Positions 1-43,959 are shown, counted from the first letter of the stretch. The stretch is 43,959 nt of DNA from Candidatus Tepidiaquacellales bacterium OLB5 (GCA_001567545.1 LLZO01000134.1:1-43959), one strand, 5' to 3'. Program-made: numbers and translations. Notes: generated by a model not told the origin, from the sequence alone.

Positions 1-1182
1 AAAACTTCCCGCACTTAACCTGTAAAAATACACCCCGCTGGGATAATTTGATGCATTCCATTCAGCTTTATAAGTGCCTGGTTTTAACTCATTGTTAACG
101 AGAGTTTCAACAACTCTTCCTATTGCATCGTAAATGGACAAGTATACAAATTCTGGCTCCGCTATCATGAATTCGAAATTGGTAACAGGATTGAACGGGT
201 TAGGATAATTTTGAGATAATGAAAACTTTTCCGGTACTTCGCTGCTTATTGGTTCTATTCCGATCGGGTCACCGCCTGTAGTTGTATACAGAATTTTACC
301 TGCACCTCCTACAATTACACCGGTTAGGGGAGAAGTAAGCTGAACGCCGAAAAATGTTGTGTTACCTATAGGTGAAAGCTGCTGGTACCATTCAGCACCG
401 CCGTTTGTTGTTCTTAATATCACAGATGAATATCCAACAGCATTACCGGTGTTAGCGTCAGCAAATGAAATTGAATTAAGTGTATTTGCTACAGGTGTGG
501 TCTGGGCCTCCCAGCTTATTCCGCCATCAGTCGTTTTTATTATTGTGCCATTTGAACCTGAAACATATCCCGTGTTTGCATCTGCAAATGAAATTCCATA
601 CAGATCGGCGGTTGTACCGCTTGAAAGATTTGTGAAAGTAGCACCCGCATCTGTTGTATACATCATTAATCCGTAAAAGCCGAGCACAATAGCATTATTA
701 CCGCCGATAAACTTTACTGTATTAAGGCTTACCTGCGGCGTTCCTGTAACCTGTACCCATGTTTGTCCTGCATTTGTTGTGCGCAGAAGCGTACCAACAT
801 ATCCTGAAATCAGACCTGTATTTGCATCTTTAAAGCTGACAGAATAGTAGGGGATAAAGTTAGTACCGCCCTGGCCTGACCAAACAGTGCCGGCATTGGT
901 TGTTCTTAAAATTTTCTGCGGGTATCCTACAGCGCAGGCTGTTGAATTGTTTATCATATGAATTCCGCCAAGCCAGTATGTGTTGTTCTGGTTAACCTGG
1001 CTCCATGTCATGCCGCCGTTAACGGTTTTTAAAATCCTGCCGGCTTCACCGCATGCCATTCCATTATTGATATCGGCGAACGAAACGCCGTAAATAATAT
1101 CAAGGTGTCCGCTGGGTCTTATTACCCATTGTGAAAATAATACAGCCGGAAAAAGTATTAGAAATATGATTGATGTTTTCAT
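1..1182 (-). CDS. YCF48/BNR-like repeat protein with T9SS sorting domain (3' end cut by window)
   Basis: This secreted protein reads without a stop from ATG at 1182 to the window edge (394 codons), so its last residues and stop codon lie outside. The first 20 or so residues form a signal peptide (MKTSIIFLILFPAVLFSQ). Repeats of about 40-45 residues follow, with motifs such as 'FADANTG', 'ILRTTNGG' and 'W', typical of YCF48/BNR-like beta-propellers. A C-terminal type A T9SS sorting domain carries NYPNPFNP and 'SGVYFYRLSAG'. The expected final lysine-rich 'KKMxLxK' motif is off the edge. It should be exported across the outer membrane by T9SS. The protein at 36215-38266 has the same architecture. 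Its ligand or enzymatic role, if any, cannot be told; propellers of this type are usually binding scaffolds. Confidence 0.85.
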   Translation of the reverse strand, partial: MKTSIIFLILFPAVLFSQWVIRPSGHLDIIYGVSFADINNGMACGEAGRILKTVNGGMTWSQVNQNNTYWLGGIHMINNSTACAVGYPQKILRTTNAGTVWSGQGGTNFIPYYSVSFKDANTGLISGYVGTLLRTTNAGQTWVQVTGTPQVSLNTVKFIGGNNAIVLGFYGLMMYTTDAGATFTNLSSGTTADLYGISFADANTGYVSGSNGTIIKTTDGGISWEAQTTPVANTLNSISFADANTGNAVGYSSVILRTTNGGAEWYQQLSPIGNTTFFGVQLTSPLTGVIVGGAGKILYTTTGGDPIGIEPISSEVPEKFSLSQNYPNPFNPVTNFEFMIAEPEFVYLSIYDAIGRVVETLVNNELKPGTYKAEWNASNYPSGVYFYRLSAGSF

Positions 1183-1291
1183 AGCTGATATTGTTTATAT
1201 TACCATTCATAAAAATAATATAATAATATCATTTTTGTAAGTGAAATTTAATCAATATGTTAAAAATAGCTAAAATGATTAACAATAAATG

Positions 1292-1320
1292 CAAAAGGCA
1301 GGTAAATTACCTGCCTTTTG
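1292..1320 (-). terminator. Rho-independent terminator of the beta-helix gene
   Basis: This is a near-perfect palindrome of two 14-base arms around one central base, with core GGCAGGTAA / TTACCTGCC. On the minus strand it is followed by TTTTG and a T-rich stretch. It lies about 50 bases downstream of the stop codon at 1373. The plus-strand reading has only four Ts and then GCGGGGG, so the terminator most likely serves the minus strand. Confidence 0.75.
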
Positions 1321-1372
1321 CGGGGGATATGTAATTGTTTTCCTCTAGCAGAGAAATAACAAAATGGAAAAA

Positions 1373-4300
1373 TTATTTAACAAGAATCAGTTTCATTGTT
1401 TTAGTAAACGAGCTTCCTTCATTTCCTTTGGCAATTAGCCTGTAAAAATATACACCGCTTGCCAGACTTGAACCGCTGAATTCTGTTGTATAAAAACCGC
1501 TTTCAAGCTCGTTTTCAATAAGTGTCTGAACTTCTTTACCGGTTATATCGTAAACCTTTAAAGTAACTTTTGCTGAAAAAGGTATCTGAAAGTCTACTTT
1601 TGAGGTCGGGTTTGAAGGATTCGGATAATTCTGAAAAAGATCGGCAGCTATCGGTGTTCCTATTATCACTTCACTTGGCGATGAAAGATTATGATACTCA
1701 AAGCTGCCGTTGAAATCAATCTGTTTAAGCCTGTACTGGTATTTACCTGTACTTAATTTCAAATCAGAATATTTGTAATTACGCTGTTCATTTGTTGTAC
1801 CGTTACCTTCAATAAACCCCACTTTATTCCATGCAGAATAATTACTGTTCTCAGTCTGATAAATTCTTCGTTCAATTTCAAAACCTCTGTTATTGATCTC
1901 AGAACATGTTGTCCAGTATAGATCAGCCTGCCGTTTAACTACATTTGCTGTGAATGAACATAATTCAACCGGAAGCGGCGCAGTAGCATCAGTTAAGCTG
2001 TAATCAGAAAAACTGTTCATACCTCTGGTTGTGATAAGCTCTGAAGCCCAGTTGAGTTCAGATTCCCAAACACCTGTTCCGGGAGTAGAAAAAACTTCCC
2101 ATGTACCGTTATATTTTGCTATCCTGGTATTTGCTGAAGGTGATGATATGCTGTATGTTTCGTGCTGGCCAAAATTTATTGTGATATTATAAGTTGTTCC
2201 GGTTAATAATCCAGTTGGATTAATAGACCAATATGAGTTAGAATAACCGCCGCCAAGTACTCCAGCATGGCTTACTCCTGAGTAATACTGAACATTTACA
2301 CTGCTTGGATATGAAGAACCGCCGGTTCCCCAATTGATTGTGATTAGAGTCCTGCCCCATAATGTATAGTTAGAAGTAACACCGCTGCCGGGTGAGTTAT
2401 CCTGAGCAGCTGATGGATTATTAGGAGGTGTAGCTGTAAATTCATGGCTTCCAATATCACTGCAGCCGCCTGCTACTGTAGTTGGTCTGCTGTTTCCGTT
2501 ATAGTCTGATGAACTTCCTGCAATTGCTATACCTTTACCTGAAACCAGCCATGCTTCCCAGTTTCCTGTATTAATATTCAGGTTGCCTGCTGCAATATTT
2601 GAAAATAAATTTGATGCTGAAATTACTGAAGTAGTTGTGCTCCAGGTATGTTTATCACCAAAGCAGGAATCTCTCCACTGGTAAATATTCTGATTTGTTG
2701 AACCCCATATTGCAACAGCATTTGCATTGGGTGCAATATAAACATTATAATCAGCAGATGTACCTGTCCAGTTTTCATAACCAACTTCATTGCCTATAGC
2801 ATAATGGAATCCTGTACCTCCGGTTCTTGCATTAAAGAAGAGGTTATTCCTTAATGATGCATCTGTAGCCCAGTCTAATAAAGGTCTGTCGTATGCCCAG
2901 GAACTTGCTGAGCCGCCTGATGCTGAACCGCCAATATAAATAGTGTTGTAATAAAATAAGCTAGGAAATTCGGCTTCATCATGAATTCCTTTAATTATTA
3001 CTCCGTTTGTTGAAAGGTCTGTGTATTGATTATTAAAACCCTTATCGGCATCAATTTTTGGAACAATAACATCCCTCAAATAACTTCTTGAAACATCTTC
3101 GTTAACCGATGCATCAATTTGAATTAAATTATTATTGTCATTAATTTTTTGTTTGCTGTTATTGATGTTTACTGAATTCTGATTATCAGTTGCTTCTCCG
3201 TTAGTTATAGAAATCTGGTTATTGAAAATATTCCACGAACCCCAGAATGCATTAATTCCCCATATTTTAGCCGAACCTGTTGTGGATGAATGGTTCAGAT
3301 TATAAATACGGTTGTTTTCAAAGGTTCCTTTAGCTGTATTATTATAATACCCAAAACCCATTACGTATGAATCTGAATTATCCGTGCCGTAAAGTCCGCT
3401 TATAGTATTTCCGGATATTGTCTGCGTCGCAGAACTTGAGCCGGTAAATAAACCTATCAATGAAGTGTTATCAGGATACCGGTTAGCATCTGCACTTGCA
3501 GAACTTGCACAATACAGTTCAGAAATTGTGTTATTTGTTATTGAAAGTGATGCTGTTGTACTTCTGTTATGGTAAATACCCCTGATCCTTGAACTGGATG
3601 AATTACTTGTAACCCGCATATTTGAAACAATATTTCCGCTGATTGTAACAAGTATTGTATTTACCTGTGTATGTATTCCCGTAAGCTGTAATGCAAATGT
3701 TGATGAAATCTGCTGAATGCTGTTTGATACAGAACTGCTGCCTACGATATTATCATTTATAGTAATATTGGAAGACGGAGTACCGGAATAATATATACAT
3801 TCCAGCCTTATCATTTGGTTATTGGTACCGCCTATATCAAAAGAACCGACAATATTGTTGCTTATGTTTCCTCTTGAAGAATGGACAATACCTCTGTTAA
3901 TAATATTGGAAGTCGTACCGCTGTAAGATAATGTTATGCTGCTGTTGCCTGTATTGTTGCCAATAATATTACCTGTTATAGTACCAACATTAACGATACC
4001 TGATTCAACAATTATTCCCCCAAAATAAGCTACACCACTGCTTGAAGGTCTTGAACTAATGTTAATATTAGCTATAGTATTTCCGTCTATCGTTGATGCT
4101 GTAGATGACCCGACACTGGTCATTCTGATAAAATATAAGGAATTGGATGCATTCCCGGATATTGTCCAGGCAGAACCTCCGCAATTTGCGGAACTGCCGC
4201 CAAGGTAATTATTACTTATAACAATATTATTTGCAACTGAGGTATTAACATTTATCACATTCCAGTGTGTTGCATTTGTAGGTGTTTGTGTAGTAGTCTG

Positions 4301-5062
4301 GTAAATGCTGTTTCCGGTAATAGTAAAATCTGTACTTCCGTTTAATAAAAGTATTGCTGAACAGGTCTGTGCATTTCTGAAAACATCTGCAATTTCATTA
4401 TTGGCAATTGTTATTCCGCTGTTATAACGTGCAGAAGAAGTAGTAGTTCCGTTAGATACTATAGCATTCTGCAGCGTACCTCCGGATGCATCTTTCATTG
4501 TACAGTATGAAATTGTATTGTTATCATTTCCGGTAGAACCGGTAGTAGTGCTGAAATCAATTATTCCGCTGTTTGAGGAAACTCTCATACCATCAACAAT
4601 ACAATATGTTATTGTATTGTTTGTTGCATCGTTTATGAACCGGAATGTCTGACCCCCGGTGTTTGTATTTACAAATCTTAAATATCTTCCTGATCCGCCA
4701 AACCTGCCGTCTATAGTTAAATTATCTGCTCCGTTCAGATTAATAAGCGGCGATGAAACATTACCTGAAAGTGTTTTTACGGATGCGCTTGACGGCTGGA
4801 TAGTTATGGTGTAACTTGCGCCAGACCACTGATTTAATGATACACTCCCATTTTCGGTAATATTTGATGTAATTGTTGCAGTAACATTACCATTTAAACC
4901 GCGGGTATTTACCGCGTTAAAAAAGCCCGAAGCTCCGGTTAATGAAGTGTAAGTTTGCCCTGACCCCACATTATAATTTCCGCTCATTGGCTGGGCAAAT
5001 GAAAAATTAACAAGAATTAATAATAAAATTATACTTACAATAACCCTAGAATAGGTTAACAT
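1373..5062 (-). CDS. Large secreted beta-helix-like protein with T9SS sorting domain
   Basis: This gene encodes about 1229 residues. I chose the ATG at 5062 rather than the upstream in-frame ATG at 5086. It is preceded at the right distance by GGAGGA (5065-5070), and the protein then begins with a clean signal peptide (MLTYSRVIVSIILLLILVNFSFAQ). The body is rich in Asn, Ser, Thr and Gly, with many short repeats like 'ISGNTIS', 'ITNNTI' and 'NISNNIVG', as in right-handed parallel beta-helix (PbH1) proteins. A region near residue 1050 has the 'PLPVELCSFTA' motif common just before T9SS domains. The end carries NYPNPSNP, 'VYDITGKEV' and 'SGVYFYRLIAKG', closing with 'TKTMKLILVK'. It is probably a surface adhesin or carbohydrate-binding protein; no catalytic residues can be assigned. 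A terminator follows at 1292-1320. Confidence 0.9.
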   Translation of the reverse strand: MLTYSRVIVSIILLLILVNFSFAQPMSGNYNVGSGQTYTSLTGASGFFNAVNTRGLNGNVTATITSNITENGSVSLNQWSGASYTITIQPSSASVKTLSGNVSSPLINLNGADNLTIDGRFGGSGRYLRFVNTNTGGQTFRFINDATNNTITYCIVDGMRVSSNSGIIDFSTTTGSTGNDNNTISYCTMKDASGGTLQNAIVSNGTTTSSARYNSGITIANNEIADVFRNAQTCSAILLLNGSTDFTITGNSIYQTTTQTPTNATHWNVINVNTSVANNIVISNNYLGGSSANCGGSAWTISGNASNSLYFIRMTSVGSSTASTIDGNTIANINISSRPSSSGVAYFGGIIVESGIVNVGTITGNIIGNNTGNSSITLSYSGTTSNIINRGIVHSSRGNISNNIVGSFDIGGTNNQMIRLECIYYSGTPSSNITINDNIVGSSSVSNSIQQISSTFALQLTGIHTQVNTILVTISGNIVSNMRVTSNSSSSRIRGIYHNRSTTASLSITNNTISELYCASSASADANRYPDNTSLIGLFTGSSSATQTISGNTISGLYGTDNSDSYVMGFGYYNNTAKGTFENNRIYNLNHSSTTGSAKIWGINAFWGSWNIFNNQISITNGEATDNQNSVNINNSKQKINDNNNLIQIDASVNEDVSRSYLRDVIVPKIDADKGFNNQYTDLSTNGVIIKGIHDEAEFPSLFYYNTIYIGGSASGGSASSWAYDRPLLDWATDASLRNNLFFNARTGGTGFHYAIGNEVGYENWTGTSADYNVYIAPNANAVAIWGSTNQNIYQWRDSCFGDKHTWSTTTSVISASNLFSNIAAGNLNINTGNWEAWLVSGKGIAIAGSSSDYNGNSRPTTVAGGCSDIGSHEFTATPPNNPSAAQDNSPGSGVTSNYTLWGRTLITINWGTGGSSYPSSVNVQYYSGVSHAGVLGGGYSNSYWSINPTGLLTGTTYNITINFGQHETYSISSPSANTRIAKYNGTWEVFSTPGTGVWESELNWASELITTRGMNSFSDYSLTDATAPLPVELCSFTANVVKRQADLYWTTCSEINNRGFEIERRIYQTENSNYSAWNKVGFIEGNGTTNEQRNYKYSDLKLSTGKYQYRLKQIDFNGSFEYHNLSSPSEVIIGTPIAADLFQNYPNPSNPTSKVDFQIPFSAKVTLKVYDITGKEVQTLIENELESGFYTTEFSGSSLASGVYFYRLIAKGNEGSSFTKTMKLILVK

Positions 5063-5128
5063 AAATCCTCCAGTATTATTTAGCATATCCCCGTGATATA
5101 TTATAATATTTATAGTTAATTAATTTTC

Positions 5129-5159
5129 CAAATTTAACTAATCTAATTACGCTATGTAA
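5129..5159 (-). promoter_or_regulatory. Candidate -33/-7 promoter of the beta-helix gene
   Basis: The minus strand reads TTA, 20 bases, then TAAATTTG. The -7 box fits TAnnTTTG perfectly, but the -33 box is TTA rather than TTG. The spacing equals that of the better promoters in this window. The leader to the ATG at 5062 would be about 60 bases. Confidence 0.4.
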
Positions 5160-5285
5160 TACCGTATTTAAGGTAGTATAGTGTTAAATTTTTACCACTA
5201 TAATAAACTGAAATTAAATTATTTATTTATAACAATTTAATATTGCTTTTTTACGGAATTTTCATTTCATTTATTATATTATATA

Positions 5286-5316
5286 TTGAAGAATTCTCTA
5301 TTTTTGAGTAATTTTG
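5286..5316 (+). promoter_or_regulatory. -33/-7 type promoter of the hrcA operon
   Basis: TTG at 5286-5288 is followed by 20 bases and then TAATTTTG at 5309-5316, matching the Bacteroidota consensus (TTG ... TAnnTTTG). The predicted start of transcription, about 7 bases further on, lies just upstream of the CIRCE-like operator. That is the usual arrangement for HrcA control. Confidence 0.6.
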
Positions 5317-5338
5317 CTCTTGGAACTATAATTAATTG

Positions 5339-5365
5339 TTAGCAATTAATCGTTAATAGTGCTAA
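5339..5365 (+). promoter_or_regulatory. CIRCE operator (HrcA binding site)
   Basis: The site is TTAGCAATT, 9 bases, TAGTGCTAA. It has the 27-base total length and 9-base spacer of the CIRCE consensus (TTAGCACTC-N9-GAGTGCTAA) and matches 15 of the 18 arm positions. It ends 6 bases before the hrcA start codon, within the predicted leader. HrcA bound here would repress its own operon, relieved at heat shock when GroEL is occupied by unfolded protein (established for the family). Confidence 0.85.
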
Positions 5366-5371
5366 AATGTA

Positions 5372-6397
5372 ATGGATGAATTAACTTACAGAGAAAAAGT
5401 AATATTACGCTGCATTATTGAAGAATATATTTATTCTGCCAATCCTGTAGGCTCAAGGTATATTTCAAAAAATTCTGAAATAAAATTATCTCCTGCTTCT
5501 GTCAGAAATGTTATGAGTGATCTTGAGGAGCTTAATTACCTTACTCATAATCATACATCAGGAGGAAGGGTGCCTACAGATAAAGGATACAGGTATTTTG
5601 TGAACGAACTGATGGATACTGAACCTATGATCCAGCAGGAAAAAGATATTCTTAAAACACAAATCAATGAGGCTGATAATGTTAAGGATGAAATATATAA
5701 AGAAGTATCCAGGATATTAGGAAGACTTTCAAAAGAAATAAGTATTGTATCGCAGCCGTATATTTCAGGCGGAATTTTCGAAAGGCTTGAATTGGTAAAT
5801 CTTTCGTCTACAAAATTACTGGTAATTGTTTCCATTAAAGCAGGACTTGTAAGAACTTTATTGTTCGATGTTGAAACGGGAATTGCCAGGGATAAGATAG
5901 AAAAAATCACCGGAATTTTAAATGAAAAGCTGAGTGGATTAAGTCTTACGGAAATCAGAAAAACATTTGCAGAAAGAATTAAGGATATCAGAACTGATTC
6001 TAAAGAAATTCTGAAAGTTTTTATAGATTCAATTGATAAGATTTTCCATGACGAAAAAGAAGGTATGACTTTATACATAGGCGGCACCACAGAAATCCTT
6101 TCACAGCCTGAATTTGGTGATACAAATAATTATAAGAATATAATTGAGCTTACAGACGAAAAAGGTATTGTAGTGCATGTTCTTAATAACCTTCCCGTTG
6201 ATGAAAAGGGGATTTCAATTTCAATAGGCTCAGAAAATAAAGATGAAAAGTTAAAAGATTATAGTATTATATCTTCTGAATACAGCGTTGGCGATGTTAA
6301 AGGAAGGATAGCATTAATTGGACCTAAAAGAATGAATTATTCCAAAATGGTATCTATGCTGGATTTTACCTCAAAAATTATCACAGAAAAGTTTTAA
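5372..6397 (+). CDS. hrcA: Heat-inducible transcription repressor HrcA
   Basis: HrcA represses chaperone operons by binding CIRCE. The protein is 341 residues, the family's normal length. The N-terminal winged helix is clear: 'YREKVILRCIIEEYI', 'NPVGSRYISK', 'LSPASVRNVMSDLEEL' and 'HTSGGRVPTDKGYRYFV' match the most conserved HrcA stretches (residues about 5-80). The central and C-terminal dimerisation regions follow, ending 'GRIALIGPKRMNYSKMVSML', a typical HrcA ending. It is the first gene of an hrcA-grpE-dnaJ operon, preceded by a CIRCE site and a -33/-7 promoter. There is no obvious Shine-Dalgarno sequence before ATG 5372, and an ATG at 5367 is followed at once by TAA. dnaK is not in the operon. 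Confidence 0.97.
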   Translation: MDELTYREKVILRCIIEEYIYSANPVGSRYISKNSEIKLSPASVRNVMSDLEELNYLTHNHTSGGRVPTDKGYRYFVNELMDTEPMIQQEKDILKTQINEADNVKDEIYKEVSRILGRLSKEISIVSQPYISGGIFERLELVNLSSTKLLVIVSIKAGLVRTLLFDVETGIARDKIEKITGILNEKLSGLSLTEIRKTFAERIKDIRTDSKEILKVFIDSIDKIFHDEKEGMTLYIGGTTEILSQPEFGDTNNYKNIIELTDEKGIVVHVLNNLPVDEKGISISIGSENKDEKLKDYSIISSEYSVGDVKGRIALIGPKRMNYSKMVSMLDFTSKIITEKF

Positions 6398-6426
6398 AAC
6401 AGAATAACAGGGCAATCGAAATAAGT

Positions 6427-6984
6427 ATGACAAAAAATAAAAAAGAAAAACCCGAACAAACAACTGAAAAGCTAAAAGATACAGAAATCAAAATAAACGG
6501 TGAAGACACCAAATCTTCTCCTGATTCTGATAATGACAATAAAATTTCCGAACTTGAAAAACAGTCAGAGCAGTTTAAGGACCTGTATTTGAGAACTGCC
6601 GCTGAATTTGAGAATTATAAAAAAAGAACAGATTCAGAACGGGCAGAGTTCTTTGCTTATGCAGGTGAAAAGGTATTAACAGATCTGCTTCCTGTTTTGG
6701 ATGATTTCGACAGAACTATGGGCTCTTTTGAAAAAAGCCACGATAAAGATGCATTAAAAAAAGGAATCGATCTTGTGTATGAGAAATTCAGATCTGTACT
6801 TGAAAAGCAGGGTCTGAAAATTATGGAAAGTGACGGTAAGAAGTTTGATGTTAATCTGCATGAAGCAATAATGCAGCAGCCGGATGAAACCAAAGAACCG
6901 GAAACAATTCTGAATACTGTTGAAAAGGGATATTTCCTTAAAGATAAGGTTTTAAGGCATGCAAAAGTTGTTGTTTCATCATAA
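6427..6984 (+). CDS. grpE: Nucleotide exchange factor GrpE
   Basis: GrpE releases ADP from DnaK and so drives the chaperone cycle in the cytoplasm. At 185 residues it has the usual size. Residues about 1-45 are charged and probably disordered. A long coiled coil follows ('ISELEKQSEQFKDLYLRTAAEFENYKKRTDSE' region), and then the compact beta domain with 'GLKIMESDGKKFDVNLHEAIMQ' and the C-terminal 'GYFLKDKVLRHAKVVVS' signature. It lies 29 bases after hrcA and 17 bases before dnaJ, on the same strand, and should be co-transcribed under HrcA/CIRCE control. Confidence 0.97.
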   Translation: MTKNKKEKPEQTTEKLKDTEIKINGEDTKSSPDSDNDNKISELEKQSEQFKDLYLRTAAEFENYKKRTDSERAEFFAYAGEKVLTDLLPVLDDFDRTMGSFEKSHDKDALKKGIDLVYEKFRSVLEKQGLKIMESDGKKFDVNLHEAIMQQPDETKEPETILNTVEKGYFLKDKVLRHAKVVVSS

Positions 6985-7001
6985 CCGGAGTAATTTTATT
7001 A

Positions 7002-8174
7002 ATGTCAGCTAAAAGAGATTATTACGAAATACTTGAAGTAAACCGCCAATCATCTGATAATGATATTAAAAGTGCTTACCGCAAAATGGCGATGAAGTAC
7101 CACCCGGACAGGAATCCTGGTAATAAAGATGCGGAGGAAAAATTCAAGGAAGCAGCAGAAGCTTACGAAGTGCTAAGCGACCCCAATAAAAGGGCAAGGT
7201 ACGACCAGTTTGGCCATGCCGGTATGCGGGGTTCCGGTTTTGAACAGGGATTTGGAAATGTAAATGATATTTTTTCTCATTTCGGGGATATTTTCGGCGG
7301 AGGAAGTATTTTTGATGAAATATTCGGTTCAGGCAGCCAGCGAAGGCACAGCGGAAGGCATAAACAAAAAGGTATACAGGGTAACGATCTTAAGATCACA
7401 CTTAGGCTTACCCTTGAAGAAATTGCTGCCGGTACAGAAAAAACAATCAAAGTAAAAAGATTTGAAAAATGTACTCATTGCAGCGGGTCAGGAGCAAAAG
7501 CTTCTTCCGGTTCTGTATCCTGTACCACCTGCGGCGGCAGCGGAGAAGTTAGAACTGTTTCCCGTTCTATGTTCGGGCAGTTTGTTAATATACAGGTCTG
7601 CCCATCATGCAACGGTGAAGGAACAGTAATTAAAGAAAAATGCAGTTACTGTGGCGGCGATGGCAGGGATAGAAAAGAAGCAACAATTAAAGTAAATATT
7701 CCTGCAGGTGTATCCAGCGGTAATTATATTCCCTTAAGGAATGAAGGAGATGCAGGTATTAGAGGCGGTTCTGCTGGAGACCTGATAGTTTTGATAGATG
7801 AAGCTGAACATAAATTTTTTATCAGAGAGCAGGATGATATTATTTATGATCATACTATCAGTATTACAGATGCTGTTCTGGGAACAGAATCAGAAATACC
7901 GGTACTTGGCGGTACTGTTATGCTTAAAATTGAAGCCGGAACCCAGCCCGGAAAAATTTTGAGATTAAGAGATAAAGGAATCAAACATCTCAATCATTCC
8001 GGTAAAGGAGACCAGCTGGTACATATCAATATATATATTCCTTCAAAAATAACTTCTAAAGAAAAAGAACTATTTAAAACACTTGCAGGAAGTGAAAATC
8101 TGAAACCAAAAAGCAAACAGCATGATAGCAGATCAAAAGGATTTTTCAGTAAAGTAAAAGATACATTTTCCTGA
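7002..8174 (+). CDS. dnaJ: Chaperone protein DnaJ (Hsp40, type I)
   Basis: DnaJ is the co-chaperone that delivers substrates to DnaK and triggers its ATPase. All type I domains are present in 390 residues. The J domain (about 1-70) has the essential HPD at 34-36. A Gly/Phe-rich linker follows (about 75-120). Four CxxCxGxG zinc motifs (CTHCSGSG, CTTCGGSG, CPSCNGEG, CSYCGGDG) lie at about 155-222. The C-terminal substrate-binding domains end with a Lys-rich tail. A possible Shine-Dalgarno CGGAG lies about 12 bases upstream of the ATG. It closes the hrcA-grpE-dnaJ group; the next gene begins 15 bases later and may be read through. Confidence 0.97.
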   Translation: MSAKRDYYEILEVNRQSSDNDIKSAYRKMAMKYHPDRNPGNKDAEEKFKEAAEAYEVLSDPNKRARYDQFGHAGMRGSGFEQGFGNVNDIFSHFGDIFGGGSIFDEIFGSGSQRRHSGRHKQKGIQGNDLKITLRLTLEEIAAGTEKTIKVKRFEKCTHCSGSGAKASSGSVSCTTCGGSGEVRTVSRSMFGQFVNIQVCPSCNGEGTVIKEKCSYCGGDGRDRKEATIKVNIPAGVSSGNYIPLRNEGDAGIRGGSAGDLIVLIDEAEHKFFIREQDDIIYDHTISITDAVLGTESEIPVLGGTVMLKIEAGTQPGKILRLRDKGIKHLNHSGKGDQLVHINIYIPSKITSKEKELFKTLAGSENLKPKSKQHDSRSKGFFSKVKDTFS

Positions 8175-8189
8175 ATAATACGACCCCTT

Positions 8190-8684
8190 ATGAATAAACT
8201 GTTAAATAAAACAGGTTTAAACAAAAAAGAGCTTGCATTCATCTGCTTTTTGCTGGCTGCATTAGCCGCAGGATTGGTTATTAAATATTCCGGCTGGAAA
8301 AAGCCTTCCGATTATGATTACAGCCAGTCTGATATAAATTTCGAAAAAAGGCTTAAAAGTACTTTTAATGAGCTTAATTCAGCCCTTTCTGACAGCATTA
8401 ACCAGACCAGAAAAGATGAGATAAATGCATTGGCTGACAGCCTGCAGCTGAATATAGATAAGATCCCTTTAACAAAAAAACTACCCTCAGGAAAAATAAA
8501 TATTAATTCTGCTTCAATTAACGAACTTTCTGAATTGCCTGGTATTGGCGAAGTTACGGCAGAAAAGATCATTGAATACAGAGAGCTGCACGGAAGTTTC
8601 AGAAATTCTGAAGAGATAATGAAAGTAAAAGGAATTGGTGAAAAAAAATTCAATGATATGAAAGAATTTATTACAACAGAGTAA
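8190..8684 (+). CDS. ComEA-like helix-hairpin-helix DNA-binding protein, membrane anchored
   Basis: This 164-residue protein has one transmembrane segment near the N-terminus ('LAFICFLLAALAAGLVIKY', about 14-33). A charged linker follows, then a C-terminal double helix-hairpin-helix domain (about 98-164): 'KININSASINELSELPGIG', 'AEKIIEYRELHGSF', 'IMKVKGIGEKKFNDMKEFI'. This is the ComEA fold, which binds double-stranded DNA without sequence preference at the cell surface during uptake. It starts 15 bases after dnaJ and precedes a PilM-like gene, which would suit a competence or pilus role. Many Bacteroidota carry such anchored HhH proteins without proven competence, so the family is sure but the function is inferred. 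Confidence 0.85.
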   Translation: MNKLLNKTGLNKKELAFICFLLAALAAGLVIKYSGWKKPSDYDYSQSDINFEKRLKSTFNELNSALSDSINQTRKDEINALADSLQLNIDKIPLTKKLPSGKININSASINELSELPGIGEVTAEKIIEYRELHGSFRNSEEIMKVKGIGEKKFNDMKEFITTE

Positions 8685-8744
8685 TACAAATAGTTTTGCC
8701 TGGTCAGTAAAAAAAAGTATATTTACATACGTAATATTTTTTTA

Positions 8745-8776
8745 TTTGATTGCTGCAATAATTACACTTAATTTTG
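8745..8776 (+). promoter_or_regulatory. -33/-7 promoter upstream of the PilM-like gene
   Basis: TTTG at 8745-8748 is followed by 20 bases and TAATTTTG at 8769-8776, a full match to TTTG/TAnnTTTG. Transcription would begin near 8783, leaving only about 10 bases before the TTG start codon at 8793, a very short leader. Confidence 0.6.
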
Positions 8777-8792
8777 TAAAATATTTATTTAA

Positions 8793-9728
8793 TTGAAAAG
8801 ATCATTAGGAATAGGGTTTTCCGGCAGTAAAATATATTTTACTGAATTATCAGGTACAGGTGAAATTGTTAAAGCTGAAAATATCGAATCTGTTAAGGTA
8901 GATTTTGATTTTGAAAATGAGCTTGGCAAATATAAAAGCAGCCAAAAAGATCTGACCAATATATCAAGCGAAATTTCTACCTACATTGCCAAAAGAAACC
9001 TGGAAGTTACATCCGCTGGTTTAACCATAAGCTCATCACAGGCATTTATTATAACCCTGCCGGTTGATTTTACAGAAGGAAAACAAACAATTAATTCAAG
9101 GATTTACTGGGAACTTTCCAATTACTTCCCGGATAATTACAACGACTTTCTGGTTAATACATACAGGCTTAATAATGTTTTGCCTTCCAAGCTGAGTGAT
9201 GATTTCCTTGTTATAGCTGTTCCAAAAAATACAATTGAATTTGTAAAAAGGATATTCAAAATTTGTTCATTAGACCTTAACGTTGTTGATATTGATCATT
9301 TTTCCGCAGAAAACTCGTTAAGATTTATTTTGAAAGAAAAAATTACCGGCAGCAATATTCTGCTGACCGGGATCAAAAACGGAAGAATTGATTACGGATA
9401 TTTGCAGAATGGAAAATATAAATTTTATACTTATTCCAGATATTACAACGAAACAGAATTCAATTTAAACCTGATACGGAAGTTAAACAGTATAATTAAT
9501 AATGAACTGATTGCCGGCAAGGTTGACGGAATTTATTTTTACGGAGATGATATAAAGGAAGATACATTTTCAGCGCTGGAGAAAAATGATCTTGGTCCAT
9601 TTATGCTGCTGAATCCGTTTGAATGTTTTACTGCATCAGAAGTTTTTTTGAAAAACAGCACCCTGAGAAAGAATTTTTACAGCTTTGCTCCGGGCTGCGG
9701 TGTGGCTTTAAGAAATATTCAGTCCTGA
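8793..9728 (+). CDS. PilM/FtsA-like actin-fold protein of unknown role
   Basis: This 311-residue protein starts with a TTG codon; no ATG lies nearby upstream in frame, and a promoter sits directly before it. The N-terminus 'LGIGFSGSKIYFTELSG' resembles the phosphate-1 loop and first strands of actin-like ATPases such as PilM and FtsA. The C-terminus 'NFYSFAPGCGVALRNI' resembles the end of PilM. No transmembrane segment is evident, so it is probably cytoplasmic. PilM links the type IV pilus or type II secretion inner-membrane complex to the cytoplasm, but no other pilus genes are visible here apart from the ComEA-like gene upstream. It lies 4 bases before rsmD and is probably co-transcribed with rsmD and coaD. 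The assignment is a weak fold resemblance. Confidence 0.7.
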   Translation: MKRSLGIGFSGSKIYFTELSGTGEIVKAENIESVKVDFDFENELGKYKSSQKDLTNISSEISTYIAKRNLEVTSAGLTISSSQAFIITLPVDFTEGKQTINSRIYWELSNYFPDNYNDFLVNTYRLNNVLPSKLSDDFLVIAVPKNTIEFVKRIFKICSLDLNVVDIDHFSAENSLRFILKEKITGSNILLTGIKNGRIDYGYLQNGKYKFYTYSRYYNETEFNLNLIRKLNSIINNELIAGKVDGIYFYGDDIKEDTFSALEKNDLGPFMLLNPFECFTASEVFLKNSTLRKNFYSFAPGCGVALRNIQS

Positions 9729-9732
9729 TCTT

Positions 9733-10302
9733 ATGCGGATAATAAGCGGTAAATTCAGATCCAGAAAGATATATTCGAATTTTAACGGCAGTAACTGTCA
9801 TAAAGCTGATTTTTCAGGATACCGCCCTACCACAGACAGGGCAAGGGAAACACTATTTAATGTATTGAATAATCTTATTGATTTTGATGAAGCTGTTTGT
9901 CTTGATCTGTTTGCAGGTTCAGGAGCAGTTGGCTTTGAACTAATAAGCAGAGGAGCCGGATCATGTGATTTTGTAGAAAATTCCGGCAAACAGCTTGAAT
10001 GCATTAAAAAAACCGCTGCATTTCTTAATTGTGAAGAAAATGTAAATATTTATAATGAAAATGCTGCAGCATTTTTAAAAAGACATCATGATAAATATTA
10101 TGATATTATTTTTGCTGACCCCCCTTATAATTATGAACATTATAATGAGCTTTTAATGAATATCAGGGAATTAAAATTCGGCATCTTTATCCTTGAACAT
10201 TCAGGTGAAAGCGCAGGAATGATACTGATGAATGATTACGAAATTATTCATAAAAAAACCGGAACGACAAATTTTACAATACTTAACAGCAAAGAAAATT
10301 AA
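9733..10302 (+). CDS. rsmD: 16S rRNA (guanine(966)-N2)-methyltransferase RsmD
   Basis: RsmD methylates G966 of 16S rRNA in the 30S subunit using S-adenosylmethionine. The 189 residues show the family signatures in order: 'MRIISGKFRSRKI' at the start, 'RPTTDRARETLFNVLNN' (about 31-47), the AdoMet-binding 'DLFAGSGAVGFELISRGA' (about 58-75) and the catalytic DPPY near residue 130. It begins 4 bases after the previous stop and is followed by coaD 26 bases on. The rsmD-coaD pair is common across bacteria and supports both calls. Confidence 0.95.
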   Translation: MRIISGKFRSRKIYSNFNGSNCHKADFSGYRPTTDRARETLFNVLNNLIDFDEAVCLDLFAGSGAVGFELISRGAGSCDFVENSGKQLECIKKTAAFLNCEENVNIYNENAAAFLKRHHDKYYDIIFADPPYNYEHYNELLMNIRELKFGIFILEHSGESAGMILMNDYEIIHKKTGTTNFTILNSKEN

Positions 10303-10328
10303 GCTATTTCAAAATTAAAATAATCCAG

Positions 10329-10817
10329 ATGGATAAAAGAACAGCAGTATACCCCGGTACTTTTGACCCGCTTACAAACGGTCATCTTGATATAATTGAA
10401 AGAGCATCACAGCTGTTCAGCAGGGTCATCATTGCGCCGGTAAGCAGTCCTTCTAAAAACTCTTTGTTTAATTCTGATGAAAGAATAAATATAATCAACG
10501 AGGCTGTAAAAAATTTTAGTAATTGCGAGGTATATGGATTTGAAGGTCTGCTGGTTGATTTTGCTGCCCAAAAAAATGCAGGGGTTATAATCAGGGGATT
10601 AAGGACATTTTCTGATTTTGAATATGAATATCAAATGGCGCTTACCAACAGGAAATTATCAAAACAGCTTGAAACTGTATTCTTAATGCCATCTGAAAAA
10701 TTTGCTTATATCAGCTCTACTCTTGTAAGAGAAATTGCCCGTTACGGCGGAGATGTTTCGATGTTTATTCCCGAAGCTGCCGATAAAGCTGTAAGAAAGA
10801 AATTTAATAGCAAATAA
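10329..10817 (+). CDS. coaD: Phosphopantetheine adenylyltransferase CoaD
   Basis: CoaD transfers AMP from ATP to 4'-phosphopantetheine, the next-to-last step of coenzyme A synthesis. At 162 residues it has the standard length. The nucleotidyltransferase signature 'YPGTFDPLTNGH' (about 8-19, with the TNGH motif) is intact. So are 'GLRTFSDFEYEYQMALTNRKL' and the 'SSTLVREIARYGGDV' motif (about 128-142) that grips ATP. It is the last gene of the plus-strand group starting at 8793; the next gene is convergent, ending 9 bases away. Confidence 0.97.
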   Translation: MDKRTAVYPGTFDPLTNGHLDIIERASQLFSRVIIAPVSSPSKNSLFNSDERINIINEAVKNFSNCEVYGFEGLLVDFAAQKNAGVIIRGLRTFSDFEYEYQMALTNRKLSKQLETVFLMPSEKFAYISSTLVREIARYGGDVSMFIPEAADKAVRKKFNSK

Positions 10818-10826
10818 GGTTTCAGA

Positions 10827-11690
10827 TTAAGCTAATTTTTCTTTAAAAAAATTTACGATAAGCTTAATAACTTCATTAAAATATATTGTTGTTGTTTTGA
10901 ACGGATGCTCCACCCCGAAAGTATGACCTGTATTTTCTAGGATGTGCAATTCCGCAAGATTTTTATCAGCTGCATTATATAATGCCTCCGCATCAGTAAA
11001 CTTTACAGCAAGGTCTTCTCTTCCGTGAATTATTAACAACGGTTTCTTTAACCCAGTAACAGCTTTTAGAATATCCAGTCTGTTCTTGTTTTTTTCTATA
11101 TCATCAAGCATATTCACATTCAGCCGCATCATTTGATTTGTTCTTGTATTTGGAATTTCAATAAATCCTTTTTCCCTCCATCTTTTTTTCTGCTCATCTG
11201 TATACCTGTCAAACTTAGCAATTGATGCCAGCAGGCATAACGCTTTTATGTTTTCATTTTCATAAGCAGTAACAGCAGAAATACCTCCGCCCCTGGAGTG
11301 TCCAGTTAATCCAATTCTGTTTTTATCAACCGGATAAATTTCTGCCAGTTTATCTGCATAACAGATTACACTCCTCAGGTCATCAAGTTCAATAGAATGA
11401 GTGTTTTTTTCAAACAGGTCAAGACGGGTAAAATCCACAGGGCTTTCAGCAGAAACCCCGTTATGTGTAAAATTAAAACTTAATACAGCAAAACCGTTTT
11501 CAGCAAGTTTATTGCATAAATACGGAAAAGCACCCCAGTCCTTAAATCCTTTGAATCCGTGTGCGAATATTATTAACGGGAATTTTACATCAGTGTTTTT
11601 AAAGATATCCGGAATGTATATATCAGAATCTATATAATTGAGGCTGTTTTTTGAGTTTAAATGCGGAATTTTAATGTTTTTTAGAGCCAT
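10827..11690 (-). CDS. Alpha/beta hydrolase (dienelactone hydrolase-like)
   Basis: This is a 287-residue cytoplasmic serine hydrolase without a signal peptide. The triad can be read: Ser132 in GHSRGG, Asp226 in 'HGREDLAVKF' and His256 in 'ENTGHTFGVEHPF'. The oxyanion-hole region is 'FAHGFKGFKDWG' (about 43-54). The layout is that of the dienelactone hydrolase/prolyl-oligopeptidase-like group, which cleave esters or small peptides; the substrate cannot be told. It is a lone gene transcribed away from the P-domain paralogue at 11877, with 186 bases between the two starts. Confidence 0.85.
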   Translation of the reverse strand: MALKNIKIPHLNSKNSLNYIDSDIYIPDIFKNTDVKFPLIIFAHGFKGFKDWGAFPYLCNKLAENGFAVLSFNFTHNGVSAESPVDFTRLDLFEKNTHSIELDDLRSVICYADKLAEIYPVDKNRIGLTGHSRGGGISAVTAYENENIKALCLLASIAKFDRYTDEQKKRWREKGFIEIPNTRTNQMMRLNVNMLDDIEKNKNRLDILKAVTGLKKPLLIIHGREDLAVKFTDAEALYNAADKNLAELHILENTGHTFGVEHPFKTTTIYFNEVIKLIVNFFKEKLA

Positions 11691-11802
11691 AATAATAGAA
11701 CATTTTAGAAAAGAATGTAAAAGAGATTTGGAAGTTCCGCGAAAATGCTAAAAAAATTATAAAAACGCAATAACCAGATTAATTATTTATTAAAATTTTC
11801 AC

Positions 11803-11831
11803 TTGACATACAAAACAAAAAATGATATAAT
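11803..11831 (+). promoter_or_regulatory. Consensus sigma-70 promoter (TTGACA-N17-TATAAT)
   Basis: TTGACA at 11803-11808 and TATAAT at 11826-11831 are both exact consensus boxes with the optimal 17-base spacer, followed by an A-rich leader to the ATG at 11877. It contrasts with the TTG-N20-TAnnTTTG promoters elsewhere here, although TTG and TA keep the same distance. The downstream gene has codon use suited to high expression. Confidence 0.8.
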
Positions 11832-11876
11832 GCACCATTCAATTAACTATTTTTTAACAAACCAAAAAAAAACAAT

Positions 11877-13451
11877 ATGAGGAAATTCTTATCGCTTTTT
11901 TTTGCTGTTATTGCTTTCGTAGCGGTAACAAATGCTCAGGATGCTCCACATTCAGTTGGACCGGCTCCTGTGAACAGTGTTAATCAGCCGAGTAACAGTA
12001 ACCCAACTGATGCAGCTATTGGCACACGTTATTTTTCGCAGATTTCATCATCACCAACTTTCCAGTTTGGTAAAGCATTCACAGAATCATGTACTATCAC
12101 AAACGTTGGCTCTGCTTTCACAATAACATTTCCGGGCGGATTGATGTACAGGAATGGTATTGTTTATACCTGGAACCAGTCTTCACCGTTCCAGTTATGG
12201 AGCATTGATACTACTACTGGTACACATACTCTCGTATTCAACATGACTGGAGTTCCGCAGACAAACTTCACAGGTATGTGCTATGATGGAACAACTGTTT
12301 ATGGTATGTCTACAAGCATTACACAGTCACAGATCTTCACAATCAACATGACAACAGGTGTTTGTACTCCTATCGGAACTGCATCAGCAGTTTGTGCAGG
12401 CGGTATCACATTACTTGGCCGTTACGGAGCACAGTACAGCTTGTTTGCACTTGATATCGTTGCCGATAACTTATACAAAGTTAACAAAACAACAGGTGTA
12501 TTTACGCTTGTAGGACCTCTTGGTCAGAATATAAACTTTGGTCAGGATGGAAGTGTTGATAACAGTGATAACAAGTTCTATGCAATGTCATATACTACAG
12601 GTCCGCAGTTAAGAGCTGTTGATACAACAACTGGTACATTAGGTGCAATTCTTTGCACATATTTAAACCAGGCTACAGGTATGGCTATATTACCTCCGGG
12701 TGCTCCTCCTCCGCCAGCAGGTACTCAGGTATCACTTTGCCGCGGCGGACTCAACGTTCCGCTTCCAGATCATGGATGGGGCAGAGATTCTGTTCAGCAG
12801 ATTCTTGGTGCAGGCTGCACAGTTTTAGATGTTAATGTAAGAATTGATACTGTTATCCACACATGGGATTCAGATTTAAGGTTCTATCTTAACCGCGGAA
12901 CAGTTGGCGCAAGAATTATCAACTCTGTCGGCGGTTCAGGCGATAACTTCATCAATACAGTATTAAACGATTCAGCAACAACACCAATTGCTTCAGGAAC
13001 AGCTCCTTTCACAGGAACATTCATTCCTTCTTCACCGCTTTCAGTATTCAACGGACCGTTCGTTTCCGGTTACTGGAGACTTTCAATCAGCGATACTGCT
13101 ACAGGTGATACAGGTACATTAAGAAGATGGTGCGTTGTTGTAACTTATCAGTGCCCTGTAGGCGGAATTCAGACTGTTGAAATTCCTAACTATTACAGCT
13201 TAAGCCAGAACTATCCTAATCCGTTCAACCCGTCAACATCAATTAAATTCACTTTACCGGAAGCTAATAACGTGAAATTAGTTGTATTTGACATATTAGG
13301 AAAAGAAGTTACTACACTGGTAAATGAATTCAGAAATACCGGTACTTATAATGTAGACTTCGATGCTTCTGCATTATCATCAGGTGTTTATTTCTACCGC
13401 TTAGAAGCAGGTAATTTCACCGAAACAAAGAGAATGCTTCTTGTGAAGTAA
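11877..13451 (+). CDS. Secreted P-domain protein with T9SS sorting domain, paralogue 1
   Basis: This protein has 524 residues. The signal peptide is about 1-20 (ending TNAQ). A propeller-like region follows (about 50-275) with repeated 'IDTTTGT', 'VNKTTGVFTLVG' and 'YDGTTVYGMS' motifs, then a proline-rich linker. A proprotein-convertase P-domain (about 290-425) is marked by 'WDSDLRFYL', 'GGSGDNF', 'TVLNDSA', 'GTAPFTG' and 'GDTGTLRRWCVVV'. The T9SS sorting domain has NYPNPFNP and ends 'TKRMLLVK'. No protease domain is present, so the P-domain probably acts in binding or folding. It is the first of three tandem paralogues, has a consensus sigma-70 promoter and its own terminator, and favours AAC, TTC and other C-ending codons more than its neighbours. 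It is probably an abundant secreted or surface protein. Confidence 0.92.
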   Translation: MRKFLSLFFAVIAFVAVTNAQDAPHSVGPAPVNSVNQPSNSNPTDAAIGTRYFSQISSSPTFQFGKAFTESCTITNVGSAFTITFPGGLMYRNGIVYTWNQSSPFQLWSIDTTTGTHTLVFNMTGVPQTNFTGMCYDGTTVYGMSTSITQSQIFTINMTTGVCTPIGTASAVCAGGITLLGRYGAQYSLFALDIVADNLYKVNKTTGVFTLVGPLGQNINFGQDGSVDNSDNKFYAMSYTTGPQLRAVDTTTGTLGAILCTYLNQATGMAILPPGAPPPPAGTQVSLCRGGLNVPLPDHGWGRDSVQQILGAGCTVLDVNVRIDTVIHTWDSDLRFYLNRGTVGARIINSVGGSGDNFINTVLNDSATTPIASGTAPFTGTFIPSSPLSVFNGPFVSGYWRLSISDTATGDTGTLRRWCVVVTYQCPVGGIQTVEIPNYYSLSQNYPNPFNPSTSIKFTLPEANNVKLVVFDILGKEVTTLVNEFRNTGTYNVDFDASALSSGVYFYRLEAGNFTETKRMLLVK

Positions 13452-13478
13452 TCTATTTAAATCATAATTTTCAAAAAG

Positions 13479-13508
13479 CCCGTTTCCTGAAAAGGAAACG
13501 GGTTTTTT
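13479..13508 (+). terminator. Rho-independent terminator after paralogue 1
   Basis: A 10-base-pair stem (CCCGTTTCCT / AGGAAACGGG) is closed by a GAAA tetraloop and followed by six Ts. It lies 27 bases after the stop codon, so paralogue 1 is probably transcribed alone. Confidence 0.92.
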
Positions 13509-13528
13509 ATTTGAAATTTATCTCAAAA

Positions 13529-13559
13529 TTTGCTGTTTTCAGATAAATTTTCAATTTTG
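13529..13559 (+). promoter_or_regulatory. Candidate -33/-7 promoter of paralogue 2
   Basis: TTTG at 13529-13532, 19 bases, then CAATTTTG at 13552-13559. There is one mismatch to TAnnTTTG, and the spacer is one base shorter than in the other promoters here. It lies between the terminator of paralogue 1 and the ATG at 13635. Confidence 0.35.
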
Positions 13560-13634
13560 TAATTGCTATTTTTTTATATATTTATTATGTTCTGGTATTA
13601 AAGATTCTATTCTTTTAATTTAAAAATTCTGCCA

Positions 13635-15212
13635 ATGAAAACAATTTTTCTTATACTTTGTTTTCTTTCTGTATCCACCGGTAAGCTTTACCAGCAAACT
13701 TATCAAACTTCTGCCGGGTTTGCACCGCAAGATTCAGATCAATCTTTTTATCAGCATAATCCATCATCCGATATGATAGGCACACGCGCATTTGTGCAGC
13801 ATTCGGTATCGTCCTCGTTTCAGTTCGGTAAATCATTTATGGAAAGCTGCGCTGTTACAAATGTTGGCTCTCCGTTTACAATAACTTTTCCGGGGGGGTT
13901 AATGTACAGAAACGGTATTGTTTATTCCTGGAACCAGTCTTCGCCTTACCAGCTTTGGTCAATTGATACAGTTACCGGGATTCATACACTTGTATTTAAT
14001 ATGACAGGTGTACCGCAGGTAAATTATACAGGCATGACTTATGATGGAACAACAGTTTACGGAATTTCTACATCACTTACCCAATCACAAATATTTTCTG
14101 TTAATATGACAACCGGTGTATGCACTCCAATAGGTGCCCCGTCAACAATTTGCAGCGGGGCAATATCCATTTCCTGCAGAAAGTATGCCGGCAGCAGGCT
14201 GTTTGTTATTGATATAGTTAATGATAATTTATACCATGCAAATAAAACCACTGGTGTATTTACTCTGTTAGGTCCGCTTGGAGTTGATGCAAACTTCGGG
14301 CAGGATGCACAGTTTGATAATAATGACGGAGCTTTGTACTGGATGGCTTATACAACCGGTCCGCAGCTCAGAAAATTTGATACTTCTACCGCCGGCAGTA
14401 CATTACTGTGTACTTATCCAAGCCAGGGAACAGGGATTGCGCCGATTGATATTGTTTATTACCCGCCTCCTCCAGGAATACAGCAAACTTTTTGCAGAGG
14501 AGGTTTAAATCTTCCGATAAATGATCACTCAACATTATATGATTCGATATTTGCAGTACTTGGTGATGATTGTATAGTTTTAGATGTTAATGTCAGAATA
14601 GATACAGTCATACATACCTGGGATTCAGATCTGAGGTTTTATCTGAGAAGGGGAAACGTAGGTGCGCTGATAATAAACTGGGTTGGAGGATCGGGCGACA
14701 ATTTTATCGGTACGGTATTGAATGATTCAGCATTAAATCCAATTAGCTCGGGTACTGCTCCGTTCACAGGCTCATACCGTCCTCAAAATCCGCTGGTTGT
14801 CTTTAACGGAAATCCAGGCTCAACCGGCAGATACTGGAAGCTGGCTATTACAGATACTGCCGGAGGTGATACCGGTACATTAAAAAGATGGTGTATTATT
14901 ATTATGTATAACTGCCCTGTTGGCGGTATTCAAACGATTGAAATTCCTAATTATTACTTTCTCAAACAGAATTATCCCAACCCGTTCAATCCCGCAACTA
15001 CAATAAAATTCGGTATTCCCGAAAGCGGAGATATACGGCTGGTTGTGTATGATATTCTTGGCAAGGAAATAAAAATGCTGATGAATGAATACAAACACCC
15101 GGGCACTTATGAGGTGAATTTTGATGCATCGGCGCTTTCTTCGGGAATATATTTCTATTCACTGCAAACGCAGCGGGGAACAGAAACAAAACGTATGCTG
15201 CTTGTTAAGTAA
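13635..15212 (+). CDS. Secreted P-domain protein with T9SS sorting domain, paralogue 2
   Basis: This 525-residue protein has the same architecture as the gene before it. A signal peptide (MKTIFLILCFLSVSTG) leads into a propeller-like region with 'PGGLMYRNGIVYSWNQSSP' and 'NKTTGVFTLLGPLG'. A short proline linker, a P-domain ('WDSDLRFYL', 'GGSGDNFIGTVLNDSA', 'GDTGTLKRWCIII') and a T9SS domain (NYPNPFNP, ending 'TKRMLLVK') follow. Its codons are ordinary for the window, unlike paralogue 1. From about residue 435 to the stop it is nearly identical in DNA to paralogue 3, and that identity continues about 125 bases past the stop, while the bodies of the two genes differ much more. Paralogue 3's P-domain is instead closer to paralogue 1, so the genes are mosaics. 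Confidence 0.92.
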   Translation: MKTIFLILCFLSVSTGKLYQQTYQTSAGFAPQDSDQSFYQHNPSSDMIGTRAFVQHSVSSSFQFGKSFMESCAVTNVGSPFTITFPGGLMYRNGIVYSWNQSSPYQLWSIDTVTGIHTLVFNMTGVPQVNYTGMTYDGTTVYGISTSLTQSQIFSVNMTTGVCTPIGAPSTICSGAISISCRKYAGSRLFVIDIVNDNLYHANKTTGVFTLLGPLGVDANFGQDAQFDNNDGALYWMAYTTGPQLRKFDTSTAGSTLLCTYPSQGTGIAPIDIVYYPPPPGIQQTFCRGGLNLPINDHSTLYDSIFAVLGDDCIVLDVNVRIDTVIHTWDSDLRFYLRRGNVGALIINWVGGSGDNFIGTVLNDSALNPISSGTAPFTGSYRPQNPLVVFNGNPGSTGRYWKLAITDTAGGDTGTLKRWCIIIMYNCPVGGIQTIEIPNYYFLKQNYPNPFNPATTIKFGIPESGDIRLVVYDILGKEIKMLMNEYKHPGTYEVNFDASALSSGIYFYSLQTQRGTETKRMLLVK

Positions 15213-15339
15213 TAAAAATAAAGTTATTAGTGGCACAGACATTCCTGTCTGTGCAAACTAACTGAAAGTGTGTGGCTTCAGGTATTTATCTAAAAGACTT
15301 TCAGCCCGGCGCGTATCAGGTGAATACCTGGCACCGCAT
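14937..15339 (+). repeat. Duplicated block, copy 1: sorting-domain end plus downstream repeat
   Basis: This block of about 400 bases covers the T9SS sorting domain of paralogue 2 and the repeat after its stop. It matches 16691-17092 at a constant offset of 1754 bases through the whole coding part and well past the stop, with one single-base gap and only scattered differences. Upstream of the block the two genes are clearly less alike. Confidence 0.85.
15221..15339. repeat. Intergenic hairpin repeat, copy 1
   Basis: This is a repeat of about 120 bases made of nested inverted repeats. First comes a 9-base-pair hairpin GCACAGACA-TTCC-TGTCTGTGC (15233-15254). CTGAAAGT and its complement ACTTTCAG then frame an inner region, and an imperfect CAGGT-GAAT-ACCTG hairpin follows (about 15317-15330). 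There is no open reading frame and no transposase. It resembles a REP/MITE-like palindromic repeat. Copy 2 lies at 16975-17092. Confidence 0.8.
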
Positions 15340-15351
15340 ATTAAAATTATG

Positions 15352-15377
15352 TTAGTAACACAGACTTTTATGTCTGT
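15352..15377. repeat. Partial third copy of the hairpin repeat
   Basis: These 26 bases align with the start of the hairpin repeat (TTAGT..CACAGAC......TGTCTGT) and keep the stem ACAGAC / GTCTGT with a T-rich loop. It lies 36 bases before the start codon of paralogue 3 and looks like a decayed remnant. Confidence 0.55.
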
Positions 15378-15412
15378 ACTGCTTCAGTATTAAAAATGTA
15401 AATTTAATTATT

Positions 15413-16966
15413 ATGAAAACTATTACAATTTTTTTGATAATTCTCAATATAACATTTTTATTCTCACAACCGGAAAAACATTCTGTTGGCAGAGCTCCGG
15501 CAAATGATAATTTACCCCTGGTAATCCAGCCTAATGATTTTGCAATTGGCACAAGGGCTTTTGTCCAGATTGCTTCTTCAACAAATTTCCAGTTCGGGAA
15601 ATTATTCATGGAAAGCTGCACCCCAACCCCTATAGGTGTTGCTATGCCTATTACATTCCCCGGGGGACTTGTTGAACGAAACGGGGTTATATACACATGG
15701 AACCAGTCTGCACCTTTTCAATTATGGGCAATTGATACCGTTGTTGCGACACAAACGCTTGTTTTCAATATGACAGGTGTTCCGCAGTCAAACCTTACAG
15801 GTATGTGCTGGGATGGTACAACTATGTATGGTGTTTCAACATCTATAACGGCTTCACAGATCTTTACCGTTAATATGACTACAGGTGTATGCATACCGCT
15901 TGGCACAGCATCATCTGTTTGCGCTGGAGCAATCAGCTTAATGGGTACTCGATATGTTAATCACAGTCTCTTCTCGCTTGATATCGTTGCAGATAACTGT
16001 TATAAATGGAATAAATCCACAGGTGCAGTTACACTTGTTGGTTCATTAACACAGAATATCAACTTCGGTCAGGATGGCGGTGTTGATCCAAATGATAATA
16101 AATTCTACTGCATGGCATATACAACTGCTTCACAGTTAAGGATACTTGATACAACTACAGGCGCTTTAGGACCCGCTTTATGTACTTATAATGCACAGGG
16201 AACAGGGATGGCTTTGATGAATCGTATTAATATTCCAAGTCCAAATGAAACAATTTGCAGAAACAATCTTATCTTACCAATTAATGATCATTCTTGGATA
16301 AGAGATTCTGTATTTATTAATATTCCCGGTGGTATAATAATTACTGACGTAAATATAAAAATTGATACAGTATTTCACACATGGGATTCTGATCTAAGGT
16401 TTTATCTTAGCAAGGGCAGCACCAGCATTCGTATAATAAATTCCGTCGGTGGTTCAGGTGATAATTTTATCGGAACTGTATTAAATGATTCTGCAACTGT
16501 TCCAATATCGTCAGGTACTGCTCCGTTTACCGGTTCATTTATTCCGTCTTCACCATTAACCCCGTTCAACGGTCCTTATAATTCCGGTTTCTGGCGACTT
16601 TCAATATCTGATACTGCTACTGGTGATACAGGGGTTCTAAATAAATGGTGTATTAATATAATATATTCAGTATGGGGTGGTGTACATTCGATTGAAATTC
16701 CAAATTACTATTTCCTGAAACAGAATTATCCCAATCCGTTTAATCCTGCTACAACAATTAAATTCGGAATTCCCGAAAGCGGTGATATACGGCTGGTTGT
16801 TTATGATATACTGGGAAGGGAAGTAAAGGTGCTGATGAATGAATACAAACACCCGGGAACATATGAAGTGAATTTTGATGCATCGGCGCTTTCTTCGGGA
16901 ATATATTTCTATTCGCTGCAAACGCAGCGGGGAACAGAAACAAAACGTATGCTTCTTGTTAAGTAA
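15413..16966 (+). CDS. Secreted P-domain protein with T9SS sorting domain, paralogue 3
   Basis: This third tandem paralogue has 517 residues. The signal peptide is MKTITIFLIILNITFLFSQ. The propeller-like region again has 'PGGLVERNGVIYTWNQSAP', 'YDGTT'-type and 'DTTTG' repeats. The P-domain has 'WDSDLRFYL', 'NSVGGSGDNFIGTVLNDSA' and 'FIPSSPL..FNGP', and in these stretches it is closer to paralogue 1 than to 2. The T9SS domain, however, is almost identical to that of paralogue 2, including the DNA past the stop codon. This suggests gene conversion or unequal exchange of the 3' end. The start is the ATG at 15413; no clear Shine-Dalgarno sequence or -33/-7 promoter was found between the repeat remnant and the start. 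Confidence 0.92.
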   Translation: MKTITIFLIILNITFLFSQPEKHSVGRAPANDNLPLVIQPNDFAIGTRAFVQIASSTNFQFGKLFMESCTPTPIGVAMPITFPGGLVERNGVIYTWNQSAPFQLWAIDTVVATQTLVFNMTGVPQSNLTGMCWDGTTMYGVSTSITASQIFTVNMTTGVCIPLGTASSVCAGAISLMGTRYVNHSLFSLDIVADNCYKWNKSTGAVTLVGSLTQNINFGQDGGVDPNDNKFYCMAYTTASQLRILDTTTGALGPALCTYNAQGTGMALMNRINIPSPNETICRNNLILPINDHSWIRDSVFINIPGGIIITDVNIKIDTVFHTWDSDLRFYLSKGSTSIRIINSVGGSGDNFIGTVLNDSATVPISSGTAPFTGSFIPSSPLTPFNGPYNSGFWRLSISDTATGDTGVLNKWCINIIYSVWGGVHSIEIPNYYFLKQNYPNPFNPATTIKFGIPESGDIRLVVYDILGREVKVLMNEYKHPGTYEVNFDASALSSGIYFYSLQTQRGTETKRMLLVK

Positions 16967-17092
16967 CAAAAATAAAGTTATTAGTGGCACAGACATTCCT
17001 GTCTGTGCAAACTAACTGAAAGTGTGTGGCGTCGGGTATTTATCTAAAAACTTTCAGCCCAACGCGTGTCAGGTGAATACCTGACACCACAT
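16691..17092 (+). repeat. Duplicated block, copy 2: sorting-domain end plus downstream repeat
   Basis: This is the partner of 14937-15339. It includes the sorting-domain coding region of paralogue 3, its stop codon and the hairpin repeat. Confidence 0.85.
16975..17092. repeat. Intergenic hairpin repeat, copy 2
   Basis: This is the better preserved copy. Hairpin GCACAGACA-TTCC-TGTCTGTGC lies at 16987-17008 and hairpin GTGTCAGGT-GAAT-ACCTGACAC (9 perfect base pairs) at 17066-17087. CTGAAAGT and ACTTTCAG pair around the middle. All three loops or spacers are conserved with copy 1, which suggests a folded RNA or a DNA palindrome under constraint, or simply recent duplication. Confidence 0.8.
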
Positions 17093-17186
17093 TTAAAATA
17101 TTTTAAATCAGGGATCATTTGAAGTCAATGATTTCTGTGCTTTTTATTTTTATTGATTATAACCTAAAATTTGCCTAACCTTGTAA

Positions 17187-18584
17187 ATGCTGAATAAATT
17201 CATTCCTCTTTTTGCAGTTTTAATATTAAATATTTCTGTTTTAACACAGGAAAATCTGTTATTCCCCTCTTTAAAACCGGATTTCGATCCGGCTGCTTTA
17301 AGCTTTATGGCAGGTGATACAAATGTAAATGTGCAGGGTACATGGAGCTATCTGGCAGACCTGCCATCAAAAAGATACGGTACCAATACATATTATGATT
17401 CTGCAGGCGGCAGAATACTCATTTGCGGAGGCGGGATAATAAATTCAGCTCCATCAGATACATGCTGGTGGTATAATATCAATACAAATTCATACCAGCA
17501 GGCAGCATCGCTGCCAAGAGGCAGATGGTCAGGCAGGCTTGTTAAAGTTAAAAATTTTCTTTACTTCGTTGGTTCAATTGATTCTAGTTTAAGCCCGCCG
17601 GACGGTTTAATATTCAAATATTCGCTGCAGCAGAATACATGGAGCATCGCTGATACAATTCCGGCTCCGTTTGTATATGAAGCCGCAGTTTGTGTAATTA
17701 ACGACAGCTTAATTGCTGTAATTGGCGGGTCAACTTCAGGATTTACTTCACCTGTCAACCGTGTGAGGATTTATAATCCTTTGTTAAATACATGGAAAAT
17801 ATCAACATCTTTTCCGGTTAATATAACAACTGCCCATGCTGATTATTATGTATATGAAGGCGATTCATTGTTATTTGTTTACGGCGGTTATAATGCCGGT
17901 AATCTTAGTTCAGTTTATAAAGGCAGAATTACAGAAACTAATCCAGATACGTTAAATATTGTATGGGAATTATTCGGGAATACACCATACGGTGTTGGTA
18001 CATATCGGGTAGCAGGTTCAAGATGGAAGGATTATATGCTCATTGGTCCGGCTATGAACGGGGGAATAACTATTAATTCAATTTGGGGATTTAACTTCAG
18101 CAATGGAATTGGAGTCTGGACCAATTTTCAGCCTTCTTCTACTGATTCTGCGGGAATTATTTCTACTTTTGCCTCAGTAACAGGAACAGATTCAAACTAT
18201 TTTTATTTATTTGGAGGATTAAAAAATCCCAATGCCCTTAACACAGCAAAAAAATATTCTTTTGTTACACCTCCTCCGATTGGAATAGTAAATGTAAATA
18301 CAAATATTCCCGGAAGCTTCAAACTTCATCAAAATTATCCGAATCCGTTTAACCCTGAAACTAAAATTAAATTTGAAGTTAACACAATTAATCCCGGTGA
18401 AAAAATAGTGTTTGCTGTTTCAGATGTAAACGGAAAATTAGTTTCAGAGAATATTTTTGAAAAAATATTACCGGGTACATACGAAATTATATTTTCAGGT
18501 AAAAATCTTGCAAGCGGAGTATATTTTTACTCTATCTATAATAATTCCCAAAAAATTACAAAAAAGATGGTTTTGTTAAAATAA
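17187..18584 (+). CDS. Kelch-like beta-propeller protein with T9SS sorting domain (1)
   Basis: This 465-residue secreted protein has the signal peptide MLNKFIPLFAVLILNISVLTQ. Kelch-type repeats follow (about 50-365): 'GTWSYLADLPSKRYG', 'ILICGGG', 'NTWSIADTIP', 'LIAVIGGS', 'VRIYNPLLNTWKIST', 'YFYLFGGL'. Each combines a Gly-Gly pair with a later Trp, as in galactose-oxidase/kelch propellers. The T9SS domain has NYPNPFNP and ends 'ITKKMVLLK'. No catalytic Cys-Tyr pair of galactose oxidase can be recognised, so it is best seen as a binding propeller. It is the first of three neighbouring kelch-like genes; they share architecture but are clearly diverged, so this is an older duplication than that of the P-domain genes. 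Confidence 0.88.
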   Translation: MLNKFIPLFAVLILNISVLTQENLLFPSLKPDFDPAALSFMAGDTNVNVQGTWSYLADLPSKRYGTNTYYDSAGGRILICGGGIINSAPSDTCWWYNINTNSYQQAASLPRGRWSGRLVKVKNFLYFVGSIDSSLSPPDGLIFKYSLQQNTWSIADTIPAPFVYEAAVCVINDSLIAVIGGSTSGFTSPVNRVRIYNPLLNTWKISTSFPVNITTAHADYYVYEGDSLLFVYGGYNAGNLSSVYKGRITETNPDTLNIVWELFGNTPYGVGTYRVAGSRWKDYMLIGPAMNGGITINSIWGFNFSNGIGVWTNFQPSSTDSAGIISTFASVTGTDSNYFYLFGGLKNPNALNTAKKYSFVTPPPIGIVNVNTNIPGSFKLHQNYPNPFNPETKIKFEVNTINPGEKIVFAVSDVNGKLVSENIFEKILPGTYEIIFSGKNLASGVYFYSIYNNSQKITKKMVLLK

Positions 18585-18612
18585 TAGCGTTAATAGTTAG
18601 CTATTATCATTA

Positions 18613-18643
18613 TTGATTTACCCTCAATTTATACCTATTTTTA
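18613..18643 (+). promoter_or_regulatory. -33/-7 type promoter of the second kelch-like gene
   Basis: TTG at 18613-18615, exactly 20 bases, then TATTTTTA at 18636-18643: TAnnTTTG with A for the final G. The leader is about 35 bases and holds a strong AAGGGGGG Shine-Dalgarno-like stretch 8 or so bases before the ATG at 18684. Confidence 0.5.
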
Positions 18644-18683
18644 GTTAGCTAAAATTTTATAGTAAACTAAAGGGGGGTGGATC

Positions 18684-19976
18684 ATGAGAAAGATCTTCAC
18701 AATACTATTTTTAGCAATTCAAATCACATTATTTTCACAGCCATTTCAGGCAAACCAATGGTGCAGTAATTTCCCGGTACTTCCGGGAACAGGCACATTA
18801 TGGGGACATGCATCAGTTGTTCTTGGTGATACTATTTATGTTGCCGGCGGTTCACCTTCAGGAGGTCCTTCAAGTAATTTTTACAAATATTCAATCAGCG
18901 GAAATGTTTGGACAACAGGAGTTGGAACACCTGTGCCTAAGTCCGGCGGCGACCTTGTTGCATGCAGAAATAAAATTTATTACATCGGTGGCGGAAATAC
19001 AACCATAACAACAGGAACGAACGAAACTTTCGTATATAACCCTGCAACAGGGAACTGGTCTGTAATAGCAAATATTCCTACACCGGTTACCGGTAATGTT
19101 GCTGAAGCTTATAATGACAGTCTAATATATTGTATGTTTGGCGGCTGGATTACTTATGAGACGTTGGTTCAGGTGTATAATGTTAACACAAATACATGGG
19201 CTCAGGCAACCCAGATCACTTCCGGAAACGGAAGAAGGAGCTTTGCCGGCGGAATTCTTGGCAACAAGCTCTTTGTATGCGCCGGTTATTCAGGTTCTTT
19301 CCGTAATGATTTCTGGGTCGGCACAATAAATCCTGCAAACCCGCTGCAGATAACCTGGCAGCAAAGAACAAACGTAGCAATTGCATCTAGCAGACCAGGC
19401 GGAACCGCAATTCTGGGTAAATTTTATGTTGTAATGGGTGAAATAAACGGCGGTTCAGGAAATGATTCTATGGCTATTTGGGATACTACTCTCAATTCAT
19501 GGAGTTATAAAGACGGTAAACCGGTAAGAACAAATAATCTGTATGGTTCTGTTTCAGCAAGTATCACCTATTGCAATAACAGACCCGGAGTAAAAATATG
19601 GATTGCAGGCGGCTCATTACAGGGGCAGACAACCAGACCGCTTGATGTATTTGCAGATACGTGTTTGCTGAATTGTACCGGACCATTAACAGGTATTCAG
19701 AATAATAATATTCCTGCAATATATAATTTAAAACAAAACTATCCTAATCCGTTTAACCCTGTAACAAAAATTTCGTATGATATACCAATTGGAAGTAATG
19801 TTAAAATTACAATTTCAGATCTGCTTGGCAGGGAAGTATTTGTATTAATTAATGAATATATGCCGGCAGGAACGCATAGTGTTAATTTTAATGCAGATAA
19901 TTTATCAAGTGGTGTATATTTTTATAAATTAGAATCAGGAGAATTTATTGATAGTAAAAAAAATGCTGTTAATTAA
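18684..19976 (+). CDS. Kelch-like beta-propeller protein with T9SS domain, frameshifted at its last codons (2)
   Basis: This 430-residue secreted protein has the signal peptide MRKIFTILFLAIQITLFSQ. Kelch-like repeats follow ('IYVAGGSPSGG', 'IYYIGGGNT', 'ETFVYNPATGNWSVIANIP', 'LYGSVSASI', 'IWIAGGS'), then a T9SS domain with NYPNPFNP and 'SGVYFYKLESGEF'. The ending is abnormal. After 'IDSKK' it reads 'NAVN' and stops, because the A run at 19956-19963 has eight As. With seven As it would read 'SKKMLLIK' and stop at 19980, the standard T9SS ending. So a +1 shift removes the conserved terminal motif. This is either an assembly error or a slippery tract that turns secretion or anchoring off. The start has a strong AAGGGGGG Shine-Dalgarno sequence. 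Confidence 0.88.
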   Translation: MRKIFTILFLAIQITLFSQPFQANQWCSNFPVLPGTGTLWGHASVVLGDTIYVAGGSPSGGPSSNFYKYSISGNVWTTGVGTPVPKSGGDLVACRNKIYYIGGGNTTITTGTNETFVYNPATGNWSVIANIPTPVTGNVAEAYNDSLIYCMFGGWITYETLVQVYNVNTNTWAQATQITSGNGRRSFAGGILGNKLFVCAGYSGSFRNDFWVGTINPANPLQITWQQRTNVAIASSRPGGTAILGKFYVVMGEINGGSGNDSMAIWDTTLNSWSYKDGKPVRTNNLYGSVSASITYCNNRPGVKIWIAGGSLQGQTTRPLDVFADTCLLNCTGPLTGIQNNNIPAIYNLKQNYPNPFNPVTKISYDIPIGSNVKITISDLLGREVFVLINEYMPAGTHSVNFNADNLSSGVYFYKLESGEFIDSKKNAVN

Positions 19977-20020
19977 GTAATATCAATAGTTTAATTACAA
20001 TTTGTAACGTATATAGGGTA

Positions 20021-20051
20021 TTGTATGACCTCTAGAAGTTAATTATATTTA
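20021..20051 (+). promoter_or_regulatory. -33/-7 type promoter of the third kelch-like gene
   Basis: TTG at 20021-20023, exactly 20 bases, then TATATTTA at 20044-20051 (one mismatch to TAnnTTTG, A for the last G). Transcription would start near 20058, about 15 bases before the ATG at 20073. That argues against translation beginning at the TTG at 20061. Confidence 0.5.
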
Positions 20052-20072
20052 ATTAATCATTTGGGGTTATAT

Positions 20073-21443
20073 ATGAAAACAATAATAATACTTCTATTTT
20101 TATCATTAAATTTCACCATTGTATGGGGGCAAAACCCCGACTTTGATGAAAATTATACATCCGGATATGGTTATATCCCTGAACCCTCACCATATATGAT
20201 TTCAGGCAATTGGTCAATTTTGCCTAACTCTCCAAATTCACTTTCCCGAAGCTGCTGTGCATACGTTGAAATAAATGGTATTCCGTATCTATACCAATTT
20301 GGAGGTGGAAATTCTACTGCAGAATTACGAAGAGTTTCACGTTTAAATCTGAGTAATGGTACATGGAATTATAATTATTCTACAATGCCATACCAGATAT
20401 CTTCCGGTACAGCAGTACCGATAAACGGAGGATCGGAAATCCTTGTATTTGGTGGTAACTCACCGACCTTCGGAAAAACTTTAAAGTACAACGTTGGCGC
20501 AAATTCATGGCAAACATTGAGTGATATGTCTACCAGGATCACAGATGCGCTTATAGTAAAACACAGTGAATCACATATTTTTATTATTGGCGGCGGTGAT
20601 GGATATTACGGGGCTTCAGCATTAAAAACCAATAAAGTACAGGTGTATAATGTTGCTTCCAATACCTATACATACAGCAATGACCTGCCGATACCTATAA
20701 CTATGCTTGGCGGCGGATTGTACAGAGATACAATTATTACAGCCGGAGGTTATACTACAAACGGAGTTGCTATAGCAAACTGTTATAAAGGAGTTGTTAA
20801 CCCTTCTAATTTGAGTGTAACATGGACCCAGATACAGAACTATCCTGCAGGACCAATTACCAGAATGGCTTCATTTGTTGCTGTAAAAGGCACTGGTGTT
20901 GGTATTATGTGTACAGGCGGAGCAATTGGCGGTTCGGTACCTACATCATTAACGCACTTCTGGAATTTCTGCACTCAAAGCTGGCAGCCGGGTTTGCCTG
21001 ATAATACTTTGGCACGCTCAAACTATAAAGCTTGCGGCAAAGGATATGACATCGTTTATGCTGTAGGCGGGTATACTACAAATACTAATTCCAACAGAAC
21101 AGAATCATTAATTTATACGCATATAGATGGTCCCTGTCAGAATATGGTAAGCATTAACAGTAATAATAATACAATTCCTTTAATCTATGAATTGAAACAG
21201 AATTATCCGAATCCTTTTAATCCGCAAACGAGGATAAATTTTTCAGTACCCAGGCAATCAAATGTAAATATATTTTTAACAGATGCAAAAGGCCAGCAAG
21301 TCAAGCTTCTGGCAAACAGTATCTTTCCAACGGGCAATTATTCAGTTTCACTTAATGCAGAAGACCTTTCCAGCGGAATTTATTTTTATACTATGATTTC
21401 CGATGGTTTTAAAGAAACAAGGAAAATGCTGCTGATTAAGTAA
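20073..21443 (+). CDS. Kelch-like beta-propeller protein with T9SS sorting domain (3)
   Basis: This protein has 456 residues from the ATG at 20073. A TTG at 20061 is in frame, but starting at the ATG gives a clean signal peptide (MKTIIILLFLSLNFTIVWGQ) with GGGG about 7 bases upstream. Kelch-like repeats include 'PYLYQFGGGNS', 'EILVFGGNSP', 'ALIVKHSESHIFIIGGGDG', 'KVQVYNVASNTYTYSNDLP' and 'YAVGGYTT'. The T9SS domain has NYPNPFNP and ends 'TRKMLLIK', intact here, unlike in the preceding gene. A strong terminator follows at 21464-21500. The propeller is probably a ligand-binding scaffold; a galactose-oxidase-like activity cannot be excluded but no active-site residues were identified. Confidence 0.88.
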   Translation: MKTIIILLFLSLNFTIVWGQNPDFDENYTSGYGYIPEPSPYMISGNWSILPNSPNSLSRSCCAYVEINGIPYLYQFGGGNSTAELRRVSRLNLSNGTWNYNYSTMPYQISSGTAVPINGGSEILVFGGNSPTFGKTLKYNVGANSWQTLSDMSTRITDALIVKHSESHIFIIGGGDGYYGASALKTNKVQVYNVASNTYTYSNDLPIPITMLGGGLYRDTIITAGGYTTNGVAIANCYKGVVNPSNLSVTWTQIQNYPAGPITRMASFVAVKGTGVGIMCTGGAIGGSVPTSLTHFWNFCTQSWQPGLPDNTLARSNYKACGKGYDIVYAVGGYTTNTNSNRTESLIYTHIDGPCQNMVSINSNNNTIPLIYELKQNYPNPFNPQTRINFSVPRQSNVNIFLTDAKGQQVKLLANSIFPTGNYSVSLNAEDLSSGIYFYTMISDGFKETRKMLLIK

Positions 21444-21463
21444 TAAAGTTAGAAATAATATCC

Positions 21464-21500
21464 AAAATGCCTCAAAAATGAATGTTTTTGAGGCATTTTT
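21464..21500 (+). terminator. Rho-independent terminator after the third kelch-like gene
   Basis: A 15-base-pair stem (AAAATGCCTCAAAAA / TTTTTGAGGCATTTT) with loop TGAATG runs into a T tract. It lies 20 bases after the stop codon. The A and T flanks of the stem also make it usable in the other direction, but no minus-strand gene ends here. Confidence 0.9.
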
Positions 21501-21572
21501 ATTTAGATTAATGTATTGAAATAAAACAGAAATATAGTTATTATTTTCTTATCAATTAACTAATATTATAAG

Positions 21573-23345
21573 ATGAGAGTAAAATATTTACTGCTTATTC
21601 CTGTTTTATTGTTTTTTCTGACCGGGATTGGGTTTTCACAAACATTTACAAATATAGTTCCAACATCGGGAATTATTCATCAATACAATGGCTCTTTTAA
21701 TGGAGCGGGCATTACTATTGTTGATTATGATTATGATGGCTTTGATGATCTGTTTTTTCCAACATCACAGGGCGAAAGGGTAAAAATTTATAAAAATAAC
21801 GGTAACAATACTTTTATTGAAACTACCTTTGCCCTGGGTATAAACGACGATAAAGAATCAAAAACTATTTTAGTTGTTGATTATGATAACGATGGAGACC
21901 GTGATATATTTATTGCAAATCTTACCGGTCAAAACAGGTTGTACAGAAATAATGGAACGGATTATACAGATGTGACAAATTCTTGCGGATTGCTGATAAG
22001 CGATTCGATTCATTCAACAGCAGCAATGTTCTTTGATTATAATAAAGATGGTTTTCTGGATCTTTATGCCGGCGTTTACAGCGGATTTGGCAATAATATA
22101 AACTATCATAACAGGCTGTATAAAAATAACGGTAACGGAACATTTACTGATATTACGGTTCAATCAGGCGCCGGAAATTTTGGGAATAAAATTCTGGCAA
22201 TTTCAACAATTGATTACAATAATGACGGCTGGGAAGATATTTATATTGCAAATGACAGGCGTGTTGGAAATACAATGCTTAAGAATAATGGTGACGGCAG
22301 TTTTACGGATGTAAGTATTGCGACCGGAACAGATCTCACTATGGACGCAATGGGACTTTCTGTGGGAGATTTTGACAATGATAACGACTTTGATATATAT
22401 ATATCTAATGGAGAAGAGGGAAATGCGTTCTTAAAAAATAACGGTAACGGAACTTTTACAGATGTAGCAGCAGCTTTAGGTATGAGTGTAAATAAAATTT
22501 GCTGGGGCAACAATTTTTTTGATTACGACAATGATGGTGACCTGGATCTGTTCATAACAGCTTCCGGCGGAAATCCGCACCGGGAAAATGTTTTATTCAA
22601 AAATAACGGCAACGGTACTTTTACCCGTGTAACAGGTTCCGGCATTGATTTAAATTTTTATGCAAGTTATGGCAATGCAATTGGAGATATTGATAATAAC
22701 GGGTATTGCGATATGGCTGTATTAAATGATTTTGAGCCCAGTTTGTTATGGAAAAGCAGCGGCGGCTCGAATAAATGGATAAAAATTAAGCTTCAGGGAA
22801 CTGTAAGCAACAGGGAAGCTGTAGGGTCAAAAATTTATGTTTACAGAAACGGCAGCAGGTTTGTAAGAACTACTCATTGCGGACAAAGTTACTGTTCACA
22901 GAACAGTTTTGTTCAGACAATCGGGGTTGGAACAACAAATGTGATTGATTCGATTGAGGTAATTTTTCCCAGCGGAATTAAAAATACTGTAACTAATGTC
23001 AGTACCAATCAAACTATTACAATAATTGAATCGGGAGTTATAGGTATAAATAACAATAATAATCAAATCCCTGATAATTTCAGCTTAAAACAGAATTATC
23101 CGAATCCTTTTAATCCATCAACTGTGATTGAATATAGCTTACCGAAAAGCTCTTTTGTTTCAATTAAACTTTATGATGTACTTGGATCAGTAATAGCTGT
23201 ACTTGAATCTTCGGTTAAACAGGCAGGAATTTACAGAATTAATTTAACCGGAAATGTTACATCAGGTTTATCAAGCGGAATATATTATTATAAAATGATG
23301 ACCGAAGAATATTCTGAAACAAGAAAAATGATACTGATAAAATAA
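21573..23345 (+). CDS. FG-GAP/VCBS repeat protein with ASPIC/UnbV domain and T9SS sorting domain
   Basis: This 590-residue secreted protein has a signal peptide ending 'GIGFSQ'. Residues about 45-390 hold FG-GAP/VCBS repeats with calcium-loop motifs of the form DxDxDGxxD ('DYDYDGFDDLFFP', 'DYDNDGDRDIFIA', 'DYNNDGWEDIYIA', 'DYDNDGDLDLFIT'), alternating with 'RLYKNNGNGTFTDVT'. An ASPIC/UnbV domain follows (about 395-490; 'GSKIYVYRNGSRFVR', 'IEVIFPSGIKNTVTNV'). The T9SS domain has NYPNPFNP and ends 'TRKMILIK'. This is the CRTAC1-like layout, an integrin-alpha-like propeller that binds calcium and ligands at the surface. It is followed 15 bases later by the haloperoxidase-like lipoprotein gene, probably in one transcript. 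Confidence 0.92.
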   Translation: MRVKYLLLIPVLLFFLTGIGFSQTFTNIVPTSGIIHQYNGSFNGAGITIVDYDYDGFDDLFFPTSQGERVKIYKNNGNNTFIETTFALGINDDKESKTILVVDYDNDGDRDIFIANLTGQNRLYRNNGTDYTDVTNSCGLLISDSIHSTAAMFFDYNKDGFLDLYAGVYSGFGNNINYHNRLYKNNGNGTFTDITVQSGAGNFGNKILAISTIDYNNDGWEDIYIANDRRVGNTMLKNNGDGSFTDVSIATGTDLTMDAMGLSVGDFDNDNDFDIYISNGEEGNAFLKNNGNGTFTDVAAALGMSVNKICWGNNFFDYDNDGDLDLFITASGGNPHRENVLFKNNGNGTFTRVTGSGIDLNFYASYGNAIGDIDNNGYCDMAVLNDFEPSLLWKSSGGSNKWIKIKLQGTVSNREAVGSKIYVYRNGSRFVRTTHCGQSYCSQNSFVQTIGVGTTNVIDSIEVIFPSGIKNTVTNVSTNQTITIIESGVIGINNNNNQIPDNFSLKQNYPNPFNPSTVIEYSLPKSSFVSIKLYDVLGSVIAVLESSVKQAGIYRINLTGNVTSGLSSGIYYYKMMTEEYSETRKMILIK

Positions 23346-23360
23346 AAAATTTAAATATAT

Positions 23361-24707
23361 ATGAAAAGATTTTTTTTATTATTAATATTCATAGTTTTTA
23401 ATCTGTTATTTCTTGAAGGATGCAGTGATGATAACTCACCGGTTAATGTAAACAACGGAAATGTATCACCATTAAGCTCAACTTATAATTCTGATTATGC
23501 AACTGACTGGATGTGGCTTACCTGCAGAATTGTTGCAGATCAAAGCCGCGATAACCCTCCTCAGGCAGGAAGGGTATACTCCTATGCCTGTATAACTATT
23601 TATCAGTGTGTTTTACCGGGAATGCCTCTAAACAGGTCATTAAGCGGACAGCTTAAAGATTTACCCGGTATGCCTATTGCATATCCAACTTCAGAATATG
23701 ATTGGCCGTCAGTATTAACCGGTGCTATGCCTGTTATGTTAAGAGGATTATTCAGGGAATTATATACTCCCTCGAATAACATGATAAACAATATGTATAA
23801 CAGGCAGAAAAACGAAAGACTTGCAATAAAATCTTCTGAGGTAGTTGAGAGATCTTTGGCATACGGAGAAAGTGTTGCAAATAAAATACTGGATTGGGCA
23901 GATAATGACGGATTTTATGATATTTTAGGCAGGCCTTATACACCACCGCCAAGAAGTCTTAATCCGGCAAACTGGGAGCCATTAAATCCGGGGGATACAT
24001 GTGTTGAACCATATTGGGGTACATTGAGAACATTTGCTTTACCTGCTGCTGATTATAATATGCTTCCTCCTTCGTTTATGTTTGATACAACTGCCGGTTC
24101 TCAGTTTTATAATGACCAGTATGAAATTTATCTGCTTCGTACAAATGCAACCCAGGAACAAAAGGATATTGCTTTATTCTGGCGTGATAAGCAGCTAACT
24201 CCACAGCCTCCGGGTCACTGGGTATCTATCCTTAACCAGATAATTAAACGTGACAACATTTCACTTGACAGAGCAGCAGAGTGCTATGCATATCTGGGTA
24301 TAGCTATTGGTGATGCATTTATTGCAGCCTGGTATGCAAAAATGCATTATAATTACCTGCGTCCCCAATCTTATATAAGAGATTATATTCAGCCCGGCTG
24401 GACACCCTATTTGCCTACTCCTCCTTTTCCGGATTATCCGTCAGGTCATTCAACAAGTTCAGGAACATGTTCTTATGTGTTAACTCATTTACTTGGTACT
24501 GTTGCATTTACAGATACTACCCATTTAAGAATAGGTATGGCTCCGAGATCGTTTAATTCTTTTTATGAGGCTGCAGATGAATGCTCTAATTCCAGGGTTT
24601 ATGGTAATATACATTACAGGAATGCCTGTGAAAATGGTGTTTTGATGGGTAAAAATATCGGAAGAACAATTATCGAAAGAGTTAAACTAAGATTGTATAA
24701 TAATTAA
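23361..24707 (+). CDS. Vanadium-dependent haloperoxidase/PAP2-superfamily lipoprotein
   Basis: This protein has 448 residues. The N-terminus is a lipoprotein signal with lipobox LEGC (Cys21), so it should be membrane anchored, with no T9SS domain. The C-terminal half has the acid-phosphatase/vanadium-haloperoxidase site: Lys about 326 and Arg about 333 in 'KMHYNYLRPQSY', then 'YPSGHS' (His about 362), then Arg about 412 and His about 418 in 'RVYGNIHYRNA'. These correspond to the phosphate/vanadate-binding Lys/Arg, the acid-base His, and the Arg-His pair whose His binds vanadium. The enzyme would oxidise halides with hydrogen peroxide or act as a phosphatase; sequence alone does not decide. 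It lies 15 bases after the FG-GAP gene, probably co-transcribed, and overlaps the convergent M20 gene by 4 bases. Confidence 0.88.
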   Translation: MKRFFLLLIFIVFNLLFLEGCSDDNSPVNVNNGNVSPLSSTYNSDYATDWMWLTCRIVADQSRDNPPQAGRVYSYACITIYQCVLPGMPLNRSLSGQLKDLPGMPIAYPTSEYDWPSVLTGAMPVMLRGLFRELYTPSNNMINNMYNRQKNERLAIKSSEVVERSLAYGESVANKILDWADNDGFYDILGRPYTPPPRSLNPANWEPLNPGDTCVEPYWGTLRTFALPAADYNMLPPSFMFDTTAGSQFYNDQYEIYLLRTNATQEQKDIALFWRDKQLTPQPPGHWVSILNQIIKRDNISLDRAAECYAYLGIAIGDAFIAAWYAKMHYNYLRPQSYIRDYIQPGWTPYLPTPPFPDYPSGHSTSSGTCSYVLTHLLGTVAFTDTTHLRIGMAPRSFNSFYEAADECSNSRVYGNIHYRNACENGVLMGKNIGRTIIERVKLRLYNN

Positions 24708-25879
24708 TTTACTTTCAGCCAGCTTATAGCTAAATATGCCATAAATGCAGCACCCTGAGAAATTAAATTTTCGTCAAGATTAAGTTTTGAAGTATGAAGC
24801 CCGGTAGTATTACCAGCCCCGATCCAGTAAAAGGAGCCGGGGCATTTCTTTAAGTAGTATGCAAAATCTTCGGCAAACATAAATTTTTCTCCGGGAAAAA
24901 CATTTTCCCTGCCTGAAAATTCAATTGCAGCGGCTTCTGCAAATTCAGTTTCTTTAATTGAATTTACAAGCTCAGGATATCCCGGTGAAACGTTAAACTC
25001 ATATCCTGCCCCGGCTGCCGAACATATTCCTTTTATGGTTCGTTCAATCAGCTTTAATGTCTTATTCCGGAGCTTTTCATTCAATGTTCTGACTGTTCCG
25101 GCAAGCTCAGCTTTATCAGGAATTACATTGTTTATTGTACCTCCTGAAAATTTACCAATAGTAATTACAATTGGCTCATATGGATCAGTATATCTTGAAA
25201 CAATAGTTTGCATAGCAAGCACAACCTGTGATGCAATAACAATAGGGTCAATTGCTGACTGTGGTTTTGCGCCATGCCCGGCTTTTCCTTTTATTGTAAT
25301 ATATATTTCATCCTGTGAAGCCAGCATAACACCCGGGTAAAAACCAATTTTCCCCGCCGGTTTGCCGGGCAAAATATGCTGTCCGAAAATTACATCAACA
25401 TTTGGATTTTTCAGTACCCCGTTTTTAATTAATACCGATGCACCGCCCGGATTTTTTTCTTCTGCAGGCTGAAATATGAATTTTACTGAACCATTTATTT
25501 CGCTTTTAAGATCTTTCAGTATCAATGCGGCGCCGTAAACCATAGCTGAATGAGCATCATGGCCGCAGGCATGCATTTTTCCGTAATTTTTTGAAGCAAA
25601 CTTCAGTCCCGTTTCTTCTGTTATTGGAAGGGCATCTATATCTGCCCGCAAAGCAACACATTTACCTTTTTTCCCTTTTAATACCACAAATAATCCTGTA
25701 TCAGTAATTCGTGTTACTTTATCAAAACCCTTTTTTTGGATTAAGTTTTTATACAGTAAATCTGTTGTTTGAAATTCTTCGAAAGCCAGCTCAGGATTTG
25801 AATGAATGCTTCTTCTTAAAGCAATCATTTCACCTTTGTGTTTTTCTGCGAGATTCTTTATGGTTTCTTTAATATTCAT
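24704..25879 (-). CDS. M20 family amidohydrolase (N-acyl-amino-acid deacylase type)
   Basis: This 391-residue metallo-amidohydrolase has no signal peptide. Family motifs are intact: 'ALRADIDALPI' with the metal-binding region, 'MHACGHDAHSAM' supplying metal ligands, 'FQPAEEKNPGGA' with the catalytic Glu pair, 'GKAGHGAKPQ' in the dimerisation domain, and 'FAEDFAYY' near the end. It is closest to the hippurate hydrolase/aminoacylase/IAA-amino acid hydrolase group, which remove acyl groups from amino acids or from N-acetyl-diaminopimelate. It is the last gene of the minus-strand glycan cluster, 5 bases after the Wzi-like gene, and its link to glycan synthesis is not evident. The 3' end overlaps the convergent haloperoxidase gene by 4 bases. 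Confidence 0.92.
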   Translation of the reverse strand: MNIKETIKNLAEKHKGEMIALRRSIHSNPELAFEEFQTTDLLYKNLIQKKGFDKVTRITDTGLFVVLKGKKGKCVALRADIDALPITEETGLKFASKNYGKMHACGHDAHSAMVYGAALILKDLKSEINGSVKFIFQPAEEKNPGGASVLIKNGVLKNPNVDVIFGQHILPGKPAGKIGFYPGVMLASQDEIYITIKGKAGHGAKPQSAIDPIVIASQVVLAMQTIVSRYTDPYEPIVITIGKFSGGTINNVIPDKAELAGTVRTLNEKLRNKTLKLIERTIKGICSAAGAGYEFNVSPGYPELVNSIKETEFAEAAAIEFSGRENVFPGEKFMFAEDFAYYLKKCPGSFYWIGAGNTTGLHTSKLNLDENLISQGAAFMAYLAISWLKVN

Positions 25880-25884
25880 AAAGC

Positions 25885-27579
25885 TTAGTAGTCTATTCTG
25901 AATACTCCCCAGAAAATATTTTCACCAAAAGAAATATTGCTGTCAACATAATCATAATTCCTTCTCTGGTATCTTATTGTAAAATAATATTGTTTAACCG
26001 GTTCAAACTCCAGGTCTGCAATAATTATATTCCTGTTAACCCTTGTACCGTTTAAAAATTCATTTTTTCTTAAAAAATCACCCCTGCCATTAAGTATATC
26101 CGAGCCTACATTAATAAAATTACCCATACTGTCAGTATAATTCAAACCTGTCCTCTGAATTTTATAAGTTACAGAAATCCTGACCCTGCTCCCGAAATTA
26201 TAGCCAAGCTTAAAAGCATGTTCATCAGAATTCGGGTTCAGGTTATGCCCGATGGGCAGGCTCCAGTTTGAATATGAATTATTTATCTCACGGTGAGCAT
26301 AAACAAAAGGATCAATTTTGGTGAATTCATACGCAAATGAAAGGTTTGGAAGCGTAAATGCATTCTGCCAGTTTAAACCGCCCTGGAATGCAAATTTATT
26401 ATCGTTACTTTTTGTTGAATCGTTTCCTATAGTTTCAAAATTCAGGTCATCAACCAGAAAGCTGCCCTGTATAGAAATATTTTTTGCCGGAAAAATCTGC
26501 ATATCCAGACCAAGAAGTGTGTTGTTTGAGTTTTTACCCGGCAGCTCTGTATTCATATCTGCTGATGTTAAAAAGCTTATCGGATTAATGAAAGCAAAAT
26601 TCATGGGAACGTTACTGTAAACTACCATTTCATTGAAACCCAATTTAAATGTGTTATTGAAAAAAGGTCCCAGTTCCAGCCTGTGGAATACCAGGTATTT
26701 AGATGAAAGCTGCGCTCCGGTTGAATCATTTCCTACTATACTTGAATGAAAAAATGAATACCTGATTTTTTTATATCTCAAGTCTAATTTTAAAAAATCA
26801 AAAGGAGCTGAATTTTTATTTGATAAAAAAAGTTTATCTATATATCCTGTACCAAAGTTCAATGCCTCTCTTCCTACAGTTAACCCAAGCCATTCCTTTT
26901 CAGGTGAGTATCTTAAATAACCTTCATAGCTATCAAATGTTTTATTGCCTTCACTCCTGTATTTTCTAATAGATGAAAGTAATGGGTCAATAAATGCAGT
27001 TTTTTGTGCATCTTCAGAAGTCCCTCCTAAACGAACGCCATTGGAAAGTCTTAAATAGTATCCCACTGAATTGAAAAGTGTGCCCCGTAACCTGGTACCA
27101 ATTTCACCAAGCAAAACATGCGGTTTTCCTGCAGAATCCCCTTCCAGTCCAATATATCTTACGCTGCCGATCCCGTCCCAGAAGAATGTTACATTTGTAT
27201 CAGCAGCTGAATAAAGGTATTTTTGTTTATTATTTGAAAACAGTTCGCCAACCCCTTTTTTAGAAAAGAAGTTTGAAGATTTTTTCAGGGTGCCAAACAT
27301 ATCGTATTCAAATTCTGTAGTATAATATTCCAGCAAAGCTTTATCGGTTTTGGAAAGCCTGTTCTTTTTCCCTGAAATCTCAAGCAGCAATTTAGCAGCT
27401 TCTTTTCTTGAAACCGGACCCATTGAAGAAGAATATGAATCTATTACTTTATTAGTAAACATCCTGTCAAGAAATTCATAAACAGGATTACTTAAAGGTA
27501 CCAATTCAACCTGAGAATATACATCAAAGCTAACAGAAGCAAAAATGAAAATAAATAAAAAATATTTAAGCTTTCCCAT
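25885..27579 (-). CDS. Wzi-like capsule assembly outer membrane protein
   Basis: This 564-residue protein has the signal peptide MGKLKYFLFIFIFASVSFDVYSQ. The start of the mature protein, 'VPLSNPVYEFLDRMFTNKVI' followed by 'GPVSRKEAAKLLLEI', is the typical front of the Wzi capsule-assembly family. The rest is rich in alternating aromatic and polar strands ('YYLRLSNGVRLGG', 'WLGLTVGREALNFGTGY', 'YFTIRYQRRNYDYV') and ends in an aromatic-rich 'WGVFRIDY', as expected of a beta-barrel. Wzi of Escherichia coli is a lectin-like barrel that holds capsule on the cell surface. Its place 7 bases after gmhA in the glycan cluster fits export or surface attachment of the polysaccharide made by these genes. 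Confidence 0.85.
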   Translation of the reverse strand: MGKLKYFLFIFIFASVSFDVYSQVELVPLSNPVYEFLDRMFTNKVIDSYSSSMGPVSRKEAAKLLLEISGKKNRLSKTDKALLEYYTTEFEYDMFGTLKKSSNFFSKKGVGELFSNNKQKYLYSAADTNVTFFWDGIGSVRYIGLEGDSAGKPHVLLGEIGTRLRGTLFNSVGYYLRLSNGVRLGGTSEDAQKTAFIDPLLSSIRKYRSEGNKTFDSYEGYLRYSPEKEWLGLTVGREALNFGTGYIDKLFLSNKNSAPFDFLKLDLRYKKIRYSFFHSSIVGNDSTGAQLSSKYLVFHRLELGPFFNNTFKLGFNEMVVYSNVPMNFAFINPISFLTSADMNTELPGKNSNNTLLGLDMQIFPAKNISIQGSFLVDDLNFETIGNDSTKSNDNKFAFQGGLNWQNAFTLPNLSFAYEFTKIDPFVYAHREINNSYSNWSLPIGHNLNPNSDEHAFKLGYNFGSRVRISVTYKIQRTGLNYTDSMGNFINVGSDILNGRGDFLRKNEFLNGTRVNRNIIIADLEFEPVKQYYFTIRYQRRNYDYVDSNISFGENIFWGVFRIDY

Positions 27580-27586
27580 AATATAT

Positions 27587-28165
27587 TTAATTATTTTTGT
27601 GATGTTCTTTTACTTTTTCGCGGAGCTCAAGAATGACATAATGAAAAATAATTGTATGAATGCTTTCGGCAGTACACATTTCATTTAAAGGTACATGAAG
27701 CTTATGATGTGCGATTTTATATAGTTTTCCTCCGTCATAACCGGTAACACCGATTGATATTAAACCGTTATTATTAGCCCATTCAATTGCTTTAACAATA
27801 TTGGGGCTGTTTCCGGAACCGCTTATTGCAATTACAATATCACCGGGTTTTGCATAAGTTACAAGCTGCTGTTCAAATATTGTATCGTAACCTTCATCAT
27901 TAGCCTGTGCAGTTAAAAACGGTGTGTTATCAGTTAAACTCAGGGCTTTAAGCCTTATTGAGTGTTCCGGGTGAAGCTTGGTGCCTTTTGCCAGATCCTG
28001 AGCAAGGTGAGAAGCATTAGCTGAACTGCCGCCATTGCCGATAACAAAAACAAATTTATCATTTTTATATGCGTCAAAGAGAAGGTCAGTAAAAGCAGTA
28101 ATTTCTTTTGTATCAACTGAATCTACTGCATCGTAAAGCATTCTTTTATAGCTTTTTAAATCCAT
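27587..28165 (-). CDS. gmhA: Sedoheptulose 7-phosphate isomerase (SIS domain)
   Basis: GmhA converts sedoheptulose 7-phosphate to D-glycero-D-manno-heptose 7-phosphate, the first step to activated heptose. The 192 residues form a single SIS domain of the family length: 'FVIGNGGSSANASHLAQDLAKGT' near residue 37, 'ISGSGNSPNIVKAIEWANN' near 115, and a C-terminal 'ESIHTIIFHYVIL' with the catalytic-region Glu and His. The neighbouring hddA-type kinase would use its product, supporting the assignment over other SIS enzymes. A candidate promoter lies at 28191-28221, so gmhA, the Wzi-like gene and the M20 gene may form a sub-operon. Confidence 0.9.
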   Translation of the reverse strand: MDLKSYKRMLYDAVDSVDTKEITAFTDLLFDAYKNDKFVFVIGNGGSSANASHLAQDLAKGTKLHPEHSIRLKALSLTDNTPFLTAQANDEGYDTIFEQQLVTYAKPGDIVIAISGSGNSPNIVKAIEWANNNGLISIGVTGYDGGKLYKIAHHKLHVPLNEMCTAESIHTIIFHYVILELREKVKEHHKNN

Positions 28166-28190
28166 TTGGTATATAAATTTTATTTAGTTA

Positions 28191-28221
28191 CAAAAATCAA
28201 TATAAATAATGTATTTCACAA
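28191..28221 (-). promoter_or_regulatory. Candidate -33/-7 promoter of gmhA
   Basis: On the minus strand TTG (28221-28219) is followed by exactly 20 bases and GATTTTTG (28198-28191), one mismatch to TAnnTTTG. It lies in the 96-base gap between gmhA and the broken epimerase gene, the only sizeable gap in the cluster. Confidence 0.45.
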
Positions 28222-28261
28222 TGAAATAAAGAAATAAAGGAATAAAACTGTTTTTCAATCA

Positions 28262-29376
28262 TCAATAACCGGTTTTTCTTACAACATTAAGGTCTTTCAT
28301 TGTTTTTTCTGAATATTCCAGAATATCCTGTATATCAGTTTGTGATTTCAGGTATTGGGCATATTCTTTAACGCTGTCTTCGGCTGTTCTTAACGGAGAC
28401 CAGCCTAAAGTTTTCAGTTTGCTGATATCACTGCATGCATTTCTAGTATCTCCGAAGCGGTATTCACCGCTGATATTTGGTTTAATATCTTCTTTGCCGA
28501 ATTCTTTTGCAACAATCTCAGAAAACTCCTTAACTGTGTATGCCTTTCCTCCGCCAACATTAAAAGCATTATAATTAGCCCTGTTATCCTGCATAACCAG
28601 TATATTAGCATCAACTACATCATGAACGTTTACAAAATCACGCAGCATCATACCGTCTTCATAAACAGTAGGGGCTTTATTAAAAAAGTAACTCAGGCTG
28701 AAAATTCGGCATGCTCCGCTGTACATATTGTAAAATGACTGCCTGGAACCCTGAACTATTGAATATCTCATTGCAACACTGGGAATTCTATATCTTTCTC
28801 CGAAATTCAAAGCCATTAACTCCTGGGAATATTTTGATATTGCATATTGATTCGGCGGACAGGCATATGATTCAGGTGTCCAGATGTATTCTAGCTTATT
28901 GCCTTCATTATCAGTAAAATCCCACTCACCTTTTTCAAGCTGTTCATTCGATCTTCTTTTGGGATAAATGAAATTTCCGCTCTTATCTTTATATATTCCT
29001 TCACCGTTTACAAATTGTGAAGATGCAACAACTATTTTTTTATGGGCAGGTTTTTAGCAACTGCAATTTCATATATTAAAGCGGTACTTACAGAATTTAC
29101 ATGGAAAAAAGTTGAAAAATCCGGCAGGTAATCCTGGTATGCTGCCAAATGGAAAACATAATCAATACCTTCCAGAGCTTTTTCAATAGTGTCACGCTCT
29201 CTAACGTCGCCTAAAATAAATTCAGCTTCCGCGGGTAAATAGGAAGGTTTGCCTTTTAGATGTACCGGTTTCTGTAAATTATCAAGTATCCTTACATCAT
29301 AGCCTATTTTAAGCAGCCTGTCTACAGTATGCGAACCAATGAAACCCGCACCGCCGGTTACTAATACTTTTTCCAT
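28262..29376 (-). pseudogene. NAD-dependent sugar epimerase/dehydratase, broken by a one-base deletion
   Basis: This is an extended short-chain dehydrogenase of nucleotide sugars, the UDP-glucose or dTDP-rhamnose 4-epimerase type. The start has the NAD-binding 'VTGGAGFIGSH' and 'DYVFHLAAYQDYLP'. Translation stops after 'NLPIKK' at 29032. Adding one A to the seven-A run (minus strand; 29035-29041) restores 'PIKKIVVASSQFVNGEG' and the full rest, including 'YAISKYSQE' (catalytic YxxxK), 'LRDFVNVHDVVDANIL', 'FNVGGGKAYTV' and 'LGWSPL', ending at 28262. The repaired protein would be 371 residues, normal for the family. No other lesion is seen, so this is either a sequencing error or a very recent, possibly reversible, slippage event. 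It lies between hddA and gmhA in the glycan cluster and would supply one of its sugars. Confidence 0.85.
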
Positions 29377-29383
29377 TAATATT

Positions 29384-30373
29384 TTATTTTATATCGTACC
29401 TGGTTTGATCAAAAATAATTTTACTGCCGTGTTTTTCAAGGTAAAAAGGCAATTCCCTGTATTGCCTTAAAGCCCTCCGCAAGTTGTCCTGTTTATCTCT
29501 TTCACAATAAACCAGCAAAAAGCCTCCTCCTCCGGCACCAGAAATCTTTGCGCCCAGTGCTCCCCCTTCCATTGCCAGAGAATGCATCTTGTCTATTTCG
29601 GGGTTTGACACATTAGAAGCCAATTGTTTTTTTAATTCCCAGTTTACATGGAGGTTTTCACCAACACGGTTAATATCAAGTGCGTTTAAACCGTCAAGTG
29701 TGTCATAAGCCAGTTCTTTGATCTTATTATGAAAATCGATCTTGCTGATGATATTTTTATTCTGTTCTTCCAATATTGAAGACGCTTTGCGTGTAGTAGA
29801 TGTAAAAAACAGAAGTAAATTTGACCCTAATTTTCTTTTTACCTCTGTGCTTAAATCTAATGAAGCTGCTTCAACTGATTCATCTTTACAGAATTTAAAG
29901 CTTTTGAGCCCGCCATATGCAGCTATGTACTGATCCTGCTTGCCAATAGGTCTGCCCAGGATTTCAATTTCTATTTTACAGGCTTCCCGGGCTAATTGTT
30001 CAGCTGTAACTAATTTTCCCTGATATTGATAAAATGCATGAAGTAAACCAACAGTAAGACTGCTGGAAGATCCCAGTCCGGATCCTTCCGAGGGAATATC
30101 TGCAAACATCATAACTTCAAAACCATTGGTCATACCGGTTAACCTTGCAGCTTCTTTAACAAGGTCATGTTTAATATCATCAATTGTGGTTACAATTTCT
30201 TTTGCAGAATAATCTACGTATATAAGATCATCAAAACGTTCTTTTAATATTACATATATATATTTATCAATTGCTGTACTAACTACAAATCCTTCATGGG
30301 GATTATAATAATTTGCCAGGTCAGTTCCGCCTCCGGATAAACTAATTCTTAACGGTGTTTGCGATATTATCAT
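29384..30373 (-). CDS. hddA: D-glycero-D-manno-heptose 7-phosphate kinase (GHMP family)
   Basis: HddA phosphorylates heptose 7-phosphate at the anomeric position on the route to GDP-D-glycero-alpha-D-manno-heptose, used in S-layer glycans and capsules. The 329 residues show the GHMP fold: N-terminal 'ISQTPLRISLSGGGTDL', the ATP-binding 'PSEGSGLGSSSS' (about 94-105), 'ILGRPIGKQDQYIAAYGG', and the C-terminal 'GALGAKISGAGGGGFLL'. It overlaps the upstream acetyltransferase gene by 4 bases (ATGA) and precedes the epimerase by 7, so it is translationally coupled. gmhA is close by. The remaining enzymes, GmhB phosphatase and HddC guanylyltransferase, are not in the window. Other sugar-1-kinases of the family are possible but less likely given gmhA. 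Confidence 0.88.
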   Translation of the reverse strand: MIISQTPLRISLSGGGTDLANYYNPHEGFVVSTAIDKYIYVILKERFDDLIYVDYSAKEIVTTIDDIKHDLVKEAARLTGMTNGFEVMMFADIPSEGSGLGSSSSLTVGLLHAFYQYQGKLVTAEQLAREACKIEIEILGRPIGKQDQYIAAYGGLKSFKFCKDESVEAASLDLSTEVKRKLGSNLLLFFTSTTRKASSILEEQNKNIISKIDFHNKIKELAYDTLDGLNALDINRVGENLHVNWELKKQLASNVSNPEIDKMHSLAMEGGALGAKISGAGGGGFLLVYCERDKQDNLRRALRQYRELPFYLEKHGSKIIFDQTRYDIK

Positions 30374-30954
30374 TTTATTTCAGTGACTTTCCCGTAATTA
30401 TCATCAGCAGTGTACTGATATTTATTATTTTCAGAATCTATTGCTATATTGTTTGAATCAAAACTAAGTTTTTCGCCGGTTTTGGAAACCCAGTATCTGA
30501 ATCTTGCCGGGTTGCCGGTTACTAACGCAAAATCTGGTACTGATTTTGTAACAACAGAACCGGCTCCAATCAGGCAGTATTTACCTAAAGTAATACCGCA
30601 TAAGATAGTGGCATTTGCTCCAACACTTGCGCCCTGTTTTAAAAGTGTATCAAGAAAATTCCCGGAATGCCTTTTACTCCTTGGGAACATATCATTGGTA
30701 AAAACAGCATTTGGACCAAGAAAAACATCGTCTTCAATGGTTAAACCTTCCCACAAAGAAATTCCGTTCTTTATAGTTACCCTGTCGCCGATTTTAACAC
30801 CGCTTTCCACAAAAACATAATCACATAAATTACAGTCTTTGCCGATAGAAACATTTTTCAGCACATGTGCAAAAGCCCAAATCCTTGTTTTTGAACCAAT
30901 ATCATCAGATTCAACCAGCGCATTTGGGTGAATAAAAAAATCCCGTTCACTCAT
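30370..30954 (-). CDS. wbpD: WbpD/WlbB-like UDP-sugar N-acetyltransferase (left-handed beta-helix)
   Basis: In the Wbp/Wlb pathway this enzyme acetylates the 3-amino group of UDP-2-acetamido-3-amino-2,3-dideoxyglucuronate to give the diacetamido sugar. The 194 residues start 'FIHPNALVESDDIGSKTRIWAFAHV', the family opening. Hexapeptide repeats follow ('VSIGKDCNLCDYVFV', 'VKIGDRVTIKNGI', 'LTIEDDVFLGPNAVFTND', 'ASVGANATILCGITLGKYCLIGAGSVV'), then 'VTGNPARFRYWVSKTG'. It overlaps the oxidoreductase stop by one base (TAATG) and hddA by four. The neighbouring WbpB-like dehydrogenase and WbpE-like aminotransferase strongly support the assignment. Confidence 0.9.
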   Translation of the reverse strand: MSERDFFIHPNALVESDDIGSKTRIWAFAHVLKNVSIGKDCNLCDYVFVESGVKIGDRVTIKNGISLWEGLTIEDDVFLGPNAVFTNDMFPRSKRHSGNFLDTLLKQGASVGANATILCGITLGKYCLIGAGSVVTKSVPDFALVTGNPARFRYWVSKTGEKLSFDSNNIAIDSENNKYQYTADDNYGKVTEIK

Positions 30955-31997
30955 TATTGTTTATTGAAAGATTCACTTGTAGTTTCCAGAAGCTTTACAA
31001 CTTCCAGCCCTATATTCCCGTCATTGATCATTGGTTTATCATGCAAAACTGCATTAATAAATTCCATACATTCAAGCCTTAACGGTTCATGCTGCTCTAA
31101 AGGTATAACCATTATTTCACCTGACTGATATCCCAGTGCTCTAGAATCTGCAGATTTACTTTTTATCCGGTTATCTATTCCTAATCCATACAACTTAAGT
31201 TTTCCGTCAAGCGCAAGCATTTCATCATAAACCAATGTTCCTTCCGTTCCAAAAATCTGCATTAACCTTACTTTATTGGAAGAAAGCCAGCCGAGATGTA
31301 TATGTGCTGTAGTTCCGCTTTTAAAGCTAAGATCTATATGAGCGTTGTTTGTTAGCTTATTTTTATTTTTAGATTTTAAATTATTAAAAACACCGAAAGG
31401 ATATTCATTCCTGTTGGAATTAATTTTCCACGGAGATTCTCCCAACAGATGAAGAATGATAGAAAAATCATGGGGACCAAGGTCCCAGATAACATCTACT
31501 TCAGAATCAGGAGGTCCTAAATTTATTCTGGTAGAAGTAATATGAAGAACATTACCAATTACTTTTTTCTTTATAAGTTCTTTAATTTTTCTTACTGCAG
31601 GTGCAAATTGGAAAACATGACCAACTGCAAGCTTTTTATTAAGCTTAATTGCCGTTTCAACCATTGATTCTGCTTCTTCAGTGCTGAATGCCATAGGTTT
31701 TTCAACAAAAACATGTTTACCCAAAAACATTGCTTCTTCAGCCAGCTCTTTATGGGTTGTTACCGGTGTTGCTATAACAACAGCCTGTATATGTTTATCT
31801 TTAAGAATCTCACGGTAATCTTTAGTAGTTTCAATTGAAGGGAACTCTTTCCTGATGAATTCCAGTCTGCCTGGTTTTATATCAGAAACTTTTTTTACTC
31901 TGCTGTTTGGTAAAGAGCTGAAATTTCTTACAAGTTTTGGACCCCAATAACCTGCTCCAATAACCCCTATATTTATAATTTTTTCTGAAGTTTTGAT
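30954..31997 (-). CDS. wbpB: WbpB/WlbA-like Gfo/Idh/MocA dehydrogenase, start uncertain
   Basis: WbpB/WlbA oxidises UDP-N-acetylglucosaminuronate at C3. The first in-frame ATG is at 31730, but that would omit the NAD-binding fold. The reading frame stays open upstream and encodes 'IINIGVIGAGYWGPKLVRN' (GxGxxG), 'KVSDIKPGRLEFI' and 'AVVIATPVTTHKELAEEA', so the gene must reach about 31997 (347 residues, the family length). No ATG, GTG or TTG lies there in this frame. If the six-A run (minus strand; 31979-31984) had five As, a GTG at 32007 overlapping the previous gene would be in frame. The conserved 'GKHVFVEKPMAFS' and 'VDVIWDLGPHDFSI' are present. The end given is the first plausible codon after the upstream stop, not a proven start. 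Confidence 0.8.
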   Translation of the reverse strand: MKTSEKIINIGVIGAGYWGPKLVRNFSSLPNSRVKKVSDIKPGRLEFIRKEFPSIETTKDYREILKDKHIQAVVIATPVTTHKELAEEAMFLGKHVFVEKPMAFSTEEAESMVETAIKLNKKLAVGHVFQFAPAVRKIKELIKKKVIGNVLHITSTRINLGPPDSEVDVIWDLGPHDFSIILHLLGESPWKINSNRNEYPFGVFNNLKSKNKNKLTNNAHIDLSFKSGTTAHIHLGWLSSNKVRLMQIFGTEGTLVYDEMLALDGKLKLYGLGIDNRIKSKSADSRALGYQSGEIMVIPLEQHEPLRLECMEFINAVLHDKPMINDGNIGLEVVKLLETTSESFNKQ

Positions 31998-31999
31998 AT

Positions 32000-33460
32000 T
32001 TAAACACCACCTTTGCCAAATACCATAACAGGTATTGTTTTAAATAATATTTTCAGGTCAAGCCATAAAGATTGATTATCTGCATAATACAGGTCCAGCA
32101 AAACAGAATCACTGAATGTTACATCTTCCCTGTTCCTTGCAATTATCTGGGCTAAACCGGTCATTCCGGGAATTACTTTATATTTTAATTTATGCCAGTC
32201 TTTAAAATGATCATACTCATATGGCAAGCATGGTCTTGGACCTACAAGGCTCATATTCCCTGTTAATACATTAATCAGCTGAGGAAGTTCGTCAATGCTG
32301 AATTTCCGTAAAAATTTTCCAACAAAAGTAATTCTGGGATCATTTTCAAGTTTTTTATAACCTTTGTTTGAGGTTATCAGTTTTTCAAGATGCATTTCAT
32401 GGATTCTGGCATCATTATTAGCCAGCATGGTTCTGAATTTATACCACCTGAAAGATTTTCCGTTTTTGCCTATCACATTAGTTGAATATAAAACAGGTCC
32501 TTTAGATGTAATTTTTATTGCAAGAGCAATTAACAGCCAAAATGGCATTAAAACCAAAATTAGAAAGCTGCCAGCAAGTATATCAAATATTCTCTTGAAT
32601 TTTTCTGAATATAAAGGTGATAGTTTCGGTGAAACAGAAATTACCTTAAGATCATGATATTCACCTTCATCAAGTTTTGCAGAAATTATATCAAAATGAT
32701 TTGATACAAGGTTAACATGGCAATTTGTTAACTTACATTTTTCAATAAGGTCAAGAAGCTTTTTATTCTCAATATTCTGAATAGTAATAAATATCTCGTC
32801 AATTTCTTGATCTTCCGTTATTTCAAGCAGATCATTCATTGTCCCTATTACAGGGACCCGGTTCACAATTGTATTTAATTTAGAGGGGTTTTCATCTATA
32901 AAACCGATCAGTTCTATGTGATAATGCGGTTTTACGGTAAGAATCTCAGAAAAAAATATACCTAGATTACCAGCACCAACTGCAACAGCTCTTCTGGTAA
33001 TAAATTCTTTAATATTGCCTCCAACATAATTTGCTCTTAAGATTTTTCTGAGAATCAGTACCCTAGATAACATTAGAAGAGTAAATGAAACCGAAAAGTA
33101 TATTATTACCTGTGTACGGGAGTCATGAAGCGCTTCCTGAGTTTTAATAATAAATATGCCAATAATTATTATTATACTGTTTATTAGAAGACCTTTTAAA
33201 ATTAAAAGGGTTTGTTCGCCAATTCGTAAAAAATACTTATGTTTATAAAGCTGGTAATATCTGAATATTGGTATTATTAATATTGCACCAAAAATAAAGA
33301 TAGAAAGTTTTTCAATAAAAGTTATATCCGAAAAATAAATATGAATTCCCGGTGCAGTAAAATATAAAGCTAATATAAATGCTACTGAAGTACAAAACAG
33401 GTCATTAACTGAAAGGATCAGCTTTTTTGCTCCCCATTTTTTTATAAATTCATCAAACAT
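32000..33460 (-). CDS. Polyprenyl-phosphate sugar-1-phosphate transferase (WbaP/WcaJ type)
   Basis: This enzyme loads the first sugar phosphate onto undecaprenyl phosphate at the inner membrane, starting glycan assembly. The 486 residues begin with four to five transmembrane segments (about 10-130). A nucleotide-binding-like domain follows (about 150-270; 'RAVAVGAGNLGIFFSEIL', 'ELIGFIDENPSKLN'). A membrane helix and the catalytic bacterial sugar transferase domain complete it (about 285-486), with 'KRIFDILAGSFLILVLMPFW', 'YKFRTM', 'FSIDELPQLINVLTGNMSLVGPRP' and 'VIPGMTGLAQI'. It lies 8 bases after the aminotransferase gene. The sugar used, possibly the diacetamido uronate of the neighbouring Wbp-type genes, cannot be told from sequence. 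Confidence 0.93.
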   Translation of the reverse strand: MFDEFIKKWGAKKLILSVNDLFCTSVAFILALYFTAPGIHIYFSDITFIEKLSIFIFGAILIIPIFRYYQLYKHKYFLRIGEQTLLILKGLLINSIIIIIGIFIIKTQEALHDSRTQVIIYFSVSFTLLMLSRVLILRKILRANYVGGNIKEFITRRAVAVGAGNLGIFFSEILTVKPHYHIELIGFIDENPSKLNTIVNRVPVIGTMNDLLEITEDQEIDEIFITIQNIENKKLLDLIEKCKLTNCHVNLVSNHFDIISAKLDEGEYHDLKVISVSPKLSPLYSEKFKRIFDILAGSFLILVLMPFWLLIALAIKITSKGPVLYSTNVIGKNGKSFRWYKFRTMLANNDARIHEMHLEKLITSNKGYKKLENDPRITFVGKFLRKFSIDELPQLINVLTGNMSLVGPRPCLPYEYDHFKDWHKLKYKVIPGMTGLAQIIARNREDVTFSDSVLLDLYYADNQSLWLDLKILFKTIPVMVFGKGGV

Positions 33461-33468
33461 TTAATATA

Positions 33469-34578
33469 TTAAGAATAAAATTCCTTAATTTTGCTGCAGG
33501 TATAATAAATCATGTCCTCGGTCATTTCCGGATACATCGGGATTGAAAGAATTTCATCCGCAAATTTTTTTGCAACCGGGAAGTCATCCGGTTTATAGCC
33601 CAGGTGAGAATAAGCTTTCTGCATATGAAGAGGAACAGGGTAATGCAAACCATTCTGAACACCGTTTTTATTAAGATGTTCTATTAATTTCCCCCTGTTC
33701 TTTACCCGAATAATATATAAATGATAAACAGGGTCAGTATATTCAGGGTGCCAGGGAGTAATTACTTCTTCAATACCAAGCGATTCAAATGTCCGGGTAT
33801 ACAGTTTAGCGTTATTGCGCCTCATATCTGTCCATTTTTGGATGTACTTCATTTTTATATTCAGTACCCCGGCCTGAATTTCTTCCATCCTGTAATTATG
33901 GCCTTCTATATCATGTATATATTTTTCAAGTGAACCATGCTGCCTGTATTTAAGCATAAAATCATACAGCTTTTCATCATTTGTAGTTACTCCGCCGCCT
34001 TCACCGTATGCGCCAAGATTTTTGCCAGGGTAAAAGCTGAATGTACCGATAACACCGAATCCGCCTATCTTTTTACCTTTATATGTTGCCAGGTGAGCCT
34101 GGGAACAGTCTTCAACTACATTCAGGTTATGTTTTTTTGCGATTTCAAGAATTGAATCCATTTCTGCCGGCTGCCCGTATAAATGTACCGGCAAAATAGC
34201 TTTAGTTTTATGAGTTATTGCAGCCTCAATTTTATTTACATCTATATTGTATGTTTTTTCATCATTATCAACAAAAACAGGCTTTGCATAACATAATGAT
34301 ATTCCTTCTGCAGTAGCAATGTAAGTATTTACAGGGACAATTACTTCATCTCCCTGCTTTATTCCCAAAGCATGCATTGCAACGTGCAGAGCATCGGTAC
34401 CTGTGCTTAATCCAATAGAATATTTTACATCGTGGATTTTTGCAAAGTTTTCTTCAAATTTTTTTGCTTTTTTACCGCAAATATATGCTGTATTATCAAG
34501 AACTTCGTTTATTTCACTAAGTATTTCATCTTTAATACCTGAATATTGTGTCTTTAAATCTACAAACGGAACGTTCAT
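33469..34578 (-). CDS. wbpE: WbpE/WlbC-like PLP aminotransferase (DegT/DnrJ/EryC1/StrS)
   Basis: WbpE converts UDP-2-acetamido-2-deoxy-3-oxo-glucuronate to the 3-amino sugar, using glutamate as amino donor. The 369 residues open with the family signature 'MNVPFVDLKTQY'. 'LSTGTDALHVAMHALGI', 'VIVPVNTYIATAEGI' and 'VVEDCSQAHLATYKGKKIG' (Asp157 near the PLP ring nitrogen) follow, and the PLP lysine is Lys186 in 'SFYPGKNLGAYGEGGG'. It is the first gene of the minus-strand glycan operon, with tight spacing to the sugar transferase. The 132-base region upstream is very AT-rich and its promoter is not clear. Related sugar aminotransferases of the family act on other 3-oxo sugars; the wbpB and wbpD neighbours favour this one. 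Confidence 0.92.
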   Translation of the reverse strand: MNVPFVDLKTQYSGIKDEILSEINEVLDNTAYICGKKAKKFEENFAKIHDVKYSIGLSTGTDALHVAMHALGIKQGDEVIVPVNTYIATAEGISLCYAKPVFVDNDEKTYNIDVNKIEAAITHKTKAILPVHLYGQPAEMDSILEIAKKHNLNVVEDCSQAHLATYKGKKIGGFGVIGTFSFYPGKNLGAYGEGGGVTTNDEKLYDFMLKYRQHGSLEKYIHDIEGHNYRMEEIQAGVLNIKMKYIQKWTDMRRNNAKLYTRTFESLGIEEVITPWHPEYTDPVYHLYIIRVKNRGKLIEHLNKNGVQNGLHYPVPLHMQKAYSHLGYKPDDFPVAKKFADEILSIPMYPEMTEDMIYYTCSKIKEFYS

Positions 34579-34710
34579 TATTAACTATATTTTCTTTAAA
34601 TAATTATAATTAAAATTTTATTGCTAAAATTACATAAAAATAAACATTTTAAAAACCCAATTGATAGTAACTATACGGTATAAATAAAAGAAAAATAACG
34701 TATTTACAGG

Positions 34711-35544
34711 TTATTTGCCGGCTTTTTTATTCAGGTAAATTGAAATAAGAACAGATAAAAGTAATACAGAAAGAATTACTATTAAAGAAATGAAAACCGG
34801 GATATGATAACCCGGGAATGCAATTGGAAGCAGCATTTTTATTCCGACATAAACCAGAATTATGCCCACACCTTTTTTGACAAATTCAAATTTATCGGCA
34901 ATTGCTGAAAGAAGGAAATACATAGAACGAAGTCCCAATACTGCAAGTATATTGGATGAAAATACTATGAATGGATCGGTAGTTATGGCAAAAATGGCAG
35001 GTATTGAATCTATTGCAAAAACAACATCAGTAGATTCAATTACCAACAGACAAACAAATAAGGGAGTAGCATATTTTACACCGTCTCTTGTGATAAAAAA
35101 GTGGTTGCCCTGGTAGTCTGTAGTTACTTTATAAAATCTTTTGAATAATCTTAATACTTTATTTTGTTCAGGATGAATTTCTTTTTCCTGTCCGAAAGCC
35201 ATCTGGTAACCGGAATATATTAAAATTGCTCCGAACAAGTATAAAACAAATCCAAAATTTGAAATTAACGCAGAACCGAGTAAAATAAAAATTCCCCTTA
35301 AAATTATAACTCCTACTATACCCCAATTAAGCACCCTTCGCTGATACTGAGGCGGAATTTTAAAATATTTAAAAAGGACCAGGAATACAAAGAGGTTATC
35401 TACACTTAAGGATTCTTCGATAATATAACCGGTTAGAAACTCAATAGCCTTTTGCTGTCCCAGGTAAAAATATACACCGGCATTAAATATCAGAGCAATA
35501 CTAACCCAGAAAATAACCCATTTGAGCGCTTTTTTAGTAGACAT
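34711..35544 (-). CDS. TerC/Alx-family integral membrane protein
   Basis: This 277-residue protein has seven to nine transmembrane segments. TerC signatures are present: 'EESLSVDNLFVFLVLFKYF' with the acidic pair and 'SVDN' in a membrane helix, 'RRVLNWGIVGVIILRGIFI', 'VIESTDVVFAIDSIPAIFAIT' with a second acidic membrane motif, and 'LGLRSMYFLLSAI'. Family members (Alx, MeeF/TerC) move or handle metal ions, notably manganese efflux, and help load metal onto exported enzymes. It lies 22 bases after a broken lipoprotein gene on the same strand, so the two are probably co-transcribed. No manganese riboswitch was recognised in front of it. Confidence 0.92.
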   Translation of the reverse strand: MSTKKALKWVIFWVSIALIFNAGVYFYLGQQKAIEFLTGYIIEESLSVDNLFVFLVLFKYFKIPPQYQRRVLNWGIVGVIILRGIFILLGSALISNFGFVLYLFGAILIYSGYQMAFGQEKEIHPEQNKVLRLFKRFYKVTTDYQGNHFFITRDGVKYATPLFVCLLVIESTDVVFAIDSIPAIFAITTDPFIVFSSNILAVLGLRSMYFLLSAIADKFEFVKKGVGIILVYVGIKMLLPIAFPGYHIPVFISLIVILSVLLLSVLISIYLNKKAGK

Positions 35545-35566
35545 GTATTATATTAGTACAGGAATT

Positions 35567-36095
35567 TTATTGCGGAATTTCATCTACAGGCGGGCCGAAC
35601 TCAAATCTGCCGGATGTATTATTCCATTTTATCAAAGCTTCATCACTGGAGGCTTTGCCGTATTCATCGGCCATAACAATGTTAATAGTAACCGGTTTTT
35701 TTGTTGTATCAAATTTTATGATATAGCCGTTTTTCGCTTCAACCTGCTCAACCAGGCTGCCTGCCGGAGTTGAAAGCTTTTCTTCCATTTTCAAAAGCAC
35801 TTTCCACCCGTCGCTTTCTTTCTGAATAAAGCTGCCTTTTCTTATCCAATAGCTGTTATCTGTCTGTTTCATTACAATAGCAGCTATTGCAGATTGTTTG
35901 CTGTTACCAAGCAGGTCGCCTTTAGCAATTACTTTAACTTCATCACCATAGAGTGTTAACGCAAATTTTTTTATCCTCTTCTATGTTCGTTAAGCTGGAT
36001 TGCGTTTGTTTGTTATCACTTCCGCAACCGTTCATTACAAACAGAACCGATAAAAACACTCCAAAAACAATATAAAAACCGGTTATCTTATTCAT
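35567..36095 (-). pseudogene. Lipoprotein of unknown function, broken by a one-base insertion
   Basis: The gene starts at ATG 36095 with a lipoprotein signal and lipobox VMNGC (Cys24). The reading frame ends after about 50 codons because of a seven-A run (minus strand; 35966-35972). With six As it reads on as 'EDKKFALTLYGDEVKVIAKG', 'SAIAAIVMKQTDNSYWI', 'WKVLLKMEEKLSTPAG' and ends 'FEFGPPVDEIPQ' at 35567, 175 residues in all with no other fault. The downstream part is open from an internal ATG at 35872, which is unlikely to be a real start since the lipobox would be lost. I do not recognise the family. The TATATTTG box just before the start (36109-36102, minus) could be a -7 element giving a nearly leaderless transcript. 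TerC follows 22 bases on. Confidence 0.75.
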
Positions 36096-36143
36096 ATATT
36101 ACAAATATAACCAAAGCTAAATTCATGTTAAAGGGAAAATAGA

Positions 36144-36174
36144 TTGAATTAATTGTATTTATCAATTAATTTTG
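36144..36174 (+). promoter_or_regulatory. -33/-7 promoter of the second YCF48/BNR-like gene
   Basis: TTG at 36144-36146, exactly 20 bases, then TAATTTTG at 36167-36174, a full match to TAnnTTTG. The leader of about 35 bases ends in AAGGAG, a good Shine-Dalgarno sequence about 8 bases before the ATG at 36215. Confidence 0.6.
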
Positions 36175-36214
36175 AATTAACAAATATTCTTAAATTTATT
36201 ATAAGGAGTGCCTT

Positions 36215-38266
36215 ATGCAACTGATAGTATTCTTCTTAATATTAATCTCTGTGAATATTACTGCACAATGGGTAAATCTGAACCCAATACAGCCTTTCGA
36301 AGATCTCAATAAAATCGATTTCATTGACCAGAACATTGGGTGGATAGCCGGTAAACAAGGTATTGTACTATTCACAAATGATGGAGGAGCAAACTGGGTT
36401 AACAGAAATACACCTTCTGCTAATCTCAAATATATTGATTTTGTGAATGCAAATACCGGATATGTTAGCAGTGAAAGTAATATGATGTATAAAACTACAA
36501 ATAGCGGAATTAACTGGTTTCAGCTGAATATGAACAATTACTCACCAATTTATTCCTTTTACTTTACTGATGCTAACAACGGGATAATATGTGCAGGAAA
36601 TAATTTAATTAAAACTACTAATGGCGGTGCTAATTGGAATATTATTTTAACAGGCAATGACAGATATTTCCTTTATAATTCTTTTATTAATTCCAATACA
36701 GGGTATGTTACTTCATTTAATGGAGAAATATTAAAAACTACAAACTTTGGGATTAACTGGACTGCTAATAATGCACCTTATGGTAAAATATTTTTTACAA
36801 ATGAAAATACCGGGTGGCTTTATATTGGCACATATAACACAAATTCATTAAATAAAACAACAGATGGCGGGTTAAGTTGGACTAATCAACCAAACCCTCT
36901 TCATAGTTTGTTGTCAGTAGGTTTTATTGATAATAATACAGGTTTTGCAGTTGGAAGTGGTAGTTCAAATTTGATAAAGACTACCAATGGTGGTGAAAAC
37001 TGGATTCAATATCAATTTAACAGTAGCAGCATGTTTGAAGATATTAAAATTATTAATTTTAATACTGCAATAATTTCAGGTAGCAGGAATTTTATAGCAA
37101 AATCAACTAATACAGGATTGAATTGGAATAATATATCTAAGAAATTCGGAACAAATATTGGTGTAAAGTTTTTTGATGTTAATACTGGTTATATTTCTGG
37201 GGAATGCGGAATTTTTGCGAGATCCTCTGACGGAGGAAATACATGGATAAAAAATCAATTAGGCACTCTAGCAAATTTTTCATTTTATTTTTTAAACCTG
37301 AATACGGGGTGGCTATTATCAAGTGAAAAAAAAGTATACAAAACAACTAATGCAGGCAGCACATGGGATATTTCTGTATTAAATACTTCAAAACTATTAT
37401 TCAATATTAATTTTGCTGATCATAACACAGGATGGATTTCGGGAGATTCCGGCACAATTATTTATACAACGAATGGTGGTTCCGACTGGTTACCCAGTTT
37501 TACAGGTATAAACTCCCGAGTTTTCAAAACAGTACGTTTTAATAATCAGAATTTGGCAGCAATTACATTAGATACTATGATTTTGGTATCTACAAACTTC
37601 GGTAATTCATGGATCATAAACAATTTTCCATTAGGAAATAGTTTTACGGATATTTGTATTACTGATAATAACTCTGCTTTGGCATTTGGTTACAATACTT
37701 TGTTAAGAACGACAAATTCCGGAATGAACTGGTTAACTGTTGATAATGATTTGCCTGGCGGAGGAAAGTATGTAAATTATATTAGTAATACTTTTTATGC
37801 GTTGACCGGATCGAATGTTTACAAATCAATCAATGGTGGAGTTAACTGGTCAGGTTCAATTATAGGCAGTGATCCATTTGTATGTTTTACTATTTCTTTC
37901 ATTAATGAAAATACAGGTTGGGTAGCTGGTGAAAATGGTTCGTTGTTTAGGAATACTAACAGTACCGCTATTGGGATTGAACCAATTTCCAATGAAATTC
38001 CAAATCAATTTTTACTGTTTCAAAATTACCCAAATCCATTTAACCCGGAAACTAGTATTAAATTTAATCTTCCTGAAAATTCTTTTGTAAAATTAATTGT
38101 ATATGATATTACCGGAAGAGAAGTTGATGTTTTGCTTAACGAATCTATGAATAAAGGGATTTATGAGACCAAATGGAACGCATCTTATTTACCCAGCGGT
38201 GTATATTTTTATAGATTAATTTCGGAAAAATTTTCGGAATCCAGAAAAATGATTTTGATAAAATAA
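36215..38266 (+). CDS. YCF48/BNR-like repeat protein with T9SS sorting domain
   Basis: This 683-residue secreted protein has the signal peptide MQLIVFFLILISVNITAQ. About twelve repeats of 40-45 residues follow, each built as 'FxDxNTGWIxG...G.I.KTTNGGxNW' (for example 'FIDQNIGWIAGKQGIVLFT', 'IIYTTNGGSDWLPSF', 'FINENTGWVAGENGSLFR'), the pattern of YCF48/BNR-like propellers. Twelve repeats could make two propellers. The T9SS domain has NYPNPFNP and ends 'SRKMILIK'. The start is supported by AAGGAG 8 bases upstream and a -33/-7 promoter before that; a terminator follows the gene. The partial gene at 1-1182 has the same design. YCF48 itself is a photosystem assembly factor, but in this lineage such repeats are general secreted scaffolds. 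Confidence 0.92.
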   Translation: MQLIVFFLILISVNITAQWVNLNPIQPFEDLNKIDFIDQNIGWIAGKQGIVLFTNDGGANWVNRNTPSANLKYIDFVNANTGYVSSESNMMYKTTNSGINWFQLNMNNYSPIYSFYFTDANNGIICAGNNLIKTTNGGANWNIILTGNDRYFLYNSFINSNTGYVTSFNGEILKTTNFGINWTANNAPYGKIFFTNENTGWLYIGTYNTNSLNKTTDGGLSWTNQPNPLHSLLSVGFIDNNTGFAVGSGSSNLIKTTNGGENWIQYQFNSSSMFEDIKIINFNTAIISGSRNFIAKSTNTGLNWNNISKKFGTNIGVKFFDVNTGYISGECGIFARSSDGGNTWIKNQLGTLANFSFYFLNLNTGWLLSSEKKVYKTTNAGSTWDISVLNTSKLLFNINFADHNTGWISGDSGTIIYTTNGGSDWLPSFTGINSRVFKTVRFNNQNLAAITLDTMILVSTNFGNSWIINNFPLGNSFTDICITDNNSALAFGYNTLLRTTNSGMNWLTVDNDLPGGGKYVNYISNTFYALTGSNVYKSINGGVNWSGSIIGSDPFVCFTISFINENTGWVAGENGSLFRNTNSTAIGIEPISNEIPNQFLLFQNYPNPFNPETSIKFNLPENSFVKLIVYDITGREVDVLLNESMNKGIYETKWNASYLPSGVYFYRLISEKFSESRKMILIK

Positions 38267-38273
38267 TTACTCT

Positions 38274-38298
38274 AAACCCGCTTTTAAGCGGGTTTTTT
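38274..38298 (+). terminator. Rho-independent terminator between the YCF48/BNR-like gene and ftsY
   Basis: An 8-base-pair stem (AAACCCGC / GCGGGTTT) with loop TTTTAA is followed by a run of Ts (38293-38298). It starts 7 bases after the stop codon. Confidence 0.9.
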
Positions 38299-38306
38299 AT
38301 TATTCA

Positions 38307-38337
38307 TTGTTAATCTTGACCTTAATAGCTAACTTTG
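38307..38337 (+). promoter_or_regulatory. -33/-7 promoter of ftsY
   Basis: TTG at 38307-38309, exactly 20 bases, then TAACTTTG at 38330-38337, a full match to TAnnTTTG. It sits directly after the terminator of the previous gene, with a leader of about 13 bases to the ATG at 38357. Confidence 0.6.
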
Positions 38338-38356
38338 CATCTAATCTAAACGTATT

Positions 38357-39280
38357 ATGGGACTTTTTGACAAATTAAAGCTGGGTTTAAAAAAAACCCA
38401 TGAAAATATATTCAATAAAATTGATAAACTGGTTAATGCCAAAAGTGAAGTAGATGATGATTTCCTGGATAATCTTGAAGAAATTCTGCTAAGCAGCGAT
38501 GTAGGTGTTAATACTTCCGAAAAGATAATAGATAATCTAAAAAAGCGGGTAAAGGAAGAAAAATATGAACGTACTGATCAGCTTAAAGCAATTTTACGCG
38601 ATGAATTAAAAAAAGCATTCATTACCGGTAACGGTGAATCAAAAAAACCGTTTGTTATCGAAAAAAAACCATATGTAATAATAGTAGTTGGTGTTAACGG
38701 GGTGGGTAAAACCACATCAATCGGTAAACTTGCATACAATTATAAAAATGCGGGGTATTCGGTTTTGATAGGGGCTGCAGATACTTTTCGCGCAGCAGCA
38801 AATGAACAGCTTGAAACATGGGCTAAACGCTCCGGAACCGAAATTATTCAGTCAGCGCAGGGCAGCGACCCAAGTTCTGTGGTGTATAATACGATCCAAA
38901 GCGGTATTGCAAAAAATTACGATGTTATTATTATAGATACTGCCGGAAGGCTTCATACAAAAGTAAACCTGATGGAAGAGCTCAGCAAAATTAAACGTGT
39001 TATACAAAAACAGCTGCCTGAAGCACCGCACGAAGTGCTGCTGGTTATTGATGCAACAACCGGTCAGAACGGCATGGTTCAGGCAAGAGAGTTCAGCCAG
39101 TCAATTCCGTTAACCGGTTTGGTGCTTACAAAGCTTGACGGCACCGCAAAAGGCGGAATTGTTCTGAAGATAAGCAGTGAAATGAAAATTCCGGTTAAAT
39201 ATATTGGCGTTGGCGAACAGATTGATGACCTGCAGGTTTTTGATAAAGAAAATTTTGTAAGAGCTTTGCTCGATGATTAA
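38357..39280 (+). CDS. ftsY: Signal recognition particle receptor FtsY
   Basis: FtsY is the membrane-associated GTPase that receives ribosome-SRP complexes and hands nascent membrane proteins to SecYEG. The 307 residues comprise the N (about 1-95) and G domains, without the long acidic A region of E. coli FtsY, as is common in this phylum. GTPase motifs are intact: G1 GVNGVGKT (112-119), 'ADTFRAAANEQLETWA', G3 'DTAGRLHTK' and G4 'TKLDGTAKGG'. The closing 'YIGVGEQIDDLQVFD..NFVRALL' is the family end. It has its own promoter after a terminator; mutL follows 91 bases on. Confidence 0.97.
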   Translation: MGLFDKLKLGLKKTHENIFNKIDKLVNAKSEVDDDFLDNLEEILLSSDVGVNTSEKIIDNLKKRVKEEKYERTDQLKAILRDELKKAFITGNGESKKPFVIEKKPYVIIVVGVNGVGKTTSIGKLAYNYKNAGYSVLIGAADTFRAAANEQLETWAKRSGTEIIQSAQGSDPSSVVYNTIQSGIAKNYDVIIIDTAGRLHTKVNLMEELSKIKRVIQKQLPEAPHEVLLVIDATTGQNGMVQAREFSQSIPLTGLVLTKLDGTAKGGIVLKISSEMKIPVKYIGVGEQIDDLQVFDKENFVRALLDD

Positions 39281-39343
39281 AGCTTTACACAATGTAATAA
39301 CGTATCTATGCAGATTTGCTTAAATTATTGTTATCCTGATGAG

Positions 39344-39366
39344 ACCCTTCGATTTCACTCAGGGTT
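39344..39366. repeat. REP-like short palindromic repeat
   Basis: The bases ACCCTTCGATTTCACTCAGGGT form an imperfect palindrome with arms ACCCT / AGGGT. It resembles the widespread extragenic palindrome of the form ACCCTTCGACTTCGCTCAGGGT seen in many genomes (recalled, not searched). Only one copy was noticed in the window. It lies 5 bases before the mutL start codon, so its hairpin could affect mutL translation. Confidence 0.4.
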
Positions 39367-39371
39367 AAAAT

Positions 39372-41246
39372 ATGCCAAGTTATATTAAAATATTACCCCA
39401 GTTCATTGCAAACCGTATTGCTGCCGGAGAAGTTGTTGGCAGACCCGAGGCTGTTGTCAAGGAACTTATCGAAAACTCAATAGATGCCGGTGCACAGCAT
39501 ATACAGTTAATTATTCGTGATGCCGGTAAATCATTGATACAGGTAATTGATGACGGCAGCGGTATGAATGAAGATGATGCAGTCCTCAGCTTTCAAAGGC
39601 ATGCAACCAGCAAGATATCTGAACCGGATGACCTGGAACACATAAGTACTCTTGGTTTCCGCGGTGAAGCGCTTGCATCGATTGCCGCTGTTGCGCAGGT
39701 TGAGCTAAAAACCAGAACTGCTGATGATGAGCTTGGAACGCTTATTAAAAACCACGGAAATGAAATTGTTGAACATACTAAAGTGCAATGTGAAAAAGGA
39801 ACATCAATTGCTGTCAGGAACCTGTTCTACAATACACCTGCCAGGCGGAATTTTTTAAAGACGAACCAGACTGAATTCAGGCATATATATGAAACATTTG
39901 TAAGGCAGGCTATTGCAAATCATAATATTTCCTTTACATTTATAAACGAAGATGAGGAAATTTTTGACCTTAAAGCCGGTACATTAAACGAAAGGCTTTT
40001 TAATATTTTCGGCAGTGATGCTGCCGGGAACCTGATTGAAGTGGATCATTCAAACGAGCTTCTTTCGCTTAAAGGATATATTTCAAAGCCCAGCTTTACC
40101 AAAAAAAACAAACAGGATCAGAACCTGTACCTGAACAACAGGTATGTAATAAGCAAAGCTCTCTCATTTGCGGTACATTCTGCATACGAAGACCTGATTG
40201 ATAAAGGCGATTACCCGAATTTTTATTTATTCCTCAGGCTTGATCCTTCAAAATTTGATATTAATGTGCATCCCTCCAAGCTGGAAGTAAAATTCGAGGA
40301 AGAACGTGCATTGTTCAGCTTTGTTCGCCGCGGTGTCTGGAGCACTCTGGAAAAAAATGACCTGATCGTAAAAGTTAAGATCCCTGATACTGTTTTATCT
40401 GACCAGGAAGCGAAGAATCCAGTATATAATGCCAATATTTTTAAATCATCTTCATTTACCGGAAAATCACCGAATATAAGCTCACAAAGCGGCGGATTCA
40501 GCTTCAAAAAACATGATACGTCATCCGGAGAAAACGGGAATCCGTTTGAAAATTCCCCAGTAATCCATGAAATGTTCGGCAGTAACAGCATAAATGAAGA
40601 TGAAAACAATATCAAGGGTGACTCTCTTGAAGAAAAGCTTTATAAAGAACAGGATACTGACAGCCTGGTAAGTAAAAACGAGATATGGCAGTTCCAGAAA
40701 AAATATATAATGTACCAGCTTGAAAGTACTTTGATGATAATTGACCAGCACGCAGCGCATGAAAGAATATTGTACGAGCAGGCATTGGACAGGCTTAACA
40801 ATAATGCAAATTTAACACAGCAATTACTTCTGCCTATATTTATTGAGCTTAACCCGGTTGATTATGAAGTTGTGAGATCAGTTGAAAAGGAACTTTCTGC
40901 ATTGGGATTTGATATTGAGCTGCAAAGCAAACGGAAAGTAAAAATTAAAGGTATTCCTTCGGATGTCAGAATCGGGGATGAAGGTAAAATACTGCAGGAG
41001 CTGATTGACCAGTATAAGGATTATGATATTAAGTTAAACCTTGAAAAGCGAGATAACCTTGCAAAATCATATGCTTGCAAGCATGCTATTAAAGCAGGAG
41101 ACTATCTAACCGAAGGGGAAATGCTGAATTTAATAGACAAGCTTTTTTCAGTAAAAATGCCATATGTTTGTCCCCACGGCAGACCCACTATAGTAAAACT
41201 TTCAATGGATGAGCTAGATAAAATGTTTTTCAGAACGGGTTTGTAA
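39372..41246 (+). CDS. mutL: DNA mismatch repair protein MutL (endonuclease type)
   Basis: MutL couples mismatch recognition by MutS to strand incision. The 624 residues hold the GHKL ATPase domain (about 1-335): 'IAAGEVVGRPEAVVKELIENSIDAGA' region with Glu31 and Asn35, and 'TLGFRGEALASIA'. A variable Ser/Asn/Glu-rich linker follows, then the C-terminal dimerisation and nuclease domain. The latent endonuclease motif DQHAAHE plus 'RILYE' (near 457), 'ACKHAIKAGD' and 'CPHGRPT' (near 600) are all present. So this MutL should nick DNA itself, as expected of an organism without MutH. The start at 39372 gives the normal 'PSYIKILPQFIANRIAAGE' opening. No mutS is visible here. Confidence 0.97.
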   Translation: MPSYIKILPQFIANRIAAGEVVGRPEAVVKELIENSIDAGAQHIQLIIRDAGKSLIQVIDDGSGMNEDDAVLSFQRHATSKISEPDDLEHISTLGFRGEALASIAAVAQVELKTRTADDELGTLIKNHGNEIVEHTKVQCEKGTSIAVRNLFYNTPARRNFLKTNQTEFRHIYETFVRQAIANHNISFTFINEDEEIFDLKAGTLNERLFNIFGSDAAGNLIEVDHSNELLSLKGYISKPSFTKKNKQDQNLYLNNRYVISKALSFAVHSAYEDLIDKGDYPNFYLFLRLDPSKFDINVHPSKLEVKFEEERALFSFVRRGVWSTLEKNDLIVKVKIPDTVLSDQEAKNPVYNANIFKSSSFTGKSPNISSQSGGFSFKKHDTSSGENGNPFENSPVIHEMFGSNSINEDENNIKGDSLEEKLYKEQDTDSLVSKNEIWQFQKKYIMYQLESTLMIIDQHAAHERILYEQALDRLNNNANLTQQLLLPIFIELNPVDYEVVRSVEKELSALGFDIELQSKRKVKIKGIPSDVRIGDEGKILQELIDQYKDYDIKLNLEKRDNLAKSYACKHAIKAGDYLTEGEMLNLIDKLFSVKMPYVCPHGRPTIVKLSMDELDKMFFRTGL

Positions 41247-41266
41247 ATTTAAACATTCAGCTTAAT

Positions 41267-42196
41267 TTACTTCAGCAAAATTCCCGGCAGTTCATCAATT
41301 GAATCAACCATAAATGCTATCCCTTTCAGCTCATCTTTACCTAAATAATCTTTTACCCATCCCGGTGTATGCGGATGTACCCTTTGAATCACTTTCAGCT
41401 TTCCGAACCTGTCATCATTTAATCGTAAATAAAGAGGCAAACCAAGGTCTAATGAAAATACGTCGCCAATTACATAGTCGGGTTTTTCAGCAAGCAGAAT
41501 TTTAAAATAATTTTTCCTTCTCAAGCTTACATTAAACCTGCCAGTAATTTTAAATGATTCGGGTAATTCAGTAAACGATTTATCAATTACAAATTTTTTT
41601 GCATCGCCTATTGAGTGAAGCCTTCCCCTGACAATTGAAGTTTCATTGGTAACTGTTTGACCCGCTTTGCGGAATAAATGTTCGATTTTTTCAGTTTTGG
41701 AATTTGATACAACTACAATTTCTACTCCTGCAGAATTAAGTTTTTTTACTATTGTACCGGCAGTTTCAACAGGTTTTAATTTTCCTTCAAGCTTAAATTG
41801 TGTTGTTGCTTTCATAAAACAATCGTTGGAAAACTCAGCAAGGGTCATTTTACCCTTTTTCTTAACGGCTTCTTTTATTTCAGCAATCTGCTGTTTAAAA
41901 TTGGAATATGAATTCTTGCTTGAAGCTCTGTCTATAAAATCAAAAATTGCATTATTATCACCGAATGGGTCTTCCTGGTAATAACATGCAATACCGCCGT
42001 TGTTAAACCATCCGAATTCGTAGGGAGTATTATCCATTTCAGTTTTACACTGCTTAAGAAGTTCATCAACTTTTTGCGGAGTAAAACCGGTCAAGGATGC
42101 AGCCGCATTAATAATATATTTCCAGACATAATCTGCCTCAATATTCTGATTTGTCCACACTCCGTCAAAATCTGATATTAGTTTTACAATAGCCAT
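41267..42196 (-). CDS. HAD-superfamily hydrolase-like protein, substrate unknown
   Basis: This 309-residue cytoplasmic protein has recognisable HAD motifs. Motif I is 'ISDFDGVWT' with nucleophile Asp9 and acid Asp11. An alpha-helical cap of about 130 residues follows. Motif II is 'VEIVVVSNS', and a Lys-containing stretch is compatible with motif III. Motif IV is 'YVIGDVFSLDLGLPL'. The cap is larger than in simple phosphatases, and I do not recognise the subfamily. It is probably a phosphatase of a small metabolite. It stands alone between convergent mutL and the divergent MFS gene. A TAAATTTG box in the 80-base divergent gap could be its -7 element, but no TTG lies 20 bases further up. Confidence 0.75.
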   Translation of the reverse strand: MAIVKLISDFDGVWTNQNIEADYVWKYIINAAASLTGFTPQKVDELLKQCKTEMDNTPYEFGWFNNGGIACYYQEDPFGDNNAIFDFIDRASSKNSYSNFKQQIAEIKEAVKKKGKMTLAEFSNDCFMKATTQFKLEGKLKPVETAGTIVKKLNSAGVEIVVVSNSKTEKIEHLFRKAGQTVTNETSIVRGRLHSIGDAKKFVIDKSFTELPESFKITGRFNVSLRRKNYFKILLAEKPDYVIGDVFSLDLGLPLYLRLNDDRFGKLKVIQRVHPHTPGWVKDYLGKDELKGIAFMVDSIDELPGILLK

Positions 42197-42276
42197 ATTA
42201 TACTTTTTAAATTACTGTAAATGTATTATTTTCGGGGATTAATTTCCAAATTTAACATTATTGAACAATTAATTTA

Positions 42277-43542
42277 ATGCAAGAATCCGGTTCAAAAAAT
42301 ATCACCGGCGGCTTAAAAAATACCTTCAGCGGTTCAAAAAATGTCCGTGCAATTATAATAGTTGCTGCTTTAGGCTATTTTGTTGATATTTATGACCTCA
42401 TATTGTTCAGTATTGTCAGGGTAGCGTCACTGAAAGGTCTGGGTATCGTTGATGATGCTGGGCTTAAAGATACTGGATTAATGCTGCTTAATATGCAGAT
42501 GGCAGGTATGCTGCTTGGAGGAATAATATGGGGAATCCTGGGCGATAAAAGAGGAAGAATATCGGTTTTATTTGGCTCAATAATAATGTATTCTGTTGCA
42601 AATATTTTAAATGGAATGGTGCAGGATATTCCTCAGTATGCTGTTCTGAGGTTTATTGCAGGCATTGGTTTAGCCGGAGAGCTTGGTGCGGGTATTACAC
42701 TTGTAAGTGAAGTTATGAGCAAAGAATCCCGCGGATACGGCACAACTATTGTTGCAACAGTCGGCATACTTGGGGCTGTTGCCGCAGCCCTGGTTGCAGA
42801 TTTTTTTGAATGGCGGACTGCATATTATGTTGGAGGCTCAATGGGCATTGCTCTGCTTATATTAAGAATTGGGATTTATGAATCAGGTATGTTCAAAAAT
42901 CTGCAGAATGAAAATGTTGGCAGGGGACAGTTTCACCACTTGTTCACAAGCTGGTCAAGGTTTGTTAAATATCTGCGCTGTATATTGATCGGGATGCCGT
43001 TGTGGTTTGTTGTAGGTATCCTCATTACATTTTCAGATGCATTTGCCAAATACCACGGAATAAGCGGAATTGCTCCGGCAAAATCCATTATGTACTGTTA
43101 TATCGGACTTGCAGTAGGCGACCTCTCAAGCGGATATTTAAGCCAGCTGTTTAAATCCAGAAAAAAAATTATTATTTCATTTATTATTGCAACAAATGTT
43201 CTGATATTTTTATATCTCTTCGTGAATCAATTCGGTTCGTTTTATTTTTATTCACTGTGTATGGCACTGGGTATATCCTGCGGTTACTGGGCAGTATTTG
43301 TTACTAATGCATCAGAACAGTTCGGCACAAATTTAAGAGCAACTGTAACTACTTCTGTTCCCAATTTTGTTCGCGGCGCAGTAGTGCCGCTTTCTTTGCT
43401 GTTTCAGTATTTAAACGGATATACAACCATTGTATATTCAGCTGCAATTGTTTCGGGAATTGCTTTGTTTCTTGCATACATATCCGTTTACAAAATGGAC
43501 GAAACATACGGTAAAGATCTTGATTATGTAGAAATGCTGTGA
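42277..43542 (+). CDS. Major facilitator superfamily transporter
   Basis: This 421-residue inner-membrane protein has about twelve hydrophobic segments. The N-terminal half has 'LGYFVDIYDLILFSIV' with the acidic residues typical of helix 1 in the metabolite:H+ symporter group. The loop 2-3 motif A is 'GILGDKRGRISVLFGS'. 'RFIAGIGLAGELGAGITLVSE' corresponds to the helix 4-5 signature of sugar and organic-acid porters. The central loop is hydrophilic ('NLQNENVGRGQFHHLF'). Substrate cannot be assigned; organic acids or sugars are likely for this subgroup. It is divergent from the HAD gene, with 80 bases between the starts. Confidence 0.9.
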   Translation: MQESGSKNITGGLKNTFSGSKNVRAIIIVAALGYFVDIYDLILFSIVRVASLKGLGIVDDAGLKDTGLMLLNMQMAGMLLGGIIWGILGDKRGRISVLFGSIIMYSVANILNGMVQDIPQYAVLRFIAGIGLAGELGAGITLVSEVMSKESRGYGTTIVATVGILGAVAAALVADFFEWRTAYYVGGSMGIALLILRIGIYESGMFKNLQNENVGRGQFHHLFTSWSRFVKYLRCILIGMPLWFVVGILITFSDAFAKYHGISGIAPAKSIMYCYIGLAVGDLSSGYLSQLFKSRKKIIISFIIATNVLIFLYLFVNQFGSFYFYSLCMALGISCGYWAVFVTNASEQFGTNLRATVTTSVPNFVRGAVVPLSLLFQYLNGYTTIVYSAAIVSGIALFLAYISVYKMDETYGKDLDYVEML

Positions 43543-43644
43543 CCTAAAGTATTGATTTATAAATTATTCTGTTGATACATTTAATAGCATTTAAGTTTTA
43601 ATCCTTATCAGATATTTTAAATCAAATTAAATTTAATATTAAAA

Positions 43645-43959
43645 ATGTTCAAAAAACTACTGGTTTTAACCGCTGTTTTGATATTTAATTCTTATATTTA
43701 TTCAGATTATACAACACCCAATACATCTGTAAGCTGGAATTTAAATGACCTTGTAACAAACTCAGCTGGAACTGTTACATTTTCAGGTGGAATTTATTTT
43801 ATCAATTCAAATTTAACCATTGCTCAAACCGATACAATTAAAATCCTGGGCAATGCAACTGTTAAAGCTGCTTTGAATTCAGTGTTTCTGGTTAACGGTA
43901 CTTTAATTGTTAATCCACCGGATTCCGTTAAATTCTCATCTATTGATACAACACAAAAT
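43645..43959 (+). CDS. Secreted protein of unknown function, 3' end beyond the window
   Basis: An open frame starts at ATG 43645 and runs to the last base (105 codons, no stop). It begins with a signal peptide (MFKKLLVLTAVLIFNSYIYS). The mature part is rich in Thr, Ser, Asn and beta-forming residues ('GTVTFSGGIYFINSNLTI', 'IKILGNATVKAALNSVFLVNGTLIV'), with runs like those at the start of parallel beta-helix proteins. It may be another T9SS cargo, but the C-terminus that would show this is not in the window. The 102 bases before it hold no clear promoter. Confidence 0.75.
   Translation, partial: MFKKLLVLTAVLIFNSYIYSDYTTPNTSVSWNLNDLVTNSAGTVTFSGGIYFINSNLTIAQTDTIKILGNATVKAALNSVFLVNGTLIVNPPDSVKFSSIDTTQN

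Follow-up and report, generated by a model that had tools for sequence, protein, structure and literature searches.

Why should two neighbouring genes with strongly diverged bodies share 3' ends that are nearly the same? The question is raised by P1, P2 and P3, three tandem paralogues on one strand of a 43,959-nucleotide stretch of DNA (the window), which is a single contig (C134) of a 3.27 Mb assembly that is 93% complete. P1 (11877-13451, + strand) encodes 524 amino acids, P2 (13635-15212, +) 525 and P3 (15413-16966, +) 517. Each has a C-terminal type A sorting domain of the type IX secretion system (T9SS), identified by both TIGR04183 (46.9-51.4 bits against a cut-off of 23) and PF18962 (43-45 bits against 27). 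The domain lies at about 13212-13436 in P1, at 14973-15197 (+) in P2 and at 16727-16951 (+) in P3. The same genome was searched for one component of the T9SS translocon, SprA, and the SprA family was found above cut-off in one 2207-aa frame. On these sequence matches P1-P3 are most likely cargo that an Ignavibacteria species exports through its type IX system. The T9SS sorting tag is common to a hundred or more proteins per genome in these bacteria. An earlier description of the three as P-domain genes, made from the sequence alone, found little backing in Pfam, since the P-domain model (PF01483) reached 20.1 bits in P1, below its gathering score of 21, and matched neither P2 nor P3. The bodies may be distant P-domain relatives.

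The bodies of P2 and P3 are 61% identical, the sorting domains 90%, and the ∼130 nt beyond the stop codons about 93%. In sliding codon-aligned windows the identity is 37-74% in the body and then, across the final ∼275 coding nucleotides, 86, 88, 88, 88, 91, 96 and 98%. Downstream of the stops, successive 40-column windows give 97, 95 and 90%, followed by 35%. The homogenised block occupies 14935-15340 (+) at P2 and 16689-17093 (+) inside and behind P3, a length of about 405 nt comprising the edge of the linker, the sorting domain, the stop codon and ∼128 nt of 3' DNA. The two copies lie 1754 nt apart, or 1753 beyond a 1-nt indel at 15296. A single-changepoint likelihood test placed the 5' border 35 nt upstream of the NYPNPFN motif, at 14935 in the window, with a support interval of 36 to 31 nt (lnLR 54.3; 0/1000 permutations were equally good). 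The 3' border, at 15340/17093, coincides with a 14-nt gap. The sequence-only reading had described 3' ends that are nearly identical to about 125 bases past the stops at a constant offset, much less similar bodies, and a sharp 5' border near 14937/16691. These observations stand, with uneven identity along the genes and a significant breakpoint no more than 5 nt from the border that it had proposed. It had also placed the P-domain region of P3 nearer to P1 than to P2, and in columns 1080-1200 the identities are indeed 66-74% and 52-67%, respectively. Collapse of a repeat during assembly can be ruled out because the P2 and P3 tails differ by about 10%.

Identity is not even within the block. 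Up to 15114 it is 86.4%, and from that point to 15276 it is 98.2%, a step matched by 3/5000 permutations, so that 15114-15276 (+), which pairs with 16868-17030, forms a younger inner part. Third-position identity climbs toward the stop (58, 74, then 93%, against 43% in the body). Given the step and the third-position rise, the simplest reading is that the block holds two or more exchanges that differ in age.

Could purifying selection on the sorting-domain protein have kept the tails alike with no exchange of DNA? Its role in export keeps the domain conserved, and over the first third of the block P2 and P3 differ almost entirely at third positions, as such selection would have it. The synonymous sites of the domain are alike as well, however: pS is 0.70 in the body (dS about 2) and 0.37 in the sorting domain (dS 0.52). 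Orthologue pairs from sister genomes, which are Ignavibacteria genomes and mostly MAGs, served as controls and were flat in five cases (pS of body/sorting domain: P1/G004_d 0.39/0.39, G004_d/G012_d 0.31/0.25, G002_1/G008_1 0.39/0.46, G004_b/G010_b 0.56/0.57, G004_c/G010_c 0.62/0.65). Exceptions with a lower sorting-domain pS were G007_2/G009_2 (0.46/0.24) and G004_b/G012_b (0.67/0.39). Selection on the protein also leaves aside the roughly 130 non-coding nucleotides common to both tails, and it sits badly with the P1 sorting domain, which has the identical job and is just 63% identical to those of P2 and P3, as well as with the other sorting domains of the genome, which reach at most 77%.

The trees conflict in the same direction. 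In the body tree P2 falls with its positional orthologues, the 'c' genes in G004 and G010 (support 100), and the P3 body takes a long separate branch, whereas the sorting-domain tree makes P2 and P3 sisters (support 92). In AU tests the body and sorting-domain data each rejected the other's tree (p 2.5e-50 and 1.1e-60). The grouping of the a and b genes of G012 is weaker and was left unresolved by the nucleotide tree. The sorting domain of P2 and P3 is a mix of 'c'-type and 'a/b'-type residues. The synonymous contrast and the tree conflict together mean that constraint on the protein is insufficient by itself to explain the likeness of the tails, and we consider selection alone extremely improbable.

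The trees bear equally on a body swap, in which a new body recombined upstream of the existing tail of a recently duplicated gene. Such a swap would yield an identical pattern of identity, and gene pairs in G002 and G008 have largely unlike N-terminal parts followed by a shared P-domain and sorting domain. The P2 body, on the other hand, groups with its positional orthologues and is therefore old at this site. P3, with no clear orthologue of its body, may have undergone a swap; as an account of the locus we think it unlikely. Exchange with an unsampled lineage bearing the same tail may also have taken place, and its pattern would equal that of exchange within the array. Simple unequal crossing-over finds no support, since it would leave near-identical bodies and the dS between the P2 and P3 bodies is about 2. 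Of the two mechanisms first put forward for the shared ends, gene conversion is thus supported, its 5' border being sharp, and simple unequal exchange is not.

Homogenised tails recur outside the window. The same array is present in three sister genomes. At this locus the a and b genes are 93% identical in the sorting domain and 62% in the body in G012, and 88% and 63% in G004. Genes 1 and 2 of G002, at the same locus though non-orthologous, show 95% and 62%; their shared block begins 492 nt upstream of NYPNPFN, including the P-domain region, and reaches 76 nt beyond the stop, through a terminator-like hairpin. Unrelated tandem arrays give similar values (sorting domain and body, respectively: contig C142 of G009 95% and 62%, C166 of G004 88% and 62%, C8 of G012 88% and 52%), and in the G009 array the first 109 nt after the stop, with a terminator-like hairpin, are about 98-99% identical. 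A linkage survey covered 129 sorting domains from loci picked by similarity to P2, hence a non-random sample, and compared pairs from the same genome. Identity of at least 80% was reached by 23/179 pairs within 20 kb and by 0/1194 other pairs (Fisher p 1e-21), so that near-identical sorting domains occur between neighbours only. Homogenisation of the tail in the P2/P3 array is not a one-off.

We therefore hold it very probable that tandem neighbours overwrite each other's 3' ends by local gene conversion, with at least two layers at this locus. P1-P3 would be old tandem paralogues whose bodies have diverged to synonymous saturation. Their sorting domains would have been kept similar by a common job, being read by the secretion machine, and would be the sole stretch in which neighbours remain alike enough for homologous recombination. 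Non-reciprocal exchange between neighbours would then renew the identity of the 3' ends repeatedly. The tracts would begin near the junction of body and sorting domain, or at a point farther 5' if the P-domains resemble each other too, and extend to the stop or beyond it, taking along the 3' DNA: a terminator elsewhere, REP palindromes in the window. We infer that the conversion is RecA-type, that REP is a passenger, and that a feedback operates in which constraint keeps up homology; the sorting domain would stay a recombination site because the shared export job keeps it alike.

The 3' DNA in the P2 and P3 tracts has a character of its own. A REP palindrome of family A, of the GTGG-GCACAGACA-TTCC-TGTCTGTGC type (GTGGCACAGACATTCCTGTCTGTGC), lies behind P2 at 15230-15254 (+), and its counterpart behind P3, also family A (GTGGCACAGACATTCCTGTCTGTGC), at 16984-17008 (+). 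A second element, a REPIN-like palindrome pair, follows at 15267-15342 (+) behind P2, with the P3 copy at about 17021-17095; hairpins related to this pair were seen on contig C327 of the same genome. The transcript of the 130 nt 3' of P2 and P3 is predicted to fold strongly (z-score -5.5). The downstream repeat had no match in Rfam, and scans for terminators and promoters gave matches no commoner than in shuffled sequence, single strong sites aside. Family A has 16 copies in this genome at three or fewer mismatches (0 for the reversed control), mostly after or between unrelated genes. Many copies carry a GTAG tag, the window GTGG. On contig C131 two inverted copies flank a gene for a 149-aa RAYT-like transposase that scores below thresholds (69.7 bits against a curated 80, and 19.5 against 23 for Y1_Tnp), and family A copies also surround a homologue in G007. 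Among the genomes searched, family A and two further palindrome families, B and C, occur only in those of this genus.

These palindromes had suggested that sorting domain and repeat form a movable cassette, perhaps one moved by a REP/RAYT system. The block does end with palindromes of a RAYT-associated family, and the same palindromes are found inside other sorting domains. Against this, the combined block has two copies in the genome, those of P2 and P3; a genome search for further sorting domains followed by the repeat gave a next best match outside the array of 73-74% over 100-120 nt. None of the unlinked pairs reaches 80%, and other copies of the REP lack a matching sorting domain. Because family A is dispersed in this way, the repeat is an independent REP-like element carried in the exchange tract and is not half of a cassette. 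We give the cassette next to no credence. Nor was a REP found in the tracts of the homogenised pairs of G004, G012 and G009, which speaks against the cassette and also gives no support to a required role of REP in the conversion.

In this genome two family A matches lie inside sorting-domain genes. Taking the three unrelated families together, 46/164 classified copies are read in frame within a single hairpin loop of the sorting domain, about 4/164 lie in other ORFs, most of them doubtful, and the remainder are mainly intergenic. For families A and C copies were counted in G000, G002, G004, G007 and G008, family C in G007 being represented by part of its copies; family B was counted at 30 loci in nine genomes. 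Family A has 20/99 distinct copies in sorting domains (19 by rule and L200 by eye, in five genomes), all on the sense strand and in the single frame VAQTFLSV, 21-22 residues past the N of NYPNPF. Outside sorting domains, 76/99 are intergenic or in short ORFs and 3/99 in other, mostly short, ORFs. Family C (GACGACCC-N3-GGGTCGTC) has 15/35 copies in the same loop, in the frame ETTR-x-VVS, and 1/35 in another ORF. Family B (CCCCTCTTGAGAGGGG) has 11/30 there, in the frame PLLRGV and always 16 residues past the N; other ORFs hold none of its copies. Against a background of 300 sorting domains per genome, a generous figure equal to about 2.4% of the genome, the enrichment in the loop has a binomial p < 1e-10 for each family, although related genes may have inherited their copies from a common ancestor, so that the independence of the events is overstated by the test.

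Where two copies encode the same amino acid, codons are identical in 82-91% of cases in the palindrome and in 52% in the flanks, most of these loci having been found by DNA pattern. In the structure predicted for one family B sorting domain (mean pLDDT 80), the residues encoded by the palindrome occupy a low-confidence turn that joins the first two long strands, 23-30 and 44-51, a position consistent with a sequence alignment against 8glj, a sorting domain of solved structure. Some sorting domains (L136, L140) have QTLLSV or QTLLTV at the same place, encoded by different DNA. For this reason it is conceivable that family A might have been born from sorting-domain DNA. As a general account such a birth fails, as it could not hold for three unrelated families at once.

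The residence of three palindrome families in the loop is what was measured. A wider reading, which we offer tentatively and would not yet favour, is that sorting-domain DNA is a semi-independent layer of the genome, exchanged by neighbours, with its first hairpin loop a specific habitat for unrelated palindrome families that are kept at the DNA level in one frame each. The palindromes, whether within the domain or directly after it, may in turn help to trigger exchanges. Since export is typically followed by removal of the sorting domain, inserts in the loop would spare the mature protein.

In concerted evolution by gene conversion, tandem neighbours are more alike than their orthologues within a bounded tract. 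The P2/P3 tails share both features with the classic cases and differ from them in that it is mainly the export-signal end and its 3' flank that is affected, recurrently across species and loci. Domain-limited concerted evolution is thus a known kind. A search of the open-access literature found it described nowhere for T9SS sorting domains, and matches for T9SS together with gene conversion, concerted evolution or REP palindromes were judged off-topic; nor did this search yield a paper joining T9SS with domain shuffling. Several palindrome families in one loop of one domain family look new.

A close likeness is with the KLIKK proteases of Tannerella forsythia, which are encoded by six T9SS-type cargo genes lying in two clusters. 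The catalytic parts of the six differ, their C-terminal sorting domains are virtually identical, and the authors left the origin of this to further research (PMC4404884). There too clustered cargo genes combine unlike bodies with near-identical sorting domains. By analogy, the identity of the KLIKK tags could be the outcome of the same process as the P2/P3 tails. KLIKK are proteases of a pathogen in which exchange and selection were not set against each other, whereas synonymous sites, borders, trees and recurrence were tested here. The gingipain and haemagglutinin genes of Porphyromonas gingivalis undergo domain rearrangement, in the main a matter of adhesin modules and of alleles exchanged among strains (PMC5266723). 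There too, genes encoding T9SS surface proteins exchange individual domains, but here it is the sorting domain that is exchanged, and between tandem neighbours. For GTAG REPs and RAYT, REPs inside genes are known, and GTAG repeats were listed in phyla other than Bacteroidetes and Chlorobi (PMC3733652); ours resemble them as short palindromes, some GTAG-tagged, that flank a RAYT-like gene. The classic in-frame case is that of the Rickettsia palindromic elements, ∼150 bp long and in unrelated genes (reviewed in PMC10969869). Some of our palindromes are also in frame inside genes; unlike the Rickettsia elements they are short, belong to three families and occupy one loop of one domain family.

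If neighbouring genes overwrite each other's tags whatever the cargo, this would explain the virtually identical tags of the Tannerella proteases. If tags are exchanged separately, trees made from full-length cargo proteins mix two histories. The loop palindromes would give an unusual example of repeat DNA resident within one domain across many proteins, and they make it testable whether the secretion machine tolerates repeat DNA or uses it.

Within T9SS sorting domains, a single hairpin loop holds in-frame copies of palindromic repeats from three unrelated families. When copies were classified by position, 20/99, 15/35 and 11/30 of those in the three families were located in the loop, while about four copies across the three families, mostly doubtful, were assigned to ORFs other than sorting domains. 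Loops with a palindrome occur at loci L137, L138, L140, L144, L214, L268, L281, L294, L297, L301 and L313, among others. The OLB5 genome itself has loop palindromes on contigs C96 (2104-2123) and C104 (9351-9369 and 11753-11770). Additional palindromes occupy that loop position in L144, GGAACGGTCGCGACCGTTCC, and L138, TCTCCCCCTGACAGGGGGAGA; these sequences suggest that more than three palindrome families reside in the loop.

Family A is associated with RAYT-like, transposase-like genes. Inverted family A palindromes lie on both sides of such a gene in OLB5 (C131:1239-1769, locus L043), whose match falls below the curated cut-off, and of another in genome G007 (C181:39195-40047). The homologue on C73 of G009 is interrupted by stops or a frameshift.

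Directly upstream of P1, the first of the three tandem paralogues, is a perfect (12/12) sigma-70-type promoter match (TTGACA, 17 nt, TATAAT; window 11803-11831), and a strong terminator-like hairpin lies downstream of the gene (13479-13502). The promoter scan gave no comparable match upstream of P2 and P3. In several sister assemblies the contig breaks off within the P-gene array or right before it (L095, L096, L099 and L089). Recent exchanges could account for this by leaving behind repeats impassable for short-read assembly.

A further tandem T9SS cargo gene family is present in G025, from a different family of the same order (C2:426000-444500, L103; C12:91000-98500, L105). Its sorting domains are 96-99% identical with bodies as low as 57%, and in some pairs the 450 nt preceding the sorting domains are 90-100% identical.

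The C-terminal part of the sorting domain also has inserts of variable length at a second site, just ahead of the last KKM-LIK strand (L319, L301, L310, L210 and L136), for example LEVNDPSAGSGRGFTETKRM. This second site may be another repeat habitat.
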